Assembly: GCF_014066305.1 (NCBI RefSeq) | Contig: NW_023501090.1 | Span: forward strand, 1 to 64,000 | DNA length: 64,000 nt | Origin: Letharia columbiana | Lineage: Eukaryota; Ascomycota; Lecanoromycetes; Lecanorales; Parmeliaceae | Reading direction: 5' to 3' | In this document: in pieces, positions 1 to 64,000 of the stretch | Layout: every line of letters starts with the position of its first letter | Position numbering within the stretch: the first letter of the stretch is position 1 | The notes under the pieces: model-generated | The model's database searches: none | What the model saw: only the letters and a program-made list of their open reading frames with translations | What the model was told of the DNA's origin: nothing | Translations under genes and position numbers: made by a program

Positions 1-4
1 ACCC

Positions 5-535
5 ATGATGGCGGATCTCCCTGTCAGAGAAAACCCTCGCACTACCAAAGTTCCCGCAGCCAAGGTCCCCAATGCTGAAGCGACCGTGAAAGTCCTCCAG
101 ATACCACTCGATGGCTCCATCATGAAACTGATATCCGTCCCTCTTCTCGTTATCAGCCCTGAGATTGTCGAGAGCAAGCATTCTGACGGGCTGGAATCCT
201 ATCTTCGGCACGTCCCCAAACTCTGCAACAATGGCGCCATGTCCTTCGAATGGCACAACCGCTCGCTGGATACTATGTCTGCCACCCAGCTGGGTCCCAA
301 TTGGAAGGAGGACTATTTCATGTACAAGTGCAATGATTCGAAGGCGGGCCTCAAGGCCAACGCATTCTTCGCTCCCGTTCATGGGGCGCGCGTATATGGA
401 GATGCGTTCGTGTTCAGGATGGAACCGGACACTTATGATGGGTTTACTGGAAGAGCAGAATATGTGGACATGGACTACGGTTTTGCCAAGCAACCTGGAG
501 CCATAAAACTACTTGATAATTTGGCTGTGTTGTAG
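5..535 (+). CDS. cluster paralogue 1, unknown small protein
   Basis: I do not recognise the family. The 176-residue product has no signal peptide or membrane segment and is the first of six related genes in the next 8 kb. Family hallmarks visible here: a VxVLxIPxDGS-like strand near residues 28-38, HVPKL near 69, WHNRSL near 83, YKCN near 107, and VYGDAFVFR near 130-138. The start used is the first in-frame ATG, only 4 bases into the window. Paralogues 2 and 5 begin with a 21-nt first exon, so a short upstream exon outside the window is possible; a CTGTCAG acceptor-like site lies at about 21-27. Its 3' flank (about 590-745) resembles the 3' flank of paralogue 3, so flanks were duplicated together with genes. 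Confidence 0.75.
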   Translation: MMADLPVRENPRTTKVPAAKVPNAEATVKVLQIPLDGSIMKLISVPLLVISPEIVESKHSDGLESYLRHVPKLCNNGAMSFEWHNRSLDTMSATQLGPNWKEDYFMYKCNDSKAGLKANAFFAPVHGARVYGDAFVFRMEPDTYDGFTGRAEYVDMDYGFAKQPGAIKLLDNLAVL

Positions 536-1423
536 CTTGGAAGAGTAACGGTGGAGGAAGACAAGAGTGAGGCTAATTGTGACGCTGGTGCGAGCGCTGT
601 CGGACTGGGCAGCCACAGACAGACCGAAAACATCTACACAGTATCATCAATTCTTCTTGTAGCCATCTACTTCTCACACTGACCGCATTCGTCTTCTGAT
701 TTCAAGATACATTTGTGTTGTGGGGCTGAGTCAGCATGGAATTAGAGCACAGAGTCACATAAATAATAGAAGGCTGTAACTCTGTCAAATCTTGCTCGTT
801 CTGCTGGCCACTGTTCATGTTTAAAAATCCAACTCAAGACACGACACAAGCGTCTCAAACTTGCGCTGCGCTCTTATCTGAAACTTGTTGAGCGTGAGAA
901 AGCTTCTGCCTTGCGTGACTGACCTAGCGTTGTTTGGAGGAACATAGACGAGACGAGGGGTCAGATCAACCTTAAGTAATGTGATTACCCTTGATGATTC
1001 GCTACCCATGACTTTTTCCGCCCAACTCTCCGACATTCAGGTGGGATGGTGTAGCATGAATTTTCCGTAACAATAGCCGGTCGGCCTGGCTATGCTGTAA
1101 GCCTTGCTCTTGAGTTGCTACCAGTGTTACCTTTCGTCTCGAACCTCTGACATGTGTCGCCATGCATGTTTCGGGCGTCTGAGAATCCAGGTCCAATCGT
1201 TGAGTCCCAAATGGCTTTTTTGGAACCCGTCTGAGGCGACTGTACTCAAACAACCAGGTGAGTACTATGAGTAGCCTCCTTCTCCCACCCTTTTCTTTGT
1301 TACGATAACTTCCCATCTTCCAAACTTCTTCATACCTCTAAACTTTTCCCATACCTTGGTCTTTCTACAACAATACTCTTCATTGATCCACACAAGTGGT
1401 CCTCCCTCCTCAACGGAATCAGA
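536..1423. other. intergenic region, cluster paralogues 1-2
   Basis: No convincing gene on either strand. The first 200 bases contain a block alignable by eye with 4020-4190 downstream of paralogue 3, ending in TCAGCATGG in both. The last 150 bases are pyrimidine-rich (TTCTCCCACCC, TTCCAAACTTC) like the leaders of paralogues 4 and 6, consistent with a promoter and 5'UTR for the gene at 1424. Confidence 0.5.
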
Positions 1424-2039
1424 ATGCCAACCAGAACAAGAGATGTAAGTATCCTTTGACAGTACTCACAATCAAAGCATCACATATTGACATGAGCAGG
1501 AATGGACGGAACTTCCTTCAAAGTCCCGCTTCATCTCGAAATCCACCGAAGGTTTCTCCGTCCAGCAGTGGGTCGCGAAAGAAGTCCAAGTCCTTCGCAT
1601 TCCAGTCGACGGTTCTCCCCACGTCATAAAGCTCAAAACCACCGAGATCACAACAAGCAAGGACCGTGATGAAGAGACCAAAGGGGACGAGGAGTGGCTC
1701 ATGCACGTTCCTGACATACAAGGCTGCACGGACGCCGTGTTTGACTGGGACTCTCGCTCACTTGTCGCCTCGAAGTTGGGTGGTAATCTTGTTTCGGAAG
1801 AACACGAAGGGTGGTGGTTCATGTACAAGTGCAACGAGCCGTGGGCTGGGTCCCTCTCGAAAAAGAACTTCGCTTTTGAAGGACATAGGAAGACGCGGGC
1901 TTTTGGGGACATTTTCATCTTCAGGCTGGATGAGGAGGTGATGTGCGATCAGTTGGGGTACGCGAGTTATGGCGAACTTGCGTCAGTTCCGGAGGGTAAA
2001 CATGCCCGTTTCATGTTCGCGCCAATGGCTGCGAAGTAA
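1424..2039 (+). CDS. cluster paralogue 2, spliced
   Basis: Exon 1 is 1424-1444 (ATG plus six codons), followed by a 55-nt intron 1445-1499 (GTAAGT...GAGCAG) and exon 2 1500-2039; the phase is 0 and the product 186 residues. The internal ATG at 1701 would lose the conserved N-terminal strand VQVLRIPVDGS, so the spliced start is preferred. Hallmarks: HVPDI, WDSRSL, WFMYKCN and AFGDIFIFR. No signal peptide, membrane segment or recognised domain. It is the closest relative of the broken paralogue 5, sharing VPDIQ, the FIFRL/FVFRL ending and the two-exon design. Function unknown. Confidence 0.75.
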
Positions 2040-2870
2040 TGGGAGATAGGGGTACGGGTAGGAGGGGCCTAGTAGGGTTGTGATACTGAGGCGAATGTTG
2101 TTAGAATGGGCGAGCGGGAGTAACTTGAAGACAGCTGAAACAAGACAATCAACTCGAGTTGTGATCATCTCTATATCTTATTGACTGTACCTGTAATGAG
2201 GACTGTGAGAGGTGGCAAAATACATTGAGCTACATTAGGCTCCACGACAACAAGGCAGTCTCAAGTCGAATTTCCGGAAGGCGTTGAGATAAAAAATTTA
2301 AGGAACCCTGTTCCTCTTCGTCATGTTACTCGTCAATGTCATCTCAAGTCCTGGCAAGGCAGGCTTCCCTTTGCTTGGCATGCCCCTTAAAAGGAAACTC
2401 ATTTCAGGACATGAGACAAGGATATGTCCGCCCAGAGACATGATACATGTATCTTCAAGGTTTCGAGCATCAGGAAAACAATGCCCAATCATCCCAGGAG
2501 TCAAAACGCTTGCTCAAACTAGCTTAAAACCGATGGTCCTCAAGGCGGCGATTTCGATAGGGCTTGTCCCCAATTGTATATTTGTTTAATTCGTCTTTGG
2601 GAAAGGAGTTGTGACTTAACTTTTTCAATAGCAGTATCACCTTCACATCTTACGAACGTGTTCCCCATCCCTTTTCCAAGGAGCATAATCTCAGCGAGGA
2701 GGTGATGTTAATTTTAGCCGATGAAGGGCATAAGACTTATCTGTGGTAAGCTACAGGAAAGGAACAAGAGGAATATGCTGGAAGGATGTGGAAGGGACGC
2801 TGTTAGGAACTAGAACTAAAAAAAAAAAGGAAAAGAGAAGCATGCTGGTCTATATGGTAGTCATTCAAAG
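2040..2870. other. intergenic region, cluster paralogues 2-3
   Basis: No supportable gene. Short ORFs on both strands at 2300-2590 lack family hallmarks. An 11-A run lies just upstream of paralogue 3 (about 2818-2828). Confidence 0.4.
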
Positions 2871-3953
2871 ATGCCGCGTCTATTCATGAGAAGCCACACC
2901 ACCACGACGCGCACCAGCACCAGACCTGAGCCGGAGTATACGACTGTCTTGACCGAGCCACCGAAGAAGCCTGCCACCAAAGGTCAGGCGACGAAGAAGC
3001 ATACCACCACCAAAAATCAGTTTGTGAGGAAGCCTTTCGCTAGCAAAACCCAGCCTGGGACTGAGCAACTCACTGCGGCAAGCCGTCCAACGAGAAAGCC
3101 TTCTGATGTCAAGAGCCCGTCCCCGAAGAACCATACCACTAGCAAAAGCCAGCCCACCGAAAAGGCTGCTTCAGGAAAAGACAAGCGCCAAAATAAGGAC
3201 ACCACTCGCGAAAGCCAGCCAAACGAAAAGGCTGCTACTGCAAAGGACAAGCGCCCAAAGAACGACAACACTGGCGAAGAGCAGCCAGCAACGAAGCATC
3301 CTCCTGCTAAGACCCAGTCAACGACCAAGCAACGCCCTGATCAAAGCCAGCCACCGATGAAACATTTCCCAGCCATGAACCAGTCAGCAACTCAGCACCC
3401 CACAATCAACAAGCAGCCGACAGAATCCTCTCAAACCAGTCTCAAGATCGTTCGCATTCCACGGGATGGCTCTCCCATGAGAATAATGGAGGTCGCTCTG
3501 AGCGATAGACCCCCTTTGATTTTCACCGACGCCCGCACCGAAGAGCTCGAAGCAGATCTTGTGCACCTTCCCAAACTCTGGGACTGCGTAAGCAGACACT
3601 CTTTCCGTTGGGGATTTCGCACCCTCCTCGCCCTTCTCACCCACACGGATCTGAGGACAATAACCCAAAGCATGCACGATAGGATGGTCACCCCGGACAA
3701 TTTCTTGTACACATGCCTCGAGGCAGGGTCAGGTCTCCGTCTGAACGGGTATTTGTCTCATCTTTGTGGTGTGAGGGTATATGGAGACGCCTTCATTTTC
3801 AGGTGGGATCCGCAGCAATACGGGCCAGATGGGCGAGCGACACTGATAGACACGGAAGACATTTTTATCGAAAGCGGGAACAATGGGATATATGTGCCGA
3901 AGTTACTGTGTAACTTCTTCAAACCGGGTGAGGGTAATGGCATCAAGTTGTAA
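2871..3953 (+). CDS. cluster paralogue 3 with long repeat-rich N-terminus
   Basis: The 360-residue product is twice the size of its neighbours. Residues 1-180 are low complexity, rich in Lys, Thr, Pro, Gln and Ser, with loose repeats of about 16 residues such as SQPTEKAASGKDKR and SQPNEKAATAKDKR; this part is probably disordered and basic. Residues about 185-355 are the family domain: LKIVRIPRDGSP, HLPKL, FRWGFRTL, FLYTC, and VRVYGDAFIFR. It is a single exon. The tail was either gained by repeat expansion here or lost in the others; paralogue 5 also has a Lys/Pro/Thr-rich N-terminus, favouring ancestral presence. Function unknown. Confidence 0.8.
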   Translation: MPRLFMRSHTTTTRTSTRPEPEYTTVLTEPPKKPATKGQATKKHTTTKNQFVRKPFASKTQPGTEQLTAASRPTRKPSDVKSPSPKNHTTSKSQPTEKAASGKDKRQNKDTTRESQPNEKAATAKDKRPKNDNTGEEQPATKHPPAKTQSTTKQRPDQSQPPMKHFPAMNQSATQHPTINKQPTESSQTSLKIVRIPRDGSPMRIMEVALSDRPPLIFTDARTEELEADLVHLPKLWDCVSRHSFRWGFRTLLALLTHTDLRTITQSMHDRMVTPDNFLYTCLEAGSGLRLNGYLSHLCGVRVYGDAFIFRWDPQQYGPDGRATLIDTEDIFIESGNNGIYVPKLLCNFFKPGEGNGIKL

Positions 3954-4420
3954 TCGGTGGTGGGAGGGAGATTGGGTGGGGGGGGAGGCCGGGGGGGAGG
4001 AGTTTTGACTGGCCTAGATAAATTGTGATTGAGGAGCACTGGTACGCTGGACGACCAGATATGGTCCGGGCGCATTTAGAAAAGAAATTTGTTGCCTGTG
4101 TCGTGGCTACCTGCATGTTCTACCGACCGCGCTTGTCTCCTGAATCTAGCGCACGTCTACACTACGGGTCCAAATCAGCATGGTATCAGAACCCATGACT
4201 GACTCATTGAATACGTACAAAGATGCTCGCCTCCAAACTTGAAACAAGTGTCGCAAAGTCATTCCGAGCATCGGAGGCGTCAAGTCCAGGCATCCTCGAG
4301 TCAGAGAGCGACCGTGTTCGGTAATCTGTTTCAGGCCAGGGCGACGACTTTGAAGGTGACATGTTTCAAAGCGATAACACGGATACTAAAAAGGGCGTGG
4401 TAAACTAGGGTGGTAAACTA
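3954..4420. other. intergenic region, cluster paralogues 3-4
   Basis: A G-rich stretch follows the stop codon (3960-4005). About 4020-4190 resembles the region downstream of paralogue 1. No gene seen. Confidence 0.4.
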
Positions 4421-4440
4421 CAAAAGGCCTCCTGTCTCCC
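4421..4440 (+). promoter_or_regulatory. AAAAGGCCTC core-promoter-like motif
   Basis: CAAAAGGCCTCCTGTCTCCC lies at the head of a long pyrimidine-rich leader, about 250 nt before paralogue 4. A near-identical AAAAAGGCCTCTTTTCCCTC with an overlapping TATAAAA precedes paralogue 6. Presumed core promoter or transcription-start region; inferred from sharing only. Confidence 0.4.
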
Positions 4441-4631
4441 CCAAACCTTCTCTCTCTCTTTCCTCCTTACCTTTCCCAAATTCTTCAAAGGCTCAATTCC
4501 TCTGCCACAGAATTCCCAGTCTCTCCACCTTCAACTTACACCATCTTACGAGCAAAGATCTGCTCGTCTCCTTGCCGCAACCAGCATCAGTCAGTTACCT
4601 GCAACCTCCTTCATCGTCAGCCTTCCCTTGT

Positions 4632-4795
4632 CGGACAGCGTACATGATCATTCATGCTGACCTCCTGCAGTCAGTCAAGTATGGAGGCTTCTACTAACCA
4701 GGAGGTTGGTGGAGTACCTTCGGTGCCGTGAGCATTCCCTGTCGGACAGCGTACACAATCTGGCATGCTGATTTACTACAGTCAATCAAGCATGG
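4632..4795 (+). repeat. duplicated intron-end/start-codon module
   Basis: Two copies, about 4632-4685 and 4741-4795, begin GTCGGACAGCGTACA, continue through CATGCTGA (branch-point-like) and a CTGCAG/CTACAG acceptor, and end in TCARTCAAGYATGG. Each therefore holds an intron 3' half plus a start codon. The second copy supplies the intron of paralogue 4. Confidence 0.65.
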
Positions 4796-5346
4796 CGACC
4801 ACTATCGATCTCAAGGTTGTTCACATATCCTATGCGCCCGGAATTGATCCCCTTAGTCTGATGAAAATGCCACTCGCCAACATCGGCAGTGGAGATATCA
4901 GCGAGGACGAGTGCAACGGTTTCGAGAAACAGCTTGAGCACATTCCCAACCTGAAGTCACACAGTGACCCGAAAACCTTCAGCTGGGCCCATCGCTCCCT
5001 CTTTGAGATCGGAAATGAGAAAGTGGCTTACGGTATCGGGAAAGAGCCGATGATCTACATGGTGTATATGTGCCGGGATGCGAATGCGGGACTTCCACAT
5101 AACCAGTACCTAGAAGACATGGTCCGGGATGTCTACGACCATCCACGCGCGACTCTGATGCCCCCGATCAAGGTATATGGAGACGCTTACGTTTTCATGA
5201 GGAAGCCGTATTCGAAGGAACCGGATGAGTCTCAGCGGGCGACATATGTTGACATGGATAAGGGTTTTGTTGTGGACGCGACGCATGGCGTCCGTGCGCA
5301 GGTTATGTTGCGAAACCTCTTGATGTATTCGCCGGAGAGAACGTAA
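4681..5346 (+). CDS. cluster paralogue 4, spliced
   Basis: Exon 1 4681-4727 and exon 2 4782-5346, separated by a 54-nt intron 4728-4781 (GTGAGC...CTACAG with a CTGATTTA branch-like site). Splicing joins 15 codons plus CC to the frame that continues through the internal ATG at 4792, giving 203 residues; starting at 4792 would give 185. Hallmarks: LKVVHISYAPG, HIPNLK, WAHRSLFEI, VYMCR, VYGDAYVFM and ATYVDMDKGF, the last close to paralogue 1. No signal peptide or membrane segment. Whether the ATG at 4681 or 4792 is used cannot be settled from sequence. Confidence 0.75.
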
Positions 5347-5829
5347 ATCGCGACCGGTCACGAAGGAAGATGCATGCATGTATTTACCAATTCTTGCGAA
5401 GGTGCTAGTGTAATTGACTGTCAGGATGTTTCCTGAAAATAGCCCCTGTTTCACTCTCGCAACTCCGCATCCTTCTAAGATAAAGTACGAAGTTCGGCTG
5501 GTAAGGTAGTCAAGAAAGGTAAGGTAGCGAGTTACGCCGGTAGTCTTTGCTTAGGCCAGCCTTATGGTATCTGTGTGTGAAACACACTCCGCCTTGGGTT
5601 CTGATACATGTCTCATTCCATGTGTCACTGCGTCTGGAGATTTCAAATCAAACCATTCAAGGTGGACCAGAGCCTGTCCAGTGTTTTCAAGGCGACCATG
5701 TACGAATACAAGAAACCCTCTTCTAGTCATGTTTTTCTTCTTCATACCTACTCAAGCCCCATTTCCTTCCACCATCTCGTATCATAGTCACATTCCACAC
5801 ACTCCTTTTCCCTCTTGAACGCAATCGAA
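5347..5829. other. intergenic region, cluster paralogues 4-5
   Basis: No gene seen. The last 100 bases are C/T-rich like the leaders of the other paralogues. Confidence 0.4.
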
Positions 5830-6627
5830 ATGAGTCAGGCATCGGCACTGGTAAGCATCCACCGATCGAACAACAAGTCGGAAAATGATACTCAAAAAGC
5901 CAGACCAAAAGAACGCCAGCAAAGAAGCCCCAGGTCGCTCGCGTACCAACGAACGATTCCTCCCGTCCCACTGCCAGCAAGTCTAAGACGTCGCCTCCCA
6001 AGAACGTTCAGATCGTTCCCGTGCCAATCGAAAACACCTCTCCCCCCACCGCCAATCAAATCAAAACTGTGTCCTGGCCCCAAAGTCGAAGTTGTCCACG
6101 TACCGGCCAAGCGCAAATACCCCCCTCACATGATCTCCGTCCCTACTCTCGAAGTCGACCCCGAAACCGCTCCCACTAAGAGAAGCTCAAGCGTGTTCCC
6201 GACATTCAGTCTTACCGGGATACATTCGGTTGGCATCCTCGCTCCCTTGTCGAGGCGAATATAAACGTCAATGTTATCTCGGACGGGTGGGAAGGAACGT
6301 ACCTTGCGTACATATGCAACGGTTCCGAGGTGGGGCCTCCGGGCGAATGACCACTTCGGACCTGTTGCCGGTGTACGCCCGTGCGGAGATTTTTTTGTCT
6401 TTAGGCTCAAGAAGGTGGGGTACGCCAAGTTGGGGAGGGCAAAGTATGGCAGGATGGAGCATGATTTCGCGAAAAACTACCTTCATTTGCGTGGCCAGTG
6501 CAAGACTGTGCGCGTTGGCGGCGTGCGAGTGATGGGTGTGAACGGGGACATGTACAGGCTAGGAGTCGTCGAGGTGCTGATGCGAACGGCGCTGGATATG
6601 GCGAACAGAACTAATTTGTTTAAATAG
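5830..6627 (+). pseudogene. cluster paralogue 5, broken by frameshifts
   Basis: Exon 1 5830-5850 (ATG plus six codons) and a 53-nt intron 5851-5903 reproduce the layout of paralogue 2. The family domain is then spread over two frames: a Lys/Pro/Ser-rich N-terminus and PPKNVQIVPVP in one frame, VEVVHVPAKRK in a second (switch near 6075-6085), KLKRVPDIQ to YICNGSEV back in the first (switch near 6180), and GLRAND to CGDFFVFRLKK in the second again (extra G in the GGGG run 6332-6335). Without the last correction translation ends at TGA 6348-6350. At least three single-base indels are needed, so this is a recently dead copy. Confidence 0.75.
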
Positions 6628-7060
6628 TTCTCGAATGGGAAGATTACTTTTGGTGTGTACGCTAGTATCCGTTATTGGTTTCCACTATGTGCTACTAAAG
6701 AATCCTAGGAGAGGCAGAAAAGGGACAATGGGCCAAGTGCACAAGGCGGCAACCGATAACATGCGTAGAAGGCCCATGAAACGGGTAGTTACAGCGACGA
6801 TCCTTTCCCCCAACAAGATGTCGCCCAGTCGAAATGTGTCCTTCTAGGCTCCCAGGCCGAGACAGTATCGGACCAGTGGAGAGGAGTAGACACGCCGGCA
6901 TTGTTCCTTTTCCTGTTCATTATTGGCTCCGTACTGAAACATCTCACCGCCATCTCGGGGCACGCGTCGCAGGATAGAGGGCATCGAAGGCCGATCATCT
7001 GAGATCGAGAAAGAGCTTTCGAAACGTCTTTGAAGGCGAGTGTAAACAATGCGACCGTGT
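6628..7060. other. intergenic region, cluster paralogues 5-6
   Basis: Only short overlapping ORFs on both strands without family motifs; nothing supportable. Confidence 0.35.
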
Positions 7061-7066
7061 GAATGG

Positions 7067-7080
7067 TATAAAAAGGCCTC
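7067..7080 (+). promoter_or_regulatory. TATA box plus AAAAGGCCTC motif
   Basis: TATAAAAAGGCCTC stands 340 nt before paralogue 6 and directly before a long polypyrimidine leader. The GGCCTC part is shared with the leader of paralogue 4. Consistent with a core promoter. Confidence 0.5.
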
Positions 7081-7097
7081 TTTTCCCTCCCTTTCTT

Positions 7098-7275
7098 TCG
7101 TCTTCACACCGCCCAAAACTCTCCTTCCTTCCAACCTTCTTTGGCTTTCTGACCTTCTTTAACCTTCCGACCTTCTTTCGCCTTCCGACCTTCCAATCCT
7201 CCAACCTTCCAACCCTCCAACCTCATAACCTTCCAGCCTCCTTCAACCTTCCAACCTTCTTTCAGCCTTGCAACC
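7098..7275 (+). repeat. polypyrimidine low-complexity leader
   Basis: About 170 nt of irregular CTTCCAACC/CTTCTTT repeats on the + strand, presumably in the 5'UTR of paralogue 6. Pyrimidine-rich leaders are common at highly transcribed fungal genes. Confidence 0.6.
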
Positions 7276-7420
7276 TCTTCAGTGTCTCAACCGAGAGCTC
7301 GACACCCTTTGCCACAGGCGTTCAAGTCTTTCATACACCGTTTCGCACATCTTTGGCTAGTCAGCAGACGCAAACTTAGATCACTTCCCACAACCTCGCT
7401 TCTATGTTGTGTGCTCCAAG

Positions 7421-7906
7421 ATGACTGATGTCCAGTCATCAACAACGAAGGAGCCGAAGCCAGTCAAGGTCATCTGCAGACCATGTAACGGAGCTGCACT
7501 GGAGATCCAAACCATCTCCTTTGTTGACCACTGCCGAAGTCAACCGGGAGGTTTGAGTGGTTCAACGAAAGGTAGCTGGCGTCCTCGAAGATACCTCATC
7601 CACGTTCCCGATCTGAAGGACGACCCATGCGCAGATAATCACAGCTATGGTTGGTATAATCGCTCGTTCGTTGACCTCGGTATCATGGATCCGGATCCAA
7701 CGCCCGGAGATCGTTCGACCTTGTTTCACGTGCAAATTGTGACGAATGAGCATTCGAAGGGAGTCCCGCGCGTACTGCATGTCTACGGGACTGCTTTTAC
7801 ATTCAAGGTGAAGGGGAAAAATGATCGTGGCATGTTGGAATGTGGCGATGTGGACGAAGCTATCATCAAGGATGCGGTCAAGGGGAAAGGGATAAAAGGG
7901 TCATGA
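7421..7906 (+). CDS. cluster paralogue 6
   Basis: A 161-residue single-exon product. The ATG at 7421 is chosen over the in-frame ATG at 7409, which would add only four residues; a six-codon upstream ORF starts at 7403 and overlaps. The most divergent member, but it keeps VKVICRPCNGAALEI, HVPDLK, YGWYNRSFVDL, and VYGTAFTFK, where the usual D of VYGD is T. The YxC motif is missing (FHVQI instead). No signal peptide or membrane segment. Function unknown. Confidence 0.7.
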   Translation: MTDVQSSTTKEPKPVKVICRPCNGAALEIQTISFVDHCRSQPGGLSGSTKGSWRPRRYLIHVPDLKDDPCADNHSYGWYNRSFVDLGIMDPDPTPGDRSTLFHVQIVTNEHSKGVPRVLHVYGTAFTFKVKGKNDRGMLECGDVDEAIIKDAVKGKGIKGS

Positions 7907-7980
7907 GGAGGAGATATCTCGCTATACGTAGGCAAGACTGACAACAAGACAGGCAAAACAGGGTCGCTGCATAGGGTCAT
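7907..7980 (+). repeat. 3'-flank repeat of paralogue 6, copy A
   Basis: The segment GGAGATATCTCGCTATACG through AGGCAAGACTGACAAC, ACAGGGTCGCTGCA and GGGTCAT is repeated with modest divergence at about 12318-12395. It suggests a further family copy once lay near 12.3 kb and lost its coding part. Confidence 0.6.
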
Positions 7981-8688
7981 AGAATCTGGGGATGCAGCAG
8001 GCAGTTGGGAGCCAGGGCTCGTGAGAGCCGGACCAAGCAGAGAGGTACTAGGAAATGACCTTCAGAAAACTGTATTCGAAGTCGTAAGTCGTGACCAAAA
8101 ATTGGATCGTTGAGTGCAAAGGTCCCCCTGTCCCCCTCCAAGATCCTCCAATGTGCTTCAGGACAGCAACGCAGGACATTGCTAGCATAGCAGGTCACAG
8201 CTGGCGAAACTGTTGGTAGTTCGTGGTGGGCGACGATGAGGCTTGCTGGACAGGAGTGAAAAAGGCTCCATCCTTCTGCTTGATCCCAGCGACCACACGA
8301 CCTTCGTATCCTGCAACCATTTTGAGGCGACCGGTGCCGTGATTTCCGCCCGAAGACTGTTCCTTTCTGCTTGCGCTCGGTTTTCAGCCTTGCCTTAGTT
8401 CCATCCATTGCTTCCTTGTTTAGCCTTTCTGCTTCATTCTTTGCTTCCTGTTCATGTTCCTTGCGGTGTTAGCACAGATTTTTGCCTTTTCTTCGTCTTG
8501 ATCTGCTGCTCTTGCTCATTTCCAAAAAGGTCCTTGACGTGAAGCACAAATTTGTCATCGAGATTGGGCTCCAGATCTCTGGGCAGCGGCATCGATGGGC
8601 CGTTCGTCGGTGAGTGTTTGAATAAGTACCAAAGGGAGTGAGGAGATAGGGTGTGGCACCGTTTTTGGCCAGATTGGTTTGATCCGGA
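7981..8688. other. gene-poor stretch
   Basis: A 143-codon minus-strand ORF (7977-8408) has no recognisable composition or domain and is probably spurious. 8469-8816 minus may belong to the decayed gene that follows. Confidence 0.3.
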
Positions 8689-9885
8689 TTACTCATCACC
8701 ATCATGTTGCTGTTCTTGCTTCCCGACACCGTCGCTGAGCAAATCTCCTCCTCCGTTATTCTCTCCGAAGAAATCTTCTTCTCCTGGCTCTTGCTTGATT
8801 CCCTGCTGCTTATCATGTGCTGCTGCCTCTTGCTTTTGCTTGCCAGGCGTTGTAGAAGCTTGCTTCGCAGTAGCAGGTTCCAGCAGCTCTAGCACATGTA
8901 CTCCGATGGTCTTGATGATTGATTGGTTCTAGAAGCTTGGTCTGCCATAGTTGCAATTGATACACCATAGGAGCATAGCTCACGTCTGGTCAATTCAGCA
9001 GCCTCATTTGTGCTGGCGACAATGTGGCGAACGATCTTGTTGTGCTCCTCTGCTGCGATGTGGGTCCCTGGAATCATTGAGAGAAGTCTGCTTATGATTT
9101 CGCGGTCCCTGATCCTGTGTTTTAATCCCTGGTGCGATGCTCGGGTTTTTGATATCTTCAAGCATGCGGTTTGCATTCGTGATGATGAAGTTGAGGTATA
9201 TCTTGAAAGTGTCTTTTCCGATGTGCTTGGCGCTTGTTGTACGAAAGTGCCGACATCCTGGTGAGCATAGTAGGGAAGATGGCACTGTGAAATTCGAGAG
9301 ACTTCATGCTGCTGAGCATGGTCCCGTCGACCTCATCTGAGCAGACCTGTTGCAGCTGGTGCACTCGCTGCTTCACCTGCTCCCAGAAGTCCTCGTCCTC
9401 TCGGATGCTTGAGCTGCGGTTCGCTCATAGGTGAGGGTAATCGTTGTTCCGTTGCGAAGGGTTAGCACTGCTGGCAAGTGAACTTGATCATCTGACGATT
9501 TGAGCCCCGGCAGGTGCTTGGGTAGGACTTTTGGTCTGTTGGCCTCTGATAGCACGTCGGTCATCTTGGATCCCTTGCTAGCAGACTTTAACGAAGGATT
9601 TTCAGATAGCATGCGAGGAGATCCGGAGTCGGAAGCACCGGGTTTGTTGAGATCAAGTCGTCTTCGCTTTTTGCTGAGGCCTGCTTTCGGTTTCGAAGCA
9701 CGAGATGATCCGACACTCATTGTATCACTGTCTTCGGCACGTCTTTTGTTCGGGCGGGTGCTAAGAGGGGCCAGACCTTCACCAGCCTCTCTTCCTGACT
9801 GGAGCTCCTTGTGCTTTTGGGCCCCTAGGACCCCTGCTCCGGCTTTGGTTATCTTTCGCTCTCCTTCGTCCTTTGGACTCGTCAT
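8689..9885 (-). pseudogene. decayed nuclear-type protein gene, several frameshifts
   Basis: Reading down the minus strand from ATG 9885, a coherent protein can be followed only by changing frame: a Lys/Ser-rich N-terminus with an NLS-like KKRRR, then LTLRNGTTITLTYERTAAQ; a switch near 9405 to EDEDFWEQVKQRVHQLQQV; a switch near 9240 to KHIGKDTFKIYLNF; a switch near 9110 to REIISRLLSMIPGTH; and a last switch near 8895 to an acidic Gln/Glu/Gly-rich C-terminus. At least four one-base shifts and no plausible introns at the joints indicate a pseudogene. I do not recognise the family. Confidence 0.5.
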
Positions 9886-9910
9886 GGTTGTACGTCAGGG
9901 GAGGTCAGGG

Positions 9911-10174
9911 TCACGGCGGAGTACGAGCGCGCGGAGGCTCGTCGGCCGACTCCTCAGGGTACTCCCAGCGCTCCCGGTCCATGGAGTCGTGGTCAGGAGG
10001 GAAGGTGGAAGGACCGGCGGCATTGCTGTCAGTCTGCATTGGGTCTCCCTCGTCGTCTGAGTCCATGCTGAAACGGTTGGCTTGGGAGCCGGGAATCCGG
10101 GCGCCTTGCTTGGGTGCGGTGTCGTATTCGTCGGGCACCTCTTCGACGCTTACAACATAGCAAGTAGGGGCCAC
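9911..10174 (-). CDS. short acidic ORF, possibly 5' part of the decayed gene
   Basis: An 87-codon ORF with an acidic, Ser/Pro/Asp-rich, probably disordered product (DSDDEGDP, PPDHDSMDRE). It ends 25 bases before the ATG of the decayed gene downstream and may be its lost N-terminal part. No domain recognised. Confidence 0.3.
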   Translation of the reverse strand: MAPTCYVVSVEEVPDEYDTAPKQGARIPGSQANRFSMDSDDEGDPMQTDSNAAGPSTFPPDHDSMDRERWEYPEESADEPPRARTPP

Positions 10175-10309
10175 TGCAGGCAGCCGTCAGCATGCTCGCA
10201 TCGAAAGAGGGAAAGGGAGTATGTGGAGAGAATGTGCGAAGAATGTGTGGGTAGTTGTGGGTAAAAAGGATGGTTGAAAAGAACTGAAATGAAGAGGAAG
10301 TGAGGCTCT

Positions 10310-10437
10310 AGAGTGGAGTACGAGAACGGGTATACAAGTATTTCTTCGTGCGTCCCGAAGTAGATAGTATTTACATAGGACTTATGTAGGATGCCATTAT
10401 ACTAGTTAACATCCAAAGATATGCGCGGAAAATCGAG
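10310..10437. repeat. dispersed repeat, AT-shifted copy
   Basis: About 120 bases from GAGTGGAGTACGAGAACGGG to ATCCAAAGATATGCG align with 13688-13805. Of roughly 20 differences about 14 are transitions, mostly with T or A here where the other copy has C or G. Confidence 0.65.
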
Positions 10438-10582
10438 GTAAGGTCCTATACTTTTGAATGCCTGCTCTTCATCTCAGATCCTAAGATATTGCGTCATGAT
10501 CTTGCTATTTGTGGTTTTGACGTGGAAGGGAGTTAGGTATAGCGTATTAGGTATCCCGTTTAATTGGATTCAAGTCTACTCA

Positions 10583-10702
10583 TGGATTCCAGAAGTGAAT
10601 TACTTGATGAAGCGAGGACACCAATAGATTTTTCCACTTAGTGGGATGTCGTTTGATCTATTGGTGTCATCGCTCTGTCAAGTGTTTCATTTCTGGAATC
10701 CA
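10583..10702. repeat. 120-nt imperfect inverted repeat (hairpin)
   Basis: Arms of 47 nt at 10583-10629 and 10656-10702, both ending in TGGATTCCAGAA at the outside and ACACCAATAGAT at the inside, with about 7-8 mismatches and a 26-nt loop. Could be a small foldback transposon or a hairpin-forming transcript. No clear flanking duplication. Confidence 0.7.
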
Positions 10703-10824
10703 CGAGGACATAAGTGAAAGCGCCTTGCGTTCTCTCTATGAGTACTCTGACTGGAAGCTGGGAACCGAGTAAACTCCCGAAGAACGGCTTTGTATGAAGA
10801 CCCTTCTCTACCGCCTGAGACGAT

Positions 10825-11540
10825 TCATCGTCTTTCTTTACCGAAGTCCCAGCCCTCACCTAGATCATCCTCACCCGAAACAAGCTCACTGAGCTCCCTT
10901 TCACCACCAGAGTCAAGCGGAGGTTCAGGCGGCCGAAAGACGACACGCGGTAACTGAGAGGATCCCTCACCTAGATCGCCCACACCGAAAAGGCTATCCC
11001 TTCGACCACCAGAGTCAAGCGGAGGTTCAGGCGGCCGAAAGGAGACGTGCGGCTGTTGAGAGGACGGTGCGGGCGCCGGGATAGCCTGGCTTCTACCGGC
11101 ATGCATTCGGTTAAGGATGTCGATTTGCCAAAGGTTGATCGTGGTACATCCCGGTTCTCCGGTTCGGTGGCCCCCGCCACCTGTCCGACACCGATGCCGG
11201 ACCTCCATCCGTACGGTAACCTTTTGGCGTGCCGCAGGTTGGGCATTCGTGGTGTCTGTTCCTTGCGGCGATGGCCCCTTCGTCCATGCCCAGCATGCGG
11301 TAGCAGTGTTGGCGCTCACTCCCACTGAATGTGGTGTCTTCCTGGATCGCGCGCCGGATCACGGCCTCGAGGCGGTTTGGCAAGGTCGGATAGTTGTGTC
11401 CGAGGAGCCATGGTATAGGTGCAATTCGTCTGACCGCCTTGTCTGTTTCGTTGGGGGAAGGGGTCGATGCCTAGCATCCTGTGAAGTCTGTCGGAACTAT
11501 CTTTATCGAAGTCGCGTTTTTGGATGGCGTTGCGTGTCAT
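10825..11540 (-). pseudogene. decayed ORFs with repeated motifs
   Basis: Three overlapping minus-strand reading frames carry related pieces: SSDRLHRMLGIDPFPQRN (from ATG 11540), then in another frame SERQHCYRMLGMDEG and a CPTCGTPKG Cys pair, then in a third a Pro-rich tail with two copies of a VxFRPPEPPLDSGG motif. The DNA holds a direct repeat of about 100 nt at 10905-11050 behind the last motif. Frame changes without convincing introns suggest a dead gene. No family recognised. Confidence 0.35.
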
Positions 11541-12317
11541 GGTCGTGAAATGCGGCTCATGGTAGATGTGGGAGCATCATTGAGCCTACAAGACCTATCG
11601 CGACTAATGCTATGAATTCACAAATACCTTCTAACTGAGGTCTCTTAGCTGGCTCATTGTGCACGCTGTCTCTGGTCCCGATGTCGTAGGGTTTGAATTC
11701 ACATCCGCAGGCCCCTATGATCGGAGGGCATTTCTGGTCCCTAGGGGGCTACTGGTGTCGGGGCTGGATGTAAAATTGGAGTCGACACGTGCTCGTGTTT
11801 TGGGCAATAGGGATCGAAACGACCCTCCTAAAGGTGGCTGCAGGCTGGGATTTGCAGTAGTAGTCATTTTGGTTTGGCAGCGTTGTCAGGGATAGGAACG
11901 TTGGTGGGAAAGGCAGAGAGAGGGTTTTTCTTATAGACTGCTTCATGTTTGCTGATTGCCTTGCTGAGACCTGCCGAGAACAAGAAGAGTCGGAAAATGT
12001 TTTCGAGGTTGCGTTTTTGATCCATAGTGTGTGTGGTGTGTGTGCTGGCAGGGAATTCTTAGCGCGAATCATCCCCGAGTAACATCTACAAGGGAATAGG
12101 GCATCGTGACAAAGCGCCAATGACATAGAAGTCGAAGCCCCAGCAAGATTTATTCAAAAACAGGTTTCTCGAATACCGGAGGATAAATCGCTGGGCATTT
12201 GAAGGAAAACCCCAGTAGCTCTACCATTGACATGTATGGATGAATCGTTGTCTGTTATACCTTCGCAGGAGTTTACGTTAGTATTGCCGAGGGACGAGCT
12301 GTGGGGAAAAAGGATCA
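11541..12317. other. gene-poor stretch
   Basis: No supportable coding region, RNA gene or clear repeat. Confidence 0.3.
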
Positions 12318-12395
12318 AGAGAGGAGATATATGGCTAAACATAGGCAAGACTGACAACGAAAACAGCAACACAGGGTCGCTGCACGGGGTCATTA
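12318..12395 (+). repeat. 3'-flank repeat of paralogue 6, copy B
   Basis: Shares GGAGATAT, AGGCAAGACTGACAAC, ACAGGGTCGCTGCA and GGGTCAT in the same order with 7907-7980. No family coding sequence is detectable immediately upstream. Confidence 0.55.
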
Positions 12396-12773
12396 GATTT
12401 TTTTGCCACTAATGTCCAATACCATCAACTCTTTCTCCGTCCAAACTTCTATCATCTACACTGAAGCAATACTTCCACCTGCAGTATTGCCGCTGTCCGC
12501 ACGATCGCTCGACCCTACACTTACAACCGAGGCATTTGAAGTCGTCGTGCTCCGAGCAGCTGGAGCTTTTCCTATACCAGCCGAGCTGTGGCTGTCCCGG
12601 ACGAGGTGCCGGTAGTCGGTCGGACGCCATAAACGATCTTGAAGAGGGAGCTGGCGACGGAAAACTTAGGCTGCCGAGACGGACCGATCGGCCCGCTGGA
12701 CTAAGCTAGTTTAGCTGGGAGGCCCCCACCAAAACCCTCACATTTTACCCTCATCTTTCCAATCTCTCGGTAG

Positions 12774-13054
12774 GGAGGTCTGCACCAAAAGACCTGCACC
12801 CGCGCTAGCACCAACCCTAATCCTATTTTCGGAAGGCGGCCCTGCAGTGGGAAACCTAGAACTAGCTTTAGGGAGCGCAACTTTTAGGGATCCATGTGGG
12901 CGCTATAGGGTCCTTGAGCCCCGAAGGGGCTGGGTTCAGGTGCAATTCCGAAATTCTAAGCGCATGGTCCAGGCAGGAAACCCTTGAGGTGGGGCGATAT
13001 CCGACATCTGGACCCTTTCCTTGGCATGGTGCAGGACTTTTGGTGCAGACCTCC
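12774..13054. mobile_element. 281-bp MITE with 27-bp terminal inverted repeats
   Basis: Terminal inverted repeats at 12774-12800 and 13028-13054 (GGAGGTCTGCACC at the outside end) match at 26 of 27 positions. A GTAG sits immediately outside both ends (12770-12773 and 13055-13058), a candidate 4-bp target-site duplication. Each terminal repeat is itself built of two diverged CTGCACC units. The 227-bp interior has no ORF of note, as expected for a non-autonomous DNA transposon. Superfamily unassigned. Part of its interior recurs at 32298-32480. Confidence 0.8.
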
Positions 13055-14066
13055 GTAGGCATTTATAAATGAGATGTCATCGTTGGGGCTCTATAATAAA
13101 AGCATGAATGATAACCACCCGATGCGGCGTCAAGTCCAGGCTCTACACAAGATTGCCGCAGTCGTTTTAGGGTTCGAGTCACCAAAGCACCCCTAAAGTA
13201 CCCCCCAAGAGACTTCTACTTCAAGGTGAGGTTTTCGACTCGGCTCCAATTGAGTCGACGACCGGGCTTGAATTGAGGTAGACTGGTAAGTGAATCAGCA
13301 GATTGAAATGTGTTCCGAGTTCACTGTCTTGACTGTGGTCGTATTCGTGACGTTGTGACAGATTTCGTCGCTGAGCAGCTTCCTCGGTGCTTCAACAAGC
13401 AATATGCCATTTCCCGTGGAAGGATGAGAACCCCTGTGTGTACTTTAAAGTACGGAAATATTGGTGGCTTGAACTACCCAAATCTATTTCTGGAACGGGT
13501 GCAAGCTGCCCTGAATGCAAAATCTCCGTACAGCGCTATTGAACCTACATTAACAATTCCCATTTTCGCCTCCTTCTCACTGTTTACCAATGTCGGCCTC
13601 AAGAATTCGAGGAGCATCGATTCAATGGCATGGTTCCAATGGAGAAGTATCAACATTTGTGCAATACGCCAAGGTAACGGATAGGGACGAGTGGAGTGCG
13701 AGAACGGGTCCACAAGTATTCCTTCCTGCGTCCCGAAGTAGATGGTACTCATGCAGGACTTATGCAGGCTGTCACTATGCTAGTCAACATCCAAACATCT
13801 GCGCTGACATCTATGTCACCAATACCTGTGCCCAGTGGAGCATGGCAAAAGAGCATCATCTGCTTTTTGACCATTTTCCTGTTCAATCTTCCCTCTCGGG
13901 GTATTCCATGATCACTTTCGCCTTCCCCTTTCGCTTCTCCTCCGCTCTACTCCATAATTATCTCAAGTCCAAACTATAAGAAGGACAGAAAGACCCCAAA
14001 ACTGACCTCCACTGCCCATTCCCTAACCGCATCATCTCCCGTTACGCTCGTCACATCACCGCAAAA
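13055..14066. other. stretch with dispersed repeat and weak ORFs
   Basis: ORFs at 13310-13684 (+) and 13474-13752 (-) overlap each other and show no domain; neither is supported. 13688-13805 is the GC-richer copy of the repeat at 10310. The last 150 bases are C/T-rich and probably hold the promoter and leader of the gene at 14067. Confidence 0.4.
13688..13805. repeat. dispersed repeat, GC-richer copy
   Basis: Matches 10310-10437 from GAGTGGAGTGCGAGAACGGG to ATCCAAACATCTGCG; this copy keeps C/G where the other has T/A. Confidence 0.65.
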
Positions 14067-14741
14067 ATGCTCCTCCAATCCCGTTGGCTTTCGAGCTTCC
14101 TCTTCATCGCATCAGCAGCTGCCTATGCCTACCCCCCAGCGGGCCTGAAACCACGCTACCTCGCCACCGGCACGGGCATCTCACTGCCCTCGACCAGTCC
14201 ACCGCCCTATCCCACCGGCAGCGCCAACGGAACCTCCGTCTCAACCTCCCCGACGTCCGCCTCCACAACAGCAACGCCCACCCCGACATCATCCGAACTC
14301 TTCTTCCTCGTCGCCGCCGACACCGGCACCGACCTCGACGGCGACTACGCCTCCATCGGCTCCGACACCAGCGGCAACGGCCTCCTGGTCCTCTTCCTCG
14401 CCGCCGAACCGGACCAAGTGGCGTCCTTTTCGACCTTCAACATCAACGCCGACGGCACGCTCGAGAATGAGTTCGTCGGAGGCATCGCGAGCATATTCGC
14501 CGGCTCCAAGTACGACAGTCTGCACTTCGAAAACGAGGTCTTTGTCGACGAGGCTGGGGACACGAAGTCGATCTGCGAGGTTGTGGGCGGGGCCCTGACC
14601 TGTCAGACGGGGGCAGCGACGGTGTTCTTTGTGTGTCCGGTACAGGACATTGATGGATCGTTTATTGGCGGGACCGTGGAAGTGGGGCCGACGACGCAAC
14701 CGGGGTGTACGACGCTTACTTTGCTGGCGGTGCCCGTTTAG
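14067..14741 (+). CDS. secreted Ser/Thr/Pro-rich protein
   Basis: A 224-residue single-exon product. Residues 1-21 form a clear signal peptide (MLLQSRW, hydrophobic core, AYAYP cleavage region). Residues about 38-75 are a Ser/Thr/Pro-rich, probably O-glycosylated linker. The C-terminal 150 residues form a compact domain with three Cys (SICEV, LTCQT, FVCPV and QPGCTT region) and FFLVAADTG near its start. The layout resembles fungal extracellular proteins of unknown function. The ATG has a good context (CAAAAATG) and follows a C/T-rich leader. No intron needed. Confidence 0.85.
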   Translation: MLLQSRWLSSFLFIASAAAYAYPPAGLKPRYLATGTGISLPSTSPPPYPTGSANGTSVSTSPTSASTTATPTPTSSELFFLVAADTGTDLDGDYASIGSDTSGNGLLVLFLAAEPDQVASFSTFNINADGTLENEFVGGIASIFAGSKYDSLHFENEVFVDEAGDTKSICEVVGGALTCQTGAATVFFVCPVQDIDGSFIGGTVEVGPTTQPGCTTLTLLAVPV

Positions 14742-16646
14742 GTCGGTGAGGATGGGTGGAGGATTTGGACAATAGGGTAGGAAACGACACGAAGACATAG
14801 ATAGATACAGACGACTTTGCTTTTTTGCGGCGGATAGAGCGGATGTTGATGCACCTTTTGCGTGCTGTTGTTAACAGTGTACTACTTTATAAACATTCCA
14901 GACACAAGAAATAGACTTCACAATCCGCTCTTCTCCGAATGAAGCAGACCATCGAATCTCGACGCCAATCTTCCAAAGCTAGATAATATTCTACACACAC
15001 GTTTCAACAACATCATCATCATCATCCGTCTCTAGCGGCTTTTAGTGCCCGCACATGTAGTATACATAGGAACCCCCCCCCATTTCCCAGCGCACATCAG
15101 CACCCCCTGACCCCAAAAAAGAATCCAAACAACCACCACCAGCGCCATCCTTCCTCCCCCCTTCCCCCCTCCCTCCACCACCATTGAACCTACCCCAAAT
15201 CGCTCAAACCGACTCCCCCCCTATCCCTTTCTCTCTCTCCGTATTCCTAAAACTAGGTGTGCATATCGCAAGAACCCGTCACACACAGGACCTTACCAAC
15301 ACCAACCCCAACCCCAACAACAACCCTCCTCTCCCCCCTCCCCTTCAACCAAACATACCATTCACCCCCCCCAACCCAGCGCCATCTACATACAACAAGT
15401 AAGCCCAAGATCCCAAACCGCGACGAAAAAAACCCCGCGCCGCTTTCAGATCCCAATCCATGCATCCCCATCCCATCCATCCCATCCATCCCATCCCATC
15501 CCATCCCATCCATCCATCCTCCATCCTCCCCCCCCCCTCCCCTCCCCCAACCCTTCACCAACCCACCACCCGCCCCTCCAACCCCATCCACGCCACCAGC
15601 CGGGAACATCCACAAAAGCACGTAGCGACCCTCCCCGCACTTCGGGCGCAAAACCCCCTTCGACAAGACTTGTACAAATCCGGACAGATTGCCCGACAGC
15701 GGTGACGGTTCCCCACGGGATTGATTGTTTTCATCGGCGGTGACCAACCTTGGCGAGTTTTTCAATCCTCGAGGAACCCGGTCGGGTTTTACCTCCGCGC
15801 CTGCAGAGGGAGGGGTCGGACAGGTAGGTGCAGGGCACGGTGCCCCCCCCCCCCACAAGACGAAAAAAATGACGGGTTCGCAAACTTTTTGGCTAAGGAT
15901 CGTTATCCCCACCTGCGAGAAATCCCTCTATATTTGAATATTCAATCCTTTCCTATCGCGAACCGATATCTATCTATCCCCTCTATGCACGCATGACACT
16001 TGCTACGTTCTCTTACACGCGCCGACAGTGGTGACCGTGTCCGCCGGGCACGACGGGAGCCGAGGCTGTGGGGTCAAAGGGAACGGACGGACGGAAGCAT
16101 GATGGGAGGAGGAGAAGGTGCGTGCGTATAAGGCGGACTGCATCCTTGGCATGAGACTCCGCGGTCGGATAGCGGTTATGGAGAAAAGTCTTGGGGGTGA
16201 TTGATCTCCGCCATCGATGGAAGGAGCGCAAGGGGCAAGTATAGACGAAATAAAACGAAACGAAACAAGGAGACGTAACATACCAACCAAGGATCCAGAT
16301 GTGTCAGTCGACGATGATTTGCTCATCCGTGCGATTGGTCGGAAAGAGGGAGGGGCGGGGAGATGACGGCTGAAAATTATACCGATCGGTGCTATGTAAT
16401 TCGCAATACGGATCGGGGAAGGATGGCAAGCTATGACCGCGCTCTTGAAGCGCGGTTAGATGTGCAAGGTAAGTGGGTATTTGAAAATGTTTGTGTATGC
16501 GCCGGCATGCCCACGACTCCATTCCCCTTCCGATGCTGGGGTATAAGGGTACATCTCCGACGCAGAATTACGAGCAGACCTGACAAAATATCTCATACCC
16601 AAGTATCTGTGTCGCCCAAGACTCACGTGGTATCGCTCAGAATCTA
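14742..16646. other. C-rich intergenic region
   Basis: 15050-15600 is strongly C-rich on the + strand, including a CATCC/CCCAT microsatellite at 15460-15530. Long ORFs through it (15253-15912 minus, Gly/Trp/Met-rich) follow from composition. A possible short minus-strand first exon begins at ATG 16326 (MSKSSSTDTSGSLV followed by GTATGT), but I could not trace a downstream exon. Confidence 0.4.
15460..15530 (+). repeat. CATCC/CCCAT microsatellite
   Basis: Tandem CCCATCCATC and CCCATC units run through this interval. Confidence 0.8.
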
Positions 16647-19600
16647 TCAACGGCGATCAAAGAACCAACTGCTCCTCTTCCCGCCTGGACTACCGTTTGC
16701 CTCTTGCGCCTGCAGCCCACTCAATACAGGCAGGTTGGGACCTGCGCCGTTCATTTGCTCGTTCGCGCCGCCCCCTCGTAAGGGTTTTGCTATCCGCGAC
16801 CCTGCTCCTCCAAAGTTGAAACCGACAGGGTTGTTAGATGCTAATGACATGTTACGCGTGGAGCCGTGCTTGGCGGCTTCGAGTCGCTCTTTGACTGCGG
16901 TGAGTTGTGCTTCGAACCTGGAGAAGATGTGGTGGTCAGCTGCTTGCTCTGCATTTACCCGGTGCTACGTACCTGTGGTTCGCTGCCGTCAACTTTTCTT
17001 GACTATCCTGCAGTAGCGCCTCTAAACTCATAATTCGCTCATTTCTTGCCATCAGCTTCCTCTCCGCAATCGCGACTTCTTTCTTGAGACTTCCGTTTTG
17101 CTCAACAAGTTGTCTTTGCACATGGGTTAGCTGTTCTAGATTTCGCTCTAGAAAGGCCATCTTCTTCTGCTGTGCCCGGTTGTTGGATGATCTAAGCACA
17201 TTGTTATACTGCTCGCGGGTCTCGTCTAAGGATATCTCGAGCTCCACCACACGTTCGCAGCGATTTTGAAGATCCCGCATCAGCGACTTCTTCATGACGT
17301 CAAAGTCGGCGATCTGCTGTTGAACAGTCCTGCTGGTTGCTGTCGGTTGAGTTGCCCCGTTGGTCCTGGGAGCACGTTGAGATTCTTCGACGCTCATTTT
17401 CAGACGATGATTCTCCTCGTCCTTTCGCGCCAGGTCTTCTCGCATGTCTTTGATCATTTGAGCTTGTGTTTCCCTCCTGCTGGTGTAGAGTTCTGACAGC
17501 CTGCTCTTGACCTCGTCGATGTCCGCTTCAGAGAGGTTGCGCTCCATTAGCTCTTCGTACTCCTGTTCGACGGTCGCTAGTCGCTCAACAAGATCTCTTC
17601 TTCGGTCTCGATCATCACCTAGCTCGGTTGTGGCATTCGAGCTCACATCCGCTTGCCGAACGATACCTTCCGCTTCGACCAGTCTGATCCTCAGTTCCTG
17701 CAGCTCGTTAGGCGCAATCATCTCTCCCGCAGCACTAGTCTCATGAAGGGCATCGACCTGTTGTATGCATCTTCGGATCTTGCTTTCGTTGTCTGAGAAA
17801 GAATCATCTCCCATCTCGAAGCCGGCCATCATCTGTGCCATTCGTTCCGCTTTTTTCTTCTCCTTTTCATCGAGAACACCGTTCGTCTCCTTGGCGCTCA
17901 TTCTTGCGTCAAGCAGCTGCTGCTTGACCTCGTCCAGCTCGGTGGTAAGTTCCGAGTTGGCTTCCTTCAAGCCGTCCATGGTAATGGCAGCCTCTTTACT
18001 CTCGAATGCTACTCTCTCAAGCTGCATCTTCAATTCGTTCACCTCGCTGCCAAGCTTCTCATTTGTTCTGCCTTTTCGAGAGCTGTTCTCTTTCAATAAT
18101 TGAAGCTCTTCCTTCGCCTCTTTTAAAGCCTGTTCTGCTGTAGATAGTTGAGACTCTTTCTCGGCCACCTGGTCCTGCAGCTCGTTTTCTCGTCGCAAAA
18201 ACTCCTCTCGCTCGTCCTTTTCGAGTACAATGCTAGGAGTAGAAGCTCGATCTCCAGTTCTCGATTCCGATCGGCTGGGTGTCTCTGACCTGCCAATTTC
18301 TTGCAATCTGGATGGTGTGCCTGGTCTGCCAGGACGCGACTCTGCTCGCGCACCGGCTACTCCACCAGCAGCTAATGCAGGAGCCCATTTCTCTTTGGGT
18401 ACTGTCTCCCCGCTGCGCCATGATTGGACCTCTCCTTCTAAGCTTGAGACGTAGACCTCATACGTCGTGACTTGGTTTTGCGCTTTCTTCAGTAGCTGCT
18501 TCATTTCCAGTGGACTGAGCTCAGCGTTGATCTTGGCCTTGTTCTTGATAGCCTTAGCCCTGACACCAAATCTCAGTGTACTTAGGGTCTCTTGATCGTT
18601 ATAGCTGCTTGGCGAGCAATTGATGATCAAGGTAGTCCTGGAATTACCACCCAGTGATTCTTGCAGAATCCGAGTGAGCTTCGAGTCTCGGTACGGTATG
18701 TGTGTCGATTTGCCGTCTGTGAGCGAGTTGATCACCATTCCCAGCGCGCTCAAACTCTTGTTTATTTTCTTAGCTTCTTCAAGCGTCTGTCCACTGGCAC
18801 CTGTCTTCCCAACCTTTTCGCTACCAGCAAGATCGACGAGGAAGAGTTGCCCGCTTTTAGCTGAGCCTGTCTCAACATTCTTCTGGGTGATAGTGATGAC
18901 AAAGATCGAGTGTGACCGTGAAGACTCTTGGTTCATGTTCGTCGCAGCCGTAGCCCTGGCAGCACCTCCTCTCCTCATGACCTCATAGACTTCTTGGACA
19001 CTCGAGACGTAGATTTCCAAGAGGCCCTTGACATAGACTCCCCTGCTCTTCTCTTCGTGTATCGGTAGATTGTCATTCTGAGGTACCAACAGATCCCGGA
19101 TTTTTTCCATATAGATCTCCATATAGCTAACCCGAACGGTGTATTCGATGTTCCCAGGACTCCGTAATATGCTGGTAAACATCTGCTCCACTATCCGGGG
19201 TATGATTCCTCTTTGATCCTCATCGTCAATATCGGCGCCCATCATCGTGTAGGACTTCCCCGCCCCAGTCTGCCCATAGGCGAAGACCGTGCCATTGTAG
19301 CCGTTGAGTATGTCGTCGACCGTAGAGCGGATTGAGAAATCGAAGACATCTGTTTGCCGCGAGGTTGTGTCGAATACCCGGTCAAAGGTAAATGCGCCGG
19401 CTGCTTCATGAGACTGCGATAGCGTTAGCCATGGTATTCAATTGCCAATGTTCCCTCAACAAACAGCCGTGGCAGCTCTAGGTACAGGGGATTAGTGCTT
19501 CCTCGCGTACATTGATGCTGCATGTATCATCCGTCTCGAAATCCACTATTTGATCTCCTCCACTCGCTAGCTCTGCCTTGTTCGGGGGACGAAACCGCGC

Positions 19601-19757
19601 AACCACTGTGCAGAGAATATCAGCTCTTGTATCGGCCGTACATTAACCTAATAGTATGTCGGTACCTTTTATTGTGTTTCCTGCATTCGCGGCGCTCCTG
19701 AAACGTTCGTGTCAGTAGGGGCTGCATGTGCGACGTCTTCCACGGCACTTACGCCAT
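16647..19757 (-). CDS. kinA: conventional kinesin (kinesin-1) heavy chain
   Basis: Plus-end-directed microtubule motor for vesicle and organelle transport in hyphae. Five exons on the minus strand: 19753-19757, 19666-19697, 19511-19605, 16973-19413 and 16647-16917, with GT-AG introns of 55, 60, 97 and 55 nt. The sum is 2844 nt, or 947 residues, the usual fungal length. The N-terminus reads IKVVARFRPPN; the P-loop GQTGAGKS lies near residues 91-98, switch I NQESSRSH at 205-212 and switch II DLAGSE at 238-243. A neck and long heptad-rich coiled coil follow (about 340-880). The C-terminal tail is Gly-rich and ends in DRR. No light chain is expected in fungi. RAD6 lies upstream on the same strand. 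The 2.4-kb exon is free of lesions. Confidence 0.97.
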
Positions 19758-20395
19758 GGCGAAGGGCTTAGTCCAAGACCACCGACGTCTCTATGCTACC
19801 TCAAGACCCTTCTGGCGAGTGGACAGCATGGAAGTCTACAAAGACCAAAGCAATCGGTGGTGTTGATATCTGGAGGCAGAAGGGGACATTTTGGTCCAAG
19901 GGTGCCGTTTTCGGGGTGACGCGCTGATAAACATCCACTAGGGTCGTTTTAGGAGCAGCGATCATGATATCAACACTTGATTTTAACACAGAATCAAATC
20001 AATCATGGGATCATATGCGTGAATATAGAGAATTGCAGTGTATCTAAAGGCTTTATGTTTACTATGCTCGAACCAAAGCTTCGGGACAGGTTCTATGCGC
20101 AATTGCGGTAGGCCGCATGCGGTAATGCAAAGAACCCGTCTCCGTGCATCCTTGCTCACAGAGGTCTCTTGTTTATGAATGATGCTTCGTATGATTCGCA
20201 GCTTGGACTGAGCGTCCTGCATTGCGAAGACCGCCAACGCCTCTGCATCCAAACTCCACGCTCAATCATGACATCAAGATGCCCATATAGACAAAACTCT
20301 TTTGACCCCATAAATTTCCTCGTTTCAAGATACACCAGTGCGCCTGCTCTCTTAGGAGCATGCTTGAGTATGATCCAAACTTGTGATTATCCTCC
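19758..20395. other. intergenic region, kinesin promoter side
   Basis: No gene on either strand; holds the kinesin promoter and the 3' flank of the E2 gene. Confidence 0.4.
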
Positions 20396-21075
20396 CTAAT
20401 CGTCCCAGCTCTTCTCCACTGTTTCCCGAACCCTTTTCGTGTACTCTCGGCGGTTATCTTTGTAGAGGTTCGATGCTTCGACGTTGGCAGGAGATGAAGT
20501 ATTGGGATCGTTGAGTAGACTAGGCGTGAGTTGTTAGCATCTATAACACGCTTGCAAGACCTCCGCGTACCTTTGAATGCTTGTCAAAATCGCAGCCACG
20601 TCATACGTAGGACTCCACCTGTTCTGCAAGATATCCAAGCACAACTCTCCCGTCCCATAGACATTTGGGTGAAACATTTGGCTGATGAACTTGACTCCTG
20701 GTGGTTTATTGGGATACTGCTCTTCAAAATGCATGACTAGACGGAACGTTCCATCTTCGAAAGGTGTGTCTGCAGGTCCTATAATCACAGCATTCCTTTG
20801 TTCATAGAAGTGAGCCCATTTGGCCCCACCCTGTCTGCACGAGTAGGGATGCGTACCAGGTCATGACATTGTCGGCGATAGGAGACGCTGAGACACCTGC
20901 TGGTGGATCTGTTTGCATACGCTAAGTCAAAATGTTTGTTAGCTCAAGCAGTGACCCAGGCCCCATTTGTCGTTTTGGAGGATCAGCAAAGCCAGCAATA
21001 GGTAGGGACAGAAGACTTATTGGGGCATAGTACTTTGAAATCACGCATGAGGCGTCTACGCGCCGGTGTAGTCAT
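20396..21075 (-). CDS. RAD6: ubiquitin-conjugating enzyme E2 (RAD6/UBC2)
   Basis: E2 enzyme acting in post-replication DNA repair (PCNA ubiquitylation with a Rad18-type E3) and histone H2B mono-ubiquitylation with a Bre1-type E3. Four exons: 21034-21075, 20857-20921, 20571-20795 and 20396-20519, with introns of 112, 61 and 51 nt. Total 456 nt, 151 residues, the length of filamentous-fungal RAD6. The catalytic Cys is residue 88 (GELCLDILQ); the HPN motif lies at 78-80 and WSP is present. It begins [14 protein letters not shown] and ends KSWDD, without the acidic tail of the budding-yeast protein. Fully intact. Confidence 0.97.
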
Positions 21076-21251
21076 TTTCTGACTTGAACTTGGACTTGGA
21101 TTTGAAGCTGATCTTGGGATGATGGAAGATTGCACTGATGTGGGATGCGTGAGAGGTGATGGTTGGGAGGTGTTCGTGTTTGGGGCGTGACCCTCATGCG
21201 AGCTCCCGAGCAATTCGCCGCTTCGGGGAATTGACAAACTGCCGGGACCTC

Positions 21252-21290
21252 TCGCCAAGATCGCCAAGATCGCCAAGACTGCCAAGATTG
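21252..21290 (+). repeat. CGCCAAGAT 9-nt repeat
   Basis: Four tandem copies of (C/T)GCCAAGAY in succession. Confidence 0.75.
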
Positions 21291-21907
21291 GCTGACTCGA
21301 CAGTCTATCAAACGCAAGGTTTGATGGTAAAACTCCTTTTGTACGAGATAAACTTCCTCATTACATGCTACTCTTCAATTTTCTTATCGATAATTCGAGT
21401 GTAAAATACCAGGCATCGTCGATGTAGTGATCGGGTTTGAAACCTCCCATTGCGGTGGCGCTCTGACCATCCGAAATTAGTATCTCCATGCATCATCATT
21501 TTCGTGCTGCATGACGCCTTAAAACGGGACGATTCAATACAATGGATCTGGGCCTCTGTAGATCTTTTTCACCAGTAGGCTCCACGACGGCAACGGAAAG
21601 GAGCACGTGCCTGGGCTGAGCGCAAAACTTAGTCTCGACAACTCTACTACCGATTACATATGAGGCAGACTATCAAATAGTGTAGACTTTGGCGCGCGCC
21701 CGGGCGCTCACTAACCATCTCTTCTACCCAACAACAATACTGAACCACTGGGATAGAACGGTTCCATCCGTGGGGCCCATCAAGCCTCGATCCTTTCTCC
21801 AGAAGCTGTTCCAATATACCGAGCACCGATCACTTTCCCGTCGTCGATCCTCACGATCTCTTGCATGAAGACCATCCCATGCAGAGCCTGCCCTTTCCAG
21901 TCTAGCA

Positions 21908-21936
21908 CGAGCATGAGCATGAGCATGAGCATGCAT
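21908..21936 (+). repeat. GCATGA hexanucleotide repeat
   Basis: GAGCAT repeated four to five times. Confidence 0.8.
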
Positions 21937-22838
21937 CACAGCAACCAATAAGAAGAACGTAGCCATGCCCAAAACTCAGCCGACTCCAACAGCTTCTAGC
22001 CACTGTTCTAAAAAGAAAGGAAAAGAAAGCGTTTGTGCGGGTGGGTATACATTCATGACCACAATGATCTAAGTGCATGACCAAAAAGGCACTTAGCATA
22101 GTTGATGCATGCAGGAACGCATAGAACGGCAGAGAACTTGGCTACAAAGGTTTCCAAAGTTGGTACCATGCAGTACGTGATATTGGAGCTCAGCGCCCAA
22201 AACACTGATTAGGGAAAGCGTTGCAGAGAGGAATATGCTCCGGAGAAGGTACTCTGCATGTCGTCTTATCGCATCTCATGCCTCGAGAAGCCCCCGGAGA
22301 GAGTCTATCGTCCAAGAGGGTACCCGTGAGTTGAGTAGCAAACAATTCTAATCGGATGATGAATGTGAGTAGGTTGACAAGTGAAACAAGCGATGGTCAT
22401 CTCCTTTCAGCAGCTTTTTTCCCTCTGCAAGGATGTGCAACGAGATTTAGGTTCGCCCATAATCTGCAATTTAGAACGGCATGAAGCTATGTCCTCCTTT
22501 GCTCACAGGACTTTGAAGAAATAACACAGGTTCGGTGCAAAATTGGATATTACAAGCAACAATGATGAGCGTGTATGAGCCCGTCAGGATTATCGCTGGG
22601 GTCACACGATGTTGAAAGGCAAAAGTGCGCCTTTTTAAGCTTACTAGACAGTGGCGTCGTGTCGGCCCGCTTGCTGCAGATGTGAGAACCCATCGAACCC
22701 GAAATTCAGAACTGGGGCACTGTGGAAGTGCCTGGAAAGAACGATCCAACTGTGTTGGCAAGAAATATAACGGGTAGAGTGTTGCCGGTTGGTGAGTCTC
22801 ATCCTTTCCTCATGAGAGAGGAGCACGGTAGTCTTCAT

Positions 22839-23300
22839 TTAGGCCTCAACGACATCGGCTGCCAGAGCGCTGTCGGTGGTGGTCGTTAGCAACAAGGAGG
22901 AAGAGTCGGACATGAAGGATGTCATGTTTGCCAACGAAGTTCTCAGGAGCTCGCCAAACCCATCGTATTCATAATCGTTGAAATCGCCAGGTAGCCGCTC
23001 TTTGGGTCGGCACTGAGGGGTTGATGTGAAAGCCATCGAGTTGGGCTGGAGATTGTGAAAGTCCGAGCGCTCTCCAGATTCCATGAACCCGACATTAGCG
23101 TCATAAGATGAAGGCAGGCGGAAAGCCAGACCCGGTGCCGGTGCCGATATCAGCGACCTTCAGTCCCGGCTCCAAGTTTGGATGATCGTAAATTGTAGCC
23201 CGCATGATCCTTTCAGGAAGTGTTGCAGATTTGGTTTAGACGCAATTGTCGGAATTTAGCTTACGCGACATGAGATCAAACGGGTCGGAATGCCCAGCAT
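22839..23300 (-). pseudogene. SAM methyltransferase remnant
   Basis: A minus-strand segment at about 23110-23210 reads RATIYDHPNLEPGLKVADIG followed by TGTG: the SAM-binding motif I of class I methyltransferases, with the entry sequence typical of fungal LaeA/TAM-like enzymes. The expected following core (motifs II-IV) is missing: the frame meets a stop after about 10 residues, and an 81-residue ORF (22839-23084) follows instead. A possible upstream exon (LRLHAGHSDPFDLMS, near 23260-23310) has a GTAAGC donor. Probably an internally deleted pseudogene. Confidence 0.45.
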
Positions 23301-23592
23301 GTAATCGCAAGTGTATCGATCTGAGCTGCTCGCCAATTTTGGCAGTGGGAGATAGAGATGTTAAGACTTTAAGAGAGAAAGCAGTTGAGACGGTCTCTTC
23401 AATGCACTGGATCATCTCTCCTCAGTGCCTCACGGATTCCAGTTGTAAGGAACTGAGTACATTTTTACACTACTGGTTTTAAACAGAAATGTATATTTAG
23501 CGTGGTATATCAGCCTTACCTTTGGACCCTAAGGTACACCAAGAAAAAATGGTGGGGCCGAGGGAGCTTATTCCTCGACATGGTTAACAGCA

Positions 23593-24201
23593 ATGGCTGG
23601 ATGGACCCGCGCTCCGTTTCGACGAAAGCAAAGTGAGGAAAGAGCAGGCAATGAGATCTCAGGGCACAGCCAAGCGAGTCACCGTCTACCGACAACGATC
23701 GAGCTAGAGGAACGCGTCACAAGCCAGGTCCAAGAGGGACGGGCGGAGGCGCGACCAGGGAGGCCGCGAAATGCCACTGAAAGCCCCACAACTGGTATCG
23801 ATACAAGCCACATCGAGCGACTGCAGCATTGGTGGTCTCACAACGTCCGCTTGAACCTCGAGCATGGCGCGCCGGGGGGTGACCCCCGCGACTACCTCGC
23901 TCTCGAAAGGACGTTTCTGGGCTGGTTCAGGACATCCGTTGCTCTCATCTCGCTTGGCGTAGTCGTTACACAATTGTTCGTCCTGAAGGACGTCCACCCT
24001 AGGAAAGGTAGGATTCTTGGCGTTATCCTGTCTTGTGGAGGGATCGTAGTGGTTCTACTGGGGTGCGTCAGGTATCTCAAGCAGCAAAGACTCCTCACCC
24101 AAGGAAAGGCGCTTTCGGGAGGCTGGCATCATCAGGTTCTAATAGTAACCCTATTAATTGTTCTGATCACCCTATTCGTGGTTGTGGTTGCTGATAGCTA
24201 A
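23593..24201 (+). CDS. DUF202-domain membrane protein
   Basis: A 202-residue single-exon product. Residues 1-75 are polar and probably cytosolic. The DUF202 signature DPRDYLALERTFLGWFRTS occupies about residues 97-115 and leads into the first of three membrane helices (about 113-130, 140-160 and 178-200). Fungal members are vacuolar or endomembrane proteins of poorly known role (family knowledge); the location is inferred. It is convergent with the tetraspanin gene, with about 160 nt between the stops. Confidence 0.9.
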   Translation: MAGWTRAPFRRKQSEERAGNEISGHSQASHRLPTTIELEERVTSQVQEGRAEARPGRPRNATESPTTGIDTSHIERLQHWWSHNVRLNLEHGAPGGDPRDYLALERTFLGWFRTSVALISLGVVVTQLFVLKDVHPRKGRILGVILSCGGIVVVLLGCVRYLKQQRLLTQGKALSGGWHHQVLIVTLLIVLITLFVVVVADS

Positions 24202-24359
24202 TGGTCATTGCTTTATCCGTGGCCACAACTTTGCCTCCATAAAGGAAAATCGTGCTTCTCAAGCCTTGGTTCCTGTTAAAGAGCAGCTCTCTGTTCGGGA
24301 GCCGCTACTTACGCCCTGACTATCAATCTAGATCCCTGGCCAAGTGTCTGATCTCAGCT

Positions 24360-25422
24360 TCAACCCTCTCTCCACTCATTTTCCTCGTTCTGGATCCCTG
24401 ATGGCTGTACTAACAAGCCACGACGGTCTGATGCGCTAGTGCCTCTTTCCTCTGGCTGAGAGCTAGCCGCTTGCCCTTCAATCTCTGGTGGAGGTTCATC
24501 GTGATACGCGTCTACTATTCTTCCACGGATATTGTCCCCATCTCCGTTACCACTGCTGCGGCCATTATCCTCGCCTTCTGCGTCCGTGAGGGAGGAACGA
24601 GCAGTCCACGCGGACGAGAGGAACGGGCTTTGTGTTCGGTAGAGGACGAGCATCAGCAGCTAGCAATCGCAGTTAGCAATTTGCTGTTGATATTAGAAAG
24701 ACGCGATGGGGCGGATTGGGCGCCTAACCTTGAGCAGAAAAGCCACAACAGCAACCAATAGAATCAGTCCGCCAGTGACTTGTTCCATCTGTCTCCATCC
24801 ACCAAGGCAACTGCTGCCTCTACCAAAAGCTTCGACACAAGCTCTGGCGGTATGGCTCCTATCCGGAAATGGCCATGCTCTGTCCTGGACGTTACGAAAA
24901 CCACAGCACTGAAATTGCTCTTGAATTCTCCGGATTGCGTCTGCGTTCTTGCTCGAGAATAGGGCGCCCCATTGACGCTCTAGGCCGCAGATCAACTCGC
25001 TTGGGGGAGCGACATGAGTGAGAGCTAGTGTAGCAATCACAGTCTCGTAGATGATGAGCAGCACGAGAACAATTAGAGCAGGCCAGGAGAAGGACATCTT
25101 GGCACGTGCATTGGAGCCATTTTCGCGGATGCGCAACCTTTGAGCGCCACGTAGAGTGACGCCGGTTATTACGGGTAGGATAATGGTTGCTGTGGCGGTG
25201 ACCGTGGAGATGGGCAACGAGAATGCTCGGATCCTGTACAGGGCGATGCTGCAAAGCAATTAGCACTATTCTACGTGACAATAGAAATGGGGTCTGGACG
25301 AACCCGCCAGTCACCACAAGTCCGACCAGGAGCTAGGTTGGCGTCAGCTGAGACAAACGTTCTCCTCGCACTCAGCTCACCAGGGGAACCAGAAAAGAGA
25401 GCGCTTGGGATGATGAACGCAT
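24360..25422 (-). CDS. tetraspanin
   Basis: Four-helix membrane protein. Four exons: 25381-25422, 25304-25332, 24729-25248 and 24360-24659, with introns of 48, 55 and 69 nt; 891 nt, 296 residues. The donor GTTCGT at 25303 is chosen because it alone restores the frame and gives a continuous first helix (LLVGLVVTGGIALYRI). Helices 2 and 3 fall in ITGVTL and WPALIVLVLLIIYETV; the large loop has the diagnostic CCG (FQCCGF) with two further Cys (ARACVE, SSCLGG); helix 4 is GGLILLVAVVAFLL. The C-terminal tail is long, acidic and Ser-rich. It fits the fungal TSP3-like group better than PLS1, but this is not decisive. Confidence 0.9.
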
Positions 25423-26211
25423 CTTTGGCGTTTTTCTCTCAATTAAAAGTTACGATTGTTCTTCAACTCTTGGAAAATGCTTATGTGAAGAACAACAGTT
25501 TGTGGGAAGAGGCGGAATTGATGAGAAAGCATAAAGTGGGGTAGACGCATTGAGAAGCTGATTGCTATTTGATTGGTTATCACTTTATGCAGCTTCCCGT
25601 CGGACAATTAATGTTGCGAAATTCATCTCGCCTCTATCAACGTATGACTACTGACCCGTAGAAAACCTTTCACCAACCGCAAATGAGTCAGCACTTCACA
25701 AGGTGTCCGGATCTTGACCTTGACCAAAGCTGTGATGCATTAAGCCGCAAGGACCTACGATTTTGGACATCGAGAAGGCAGCCGGATGCCACCGTCGAAG
25801 GATGCACTGTATTCTTTGCCATTATGAAGACATAGGGGTTTCCCCGGATGTGGGATACCCAAATGCTGACGTCGCGGGCCCCCAGGATCGATGACCTCTT
25901 TGTAAGGTTTCGTGTACAATGCGTCGAACTCTAAGGATGCAGCAGTCTCTCACGCCGAGACCACGAGGAGGTATAGAAATTACAAGGATCTCTATTACAA
26001 CCCTTCAACGTTAGTGGCTTCTACGGCTGCGAAGAATCTTTGCGAGTATCAGTATTTGGTATTTGCTATTCGCGACTCGAAACAATGAATTCTATTGCCA
26101 ACCGCATGGACATTGTTAATTTCTGGACTTGTTGTCAACTTGTCAACATCCGAAAACAGAGTATACCGTGACTCAGCACAACTCTACAGGTTGCCTCCAT
26201 AACCCACGACT
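25423..26211. other. intergenic region
   Basis: No gene, RNA gene or obvious repeat seen. Confidence 0.4.
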
Positions 26212-26781
26212 ATGCAAACATTGTTGTGATTCCTTGGCCTATTCGGCCACCTCACCACCACCATATTTGCAGCCCCAAGCGGACTGCAGATAGTAGACCC
26301 GTCACTCGAGTTGTTCGCGAACGACATCCTTGCTGGCGAAGCCACCAACAACACCCTCCAAATCAAACCCGATGCCTTCCAAGCACTCAATGACCCAAAC
26401 TACCCAATAGATATCAAATGTACTCCCGCAGGTCGTGGCTTCCAAAAGGTAATCGTGAACGAATACTACGAGACCGTTGACAGGATTTTGATCCGGGACG
26501 ATGCCATGACCCCTGAGCAAGGGTTCCTAGGCCCCCCTGTTCCCGGGTACAGTTATTCCTGGACAGCTGATAATTGCAAAATCGGCTTCGGCGCGAGGAC
26601 ATCAACGCGTACACAGCCCCTCCCAATCACTGTAGCAGCGCAGGTGGCGGCTTTGGTGGCTAAGGAGTGTATTACTGAGGCAAAGGGCTTTCTGGGAGGA
26701 CTAGTAGTGTTGGATATTCCTGGAGAGCCGATTGCGGGTGTAATGGGGGCTCGGCCGGTGATGGATGCTTCTTCTGCCTAG
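26212..26781 (+). pseudogene. small secreted protein with stop codon in signal peptide
   Basis: From ATG 26212 the frame reads MQTLL, then TGA (26227-26229), then FLGLFGHLTTTIFAAPSG and an uninterrupted domain to TAG 26781. Removing the stop gives an ideal signal peptide and a mature protein of about 165 residues with three Cys (IKCTPAG, DNCKIGF, KECITEA), Tyr-rich NEYYE and GYSYSW. No other ATG gives the N-terminus. A single nonsense change (TGG or CGA to TGA) explains it. An intron spanning the codon is not evident. The family is unrecognised; size and secretion would fit an effector-like protein. Confidence 0.6.
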
Positions 26782-28917
26782 ACATAGGGGCCGTGATGGA
26801 GAGTCTGGAGATTTTTGGGACGATGGAACACGTCAGCATGAGAAGTATCTATACAGCGTCGGTTTTCTAGACAAGCTCTGAATTATACCTCCCCGGGCTC
26901 AAAATTGCCAAGTACGACAAAATCTGAAAATATGATTGGTCGATTATGTCGGACAATTCCAGCTGAACTTACTACGATTTCTCCTAAGCTCTTCCAACCG
27001 TTTACTCCTCCCTGTCTACAGACTTACCGATTAAATATTCCCTATGTCACCTTCCAAAAAGTCGCTGTCCAGGAGTGTTCCGTGTCAAGCCGTCGACATA
27101 GTCCTTTCGCATGTCCATCCCGCAGAGCGGACTGACGAGACTAATCGCGGGCGCAATATTGAAGCTAACGAAACTATATCGGTGCCAATGCTTCTAGATA
27201 TACACCGTCATCGTCCGCAGCAACCTCATCTCCTTTACTAAGGGTTCAACTCTGTACCACCAGGAGAAGGATAGCTCGGAGGAATCTCAAGCGCCCTCCC
27301 GACCCTATTGACCCCTTCAGCCATCATATTTCGAGAGCGCTCTATACCCCTCACCTCAACACTAGAATGCTACTCCGTACCTCAAGCCAACTATCTAGCA
27401 GCATCTTCCATGATACGTCGAACAGAGCCGAGTCAAAATGCCCAATCATTATCTGTGAAGGTTGAGTATCTGGTCCTTCAAACCCTTGAAGGAAAGATTC
27501 CGTCTAACTTCCCCAACCCCGTTACGATGAGCCACCACGCCGTCCATTTTCGCTCCAACAATCAATCCATCATATGCACGCCGACGGCACCTCCTCTCCC
27601 CTTGCTCGCTCACCCACACCATCATCCATGCCTATAAATCCGGAACGCCAACAGTGGAGACAGATGCTCCGGGAAGTGGGACCCCACAGATAGGATATGG
27701 GAAAGCCGAAGGGAGAACCTCGTCGTCGTGGATAATCAATAGTTATATAAATCGAGAAAAAGATCAATCAGCACTTCCGCACCTCCAACGCAACAGCATC
27801 CAGCACCCAACCCTATTTGGTCGCTCACCCAATACAGCATGAGTGAACCCCATGTTCCCCTCCACGTCAAAGACGTCTTCAATACTCGTATACAATCCCA
27901 GTCCTCCCTCCTTCCCTTTCACAGACTGCGCCAGCCCACCCCGCATTCCCACCCCCGCTCCACCGCCCCGGAAGCTCCTCCGAATGCATCGTCCGTGTTT
28001 ATAGTCGGTAAACGCCCTTTCTTCACTGCAGATTCGCGTTTTCGATCGCTGACGGCGTGGGTGCTGTATACATACATAAGTTCCTACGAATGATCATCAG
28101 GCGAAGCGACGAGTAGGAGTAATGGGACGAGCGAAGACGGTCAGGGGGGGGAGGGGGGTTGCGAACTAGGGAGGTGAGGTAGGTACGACATAGATGCGGG
28201 CGGGATTGGGCTCTGTATTTGTGATTCGGCTCGTCGGTACTGTTGATGGGAGGGTAGGGATGACACTGAGGGTTACGCAGGATGGATGGATGGGTCGGAG
28301 GTTGAGACTTGGAGATGCATGGCGGGAGGGAATATAGATTTTCTGTTACCGCGGTATACTGCGCCGTCTTCGCAGTGGGCATCTCTCCAAACCCTTGCGA
28401 CTACCGGACCGCGGCGCAGCGGCGTAAGATGCGGGCTGGCTTGGTATTGGAGGGATTCCCCCGTTCGGGTGAAGGGTTCTGCTGGGTTCATTGCCTTGTG
28501 CGTTTGCCCGGTCGCTCGGGGTGATGAGTGCTGGGGCTATTGAGGGAAAATGTTTGCTCGAGGCAGAAGGGGTTGGAAAGAGGGAAGGAGGGAAAAGAAA
28601 GGAAAGTAGGGGACGGTGCGGGTTAGAGATGTATGCAGCTAAGAAAGGAGTAGGCGTTGAAGGGTCTATCGCTAGGGGCAGCTGCATGGGAAGGCAATAG
28701 GTGGTCATGTTCAAACTCGCTGGGTGTTGCAATTTTGGGATGGGATTTTCATGCAATTGGCCATCTTCGAATCAGCCCTATGTTATTTGAAAGGCAAATT
28801 AGATGGCTCGCTGGTGCACTATCCTATGAAGAGAGCCAGATTTGCTGGATTGACAATGAATGTGTCTGGGAATACATCACCGCCAGCGAGCATTTCCAGT
28901 CAATCCCAAGCCTAATC
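26782..28917. other. long gene-poor region
   Basis: ORFs on both strands up to 156 codons overlap heavily and show no domain, signal peptide or splice pattern. I find no supportable gene. Confidence 0.35.
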
Positions 28918-29747
28918 TCAAAATCCATGCAACCCTCTCATATTCTCCTGAAGCCCTCTATGCTCTATTGCCATCACCCCTGTCTCTCTCACTTCTTCAA
29001 CCATCGTCTCATCGCCTCCATGCAGCATCATGATATCCTCGCGCAGAACATCGTTCTCCGCCAGCCACAAATCTCCACGGGTTCGGTCCTCGCGGGCGGA
29101 TGCTTTACCTGCAAGGAAAAGGAATGATATCGCCCTCATGCCTTCGAGCTTGAGCCCTAAGACGGTCCCTGCTTCCTTTCCCCAGCGGCTTTTGCGCACG
29201 CCCTTTACGGCTTCCGTGATCAGTAGTGGCTTCTTTACGAGGTCACGCGGTACTGCCTTCATGCCATCGAGGGAATGGAGAGCCCAGAAGAGGTCGTCGT
29301 CCATCTTGATCTTCGCGTAATGTCGCTTGCTTTAATCCAAAGAATAGCCACATCCTCGCCATCGCAAAGCTCCAGGATCAGGATGCCGTCTCCGTCCCAC
29401 TTGTAACCCTCAACATGACGGCCAACTAGGCTCCGTGGATCACGTCCCTTGCCATTGAAAGGTAGAATTTTGGTGTTAAGGAGATGGCCCAATGTCCAGC
29501 CCTCCGCATGTTCCCCCTCTAGAGCCTCAAATAGCCTGCATAGGAGGTCGTTTTGGCAACCAGACATCTCCAGTTGGCGCTTGCTAAGCTCGTACTGGGC
29601 GTCGGAGACGAAGAAGAATGGATCATACAGAACAGCGACCACGTCGTTCATCTTTTGTGAGGGCAGATTGAAGATTGCTATTCGACGTGGAGTGTGAGGG
29701 GTTTTTCCGAGGAGTGTGGCTATGTAATCCATTTCTTGGCAGAGCAA
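28918..29747 (-). pseudogene. unknown protein gene with one frameshift
   Basis: From about 29747 downward one frame runs through AIFNLPSQKMNDVVAVLYDP, a Cys pair in SGCQNDLLCRLF, and LELCDGEDVAILWIKASDIT. Near 29315 sense continues in the next frame (IKMDDDLFWALHSLDGMKAV) to a stop at 28918. A one-base indel fits better than an intron, since no GT-AG pair spans the joint. Joined length would be about 275 residues. No family recognised. Confidence 0.45.
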
Positions 29748-30367
29748 TGTTCGACGGAAGCGATGGTACTGTGAAGAGCTGAGTTTTTTCCTTGCAGCTG
29801 AGATCTGGGATGCGTGATATCTTTGTAAAATGGCATGTCGTTGGTATCAATCAATCCCAATGCTGGGGTGGATGCAAGAGTCATAGTTGGAAGTCCAAGG
29901 AACAGATCTCATAGGACGCCGTGGGAACCGCGGAGATTTCTTTCGAAAGTCTTAATCATATTTGAGCTGAGAAGCCTTTGATGGGATCAGCTTATGGTCA
30001 GTCTGTGAAGGATGAAAGAAGCAGCGTCAGCATCCCAAGGATGAAATGAAGGCGCCAATAAGAATAGATGTGAAGAGGAATTAGGTTGCATTAGGCGTTA
30101 TTTGAGTATAGATCCACTCCCTGGCGTTATTGTTCGACTTCAACCTGCTAACATCAAGTGTTGATATCTGTTGGAGGGGTCATGCTAAGCCCAACCAGCC
30201 TCAGCACTTCACAGAAGAGGTCTTGTTTTCACCACCAGCAATGGTTGGCGAGGACATTCTGGATTTCTCGATCTCATGCATCATGCCTGTAATTCTTCCA
30301 AGCGCCTTACAGCCTTTTGTGTAATGTTACAATAGCAGCAAGCACGAAGGGCACCCAGCACCAATAC
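29748..30367. other. intergenic region left of LTR element
   Basis: No gene seen. Confidence 0.4.
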
Positions 30368-30506
30368 TGTTGGAATTGAAGAGAGGTTATGGATTGATTA
30401 GCTATGGAGTGGTATGTAGGCTACTTGTATACCATGTGAAGCCCATGCTAATTTGCCACCTGCGGGGTAGCTATAATACACTATGGTGCTGCAGTAGATT
30501 TCAACA
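30368..30506 (-). repeat. LTR (3' LTR in element orientation)
   Basis: 139 bp, TGTTGG...CAACA. About 95 percent identical to the LTR at 31672. This copy has T/A at several sites where the other has C/G, plus a 1-2 nt indel near 30392. Confidence 0.9.
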
Positions 30507-30531
30507 CACCCCCATGATGCAGCATGGGTTT

Positions 30532-31452
30532 TCAAGCTGAGATACGAGTATTGTTGTCCTCGAAATCGTCACCCCTTGTCGTTGTGGCCAATCTGGCCTG
30601 AAATCTTCGTGCTTGTTTTCCACTATCTCCCTTGTGTTTTGCCTGATCTTTCATCATTTCCTTATACCAATCCGGAGCCAACTGTGGATATTCAGTCCAG
30701 CACTTCTCGCTGAGATGACCGGTAGATCCACAGTGGTCACAGGGCTCTTTTTCCTTGCCTTTCCCCTGGAATCCTGCCTTAAAAAATCGAGCGGAGTCTT
30801 GGGAGTGGAGGGCTTGGTTGTGTTGACGATTGGCTTCGAGAACCATTTGGCGTGCTTTTTCAGCTGTGATTGAGGGCGTAACAGCCCAAATTTGAATGAG
30901 ATACTGGTATTCCTGAGGTAATGATATGGAGAGACAGAGAATCGTACGGTTATTCGTATCGAGTGTGACCTTTGTGGCATCGATTTTCTCTTCGAGAACC
31001 TTGATGTGAGTAAGATACTCGGGTATTGTTTTGAATGCTTTGAATTGAAGCGTGTAGTACTCTTTTGAGAGACGCATGAACTCGGAGAATCCCGTGGGCT
31101 GGAGTATGGTTCGAAGTCTTGTGAGCATGAGGTAGCCGTCATTGAATTCGGCCTCCGTAAGCTTCTGTTGAACACCTGGACTGATCGTTGGAGTCATAAG
31201 ATCGGCTGCTTCCTGGGATTTCTCTTCCCAGTCCTTCATTGCCTTCTCTTGTTTCTTGGTGATTGGTGGAGATGTCTCCGTATCTGTACTGGTTGTTGCC
31301 GTAGTGACTGTGTCTTCATTATACTCTCCTTGAGTGTATTTCCAAAGCTTCTTTGAACGAAGCTCTGCACGAATGTTGACGAACCATGATCCGAAATTCT
31401 CCTCGGTAAGGTGTTCCATTTGACGTGTTGTTCCACTGTCTTTCGTGGACAT
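30532..31452 (-). CDS. Copia-type Gag polyprotein
   Basis: A 306-residue intact ORF. Residues about 10-210 resemble the Gag domain of Copia elements (UBN2/gag-polypeptide type): N-terminal LTEENFGSWFVNIRAEL, a helical core with TILQPTGFSEFMRLSKEYY and LSISLPQEYQYLI. A CCHC zinc knuckle follows at residues 238-251 (CDHCGSTGHLSEKC). The last 55 residues are basic and polar. The stop comes 25 nt before the 3' LTR, so no pol frame ever follows. It would form a capsid particle and package RNA (family knowledge). Confidence 0.9.
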   Translation of the reverse strand: MSTKDSGTTRQMEHLTEENFGSWFVNIRAELRSKKLWKYTQGEYNEDTVTTATTSTDTETSPPITKKQEKAMKDWEEKSQEAADLMTPTISPGVQQKLTEAEFNDGYLMLTRLRTILQPTGFSEFMRLSKEYYTLQFKAFKTIPEYLTHIKVLEEKIDATKVTLDTNNRTILCLSISLPQEYQYLIQIWAVTPSITAEKARQMVLEANRQHNQALHSQDSARFFKAGFQGKGKEKEPCDHCGSTGHLSEKCWTEYPQLAPDWYKEMMKDQAKHKGDSGKQARRFQARLATTTRGDDFEDNNTRISA

Positions 31453-31600
31453 TGTGACTAAGTATCCACTGTTTTCGTGAGTATTTCTTGGTATCCCACT
31501 GTTTTTCGTTGGTGCTCTGTGTTTTCGAGCTGACTTGGTATTCCACTGTCTTTCGTGGATATTTGCTCTGTGTTTTCGAGCTGATTTGTGTGTGGTTTCC
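31425..31600 (-). repeat. leader repeats of the LTR element
   Basis: Between LTR and gag, CTCTGTGTTTTCGAGCTGA occurs twice and CCACTGTCTTTCGTGG-like units three times, in the untranslated leader upstream of the gag ATG. Possible packaging or translation-control structures. Confidence 0.6.
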
Positions 31601-31671
31601 TCGGTGTCTTGAGGTATTTGGATTAATGATAGACAACAACTTGTGTAGCAGTTGCGCGAGGGCCCATAACC

Positions 31672-31811
31672 TGTTGGAATTGAAGAGAGGTTGAAGGATT
31701 GATTAGCTATGGAGTGGTATGTAGGCTACTTATATACCATGTGAAGCCCATGCTAATTTGCCACCTGCGGGGTAGCTACAACACACTATGGTGCTGCAGC
31801 AAATCTCAACA
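31672..31811 (-). repeat. LTR (5' LTR in element orientation)
   Basis: 140 bp, TGTTGG...CAACA, paired with 30368-30506 and followed by the AATAC duplication. Confidence 0.9.
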
Positions 31812-31816
31812 AATAC

Positions 31817-32297
31817 CCTGAGAGCCTTATTGTTGCGGGCATGGCTCCATTGATTGCGCTTGTGCCATCCATTTGTTTCAATTAATGGTAAATCTGGAGA
31901 AAAGGTTGACTCCCGTATCACGCTTCATTGTCCTGTCACATGTGCTGTCCCTGATCAACTTGGTTCGTCTCTGCCATCCTATCTCGTCCCGTCTTTTGCA
32001 AGCAGTCCAGACCTCCCTTGGCACGTTGTATCATCTCGCCGTCAGCTGGAGATGTAGGGACATCTATGAAGCCGGGCAGTTGACGAGAGGGTGGCAGCGC
32101 TGGTGACGAGCCTCACGGGAACGCCGGACTGGTGGTTTGTGAGGTGAGGGAACCCGCGGCAATTGGGATGGATATGACTTGGAGCAACGGCAGATTGCTG
32201 GTAGAGATACTCAACTGCAGAGATGGGTTCTTCACATGCACTTCGCATCTTGTGTTGGCAGTCGATGATCCGAGGCGATCGGAAAGTCCTGACAGCG
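31817..32297. other. intergenic region right of LTR element
   Basis: No supportable gene. Confidence 0.35.
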
Positions 32298-32480
32298 CTA
32301 GTAAAGCCCTAACCCTACATTCGGAAGGCAACCCTGTAGCGGGGACTCCTAGAACTAATTTCTAGGTGCATGAATTGAGCTTTAGGGACTTCTATCGGGC
32401 ATGCTAGATGCAATGGGCGCTAGACCGGGCGCATTTCGAAGCACATCTAAGCGCAGTGTTCCAGGCAGCTATTCAGGCTG
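32298..32480 (+). repeat. relic related to the MITE interior
   Basis: Blocks in the same order as 12808-12990: CTAGYA..CCCTAA followed by TTCGGAAGGC, CCTAGAACTA, TTTAGGGA, TCTAAGCGCA, TCCAGGCAG, GGGCGAT and ATCCGA. Terminal inverted repeats are not found here, so this is an old fragment. Confidence 0.55.
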
Positions 32481-32582
32481 GGCGATTATCCGAGATCTTG
32501 GCGCCGGAGTCTTTGCGACCATGAATTTCGGTGCAGCTATTTTCACCCCAGTTCATAACCTTGTGGATCCCCAGGCGTCTAT

Positions 32583-33040
32583 ATAAATTACCTAAAGGCA
32601 TCCGGCGAGTTTGAAAATGCCCCATTGGAAAACTCCATCAAGTCTACGATTTGGTCCAAGCAGCTGCATGAAGACACCTTGCTCAAGTACAAAGACCCTG
32701 ACGCTTGCAAAAATTGTGTTTGTGCGACTCGCGGCGAAGATGGCAGTCTTGCGGTCTTGCGATCTTATGAATCCAGACGTCATGACCCACTGTACGAGAT
32801 CTGCAAGATTTGGGAGGCCGCTAGAGCCGCCTCAGCAGCTTCCACTTTCCTCGAACCCATTCAAATAGGACAGAACCGTCAACTATTTGTGGATGGGGCA
32901 TTGACGGGCAGCAATGATCCTGTCCGAACAGCTAATGTTGAATCACAGTACGATATCGTCCGACACCTGCTTTCGCACGGCGCAGACTGTGCTCTCGAGC
33001 CAGGGAAAGGACAGCTGCATGATCATGAAACCCACACTGC
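32583..33040 (+). pseudogene. truncated patatin-like phospholipase / ankyrin gene
   Basis: The frame carries the C-terminal half of a fungal patatin domain: GEFENAPLENSIK, DACKNCVCAT, SYESRRHD, KIWEAARAASAASTFLEPI and VDGALTGSNDPV, where VDGAL corresponds to the catalytic Asp motif (D-G-A/G) of Ser-Asp dyad enzymes. An ankyrin-like piece follows (YDIVRHLLSHGADCAL). The nucleophile-bearing half (GxSxG) is absent upstream, and downstream the frame runs into the 3' end of the oppositely oriented permease gene. A decayed fragment of an NLR-like or patatin-ankyrin protein. Confidence 0.6.
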
Positions 33041-35042
33041 CTACACCTTCAACTTTTTTCTATCAAACACCGTCAACACCGTCCCATCCTTCAGCGTCAT
33101 CTGCCGCTCTGCATAATCGAATCGCCCTGCCCTCGGAAGTAGTACCCGCCATCCAAACCAATAGAGCACACCGCATGCCAGGACCGCGATGCCCACGACA
33201 GGATAGAGCCAGTACGGCAAGCTCGTATCCCCTTTCCCGCCCGGCGGCCTCAAGAAGGGCGCGACAAGCAAGAAACCTTGGCCGAGGAGGAAGAAGACGG
33301 GGACAGGCCACCAGGCTTTGAATGGTCTCGGCACTTGAGGCGAGCGCCAGCGCAGGATGAAGAGACCGATGCCGACGAAGACATAGATGACGGAGGATGG
33401 GTAGCCTTCGAGGTCGAGGATGAAGTCGTAGGCGTCGCCTGAGAGTCTTATCAGTCACCATTCTGGCGGAGTGAATTTAGTTGTAACAATAAAGACTCAC
33501 CAAACGGTATCGCCACAATGACGATGAAACTTGGGATGAAATGCAAAAGCAAGCCCGCAGAAGGCGCACCAAACGGCCATCCCGAAGCCCAGAATCGAGA
33601 TAAGGGAATGACACCTTCTTTCGCTAGCTCTTGGTTTACTCGGGCCTGAGCGAACGTGACGGTCAAGACGTTTCCGAATGCGGAAAGGGCGACAAGTACA
33701 CTATGAAGGCCCTGACGTCAGTAACCGTGCTGGCAGCTAGTACTTCACTGTCGGCAGATCGTACCTCAATGCTCGTTCAGCGGCCGCCCCGAAGACTCGG
33801 CCAAAGAAGTAGGTGGCTACGGTGTTTCCGCTGCTGGAGACCTCCCCAGGGGTCGCCGCGGCGAAGAAGGCGACGTTTGCGAGTAGGTATAAGACACCGC
33901 ATATGCCTAGGCCAAGGGGGCCGGCAACCTTGAGGGTTCGGACGGGGCGTCGAACTTCATTCAGGACATAGGCGGCGTTGGACCATCTGCACTGTTCAGC
34001 TTGGGCCCCGGGAGACAAGCAACTAGTTCCTTACCCGGCATAAGAATTCAAGACCTTGAACAAAGCGGTTGCGTATTCATAACCAGACGAAGACGATCCG
34101 GCGAAGGAATTCCTGAAGCTAGCCCCTGGATCTGGTATTTTGTGCACCTTTCCGCTGAGAACAACCCATCCGGTGATCACGATGAAGACAAGGACAACAA
34201 TCTTGATCACTCCAAGGATGTTCATGAGTTTGACACCGAGATTCGGGGTAAAGGTATGGATGCACGTAACGGCAATGATTACCGCAAGTGCGATCCCTCG
34301 TTCTCCCCATTCAGTCACGTTGTGATTTGCTGCAATTAATATGTTCTCTGCGAAGATGATACAACCGGACGCTGTAAGATTCTGTCAGTTTCATTCCCTG
34401 TGACAACATTCTAAGCCTTAACTTTCAGTATACGGCGTTTTCGGAAAGGTATTCAAGAATGCACGATGTAGCAAAACAAAAACAGAAGTGTTTCTGATCC
34501 CAACTCACCCGTAAAGCCAAGGAAGATGGCTTGGGTCGAGAAAACCACAGTAGCCAAGAAACGTGGCTGCCTATACACAGCCTCCAAGTAAACCTTCTCT
34601 CCACCACTTCTAGGGAACATGCACCCGAGTTCCAGCCACACGCAAAGACCAGCAAAGGAGAGTAACAACCCAAGGACCCATAGCATCAACGCGGCTCCGA
34701 CACTACCAACACTGCTGGTAATAGTCGCAGGCGTGGAGAAGATACCCGTCCCAATGATTCGGCCGATGCTAGATAGGCGCATCAATTCTCCCCCACCTAT
34801 GAACCACTTGAGGGGCGGACGACATACATGAGAAAAGTCGTGCTGAACAGCCCCAAATGCCGCCCCAATCCACCCGCGGTATCTTGCTCCAGCGTCAGAT
34901 CACCCGGCTGTGGAGTGCGACGCGCATCGAACTCCAACCTCTGAGCATCCGCGGAAGTCGCATCGTCGCTGGAGCTCCCCTCGACGGGAGATTTCTCATC
35001 GGAGCTCAAACCCAGCGTTAGTCCTTTGCGCCAGAGCACCAT
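33041..35042 (-). CDS. LAT-family amino acid permease (methionine permease MUP1-like)
   Basis: Twelve-helix plasma-membrane transporter of the APC superfamily. Six exons: 34828-35042, 34509-34768, 34035-34371, 33765-33986, 33501-33700 and 33041-33438, with introns of 59, 137, 48, 64 and 62 nt; 1632 nt, 543 residues. The cytosolic N-terminus is Ser/Asp-rich; helix 1 carries IIGTGIFSTP, the substrate-binding GTG-type break typical of the family. Other landmarks: GLCVWLELG, ASGCIIFAEN, WSNAAYVLNEVRRP and VLVALSAFGN. MUP1-like transporters import methionine or cysteine (family knowledge); the specificity is inferred. The 137-nt second intron is longer than the rest. No lesion. Confidence 0.93.
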
Positions 35043-35691
35043 CTCGAGGCAACGTAAGGGGTTTCAGATCGCAGAGCTGGTGAATTGAAAGGTAGATTAG
35101 GTCAGTCAATCGAAGTAGATGAAAAGTAGCAATGCGACTTCTTAAACACCAATCTCTGGGCACCAGTTTCATTCACATATCATCTCACAACATCAAATCA
35201 CATGGCGAAAGCGATTCCCATTGCGCACGCCATGCGGGGATCGGATAACATCATTTTTTTGAAGTACTTTGTTTTTAAAGCTGCCCTGCGTTATCTCGCC
35301 TCACAACCAGCCCCGACTCGAGCTGCCGCCATTGGAACGCAAGATTGAGATAAAGGTTTTGATAAGGCCATGGTTTCATTGGTTAGAAATCACTGCAAGA
35401 GTCTCAGGGTCAGCCTCGTGAAGATCCTCGCACCCAGAGAGGACATTTAAAAAAGTGCTCTGGGTTAAGAAACGCAGATAAGGTACCTTACTTTACCTTG
35501 GGTACATGTACACTTGCGGCTAAAAGGTTGCCAAGCCATCGGAGACATCCGCGCGAATCGTTTGCAATATTGAACTGGAAACGCCTCGCAGGAGGCTTCG
35601 AACACGTGGAAGTCGTCTCTTTCTAACCGAAGTCTTCCTAGCTCACATGTTACACCACTCAATCCACCTCAAGGGAACCATTTTCTCCGGT
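35043..35691. other. divergent intergenic region
   Basis: Lies between the minus-strand permease and the plus-strand ankyrin gene and presumably holds both promoters; nothing else seen. Confidence 0.4.
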
Positions 35692-38121
35692 ATGGATCCT
35701 CTATCGGTCACTGTCAGTAAAATAGCCATCACAGGTGCAATCTGGACTTCTGGAAAAGGTATTGCGTCATTACGCAAGAGAAATAAGTTGCACGATGTTC
35801 TTCTGCAGATCTCTTCGGTAGTTGATGGTCTTAGACTTGCGCCTGCAGGTGAGGGGGAAACCTATCGATGCCGGACGACAGAGTGGATACAGGAGCAGGT
35901 GAAAAAAGCAGATGAGACTATGATAGAGCTCGACAGACTTGGTCAAAAATGCTCCAAAGTGTCGAACTTGGGTCAAATCGAGTGGCCGAGGCGGAGGTGG
36001 CTGCAAAATCGGACGAAAGCAACGACCCTACTATCAGATGTCCAATCGATACGGGGAAAGCTGCTGAGCAGCTTGGCCATTATCAATTTGTGGGTACATT
36101 TTATTGCGTCCTCGTTCTCCGTTCGTAGGGAAAACATCGTTTGGCTTTGATGATATCAGAGACCGTAGCTAACGTCTTCACGTTCAAGGTCCTCCACTAT
36201 CCGCCTAGAGAACTCCACCAGCGAAGTTGTGTTCAATCAACAACAGGCTAGACAAATATTGTCCACTTTGATGGGCCAAATGACAGTACAAGGTTCACCG
36301 ATTCAAAAAGCACTATCAGACATTCAAGATGTGACAGAGGATCATGGGGGAAACCGGTCGGAGAGTGGATGTTCGGCCAAGCAAGCCGGCACACAGCCTG
36401 CCAACATCCGATGGAAAGCAAGCGGTGTTGAAGTCGGAAAACCTGAGACCTTACCCCCAACGACAACCGGGTTCCCTTGGGATTCCCGGTTTGCAAAAGA
36501 TGGCCAGGTGGCTCACACAGGGAAGCAGTGCTCACTATGGTGCAGCTGTGCCTGCCATTCTCGGAAAACCTTTTTTGTGCCGTCGCCGTTTGGTACTGTC
36601 TCGGGTTCCCCGTCGGGCCTACCTCTGCTGACACGTCGTTGTGCTGAGCATGCTTGCAAATGCCCGACTGGTCCCTCTGGCAGTATTGTCTATCGATTCC
36701 CTAGCTGGTTTTGGGGCCGTCTATTTGATATAACGATGAAATTTAGCCCCCTCCATGGCCCTGAAATCAACATCCGATTCCCACGAGGGGTCATGCCATA
36801 GAAATTGTACCTTTTTGCAATACATGGAGATACAAAAGGAGTAAAAAGTCTCTTTACGGAAGGCGCCGCATCGTCTTGGGACGTGAACGATCATGGGTCA
36901 TCGGCGCTTTACGTAAGTCATACGGCTTTCACCCTTGCCTACTTTGGTTTTCTTCCATGGTCTCTCCTCGTATACTTCAGATCTAGCAACTTACTCAATG
37001 ACGACCAGTTCGCTGCCATATCGGGTGATGTTGGTCTCTGTAGATTTCTGATAGAGCAAGGCGCCGACCCTCTGTTCGAGAATCAATACCACACGTACGC
37101 AGTATTTGATGCGCTAGTTGTGCGTGTCGACTGATGTGGTATTTTTAGGTCTCCGGTGTCTCTTGCATGAGAACGTATTCTTTCACAAGAGATGAAGCCT
37201 GATAAAGCCCCCGAATTTGCCGTCTCATTTGGTCGCATCGACTGCATCAACACGCTGCACTTCAAGCCCCTGCACAAGGCTGTACTCGGCCTCGTTCCTC
37301 TCCCTTTGGGACCTCTCCTTGACTGCTCTACTGCAGACATCAACGTCCAGGACCGAGAATGTCGTACCGGTCTATCATGGGCAACCACGAGGGACGACAT
37401 CGAATCATCGAGACTCCTGCTTGGACACGGCGCCGACGTCATCAAATCGGACAACCGAGGGTTCGGTCCAATTCATTCTGCCAAAAGTCTTCCCAGCCTC
37501 AAATTGTTGCTTGATCACAGCGTGGACATCATGTCGAAAACAGCAGTGGGCACTACACCCCTCCACTTTGTCTCTAGATATGGCCGTCACGACATGATGG
37601 AACTGATGGTGAAAGCTCATGCAGATTCAAATGCCTCAGACGCAGACGATACTCCGCTCATATGCTCCACTTATGACCATCAGCCTAAGTCCACGGAAAC
37701 GCTCCTCAAGCTTGGCGCAAAGCCGAACCTTGCGGCTAAGAGATCAGGTTTGACGGTGTTGCACTTCGCAGTGACTGACAATCAACATGATATCATACAA
37801 CAACTGCTCTCGCATAATGCAGACTGTACTCTCAAGGCAGAAAAAGAGCGGAACATAATCCATCTGGCAGTAATTCATGGAGATCGCACAACAATAGATA
37901 TCCTCAGTCAAGCTAGGCTGATGGGCATTGATCCGGAGGCGAGGGACTCTCTGGGCAAGACTGCTCGAGGATATTTCGAGGAGCAATCTGAAGAGAGCGC
38001 ACCAGGTACTGTGAGGCACGCTTTCACAGTGCGGCATAATACCCTCATCGCAAGAAGGGGATCACGAGAAGACGATGTATCACTCCCTGAAGTCTTTTAT
38101 GACGCTATCAAAGAGATTTAA
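35692..38121 (+). pseudogene. STAND-type N-terminus plus ankyrin repeats, two in-frame stops
   Basis: Exons 35692-36089, 36189-36912, 37009-37094 and 37149-38121 join with introns of 99, 96 and 54 nt to 2181 nt, exactly 727 codons. The start MDPLSVTVSKIAITGAIW is the fungal STAND/NACHT N-terminal signature; a Cys-rich CSCACHSRKTFF module and a YRFPSWFW block follow, then five to six ankyrin repeats (GDTKGVKSLF, LLGHGADV, LLLDHSVDI, LLSHNADC). Two codons are nonsense: TAG 36799-36801 and TGA 37168-37170. Both can derive by C-to-T change (CAG, CGA). Splice sites and frame are otherwise intact. Fungal relatives are thought to act in non-self recognition (family knowledge). Confidence 0.75.
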
Positions 38122-38202
38122 ATTACACGACGGACAGCGAAGGTAAACACGAGTGTCTTGGAAGCTCGGCAGCATCTTTCGAAATGCTTAAATGGTTACC
38201 AG

Positions 38203-38700
38203 GTCGAATTCCGATTTCATCGAGTCCGAGGAGTCATGCTCATCGTGTCGGCATCTTTCATTCCTTATGACCCGGTTACTTTACGGCCTCAAAGAATTAG
38301 CGTTTCCAATTCTTCCCCTTACGGATGCACTAGCTTCCCGCATCCGCGATCGTCTTCCTGAAATGGTCTCGGCTAAGGTAAGCGAGCGGCGCTATTTATG
38401 CACGTCAAAAGGGGTCGCTTTGAGATCCAATATTAGTCAACGTCTATCCAGGTTTGGCCAAAGAATACGCCTCCGGTCATCGCATTGACAAGGATCGGGC
38501 CACTATGTATATCAGATGATCAGATCGCAAGGAAAGTTTTGCCGTTTCTTCCGTCCAGATTGACTCTAGCCCAATCTACTTTTCAGGTGCCTTGCAGAAT
38601 GCAGCTAGCTAACCAGCACGTGGTTTCCCTTCTTGGCACCAAAGTTTGCCGGACTTGTGGATGGCAAACAGCTTTAACCTGTCCGGTAATCCGGGGATAG
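38203..38700 (+). CDS. possible two-exon ORF, unknown
   Basis: A reading frame with FIESEES, LLYGLKELAFPILPLTDALA and RLPEMVSAK ends at a GTAAGC donor (about 38376); after a TATCCAG acceptor near 38452, WPKNTPPVIALTRIGPL follows to a stop at 38700. No start codon or family identified. It could be a 3' relic of the preceding gene. Confidence 0.25.
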
Positions 38701-38974
38701 GGACGACTCCTCGCTAAGAATCATGGACTTTTCTTCAAGTCCAGTTTTCGATCGCGTTGCTCACGTTAGGATTCGTGGCTGGCCAATAGACTGGTTAGAC
38801 CAGTGGGTACGAAATGCTACCAGAGGAGGATGAGGATGATGATGATGATATAAAAGCACATTTCCCTCGACATTTCTCCAGAGTCTGGTGCTGGTAGACT
38901 AAGTGGCTTCTCTTGCTGGTTCTTATCATTTCACTCTTTAAGCTTCTTCTTTTCCCATCCAAACCACTGTCATT

Positions 38975-41459
38975 ATGTATAACCCTTTCATTCTCGCCGC
39001 TCTTGCGGCTCTCACATCTGCGCTTCCCTCGCCGCAGTTGATTGATCTGGTTGCCATCGAAGAATATCCTGACGCAGTCCGCGTGACCGCGCCCATCGAT
39101 ATTGTCAAAGACGTTGTTGCATCGCTCCCTGCAGCGCCCATAAGGCCACTCACCAGCATCATCTCGTCTTCAAAGCGGGACTTGACGGTGGAGAAGCGAG
39201 ATGGCGATTGTTCACCCTACCCTACAGGGTCCGGGCCTGTACCCTCCCCAGATACCGTGGACGCGTTCGAATCATTCCCAACGTTTGCAGTACGTCCAGC
39301 CTCATCTCCTCGTAAAGAGTAAGATTGACTTTTTCCAGGCAATGGCAACCGCTGCACCAACCACCGACGGTTACGAGGTTGTTTTCATCAACTCGAACGC
39401 CTCCTTGACTGCTTCAGATTACATGGGACTCTACACCCTTACCAGCTACGACACCCTCGGATGCGCTTCGCAATGCGACCAAGCATCTGGCTGCCAAGCA
39501 TTCAACATGTACATCGAACGAGACCCGAGCTTGAACGCTAGCGCCGACAATTGCCCAAATCCACCGAGCACGACTAACTACAAATGCACGCTCTGGGGCG
39601 CGCCTGTATCGGTAGAGGAAGCAACGAACTTTGGACAGTATCAGGATTCGTTCCAAGTCGTCATCGCTGGCTCTAACGGTATGTGAATCTCAATCTATCC
39701 ACACCAGTCAGTGTTCCCATCCACAACTTGCACCGGCTGACTTTGCCCCCCAAGCCTACAACAAAGACGCCCCTCCCCCAGCTTGCGACGGCTACAATGG
39801 CCCCACTGAATTAGGCGGTGCAATCAACGCCCCACCCTCATCCGGTAGCTATATGGGGTACCAGTATTTCCCCTTCAGCCAGAGCCAAGGCTATGATCCG
39901 CAAACGTGTGCCGATGCGTGTAATGCGCAGACGACGTACGATAGCGAGAACCTAGCCGCGGATGGTAGTTACATGGCATGCGTACGTGCTCCCTCTGATT
40001 TGAATTATTGTAGGGCTAATGGCGATAGATTTTTTTCAATGCTTATGTCCTATCTGAGGATGGCATTCCCCAAGGGCTGTATTGCTCGATGTACAATGAG
40101 ACGTGGGATGCGTCGTATGGGACGAACTACGGACAGTACCAGGGAGACGATCGGTATACTGTTTCAAGATCTTATAGCTACGCGCTTATGTAAGTCGATG
40201 GGCTTTCTCAGTTTGCCTTCGCGCGCAGAAATGCGTACGGTTTTCTTTCGAAACACACCCTGCCCTTTGAGTAAACCAACTACGATTCATCGAAAAGAGC
40301 GGGGAACTCCATCATTGGTACGGTTGGAATTCCTCGTTTCTTCTTGAAACTTTGCGCCTGAATCAGTGCTGCAAGTTGCGTGGGATTCTTAGATTTTGGC
40401 AGGTTACCCTTTGAACGGTTTGTTGATACATCCCCTCTTCATAGTGATCAACCCGACTCATCGGCAACATCGAACGTATCTTCTTCCGCAGCGCCTTCCG
40501 CAGCGCCTTCCGCAGTAACATCAGCAGCAGCAGTATCATCGTCGGTAGCATCGTCGTCGGTAGCATCCTCGTCGGTAGCATCCCCGTCGGTAATATCGTC
40601 GTCGGTAGCATCATCCACTGCTGTATCATCTACAGCTGCATATGCTGCAACAGCATCGTCCACAGCAGCATCGTCCACAGTAGTATCGTCTGCAACCACG
40701 TCTTCCACAACAACAATATCAACAGCAGCATCGTCGACCATAGTCTCATCGACAGCGGCATCTCCCATAACGGCTTCTTCAGCAGTAAAAATATCAACAG
40801 CAACTTCATCCCCATCCCCATCTTCCACTACCAAATCTTCCACCACACCATCCGCATCATCCAAAACAACATCAACCACAACAGCCTCGACCAAACCAGC
40901 CTCCTCAACCACAACCACATCCTCAACCTGCTCCGCCTCCGCCCTCGCCTGCCCGACCTTCAAACCCAGCCTCCCCTCCTGGTCCATCACCAACATCCTC
41001 GGCGCCACAACCTACGGCCTCCAATCCCCCGGCAGCACCCTCAAATCCAGCACCGCATCCGCCTCCGACACCTCCGCCTTCTACGCTTCCCTCCTCCCCT
41101 CCTCCGGCTCCAGCTCAGCCGCCTCCCTCACCCTATCCCAACCCCTCACCCTCTGCCCCGGCACAAACTACACCGTCAACATCGACTACGCGTTCGCGAA
41201 CCTCGGTGGCGGGCAGTGCAGCCTCAACGCCACGTACCCGAACACGTTGGCCTCGGGGAGGAGCGTGAGTGTTCCGATGGCGGTGGCGCAGGGGCAGCTG
41301 GGCGGGTGGGCGACGACGGGGTGGAAGTTCCAGGCGCCGGCGGTGGGCGGGAGTGGGAGTGCGGCGTTGGGGTTTGTGTTTGGGTGCAGTCAGGGGGGGT
41401 TGCATTTGATTTATCTGGATGATGTGAGGGTGGCGGTTTGGAAGGGGGATGCTTATTGA
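38975..41459 (+). CDS. large secreted protein with Cys-rich repeats, Ser/Thr linker and C-terminal carbohydrate-binding-like domain
   Basis: Five exons: 38975-39289, 39339-39678, 39755-39981, 40029-40189 and 40445-41459; introns 49, 76, 47 and 255 nt; 2058 nt, 685 residues. Signal peptide MYNPFILAALAALTSALPS; a KR site near residue 77 may be processed. Two apple/PAN-like Cys modules follow (CASQCDQASGCQAFNMY; CADACNAQT with FFNAYVLSEDG and YCSMYNETW). Next comes a 170-residue Ser/Ala/Thr/Val-rich linker, presumably O-glycosylated, then a beta-rich C-terminal domain (LTLCPGTNYTVNIDYAF, WATTGWKFQAP, LIYLDDVRV) like fungal carbohydrate-binding modules. Likely cell-wall associated. The 255-nt last intron is the least certain joint; a small exon inside it is possible. 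Confidence 0.8.
40460..40960 (+). repeat. in-frame low-complexity repeats (Ser/Ala/Val linker)
   Basis: Units such as GCGCCTTCCGCA (three copies) and GTCGGTAGCATC, about 12-15 nt long, encode SSV/SAA/TAS tracts inside the secreted-protein gene. Length variation between strains is likely. Confidence 0.75.
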
Positions 41460-42020
41460 TTGGGTTGATGGAGGTTAGGACGGGAGTGGGTGAGGTTGGG
41501 AGGGAGTACGGGAGTGAGGTGGGAATCATGTAGTAATGTTTATACTTAATACGACCCCAACGTCAATCAACTCCTGAAAAGCGGCACCCTACTCACGTCT
41601 TTGCGTTTTGCAAGACCAGTGGCTGCCCCAAGCTGGCGAATCTGGGAGATATAGTGTTTGAATGGCACATGCTGATTCATAAGACATCGACGTTTTAGGG
41701 CGTGCATGACGACTTGGTTCATCCAGACCCAGGGCCTGCTGATTGTTCCATCCTATCTATCGTCTTTCGCGTCTGCCGAGATATACATCTTGCCAACGGC
41801 TTCTGCAAAATTCTTTCTACGTCAAATTAGCATTTGATGCTTTTCGTAAGAGCCAACTTACCGTGTTTGGTTGGTAATTCACATAGGTCGGCCATTGCCA
41901 TGATCTCCACTCATCGTGACATTCTACGAGTAGCGTTTGACGGGACCACCTGAGATTTCCTGGCTTCCACAACATTCTAGGTTATAATTAGAAATAGTGA
42001 CAGGAGTCCAACGCACCGCA
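41460..42020. other. intergenic region
   Basis: No gene seen between the secreted protein and the tRNA. Confidence 0.4.
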
Positions 42021-42161
42021 TCCGATGTGGTCTAGTGGTTAGGATATCCGCCTCTCATTACTGAGAGACTCCAGTGCGCGGATGGCCGGGGTTCGATGTA
42101 CGTGGTTAGAAATTTTCTGAGATGCGCCTGATGTTGACATCAAGCTAGTCCCCGCATCGGA
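42021..42161 (+). tRNA. tRNA-Glu(CUC) with canonical intron and a 51-nt T-loop insertion
   Basis: Acceptor arms TCCGATG (42021-42027) and CATCGGA (42155-42161) pair 7/7. The A box lies at 42028-42039. Anticodon stem TCCGC (42047-42051) pairs with GCGGA (42078-42082) around CT-CTC-A and C. A 19-nt intron (42058-42076) follows position 37, and its TGAGAG pairs with the CTCTCA of the anticodon loop, as in normal eukaryotic pre-tRNAs. The T-arm CGGGG-TTCGAT (42087-42097) is separated from T-CCCCG (42149-42154) by 51 nt (42098-42148) beginning GTACGT and ending GCTAG, with TTGAC 14 nt before the end. Removal of both segments gives a complete cloverleaf. The insertion splits the B box. Either a gene with an ectopic intron or a recently interrupted tRNA. 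Confidence 0.85.
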
Positions 42162-42176
42162 AAAAACACAATTAAA

Positions 42177-42182
42177 TTTTTT
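42177..42182 (+). terminator. RNA polymerase III T6 terminator
   Basis: TTTTTT 15 nt downstream of the tRNA acceptor end; typical Pol III termination signal. Confidence 0.7.
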
Positions 42183-42563
42183 GCCCATATACTTGAATCT
42201 CGTGCTCTGTGTTTTTTCGCCTTGGAAAGGATCTGGCACCCATTGTGGAGCTCGCACATGATGTTGCCGAAGATTTACCGCGAGCGATGTTCGTGGCACG
42301 CTTTTCTGTGCCGAGGTACGCGAGTCTTATCGATAAGGACGAGGCATCTCCCAATACTCTTTCTATTCGCAGATTCTCACATTCATCGCTATATACTTAT
42401 CCTAAACTTATTATATCTACTCACCTTCCTGTACTTTTACGTCAGGATTAGACCCACCCATCGCCACTACAAGGAGCTCCAGATATTTACTGTATCCACA
42501 GTGAACCCTCCCGTCGCCTCTTACAACTTAGCCGTCTGGCATATGACGAACTCCGCCTAGGAA

Positions 42564-43451
42564 ATGGCGGTCCACGAGACGCAAGTTCAACCAGAAAGGG
42601 ACCAGCCTGCGAAGACTCCTTTGCCAGTATACTCTATGCTTCCGAGCGCCTTGCAAAACAGCCTGCAACCGCTGGTTTTGGTCCGAAGAAGCCTCACAGA
42701 CTACGGCCTTCGACCACGGAGAAGAGTCACCAGCCTAGACACGTACCGCAGTGAAAGTGAACATACACAGGTGGTCCCAGATAAGATGGCCGTAGCAGGC
42801 GAATGCACGGCAGACAGCGCAGAGGTCCCAGGCATAAGCTGGAAGTTTGCCCGCCATGGTAAGACGGTGCACACAAAAGGCAATCACCACAAAATTGTCT
42901 GACAAGAGTCAGGCTCGAGTATTCTTCAGACTTCACTTACAGAATCTCAGACCTCAGACGCTCAAAGCCAGGCTTTCTCCCGCCAGCTTTACCTTGACGC
43001 CATGGCATACCTAATCCAAGGCCTTCCTTCTGACCTCTCGGACCAAGAAATGCTTCACCTGAAAACCGCTCTACCAGACTCCCTGAAAGACTCGACTCCT
43101 CCCGAGACAACCCAATCTAGGCATCGAAATCCCTCACTCCTCCATCGCAGCCTCGCTTCCACAATTATAGCCATATGCCTACTACTTCGTCTGGCACTTC
43201 CTTATATCAAGCTCTTCATTGCAGCTGCCTCCAGCTACGATCGCACACACCATGTCAGGGAGAGAATATTTGCCTTCAGCGTCACTGCTGCAGATTTTCT
43301 TGGAAGGAGGAGCATGGCATTGGCCAGCACAGCTATGACCAATGAAGTCGTCTGGGGAGCAGTGAAATATTGGGTGGATGGAATACGTGGTGGCTTGAAC
43401 GAAGGGCTCGGCGAGGGGTTGAAGGTCATTGAAGCTCAAAACGAACCTTGA
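42564..43451 (+). CDS. conserved fungal protein with membrane segment
   Basis: Exon 1 42564-42858, intron of 84 nt (GTAAGA...TTACAG), exon 2 42943-43451; 804 nt, 267 residues. Splicing creates the continuous segment SQTSDAQSQAFSRQLYLDAM and AYLIQGLPSDLSDQEM, typical of an uncharacterised fungal family I recognise only by pattern. The first 100 residues are polar. A hydrophobic stretch SLASTIIAICLLLRLALPYI (about residues 165-185) is a likely membrane helix; the C-terminus contains two amphipathic stretches. Function unknown. Confidence 0.7.
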
Positions 43452-45050
43452 GAAGCACTCTCAAACCATGCGCATGGCCACAACCTCTTTGAGTCTTAGG
43501 CTTCGTCCATATATTCAATACTATTGGCGCTCAATGCCTTCCAGCTTTTGAGCTCCTCCCAAACAGAAGAAATGAAGAAAACGTCTCTACAAGGGCATCA
43601 CCGGACCCTTCTCGCACAATTCGCAGCAGCTTCGGTGACGAAGCGCTAGCTGTACTCCGAAGACACGGTACCCTCCGTCACAGCGTCACAAGGCCTGGTG
43701 CCAGGAATCGGCACTACCATCATCAGGAAATGTTACTAACGCAGGCGTCACAGCCTCGCCTGGCCTTACTCCTGCCCAGGATTGCGGATTTATCAGACGC
43801 CGGCCAGGCATGCTTCTGTCTACTTTATCGAGTATCTTGTGTACGGGGCCTCAGAAATAATGATTGAGCTCGTCTCGCTGAGACTTGTGTGACAAAACAG
43901 GACTTGCCGCTATGCTTCTACCTCAGACTCTAAAGCCGAAGGCTTCAAGTAAAAGGTGTGGAACTGGGCATTGCACTATCCGTGCATAAGATGGGGAAGA
44001 GCTCGATCAGGGTGTAGTATTCCATGATTGAGAGATTTTGTAACCTTGAATGAAGATCTTGAGCTCAATTCAGCTCTCCTAATCCACCAATTGAATTTTG
44101 AAATAGAGGTATCCATTGCGCTTCTGGTTAGTGACAGTGGCGTTAGCTCGGCTTCGTTGCCTACAAATCCCCCATCGTTCCCAAAGTTTTCTTTCCCTCA
44201 ATGCCACCATCTTCAAGATCTTATCTTCTCACCCGTTCCTACCAAGAGCTGAAGCTCTAAGAGGCTCTTCGGTCATCTATTCTACATCTTCTTCGGGATA
44301 CGTTACATTTCGTTTCAAAGTTCAATGGCGACGATTGTCATCTGATCATCTGACTTTTCCAAATCAAGGCACCAAGTATTCATCTCCGTTGCCCGGCATC
44401 TCCAGCTTGAACGGTGTCTTTCATATACATTTATATACCTTGGGTCTTCTGATGAGCCACGAAGAATTACCGTTTACCTATGGTTCGAATCCTCTTTGCT
44501 CGCCTCAAATGATTCAGATTTCCAACCTTGCCTCCCAACCGTCCTTTACCATCCTCGCACGTCCAAGTCATTCCACTTGCCCGGCGTTTGCCACTGTCTC
44601 TAACACTATCTCTCTGTATCTCAGCCTGGCTCATCGAATTTGCGTGGTGGACAAGGCCTGTCTTCCACCATCCGGAATGTCTTCCGCTCATAGTAGCACG
44701 AGTGATATAGCTCGTTGATGGAAGGACTTAATAGCGGGAATAACTACGTTTTACAAGGACAAAGACGATGTGAGCGTTCACGTTTGTTCGTTACGCTGTC
44801 CGTCATACTAACGACAGACAGAGCGACTTCTGGAGTGAGTTAGCTTCGAACGGAGTAACGCCGACCGAGGCGAGCAGCGTCAATTCCACCATACCATACT
44901 ATCGTTGCTAATGTTTGGAAGGCTCCAACTAAAGTACCGCTTGTTGCCGTCACCAGGGATGTCTTTCCTGCTGAAAATAATGGACACCATGGATCTTCTG
45001 TCAGTATTGGCAGACGTGATATCCTATTTGTTCCCAGTTTAATCTATTGA
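43452..45050. other. gene-poor stretch
   Basis: The 200-codon ORF at 44116-44718 has no domain and odd composition. Possible 5' exons of the gene at 45055 (ATG 44718; GTGAGC and GTGAGT donors at 44770 and 44836) could not be joined with confidence. Confidence 0.3.
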
Positions 45051-45054
45051 CCCC

Positions 45055-46415
45055 CTACAGCCATCTGATGAACCACCCGCTGCCAATGTTCCCATTGAAA
45101 AGGCTCCACCAAGCAAATCTGCCGCTCGCTTTGACGACACGCCGTCCCCTATGCGCGCCGATGGCAACAGCACCAATGTCAAGCCTCTGATCAGTCCCGA
45201 AGAAGTACCCCACGCTGATACGATTACTCCTCAGGATGTACGCCCTGCTTCTACAGATCCAACCCGAGAGGTACCCCGTGGCCCTATCACTGCACCTCGG
45301 CATGTACGTTCTGGTACTACGGTTCCAGGTCAGACAGCATCTCGGGATACCGTGAATCCAACTCAGGATGTACGCTCTGGTGCTAAGGCGTCACCTAAGG
45401 CCGGCGTCCATGTGAAACCAACAAATTTCAAGAACCGTCAAACGCAAAACGCTGGAGGACTGAAATCTTTCTTTGGTCGTGGAAGGTTCCCCAAGGAAAA
45501 ACCCCGCGATGCTATATGTGCATTTGAGGGAGTTCTATTGGGTACTCTGGCTCTTCCTAAGGCCAGTTTCGCCGCGGGTCTACCGTCAGCATCCGACGGG
45601 ACGGCCACTACCCTGACGTGAGAAAGGTCTATTGAGGAAGGAGAATTGACTGAGCCTCGACCGCTAGCACTTTTTCCAATCGTCCGTACTACCCAAAGCT
45701 TCGTCCCTCCCTCGGATTCAGATCAGTCGAACTCAGGTGAGCACTTGAGCACCAAGCCCGTAACGCATGTGCTGATAAGGTACAGCATCGATCGGTGAGG
45801 CCAAACGCAGGTGGCACGAAACAGAACGAAAGAGAGCAAAGGGCGAAAGCACCTAGACTCGACGCGACTGGTCATGACGAGAAGGCCATGCGCACCAATG
45901 CCCGGAAACTCGTTGATGACCCTCGCGCGCCAAAACCTCTACATGACCCAGCTACCATGACGCCGGGCCAGCTATTCAGGCATCTCCATCGCGAAAGGAC
46001 CCATGCTGGAGTCGCGATTAAACGCAAAGTTTCTATCATCATCAGCTCAAGTCTGAAATCTCAGCCCGCTCTCGAGTTTAAGGTCAAGCCTGCTCAAAAA
46101 GCCAAGCCCGCTGCATGTTTGTCTCGTTTCTCGTCCCCCTCACCCAAAGGTCGCATAGAAAGAAGAAGAACGACAGTGGTCTCTAATTCTTCACCTGATG
46201 GTGACGAGGATGCCAATTCTCTCGCACTGTCGGCGAACATATCGAAATTTTCTTATCTCCAGAGTCCGACGTTCAAGGACCAATGTGTATGCTACGGGAT
46301 GGTTCGTGCCAAAAGCAATCTACAAGCTAGTTGGCTCGCTCGCGGTACCTCAGCATTAGCAAAGAGTGCCCGAGAAGTCACTACCCCGCTCGACATCTGC
46401 CAAATCTATTCCTGA
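45055..46415 (+). CDS. possible multi-exon, disordered repeat-containing protein
   Basis: After a CCCTACAG acceptor near 45059 a frame runs PSDEPPAANVPIEKAPPSK to a stop at 45621, with three short repeats (TPQDVRPAS, APRHVRSGT, TQDVRSGAK). A second, basic Ser/Lys/Arg-rich frame runs 45795-46415 (MTPGQLFRHLHRERTH, SRFSSPSPKGRIERRR). Composition suggests disordered, possibly nuclear protein. Start, splicing between the two parts and family are unresolved; it may be a decayed gene. Confidence 0.35.
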
Positions 46416-47767
46416 GCCAAAAACCCCACGAGAAAAGAGCACATCATAGCCGTCCAAAAGCAGCAGAGATCAAGGAGCCGAGTTCTTGAGAACTCCACAG
46501 ACTGTGTGTATTGGAAGCTTGGATGCATCAGAGGGAAGCGGATCGTTTTTGACACAGAAAGACAGCGTTTCAAAGGTGGAGGGGACCCGAGATACCTTTT
46601 ACATCATAGGCTGTATTAATTTTTGATGTCATAACGCAAGAGCAAGATGGTTGGTTGGAGACGATAGGCGCCGTTGGACTGGAGGTCGTACTATCGTGAT
46701 GGGGAGGGACGGCCTGGAACGTGATCCGACCCATCGACAGACCGGCGGGTAGACATTGGACGGCGCGAGCTTCGACGACCATAACAACGTGGACCGAATC
46801 GGCGGGCTATGGGCCACTACGGCAGAGGAGAAGACCGGTTTTGAGCGCAGAAGTCATGCGAGCGAGGCGAAGCGTGGACGAGCTCGACGGGCAACTGACC
46901 GCTAAGGCAGAGGAGAAGTTGTTCGAGAGCAGAAGTCTTGGAAGGGAAGCAGAAGGTGGATGAGCTGGATAGGCGCGTGGAGCCTTATGGCTAGTTCTTT
47001 TGCGTTTTGGTTAGCCTACTCGCTTGAATGGATTTCGTCGCAGCTAGTAATTTTACCTCTACAAACCACGAAGAAGATCACCTTCAATGCGGGCCAACTT
47101 GAACCTCCCAAAACACCCTAATTACGAAGCATGAAGCGATTTTTTTTTCAAAAAGACTGGAGCCAGGATAAGCAGCCACTGGACAAGGTGACTGAGATGA
47201 TCCAAAGTACCACAGTATCAACCCAGGAAGACAAGCCAATGATCAACACGCAGGCATGGACCCCTAGGGAAAAGAAATCCGCGAAAACAATGCACGAGAC
47301 GATGAGCGTGCTGGGATCTCTCCAAGTTTGGATGAAATCTTTTTTGAAAGACGCTATGCCTCGACCAATGGTGGAGTGAAGTAGATTCTAGCCAAACCGT
47401 GCCAATCAAGAAATGAAACCATCTCCTCGTGCCACATTCACGCTCGATCAAACAGCTAACGTAGCAACAGGACTGAAGCCTCTGAGGATATAAGTCCACC
47501 ATCATCCGATCACGCAGACTACATCGGAAAAGACCCCCCTGTGAGTAGTCCTACCATTAACGCCTTTCACACTTACAGAAATCGAACCAGAGCGGTGGAA
47601 TACCGGCTCCCAAACAACGATTGCGAGGAGCAATCCCCATCATATAGCAATTGCACCTTGGAAAGGAGTGTTGCATAAGCAAGCATATGGCGTGGCGGCC
47701 TAGTGGGGACGATGCTGAGGATGGAAAAAGACGATCAAGCAGCTGACGCCTTGACCGTAGCCCTGCT
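46416..47767. other. gene-poor stretch with an 85-nt tandem duplication
   Basis: GGCAGAGGAGAAG-initiated units at about 46821 and 46906 are diverged tandem copies. An 82-codon ORF at 47131-47379 (+) is not otherwise supported. Confidence 0.35.
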
Positions 47768-48463
47768 TCAAAATCCGCCGGCGTCCGCTTTGATATCCGT
47801 GGTCGCAATCGTGGTAGCATCTTGGGCGAACCCCGTAAGCAGACGTGCCTCCGCGGCCGTCATACCCGGTGCCGCCGCGGGTGCAGGCATAGGGCTCGCC
47901 GACTGCGGAGGGAAATATTCCATCTCATGCCCCGGCGGTGGCGAGTATACCATCTGGGGCTGCGGTGTCGGCTGGGCTGCTGCAGCGGGGGTGGACGGGG
48001 CGCGGGCGGCTGACTCCTTGTCTTCTTGCACGAGCGCACAGCAGCAGCAACAGCATGAGGAGGAGCAGCAATCGTCGCTCCACGTTCCCTGGATCTGGTA
48101 CTGCGCGCGCATGTTGCTCCGGTTGGTGAACTGGTAGATTCCCTGGAGACAGCAGAGAGATAGGACGGCGTAGCCCATGCACTGAAAACCGAGACGTTAG
48201 CGGATGTATGTATCTCTTGTGGTTTTATGGGGTTCCACGCGTTGGGTATGGTGACCTACGGGACCATTGCAATTGGATGGAGTTTTGCCTGCTCGACGGG
48301 CTTTGATGTTGCCAAAGGTCATGCACGGACATATGAACGCTTTGCAACCTAAAGTGCGGGTCCCATCAGTACTGTCCGTCTGACGGTTTACTTCATTTCA
48401 TTGATACTGACATGTTCCGCATGGACTGCAGCAATCATCTCGAGGGTGTATCCAGCCAGCCAT
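47768..48463 (-). CDS. PLAC8-family (DUF614) cysteine-rich protein
   Basis: Exons 48412-48463, 48260-48348 and 47768-48181 with introns of 63 and 78 nt; 555 nt, 184 residues. The start MAGWIHPRDDCC leads into CSPCGTCCKAFICPCMTFG, the PLAC8 N-terminal Cys cluster; a hydrophobic stretch with GYAVLSLCCLQGI follows, then RAQYQIQGTWSDDCCSSSC and a run of six Cys ending in ALVQEDKE, the C-terminal Cys cluster. The last 80 residues are Pro/Ala-rich. Members are peripheral or membrane proteins affecting metal resistance or cell size (family knowledge); the role here is unknown. Confidence 0.92.
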
Positions 48464-50682
48464 TCTCCCTTGCGTTTCGACTGTATGTCTTTGCAATGGA
48501 TTGGAAACAGCTATTATATCCGCAAAGATGAGCCAAAGAGAAAACGGCCAAGGTTGGAGAAGAGCTCAAACGCAGCAGAAGTAGGCATTGTTGCATAAAG
48601 TGACGAACAAGAATTTTAAGTACCGTGCTACGGTCCATAATCAAGTCACACACTCGGCTCCGCGATGTCCGAGTAGCGAGAAAAGTGCGAGGCACGATCA
48701 AGGTTATTGGCTCGCACCGCTGCCATGGGATAAAAGTTCATTGAAAGCTGAAACTCGCCGTCACAGTACAGTGATGGGGGGGGTTGGGACCAATGGACAT
48801 GGTCAACAACCACTGCCAGGGCCCAGGCCCACCCCGCTTATCATCTGTATGGTATCATTGTTCCTCAATAGGCCTACTCAGGGACGGGGCTAAGCTCTAG
48901 CCACCACAACGTCTTAAGGTTATTTTGCACTGCAGGTTTCGTTGCAGGCGGGGACATTTTATTCACAATAAAGCCAATCAAGTAAGGGGGCCTAGAAACT
49001 GGGCACACAGAGGCTTACGACATACCGCCAGGCGCCGTCCACTGGTTTCCGTGATCCATTCATATAAACCTCCCGATATGCGAGTTGATAGGCTTGCGAT
49101 TGGCGAATCCATCTGACTGATATCGACTGATGCGCAAGCCATGCATGCTGCATGCACCTCGCCATCATGCGAGTCGATCAATCCGCCTAAGGTTACATCT
49201 TGCCCCGTGGGGTTAGTTTCAGTCAGATTTGATTGTCGAAAAAGTTGGAAGATGAGACTGGGGAACAGGAAGATGAGGCTGTGGATGATTGAAAGATTCT
49301 CCCACGTCAATAAGCTTTCAGATGATCATGTTGGCCCTGATCCCGATCATTCAGACTCATAGAACAATGATGACAGTAAAAAAAGACAGTATCTAGCTAA
49401 GTTATACAACCGAAGTCTTTGATCATTGGGGATGAATCGGGCCCTACAATAGATTAGCGTATCCTGGGGGTCATGTTGGTAATCCGAGCCCTACTTGGAG
49501 CAGTTTCCATGTTAGGCTACTGGCTCGCATGCGGCTATGAAACAGGAAACCATTGAAAGCTGAAAGCTCGAAGCAAGCATGCCATCGCTGGAACAGGGAA
49601 GATTGCGGCAGATGGGCTTCAGCCACCACAAACATGTTGGCATTAACGTTTCGACACGTCAGACCATGACATTGTTAGCACGGTACACTTACACAATAGT
49701 ACATACACCTCCAAGATTAAGAAAGCTCTGGGTTTTTCCCTGTTTCTTAGGATAATAAGAGGCGATGACAGTGAAGAAAGAAGGATTGAAGCGGAAGGTT
49801 TGAGGTTTGGGGATGAGGCTCCGCGGTTCCTTGGCAGGGTGCATCTACTCTATCCCGCTATCACATCGTCAGTAGGGTGGCACGAGTAAGGGGCAATATG
49901 GGTAGAAGAGGGTCTGTTGTATTGTGTAGGTGTCTAAGTGCTATTTGGCTATGGAATTATTTCGTGTCACAACGCTAGCTGCAAATGTACTAGCATGATA
50001 ATCGGCACACCCAAGTTTTACCTAGTGGGGGGGGCCGCCCACCGGATGAGTTGGAAGGTGCAGCCGGCTGCAGGCTAGCTATATGTGGTATAGGTGCTTG
50101 GCGATGGGGTTATACCTGCAGGAGGCTTCCATAGAATACATTATCCTTGCTACCCACTCCGACAGCTACCATAACTCTGGATGCTCCACGGCCTCTTCCA
50201 CAGAGTCCTCCACAGTCTTCTTCTTTTTTGCATTCCGTGATTGAGGCAACATACATTTCACTAGTCATCCCATCAGATCTCATGATGACCGATAGAACAT
50301 CTCTCTCTCGAGTGCCCGGATCAATGAGACCGCAAAGTCCGCGATCAAATCTAACCTCGCCTTAGGATATTAGATTCGCGCCCTGGGCAAGCCTACTCTG
50401 CATAGCTTTTAGCATAGGGAATTGAGTACGTTAAGGATGCACCTGAAAGAGCTGCTGTCTCAGATTAGAGAGAAGAGAAGTCCACGTTCGCGGGGCCAAC
50501 CAGGTCGAAGTGTACGCCGTACACTAGAGATGGCTGAGCCACGTGGCTGTGCCTAAGATTATTGATCAGGCTGAGCGCCACAATGCTTCAGGGCTCCAAT
50601 TCCTCAATCAATGTGGAAAACAGTACAGACAGAGGCATTATGCGGCTGTTCTCTTACGTGCTCTCAGTCCTTCCTCCGCAAC
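48464..50682. other. long gene-poor region
   Basis: Short ORFs only. No tRNA, repeat array or conserved coding segment recognised. Confidence 0.35.
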
Positions 50683-51145
50683 AATGACACCCGCGTTCGG
50701 CTTCTCAGTGGGGGATCTCATCAGCGCCATAGGTACGATCCCCTGCCACCGCTGTCCTGTCAATGGAGGAACGCTGATCTATGTGTGCTCGAAGGTCTCG
50801 TGAAAAGAGTCACCAAGGCGTTGAAGGAGACAGGAGGAGCTCCCACGGATTATCAATTAGTGGTCATCGAGCTCAAGGGTCTGAAGAGCATACTGCGACA
50901 CCTCGAGACATTGAAGCCCACCAAAGATAATGTCACCCACATCAACGCCACTGGCGGCATGGCTCTTGCGTGTCAGCTGCCTCTGCGAGGCTTCATGGTC
51001 AAGCTTGAAAAATTCGACTCTACACTGAGGCCATATGCGGACAAAAGATCGCTTGAGCGATGGTGAGGAAGTCGAGCGTTTACGGGCCATGGTTGCAGCA
51101 AAACCCATCAGCCTCAATCTCTTGCTCGCCATGAACACGTCCTAA
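50683..51145 (+). pseudogene. fungal STAND/ankyrin-type N-terminal domain, broken
   Basis: Exon 1 50683-50732 (MTPAFGFSVGDLISAI) and, after an intron of about 68 nt (GTACGA...TCGAAG), exon 2 with GLVKRVTKALKETGGAPTDY, LVVIELKGLKSIL and MALACQLPLRGFMVKLEKF. This is the typical N-terminal domain of fungal NLR-like or ankyrin proteins. It ends at TGA 51064-51066 in frame; the expected continuation (GEEVERLRAMVAAKPISLN, LLLAMNTS) is present in another frame to a stop at about 51145, so a deletion or frameshift near 51045-51060 broke the gene. No downstream effector or repeat domain remains. Confidence 0.6.
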
Positions 51146-52655
51146 GGCTCCACTGTTGTTGGGGTTTTAGTTCTTGGTTTGGAGTTATAGCAGTTCCGTC
51201 GAACGGTGTTGGCGAGGGTTAGGTTTGAATCCCCACCCCACTTTTTTTTTGGGGGAAAAATTTTTTTAATAGGGGGGTGTTGGGGGTATTTAGTTCGTAT
51301 TAGGTTCGATTCCTAATGGCGCTGGTACAATGGTGTTGCGGTGCTTTTTATTTTCCTCCACCAGAAGTGACAGACAGCCAAAGCTCACGGAAGATGATAG
51401 GCGAACGCTCACACACATGGGTTCCCGGCACCAAGAGAAGCACAGCGACCTGATGTCAATGGCTGCCGAGCATCGAGCTGCGTTGCACAAAGTGCAGATG
51501 TAGTGTCGTACTCAGATGATACCTTTAATTACGAGCAATGCTCAAGAAATCGAGGTACGCGGGCAGACTGCCCTATGGCAGAAGGAATCTTCAACCACCA
51601 CCAGAGACGGCTGTGAACGCACAGGCAGGTGTCTTGTCACCCACTGTTAACAGAACAGTCAGAGCGTAGACGAGCGTTTCTAACGTGCTGTGAGGTACGG
51701 AACACATCACCTTGATCTGCATTTGCGCTTCAATTCCATTGGCTTACAATCTCCATCCACAGATACCGGGCGTTCAAGATCCGCCTTCCGCCAACTCAAG
51801 GCCCTGGCGCCTCAACACGAGGCTCTAGAGATCTTGGTGATCGAGTTGCAGTTCGAGGATGGCAGTCCGTTAATTCATCATTTTCCGATGCAGCATGTCG
51901 CAGACCACCACTGGCTTCTTGGTTGTTGCGAAGTCTGAGAAAAGTGGAAGCTTCATCATCCCAAGGGGCTCTGATATATAACAGAGTAAGTGTAAACATC
52001 AAAGTCTCCTCACTCTATTGGATTATGATTTTCGCTGACACTAGATTCAAGCACCCCAACGGTCGCGATTGGCCTTTTCCAATTAGAATGTGGTTTTGAA
52101 ACCCAAAGACCCTCCTTGCTACTCTTGAAGCCGAGCATGTTCCCGAGCTTTGAGATCGAGGCCAATCACCTGCTTTCCATCTCATGAAGCTCGACTTTGC
52201 TGAAGTCCAGAACTCTCGGGTCATCTTCGCTGACTTCGATACTGACAGTCTAGATACCATGGACCTGGCGAATTAACGCTGCTGTGGGTCTTAACATTCT
52301 CACTTGTCAAGGGTTTGCAGGTTTGGTTCAACTTTGTTTTCATTTGTGTATCTGTCGATATATATACCTTTCGAGTGTACGTTTGGGAGGTAATCAATTC
52401 TTCAGACCTTTGACTCGGCTTTTTTGGAAACAAAGCATGGGATCTGTAGCGACAAGCGAAGCGAGCCAACGAGGTCGGATCGATACCAAATCATCATTAC
52501 AGAATTTGCCCACCCTATCCAGTTCAACTATGCTGAGAAGGAAACAGCGCCGTGTCATTGTGTTAGGAGCAGCCCCTACGGGAGCCCTGCGACAGCCCTG
52601 CGACAGCCCTACGGGGCCCTACAGAGGCCCTACGGGCAGGTATTTAGGTCCAAAT
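51146..52655. other. gene-poor stretch
   Basis: Poly-T/G/A run at 51240-51270; an isolated T-arm-like sequence at 51297-51315 without a tRNA around it. ORFs at 51690-51938 and 52284-52709 are unsupported. Confidence 0.35.
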
Positions 52656-52712
52656 AGGGGTGTCTGGCTGTCAAGCGCAGACACCCCCGGAACCAAGCTT
52701 TTTAGCTGAGTT
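52656..52712. repeat. stem-loop and dispersed repeat, copy A
   Basis: GGGGTGTCTG and CAGACACCCC form a 10-bp stem around a short loop (about 52657-52688). The right half plus flank (GCGCAGACACCCCCGGRACC, then a CTTTTT tract) recurs at 58782-58822. Confidence 0.6.
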
Positions 52713-52739
52713 GCTAACACATTGATGTAAAGATACGAT

Positions 52740-53160
52740 TAAGCTAACATTTATTCTACTTTTTACATCGTTAGATTATTAGAAAATAATAGATAACTTA
52801 ATTATAATTTAATATATAATATAAAAGATATTTATTATTCTATATATCTACGAGTAAAGGCCTAGAAATTAAATTCATAATTATTTTTTTAATTAGGACT
52901 GTCGAGTAAATTTGATAAGCGATCTTTAATAAGTGATATTTGAATTCTATTATCTTTACTCGTATTATAGAGTACAAGTAAAGGCCCATGAATTAAATTC
53001 ATGGAGTTGGATTTTTCTAAGTCAAATCGAATTTTAGCCCTAGCCCTAAGTCAAATCGAACTCTGATCGCTTGCTGTGCGTTTTTGACCTACTTCCACCA
53101 CTATAAAATTGATTTACGCTATCTATGTGATATATAGACACATATGTGTGGAGAGAGGCG
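52740..53160. other. AT-rich segment
   Basis: Strongly AT-rich, no ORF, two related GTAAAGGCC..GAAATTAAATTCAT blocks at 52853 and 52978. Looks like RIP-degraded repeat DNA. Confidence 0.55.
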
Positions 53161-53262
53161 CGCTAAGGCCTAATTAGGAAGGTGTATCGAGTGTGGAGGA
53201 TTAATCCGTAATAATCGCCCATAAAAAACAGAGAAAGGCCATATTCTTATGGCAAGAAGTAT

Positions 53263-53668
53263 CGAAATACCGGAAAGAAATGGAGACAACGTGTCAATTA
53301 GTGGTGTGAATCCCACAATATCTCCTGCCGCAATGAAATCTTTCGAATAATGAAATAGCTGTAGACATCGGACGGTTTCAATTCGTCCAAATATACATCG
53401 TCCGATGTTCCTCCTGCAGAGGCTCAATTGGCTGTGATCATCGCAGTAGATCCTCCTCTTGTGAGCGAAATACCGGAAAGAAATGGAGACAACGTGCCAA
53501 TTAGTGGTGTGAATCCCACAATATCTCCTGCCGCAGTGAAATCTTTCGAATAATGAAATAGCTATAGATATCGGACGGTTTCAATTCGTCCAAATATGCA
53601 TCGTTCGATGTTCCTCCTGCAGAGGCCTAATTAGCTGTGATCGTCGCAGTAGATCCTCCTCTTGTGAC
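53263..53668. repeat. tandem duplication of a 203-bp unit
   Basis: Units 53263-53465 and 53466-53668, both starting CGAAATACCGGAAAGAAATG and ending CCTCCTCTTGTGA. About ten differences, all transitions. Confidence 0.85.
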
Positions 53669-53689
53669 GTTATTGCAGTGATGTACCAT

Positions 53690-54860
53690 ATTAATGCAGT
53701 GGGGATGACAGGCCAAGTTGCAGTGGTGTTCTCCGCTTGCTGAGTGATGATTTGATGTGGAACCGTGGAGAGCATATGACGTGGGATCTTGGAGAGCTGA
53801 GCCGTGTTCTTGACGATGGTGGCCTTGTTGCCGCTTGATTTCTCCGCAGTGTTCTCCGCAGTGTTCTCCGCATTTGCCTGTTGTAGTTCCTCCTCTTACT
53901 TTTTAATGCAGTGGGGATGATAGGCTAAGTTGCAGTGATGTTCTCCGCTTGCTGAGTGATGATTTGATGTGGAACGGCCAAGTTGCAGTGGTGTTCTCCG
54001 CTTGCTGAGTGATGATTTGATGTGGAACCGTGGAGAGCATATGACGTGGGATCTTGGAGAGCTGAGCCGTGTTCTTGACGATGGTGGCCTTGTTGCCGCT
54101 TGGTTTCTCCGCAGTGTTCTCCGCAGTGTTCTCCGCATTTGCCTGTTGTAGTTCCTCCTCTTACTTTTTAATGCAGTGGGGATGATAGGCTAAGTTGCAG
54201 TGATGTTCTCCGCTTGCTGAGTGATGATTTGATGTGGAACGGCCAAGTTGCAGTGGTGTTCTCCGCTTACTGAGTGATGATTTGATGTGAAACCGTGGAG
54301 AGCATATGACGTGGGATCTTGGAGAGCTGAGCCGTGTTCTTGGTGCTGGGGGCCTTGTTGCCGCTTGGTTTTCCGCAGTGTTCTCCGCATTTGCCTGTTG
54401 TAGTTCCTCCTCTTGCTCCTCTTCTTATAGAGTATCAGACTGAGTGGCTAGCTGAGTGGCTGACTGAGTGGATGACTGATATGACGTGGGATCTTGGAGA
54501 GCTGAGCCGTGTTCTTGACGATGGTGGCCTTGTTGCCGCTTGGTTTCTCCGCAGTGTTCTCCGCATTTGCCTGTTGTAGTTCCTCCTCTTGCTCCTCAAT
54601 GTAGTGGGGATGACAGGCCAAGTTGCAGTGGTGTTCTCCGCTTGCTGAGTGATGATCTTGGAGAGCTGAGCCGTGTTCTTGACGATGGTGGCCTTGTTGC
54701 CGCTTGGTTTCTCCGCAGTGTTCTCCGCATTTGCCTATTGTAGTTCCTCCTCTTACTCCTCAATGTAGTAGGGATGACAGGCCAAGTTATAGTGGTGTTC
54801 TCCGCTTACTAAGTGATGATTTGATGTGGAATCGTGGAGAGTATATGACGTTCGAACGCG
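53690..54860 (-). repeat. complex tandem repeat array, possibly once coding on the minus strand
   Basis: Six to seven partial units sharing CAAGTTGCAGTGGTGTTCTC, CTTGCTGAGTGATGATTTGA, TGACGTGGGATCTTGGAGAG and TCTCCGCAGTGTTCTCCGCA. Block order varies (starts near 53710, 53927, 53978, 54188, 54241, 54616 and 54781). On the minus strand one frame stays open through most units (PHQIITQQAENTTATWP, NTAEKPSGNKATIVKNTAQL), suggesting expansion inside a former coding region. No known domain. Confidence 0.7.
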
Positions 54861-55114
54861 TTTGATGTGACTACAATATTTGAATATTAGTTTAACCCCT
54901 CTACCGCTAGCTTGAGAGGAGTATGTAGGGGAGGACGTATCCGTTCGGGCTCTTTTTGAGGGCCTTTCAACGCGTTTATGAGTAGTAGTAGGTAGCTGTT
55001 AGGCTCGCTTGCGGCCTCGATTGCTAGCAGTAGCGGATTCGCCGAGGGGTGGCTTGAGGGCGTCAGTAAGGGGCTCTAATTGGGCGAGGGGTACCGAAGA
55101 CGATTGTGTTCATA

Positions 55115-55165
55115 TTGGTGGAATTGGTAGAATTGGTAGAATTGGTAGAATTGGTAGAATAATGG
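55115..55165 (+). repeat. GGTAGAATT 9-nt microsatellite
   Basis: About five tandem copies of AATTGGTAG. Confidence 0.85.
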
Positions 55166-55199
55166 AAGAATAACAAACAGATGGAAGGATTATTATCCG

Positions 55200-56060
55200 A
55201 TCCCGGACGCGTCTGGTATGACTACCATGACTACCATATTTGAATGTTCATTTAATTCACCAATAGTAGGCTAAACTTCATTATTTTTACAGCGTTAGAA
55301 AGCGCACACCGAGTTCTACAATTTACGAAATTATGAAGAAACAGCATCCGTAGGGAGCTGGTTATTTCAGAGTGTAAAACTTCTACACACAAATTTTTGA
55401 TGAGGGAGCTCGGGAGGGCTAGCGGGCTGACTCAGTCAGTCTAGCCAAAAGGCGTAATAACCCCGAATTGATGATTGGCTGCACATACAAATTCAAGGTT
55501 TCCAAGCTCAGCCCTACCTTATTCTTTTATATATACTGATATTTCATTATCGTCGATCTTAAAAACTCTTTTCTAGAGCTCTAGCGTACTTATAATTTAT
55601 ACTTCGTATACTATAGCTATACTCTAATAATTGTAGTAAGATATTTCTATATAATACTCTCGCGACGATTTTTTAGAAATATAAAAATAGAGTCTTAGGC
55701 TCCGTAGAGGCATAACTCTAGCGAGTACGCTCGAAAGACTATGAATTGAACTAATTTTTTCTTTTTAGCCTAATATAGTACCCGACGGTGTCGAGATAGT
55801 ATCCGGATAATACTTAATACTCGAAGTTACCGAATCCACTCGGGGGTTGCGAAGTCAGTCCGAGGGTTGCGGGATCAGCCCGGGGCCGGCCCCGGGCGCC
55901 CCGAGCGCACCCGGAAATTCGAATCCGGCGGGCCGACCTCCCGAATTGTAATTGGAATCACATTATAGTAATAAGGATTAAAATAATAGGAACTTATATA
56001 GTCTCTTTCTTCTCGAGTAGAATATCGATGAGTTTAACAATTATCAGACATAAGATATAT
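55200..56060. other. AT-rich relic DNA with a GC-rich core
   Basis: AT-rich and without ORFs, except 55840-55945, which is GC-rich with the palindrome CCCGGGGCCGGCCCCGGG. The contrast suggests degraded transposon sequence around a segment that escaped or postdates C-to-T mutation. Confidence 0.45.
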
Positions 56061-56102
56061 CATGAATAACTCCGGCTTGCATAACCCAGAACGCCTCAGC
56101 AG

Positions 56103-57851
56103 CTATATCTCGCTTCCCGCCTCTTTGGTCCAATCTTCGTCCTCCGCCAACAGACCTCCTTGTGTATGCGCGAATGATGGAAACAACTTGGCCACAAGTT
56201 CTTCCCGGAGATCTGATCCAAGTTTAGGTGACCATGCTCCGCCAGAGAACACATAAGGCGATCCAGGATTAGCCCACCCATGAGCCTCGCGTTCCCAGTC
56301 CAGGTCGGACGGCCCTTGCTCGGCTGCTCTCCGACCCATGCTCCAGATTCGGATCTTGTCCAGGGCGCCTGCTCGCAAATCTGCCCACAGATCGCTCCGA
56401 TTCTCATAGTCGTAATAAACATCATACAGTGCAAGCTGGCGGAGGCTGGCCTTGTGACGTTGGATCAGTGCGGCGAGGCCGCCGAAATCGAAGTTGTCGA
56501 CAGATTTGATGGAAAAATAGGTGAGATGGGGCCATGTGATGCTGTTGCCGAACGCATTTTCCAATCGGTCTTCTGTGCCAAGGTATGTAGATCGAAAACG
56601 CAGGCTTTCAAGTTTTGGCATCGTCTGTAGAAAGCTTATGATTGTGCCGGAGGACATGAGGTCCTGAACTTCATCAAGATCGGCCAATTTTAGGTAAAAA
56701 TTGAAATGTTTAGTGCCGGTCATGAGTGTCTCGACCACGGCTTTCTCCTTGGGATCCTTGATTTCCATGACTATTTTGCTCAAGTCTCGAAATAGAGGCC
56801 CAGCGTCGATATGAGCCCCAGAGGAAGCCCTTCCGTAAGCTATTGCCCTCAGAATCATTGTGCCCTGGTCCATGTCGAAGTTTGTCTGACAGGATCCTGT
56901 CTTCCATACTCTATCTATAATGTCATCTCTTGGCGAAATATCCAGCCTCTTGAAGTGCCAATTCCAACCGGGCTTAGGTTCAAAGTCATTTGGTGGAATG
57001 TCCTGTCTTCTGCGAGTCCAGTCCCATGATAGACCGGATTCAACCCGTTTGAGCTGTGGGAGACGGCCAACGGCGGCTTGCAAAATACCTTCAGCCGTAG
57101 AGAAGAGCTTTTGCTGCTCGGCGTGAAGCGACGAGTATTCTTTATAATGGAACTTGATTGCCTTTCGAGAGATTTTAGCGCAATCCGGCATGACCAAAGG
57201 TCCTGCGTAATCCTGGCCAACGTACAAGACCAGTGGATTGTCGATCAGCGTCCTTTCTCCTCGAAGCCATTGTCCAAATTCTTTTTTCTGGAGGAGTGGG
57301 CCAGAGATGGCTTTTGGCACGATGTGCAGCACTCGAACATGTTTCCTGTAGGTATGCTGCGAGATATCCTCGAGCTTTGCGTGGCTCTCTTCTGTGAAGT
57401 GTAACAGGACCTCTTCGAACACAAACTCTGCGGTCATCAAAGCGAGCTTTTTGTTGCATAGTCGTAACGATTTCAAGGTCGCGAGCCGATTAATTGTCAT
57501 TCCGGGCTCCGTGTCTAAATCTTCCCTCTTGCCTTTCGTGGGCATATTGGCACATAGCTTGCGTACCAACGTCAAAAGCTGAAATTTGCGAAACGCAGCT
57601 AGTCGATTCTGCAGCCTTCGTTGCATGTTCTTTGTTGACTCCACGATTGAAGACGAGTGTCTCCGACTGCTGGTTGTATGCGACTGGACTTGGGAGTTGG
57701 AGACTGATTGCAAGGTTCCTACGTCAGCAGTGGTGGACGGACTGCAGTCTCTGTCGGGTGCACAAAGCGAGTCTTCTTCCTCGTCGTCAATCATGGAGAC
57801 GATGAGGCGGTAGACTTCTAGCGGGATTCGGTCCATCCTAGTGTTCTTCAA
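56103..57851 (-). CDS. F-box-like protein
   Basis: A 582-residue single-exon product. The N-terminus (RIPLEVYRLIVSMI, residues 8-21, after a second Met at residue 6) is an F-box-like helix, which in fungi binds Skp1 and recruits substrates to SCF ubiquitin ligases (family knowledge). A Ser-rich acidic insert (about 25-75) separates it from a second helical part LNRLATLKSLRLCNKKLA-like. The remainder is the usual divergent, Leu-rich C-terminal region of lineage-specific fungal F-box proteins (MPKLESLRFRSTYLG, LRQLALYDVYYDYENRSDLW). The start could be 57851 or 57836. Substrate unknown. Intact despite its repeat-rich surroundings. Confidence 0.8.
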   Translation of the reverse strand: MKNTRMDRIPLEVYRLIVSMIDDEEEDSLCAPDRDCSPSTTADVGTLQSVSNSQVQSHTTSSRRHSSSIVESTKNMQRRLQNRLAAFRKFQLLTLVRKLCANMPTKGKREDLDTEPGMTINRLATLKSLRLCNKKLALMTAEFVFEEVLLHFTEESHAKLEDISQHTYRKHVRVLHIVPKAISGPLLQKKEFGQWLRGERTLIDNPLVLYVGQDYAGPLVMPDCAKISRKAIKFHYKEYSSLHAEQQKLFSTAEGILQAAVGRLPQLKRVESGLSWDWTRRRQDIPPNDFEPKPGWNWHFKRLDISPRDDIIDRVWKTGSCQTNFDMDQGTMILRAIAYGRASSGAHIDAGPLFRDLSKIVMEIKDPKEKAVVETLMTGTKHFNFYLKLADLDEVQDLMSSGTIISFLQTMPKLESLRFRSTYLGTEDRLENAFGNSITWPHLTYFSIKSVDNFDFGGLAALIQRHKASLRQLALYDVYYDYENRSDLWADLRAGALDKIRIWSMGRRAAEQGPSDLDWEREAHGWANPGSPYVFSGGAWSPKLGSDLREELVAKLFPSFAHTQGGLLAEDEDWTKEAGSEI

Positions 57852-58286
57852 GCTTCAAAAAAATGCCTACGCCGTCAGTGTGCTTCCCAGGATGCGGAGA
57901 CGACAGTCATGCGGGGTTCCAAATTCTGTGTGAAAGGCTATGAGGCCCTTCAGCCTTGGGGGTCTACTCCCCGCGAGGCTGCTTATTCCCTCCGTAAAGG
58001 TGCAGGATACGATGCAGGGTCTGACCAAAGAAACCTAGTACCATGCCTAGCCGCATGAGAAGGGCTGAGGTGGGGACGGCGCTTCGACTACCCCCACGCT
58101 GGAGAGCAGTGTGCTGAACTCCAGTATCGTTGTCCAGCTTAGCGATTTGATCGGATAAATCCATGTCTCAAAATAAATCATGAGATCTTGCAGAGGATAA
58201 ATGATGAGTGAAGGATGTAGGAGTGGAGGCAAGAGGTTGGAGAAGGCTGGTGCAAGATGTCTTGCGCTAGGCCAAATCTGGATGGA
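57852..58286. other. upstream region of the F-box gene
   Basis: A 66-codon minus-strand ORF (57964-58164, MDLSDQIAKLDNDTGVQ...) may be a small gene but has no family support. Confidence 0.3.
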
Positions 58287-58558
58287 CCCCACTTCTTTTA
58301 TAGTGAATTTGTGGAGTTCTTATCATCATGCGTGAGATCATTTTGGTGTTGACTGTATACACATAAATGGAAAGGCAAACGAAGCCATTTTAGATATCGT
58401 TATGACTTCCCTGCTTGTCGGAAACCCCGGCTGTGCAGTCAGCATTATAGTTCCTAGACCCTCCAACGCAATGAGTTGTCGTTGGCCTACTTCAACAACA
58501 TTGTCTTATCATTCATTATAATCCAACACTGAGACAATCATCGAGGCAGTCATCACCT
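58287..58558 (+). repeat. 272-bp perfect direct repeat, copy 1
   Basis: Identical by eye to 59197-59468 (offset 910). Begins CCCCACTTCTTTTATAG and ends GAGGCAGTCATCACCT. No ORF, and not TG...CA like an LTR. Confidence 0.9.
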
Positions 58559-58704
58559 GGGCCATCCCACTCATAGAAAACAGGAAATATGCCTCCGACC
58601 GTAGTTCCTAATCGGGCAAATGACAATTCATACCCCAAAACCTTAAATACATCAGACGAAAGCCTGAGTACGTTTTAGCAGTAGCCCCAATGGGGCCATG
58701 AATC

Positions 58705-59196
58705 GGTAATTTAGGGCCCCTTTCGACCAGGGGGTCAACCACGCTATTTCGAATTTTTGAAAATCGTAAAATCGCAAAATCATTTAGCGCAGACACCCCC
58801 GGGACCAGGCTTTTTCGATCTATCAGAACGCAAGCCATGGCTCTATAACACTCATTTGTGATTCACTAAATAGTGGCCTTCTTGAAAGAAGACTTGCAAT
58901 TAACAGTGGCCTAAATTTGTGATTATCCCCCAGCCTATCTATCACCCAGTCTGTGAGTCTGCTCAGGTACACAGTCTTACACCTCCCAATGAGTCTACAC
59001 TGCCAATATTAAGTCAATTTATCTGATATCATACCCTAAACTAATTATAATCCTATAATCGACACTCTTCATACCCTAAATTAATTGTTTGTGTAGGAGC
59101 AATGATGTGGATCAGCTAATATTGGGAAATGGAATTGGTAAATGGAAAATTCATGGATGGATTTTCGGTGGTATGACCCCTGGTCGGTAATTAGCC
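58705..59196. mobile_element. probable DNA-transposon remnant between the duplications
   Basis: Imperfect inverted ends: left CGACCAGGGGGTCAACC (about 58725-58741), and right GGTATGACCCCTGGTCGG (59170-59187) reading as its complement; both are preceded outward by CGGTAATT-like sequence. The AT-rich interior has no ORF. It shares CAGACACCCCCGGGACC with 52656-52712. Superfamily unassigned. Confidence 0.5.
58782..58822. repeat. dispersed repeat, copy B
   Basis: AGCGCAGACACCCCCGGGAC and a following CAGGCTTTTT match 52676-52712 with transition differences. Confidence 0.6.
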
Positions 59197-59468
59197 CCCC
59201 ACTTCTTTTATAGTGAATTTGTGGAGTTCTTATCATCATGCGTGAGATCATTTTGGTGTTGACTGTATACACATAAATGGAAAGGCAAACGAAGCCATTT
59301 TAGATATCGTTATGACTTCCCTGCTTGTCGGAAACCCCGGCTGTGCAGTCAGCATTATAGTTCCTAGACCCTCCAACGCAATGAGTTGTCGTTGGCCTAC
59401 TTCAACAACATTGTCTTATCATTCATTATAATCCAACACTGAGACAATCATCGAGGCAGTCATCACCT
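59197..59468 (+). repeat. 272-bp perfect direct repeat, copy 2
   Basis: Second copy of 58287-58558; unrelated sequence follows immediately. Confidence 0.9.
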
Positions 59469-61133
59469 TTGCTCGCACTCATACATCAGATATGCCTGCG
59501 TGTGAGGCTCGCTAATCAGGTTCATAAAAACTGGCTCGGCCTCCTCTTGCTCGATGAGCTCGACCGTGAGACCAACGCATTTGGAGCGGAAATGAGGAGT
59601 CCTTGACTATGCCATCGGCATCTATTTCTTCACGTGTCTCTAGCGCGACCTCCAGGGAAGCAGAGCTGGCGGCAACGAAAGTCTCGCTCCAAGGTCCATG
59701 CGCTGATACCTGCAGACTCCGCCCTCGATGTAGTGCGGAAGCACACCGAGTACAGGGTGTGTCCACCTCCCGCCAGTCTTGATAAGACACTGTGCCGCAG
59801 GCGGTGCTGGAGAGGACGCTGCGCTCTCAACCGTGTGGCTTTTGATAACGATCCTCCCGCAGAAGGTGCATTGCCAGCAGACAGACGCAGTTTCTGGTAC
59901 ACTGCAGGAGTGCAGGGCGGTACGGCGCTTGGCGCAGTGGCTGCTGCTCATAATGTATGTCTTCTAGGCTTCACGGCCTGTGGTTCTTTGAGCGAAACGG
60001 ATTCTGGTGATTGGTTTTCGTTGGATGGTGGAATGGAAGAGCTTATACTGGCGGATTGAAGCTTTGTGAATTGGGCCTGGGATTGGGCCTGGGATTGGGC
60101 TTGGAGGTTGACAATAGGAGGATATTGAAGGCCGCTCTGCTCGTTGGAGGACAAAGAGATTTAAGAACGCCCATTGTTCTTACAAAAGGAGACAACAGCC
60201 ACTGTGGGGGAAAAAGAGCGGGAAGACGCTTAGAACATTTCAAAGGACTGAAAATGAAACTGCTCCAAGCACAGCGGTGGAATATCATTGTGAGGCAGCT
60301 TAACCTGGTGAGATCGTGCTCACCTCGTTCACCAAAGTTTATCCCACAGTCACGGTAACCCTGAGATACCAGGTTGGTGCTGTCAATCTCATTGGGGTCA
60401 ACTACCGGAAGGATTCCCGTGTTCGTCGAGGAGTATGAAGTGCTTCGTGTGGCGTAAAAGCTTTCCCTCTACCTCGGTCTCCTTCAGATATGAAAGCGGG
60501 GGAAGGACAGTCACGTTATTCACACGATGATGATCGTTCCTAAGAGCCCATGAAACTGTTGTGTGTCAGTAATACACTTCAATGATGCCCAACATTGGAG
60601 GGATTCTAGGTGTACAAGACCTGTTTGGGACATCAGTGCGATATGGCCAATCACTGTCTTGATCTCCCTTCCCCAAGCAACAAGGATCAGAGACGTGTCT
60701 ATCCTCACGCAATGAACGGTGGAGCACTGTGAGTCGGCTCTCCATGTCACCTTTGAATCACATGTCGTAGGGACTCAACGCTTGAGTTTTGTATCAGCCC
60801 CTACCAAGGTCTTGAAGCGGACTCGGAGATACAGTCCTCAGTACCCTGACATCAGGACTTTCCGTTGCTCAATAATTGGTACGCAACATGCCGTATTGGC
60901 CATGAGTAAATGGTTTCCTTGTCGATATCATCACCATGGTTTTTGCATACTTTATAAGGTAGGTCTCAGATACAAGTCATCGACTCATGAACCATGTGGC
61001 TTCCACCAAGAAGAAACTTGACTTCCAAACGAGGAGGAGCGCTTCGCTGCTCTAGGGTCTGACTCTATCGCCTCCTGTATAGCATCATGGAATGTGGTAT
61101 GGCAGGCCGGCAGTCCAAGTCCGGCTGACGACG
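59469..61133. other. gene-poor region
   Basis: A 141-codon + ORF (59634-60059) and overlapping minus ORFs at 59512-59951 are mutually exclusive, and none has a recognisable domain. A GGGCCTGGGATT 12-nt repeat (three copies) lies at 60073-60106. Confidence 0.35.
60073..60106 (+). repeat. 12-nt minisatellite
   Basis: GGGCCTGGGATT repeated about three times. Confidence 0.8.
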
Positions 61134-62115
61134 CTAATGCATGTCTAGAGGTGGTCGTGTTTGAAGGCCTTTTTCAGGGATGGGCGTAGATCGCGTATCG
61201 TCCAACGGTGACTCATGTGAGGGTTGCATCGTAGAGGACCTGTTGGCGTGCAGGGAGTTCCAGCGACTAGACGACGTAACAAGAGTCTCATCGTCTGACC
61301 ATTGCCGCTGTTTGCCTTTACCCGTTGTTTTGGAGCGAACAGGTAGCGCGGGGTTGGTGTCTTGACCGTCTTTGGCTCGATGTTGAGCCTCCATTTTCGT
61401 ATGATCCAAGCATTTATCGATTGCGCTGAGGAGTAATTTCTCGTAGATTGTCTCTGTCAAATCGAGCTCGGTCTTGCATTTGATTGTGTCGACCATCTGA
61501 AATAATTTAGAAAGAGGGTCTAATCGAGGTGTGGATTGCTTACATCACGATAAATTTTGTGTCTGCCTTTGAGTTGATCATCCAGCTATTCAAAAAATAC
61601 AGTCGCATCGTGATCGCTTCCAATTTGGCATAGTTTTCTACTAACTCGACCAGGTTCAACATCTACAACGTCTAGCTTCTGCGCTACTTCTATAATCCTC
61701 TTGCGAATGAGTCTGAAGGCTGGTTTGTTTTTCTTTGCGTCCACTTGGTCAGATATGTCACTCTCATTCTCGGACTCCGGGTTTTGTTCGCCGTCTGTGA
61801 GCACACTAAGGTTGTAGCATCTGAAGTCTGCGGAGAAATCTGCCTTAATTTTTTAAAATAACCTTTTAGGGAAAAAAAAACCCTTTTTTTTTTTTTTTTT
61901 TTTATCTTCACGGCAATGTCTGGACCTTTGACATTATCTTGATTGGCTTTTGTGGTATTCAAAAAGTGAACGTCGATTCATTTTTGATCGTACCGGGTGG
62001 CCATGACGGTGGAGTAATTTAGTAATTTTTGCACTAGTTCCCACTGTTCACCTCGCATTGGTGGTGAGTCTTCGATCAGAAAGACCTTATTGTAACGCTC
62101 GAGAATGCTGGACCG
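61134..62115 (-). pseudogene. von Willebrand factor A domain protein, heavily broken
   Basis: Minus-strand fragments in order: ILERYNKVFLIEDSPPMRG (MIDAS-like DxSxxM, with S then P), WELVQKLLNYSTVMATRYDQ, then TGA 61978-61980, IDVHFLNTT; a 20-T tract (61884-61903, Lys codons in sense) with loss of the central core; VLTDGEQNPESE (the TDG turn); IEVAQKLDVVD; IGSDHDATVFFE, then TAG 61586-61588, LDDQLKGRHKIYRD; a 47-nt intron; MVDTIKCK. This order is that of fungal cytosolic vWA proteins. Two in-frame stops in the domain and a degenerate middle make it a pseudogene. Confidence 0.65.
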
Positions 62116-63147
62116 GTCTTCTACTGCATGTCACTCCTCATGTACTGGGGTTGGAGGAGGTGCTGGGATGATTGTCGGACGAGAGCGCGCGTTCCCTAGT
62201 GCTATTAGCGTAAGTAAGTTACACGCGACATCGTGCATTCCAGGTTGGTTGTGGGAGACCTGTGATAGGGTTGCTAACATAGGAAAATACAAGTGTTCAT
62301 GGCCTAGTTCAATCCTAAACGAGTGTAGGAATACGAGTAATTGATTGTATACAATATTACAAATGCATCTTTTCAGCGACTTGAACTATACTGGCAATCA
62401 CTTGTTCACACACAAGTGCCCTGAAGATGAGAATACAGACTACACTAGCCACATATCATACGATTTTAAGCTCATGGTCGAAAGATATATTCCTAGTCCA
62501 GAAGTTGTCCAGATGAGATGCATGGTTAGTTACAAAACACTACGCGGCAAACTAGATTGATCTGTCGATTTTCAAGTCGGCGGCCGCGTACTAGGAAATC
62601 CACTACAAGTACACAAGATTCTGTCAAAGTGCCTGATGCTATCCAAAAATTAAATCATGAACCAGCCCTTCAAACCGCAGTTCCTTCTAATAATGACATC
62701 CAGCTCTCATACAAGATCGGCATTTTCCTCAGAGGATGATCCGCTCTCAGGTTAGCTTCGTTGAGGTGTGAATTTCCTGAACAGACATCCAGCCTATGCG
62801 CCTTTTTCATGCCCCAGTGTACGACCACATTATACAAAACAAGCACTGTCACTCGAAGGTTGACGACTACCCAATAATACGCACTTTACGCCTGTTAGAC
62901 ACACAAGTCCTTCCTTACATGAAAATACGAAAACCCGAGCAACGAATTTCGCTAAAAAACAAATAAGACTCTTCAATACGTATCGCAAGGGAATAATTAT
63001 CCAACTTGTATGAAGATTTTGGGGAAAGATCATGTATGATACGCACTAAGCACTGCCTAACAGATCAACACGACCCTGAATTGCCTCTCTAATCCAGAAT
63101 ACTCAGTTTTAGCACCGCACCGACCTCTCCCATCCACCACGACCCCT
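62116..63147. other. gene-poor region upstream of the vWA remnant
   Basis: May hold N-terminal remains of the vWA gene (a TGA interrupts the frame at 62131-62133). A 71-codon + ORF at 62345 is unsupported. Confidence 0.3.
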
Positions 63148-63531
63148 TCAGAGCACCAACGCACCAACAATTTGACCCGTCCAGAAATTGCCAAAACAAT
63201 TCAGCAGCACCCCTGGGATAGTGATGCCTACGTCACCACCCAAAATGAGACCCACAAAGAATTTCAACAAAATAGCCTTCATCAACCCCTTGAAAGAGAA
63301 GAGTACCTTTCCACTATCAACGAGACCCGCCCAGAATGCCAGGAAATTGAGCACTGTCACCACAAACACAGGGGCGAATTGCTCACCGCTCAAATGTTTG
63401 AAGAGAGCGAGGATGATATTGTCACTCGTGCCGGAACACTCGGGTTGGGTGACTTCAGTGGAGCCAGCGTAGCAGACGGGCTTCTTGGAGGATGAGCCGT
63501 ACGAGGGGGATGTTTGAGTGTGAGATGGCAT
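63148..63531 (-). CDS. small two-helix membrane protein
   Basis: 127 residues from ATG 63531, chosen over an upstream in-frame Met because of its CACCATGCC context and because upstream sequence (Ser/Lys-rich) looks untranslated. Residues 1-42 are polar with two Cys (KPVCYAG, PECSGT). Helices: FVVTVLNFLAFWAGLV and ILLKFFVGLILGGDVGITI, then a third weaker GVLLNCFGNFWTGQIVGAL. The end loosely recalls Pmp3/YqaE proteolipids, but order and length differ, so the family is open. Single exon. Confidence 0.6.
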   Translation of the reverse strand: MPSHTQTSPSYGSSSKKPVCYAGSTEVTQPECSGTSDNIILALFKHLSGEQFAPVFVVTVLNFLAFWAGLVDSGKVLFSFKGLMKAILLKFFVGLILGGDVGITIPGVLLNCFGNFWTGQIVGALVL

Positions 63532-64000
63532 GGTGATTGTTTCTGGCTTGTTCTTGGTGGTGCTTGAGGATTTCTTTTCTTTTCTATTTCTTTTTCTGCT
63601 TGAAGATTGTTGAGGTTGCTGAGGGATGTCTCTAGAAGAGAGGTCAGGTGGGCAGATACATCGATAAATACTCTCCCGCATATGAAAGAACAAATGCATT
63701 CAGGCATAGTGAAAGGCTGTGATAGACATGATCATTGATGCCTAATTTCAAAGAAAAACTCAACAATGATATTCTTCATGTCATGAGGACGCAAATATCA
63801 TTGCGTTCAACAAAATTGGCCTACTCTTTCTTCAGAACAATGGAAAACCAAGAACATTATCATACAATGCGAATGACATAGCCAGATTTTCGTTTTGACA
63901 CAAAGCCGATAGAGACACAAGCTTTGTTCACTTAAAACAAGAGGGCCACAAACGATCCACAATCCCATTCTTCACCTCAAGCTCCTCCCTCTTTCCGCTC
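63532..64000. other. upstream region to window end
   Basis: Promoter side of the membrane-protein gene; no further gene recognised. Confidence 0.35.

Follow-up and report, generated by a model that had tools for sequence, protein, structure and literature searches.

Probable spliceosomal introns in many tRNA genes and in the U6 gene of Letharia columbiana

The textbook intron of a eukaryotic tRNA gene is the only one in its gene, lies between positions 37 and 38 and is cut out by a protein endonuclease. Lichen fungi are known to carry short spliceosomal GT-AG introns in their nuclear rRNA genes. Introns are also known in fungal U6 (PMC5832005), and the available part of that 2017 survey names U3 and U6 as the sole small structured RNAs in which introns are known to occur often, describing GT-AG and, rarely, GC-AG introns with an RCTRAY branch site 6-36 nt from the acceptor, whose presence varies among paralogues of U6 snRNA and U3 snoRNA. 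In Cyanidioschyzon merolae, nuclear tRNA genes may hold several introns each, in the D-, anticodon and T-arms, and these are not described as spliceosomal in the accessible portion of the report (PMC9602550). The description of tRNAscan-SE 2.0 states that a eukaryotic tRNA gene has one intron at most (PMC8450103). In the literature searched, which extends to few subscription papers and to no preprints, spliceosomal introns were not reported for any tRNA gene. The inserts described here in Letharia columbiana share with the U6 and U3 introns their small structured hosts and their boundaries, and their branch motifs fit the RCTRAY consensus and the 6-36 nt distance of that survey; however, it is tRNA genes that they interrupt, as many as four times in one gene and mostly beside a canonical tRNA intron. 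They recall the C. merolae introns in number and in their presence in the D- and T-arms, but differ in their mRNA-type donor, branch motif, terminal AG and narrow length range. The introns in the rRNA genes of lichen fungi are likewise short GT-AG introns of a non-coding host RNA in the same group of organisms, whereas the hosts here are Pol III genes (tRNA and U6) rather than rDNA. The canonical intron itself is represented by a 19-nt example within the very gene considered below, but it is the substrate of the Sen endonuclease, in contrast to what we propose for the inserts.

The window, by which we mean the whole stretch of 64,000 nt analysed (contig NW_023501090.1, positions 1 to 64,000), contains on its forward strand a tRNA-Glu(CUC) gene at 42021-42161, which a preliminary description had read as interrupted by a 19-nt intron and by a 51-nt insert at 42098-42148; the letters are indeed found at this place. 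Exon 1 (42021..42057), which begins with TCCGATG at 42021, comprises positions 1-37 with the 5' strand of the acceptor stem, the D-arm and the anticodon CTC, as read from the letters, ARAGORN and the register test. It is followed by the canonical 19-nt intron after position 37 (42058..42076), given by ARAGORN as (ctc)i(38,19) on the form without the 51-nt insert, and by exon 2 (42077..42097; positions 38-59). The spliceosomal-type insert (42098..42148) separates T-loop positions 59 and 60, and exon 3 (42149..42161) provides position 60 together with the 3' strands of the T-stem and of the acceptor stem. The junctions read ...CCGGGGTTCGAT / GTACGTGG...TGTTGACATCAAGCTAG / TCCCCGCATCGGA, with the last letter at 42161. 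The same description had given the insert as GTACGT...TTGAC...CTAG without flanking duplication, which the letters and the unique register bear out, and had noted that it splits the B box; the cut falls after the first 8 letters of the box (GGTTCGAT), which are the 3' end of exon 2. A T6 run, also announced there, occupies 42177..42182 and is likely a Pol III terminator, and a motif scan located a TATA-like TTATAA at 41982..41987, 39 to 34 nt upstream of the gene. Pairing counts agree with the restoration claimed for the exact removal of the 51 nt, namely a 7-nt T-loop, a T-stem of 5/5 pairs and an acceptor stem of 7/7 pairs, the latter without any G-U.

The unspliced window yielded no match with Rfam at the gathering score or with ARAGORN, and ARAGORN recognised tRNA-Glu (ctc) with a 19-nt intron at this locus once the 51 nt were removed. 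The register of the insert is unique, no shifted deletion giving an identical product. Among 2697 possible deletions of 40-70 nt, 49 were accepted by ARAGORN; 20 of the 2697 have GT/GC-AG ends, and the single one of these among the 49 accepted is the proposed 51-nt deletion. The donor GTACGT conforms to the GTRNGT-like 5' splice site of U2-type introns, and the 3' end CTAG to their YAG. The branch-site-like TTGAC (42134..42138; its A, at 42137, lies 11 nt before the insert end), which is pointed to by the enrichment across the whole set of inserts, fits YTRAY and not the stricter CTRAY, making it a weaker branch site. The hallmarks of a transposon were sought without success, as there is neither a flanking duplication nor a second copy in a DNA search that skipped common words; in that search the insert with its 3' exon matched the genome once, which speaks against the possibility, raised at the outset, of a repeat inserted at random sites. 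A group I or II self-splicing intron was rejected: such introns have a catalytic core of a few hundred nt, the inserts measure just 49-58 nt, and the window is without an Rfam match at the gathering score. A fold of the unspliced precursor (z -2.07) was set aside and is not counted as evidence. That the insert is more than chance is indicated above all by 19 further tRNA inserts and two U6 inserts elsewhere in the genome that are built alike.

These were found by searching the genome (52.2 Mb in 161 contigs) with the Rfam tRNA profile and with B-box patterns. The inventory consists of 32 nuclear tRNA loci readable end to end, the window gene included, and is a sample rather than a census. The Rfam search gave 56 matches with 63 of 1723 candidates scored, many of them on a mitochondrial-looking contig; three of the B-box pattern searches hit at least 100 places, a T-run was a requirement of most patterns, and a gene whose B box is split escapes them. 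Since both approaches are nearly blind to a split B box, inserts in the T-loop are under-counted. The pattern YGTTCRANYCR...TTTT was dropped, as it gave 113 matches against 191 in the control. Before counting, we left out an odd Leu (L015), two loci of mitochondrial look by eye (L019, L024), a weak Ile tat (L021), two orphan 3' ends (L120, L141) and the site L129. ARAGORN called Leu(AAG) Ile tat and Ile(AAU) Asp atc, and both were assigned by hand from the anticodon stem.

Extra inserts occur in at least 15 distinct tRNA genes, which account for 16 of the 32 loci; none was seen in the other 16, as judged by eye and with ARAGORN, and the names of these plain loci, given by ARAGORN or by eye, are in some cases doubtful (L026, a second His; L014, Gly tcc). 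The phenomenon thus extends to at least 14 further tRNA genes and to U6. At least 20 distinct tRNA inserts, 19 GT-AG and one GC-AG, measure 49-58 nt and are distributed over the D-arm (10), the variable region (5), the anticodon arm (2), the T-stem (2) and the T-loop (1), the arms being assigned by hand. The T-loop insert is that of Glu(CUC). Ser(AGA), Thr(AGU) and Ser(GCU) are interrupted in the variable region, Leu(AAG), Thr(CGU), Arg(UCU), Lys(UUU) and Met(CAU) in the D-arm, and Ile(AAU) in the D-arm and a second time in the variable region. T-stem inserts are found in Arg(CCU) and in Ser(CGA), the latter at two loci with an identical insert, and Tyr(GUA) is interrupted in the anticodon arm, at 32/33 by hand. 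Gln(CUG) (L128, contig C62:134500-135100) carries two D-arm inserts separated by 5 exon letters, the second being the GC-AG one with donor GCAAGT, in addition to a canonical intron. The extreme is Lys(CUU) (L124, contig C33:162300-162900), where four GT-AG inserts, after nucleotides 10, 17, 27 and 45, stretch a 73-nt sequence across 289 nt.

After removal of the inserts, ARAGORN accepts all 16 loci, and in 11 of the 15 spliced genes its output also includes a canonical intron. The program is loose: it reported a tRNA even in the unspliced L011, L012 and L054, and as a filter on deletions it accepted up to 1992 of 3410, so that its sharpness for the window gene does not extend to most others. 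Pairing is complete in all 15 spliced tRNAs, with 7/7 pairs in the acceptor stem and 5/5 in the T-stem. The inserts are richer in AT than the joined remainder (64% against 46%). Their register is unique in 5 of the 20, that of the window among them, while 5 have one and 10 at least two equivalent alternatives; the GT/GC-AG ends are therefore partly a matter of choice in 15 of 20, where other registers yield the same product. The flanks of 15 of the 20 share 1 to 5 identical bases, mostly AG or G, as splice junctions predict.

The splice-site letters of the set are markedly biased. In the donors of the 20 tRNA inserts, G1 is invariant, T2 is present in 19 (with one GC), A3 in 18, G5 in 17 and T6 in 15. 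All 20 end in AG and 18 in YAG (TAG 11, CAG 7, AAG 2). When the two U6 inserts are added, CTRAY lies near the 3' end of 19 of 22, against a mean of 2.1 and a maximum of 8 in 2000 shuffles of the interiors, and the looser YTRAY near that of 21 of 22 (shuffle mean 4.8). This test is largely, not wholly, independent, because GT-AG ends and the restoration of a tRNA were the criteria by which the inserts had been selected by eye. The mRNA introns available for comparison are the four of a kinesin gene on the reverse strand of the window, at 19698..19752 (55 nt, GTAAGT...CTGAC...CAG), 19606-19665 (60 nt), 19414-19510 (97 nt) and 16918-16972 (55 nt); their donors are GTAAGT, GTACCG, GTACGC and GTACGT, all four contain CTRAY and end in CAG, and they span 55-97 nt. 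The tRNA inserts share their signals with the mRNA introns of this one gene, the 3' ends differing somewhat.

The same signals are encountered outside tRNA. The only U6 match (L142, contig C17:919100-919550; 47 of 3742 candidates scored) reaches 41.2 bits, below the family cut-off, a low score explained by the split of the gene. Insert 1, of 53 nt, reads ACGATACAG/GTTGGT...CTGATTCCAAACTAG/AGAAGATTAG and lies within the ACAGAGA box; insert 2, of 57 nt, reads GACACGCT/GTATGT...TACTAATTCCGCAAAG/CAATCAAAG. One of them ends in TAG and the other in AAG, and the spliced U6 is 106 nt long for 105 positions of the Rfam model.

We consider it highly probable, from the sequence signals, that the tRNA and U6 inserts are spliceosomal introns of U2 type. 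The reading of the window insert as a spliceosome-like or ectopic intron within a gene transcribed by Pol III, one of the two offered in the preliminary description, is strongly supported by the genome-wide set. It can be hypothesised that the spliceosome recognises a GTANGT-like donor, a YAG and, some 11 nt from the 3' end, a CTRAY-like branch site, and that in tRNA-Glu(CUC) it would excise the 51-nt insert and join the T-loop. The 19-nt intron after position 37 would be excised in a separate reaction, by the tRNA splicing endonuclease and a ligase, the established pathway for introns at that place. Transcription of the gene would most likely be by Pol III, relying on the upstream TATA-like element and the remnants of the internal boxes, with a stop at the T-run.

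We are less sure of the polymerase than of the spliceosomal nature of the introns. In an overlapping variant of this explanation, which we hold to be unlikely, the introns are spliceosomal but Pol II transcribes the genes within longer RNAs, the tRNA being released after splicing. Spliceosomes do work mostly on Pol II transcripts; the A-box region is interrupted by the D-arm inserts, which split or follow the A box, as the B box is split in the window gene, and an upstream TATA-like motif is frequent. However, this motif is about equally common in the 60 nt upstream of the intron-bearing genes, U6 included (12 of 16), and of the plain tRNA genes (11 of 16), against a background of 828 of 3000 AT-matched and 540 of 4000 unmatched 60-mers. 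Since it occurs at interrupted and plain genes alike, such an element seems to belong to the tRNA genes of this genome in general and could drive Pol III where the internal boxes are split; no such motif precedes 4 of the 16 intron-bearing genes, one of which is the four-intron tRNA-Lys. A run of at least four T within 25 nt downstream of 14 of 15 genes, the exception being tRNA-Leu(AAG), also argues against Pol II, with the bias that most genes were found via TTTT patterns. Moreover, U6 is ordinarily transcribed by Pol III and, in fission yeast, undergoes splicing.

Far less probable is the proposal that the additional inserts represent ectopic introns which the tRNA splicing endonuclease excises at a bulge-helix-bulge, as in archaea and perhaps in C. 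merolae, whose tRNA introns in several arms offer a precedent; the canonical intron that most interrupted genes also carry would be compatible with it. A 4-bp central helix, tested in two placements, was nevertheless fully paired in 1 of the 20 distinct inserts (that of Met), in a crude test without shuffled control, and the search for such a fold at the window insert, proposed in the preliminary description, gave 1 of 4 pairs in both geometries of the same test. Neither the donor, the branch motif and the AG nor the narrow length of 49-58 nt is expected of this endonuclease, and the same inserts are found in U6. The sites are spread over the whole molecule, which is at odds with an enzyme measuring from the mature body. 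In the window gene the insert at 59/60 is off the 37/38 position, which the separate 19-nt intron does fit.

Equally improbable, in our view, is that the interrupted loci represent dead or redundant copies which received insertions, translation being served by intact genes, although the split promoter boxes would be in line with it and an assembly of 161 contigs may be incomplete and the inventory is a sample. The clean interruption of a redundant copy had been the second reading offered for the window gene, and it is not supported by the genome search, in which the spliced tRNA-Glu(CUC) query matched its own locus only, no intact tRNA-Glu(CUC) being found elsewhere; an A-box pattern allowing up to 2 mismatches matched just this gene and one tRNA-Val. 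Likewise, no intact tRNA-Lys(CUU) was found, the spliced query matching just pieces of the four-intron gene. In the B-box searches listed completely (76, 11 and 48 matches; copies without a T-run are missed), the 3' ends of 12 interrupted genes are each present at one site, and that of tRNA-Ser(CGA) at two sites, both with the insert. Among the loci read, both tRNA-Lys genes, the sole tRNA-Tyr and the sole tRNA-Ile(AAU) are interrupted, and the fully paired acceptor and T-stems of all 15 also speak for genes in use. An artefact of assembly or contamination, for which one could invoke the fragmented assembly and the mitochondrial-looking contig C94 with its tRNAs listed twice, is hardly credible for 22 different inserts on many contigs and of one make matching the mRNA introns of the window.

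It is probable, as far as the genome sequence can tell, that roughly half of the nuclear tRNA loci read (16 of 32) and U6 carry spliceosomal introns, including the apparently sole genes for Tyr, Ile(AAU) and Glu(CUC) and both Lys genes found, that translation is spliceosome-dependent, that many precursors pass through two unrelated splicing machines, and that the introns spread by insertion into small RNAs made by Pol III. This suggests that the organism needs its mRNA-splicing machine for making tRNAs. The gain was probably by insertion at AG/G-like sites, and a possible route would be reverse splicing into small RNAs abundant in the nucleus, with subsequent conversion of the gene. A natural empty site is at hand for the insert of Ser(CGA), GCAG/GTAGGT...CACAG/GTTC: the paralogue Ser(UGA) is nearly the same around the junction and lacks the insert. 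The two Ser(CGA) copies (L125 on C53 and L126 on C81) have the same insert and nearly the same 60 nt upstream, and the pair probably arose by duplication after the intron had been gained. If this explanation is true, the spliceosome can serve Pol III transcripts at large scale, and split A and B boxes are tolerated. Intron gain could then also be studied in a natural setting, in hosts of 71-90 nt whose structure closely fixes the insertion point and with at least one empty paralogue. Such genes would be missed by tRNA finders, as illustrated by ARAGORN, which found none in the window, and by Rfam, which matched 4 of the 14 interrupted loci submitted.

Several minor observations accompany these results. 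The orphan 3' ends mentioned above, one Leu-like (L120, C7:984052) and one Ser-like (L141, C54:345261), have T-runs and no 5' half nearby, and may be decayed genes or genes with longer introns. A high-copy repeat (GGTTCGATTCCTAATGGCGC... / ...TAGTTCGTATTAGGTTCGATTCCTAATGGCGCTGGTACAATGGTG...) with a B-box-like core, seen for example at C2:231282, C3:376889 and C1:449841, makes up many of the listed B-box matches and was rejected as not tRNA. On contig C94 many tRNAs are listed twice, about 90.5 kb apart, with further copies on C110; C94 is perhaps a duplicated assembly of a circle. In the window, the kinesin at 16939-19245 on the reverse strand has as its closest named match a kinesin of Alectoria sarmentosa, also of the Parmeliaceae, with 94% identity, and a reading frame at 30532-31452 on the reverse strand, with a CCHC knuckle (CDHCGSTGHLSEKCW), resembles by eye the gag part of a retrotransposon.
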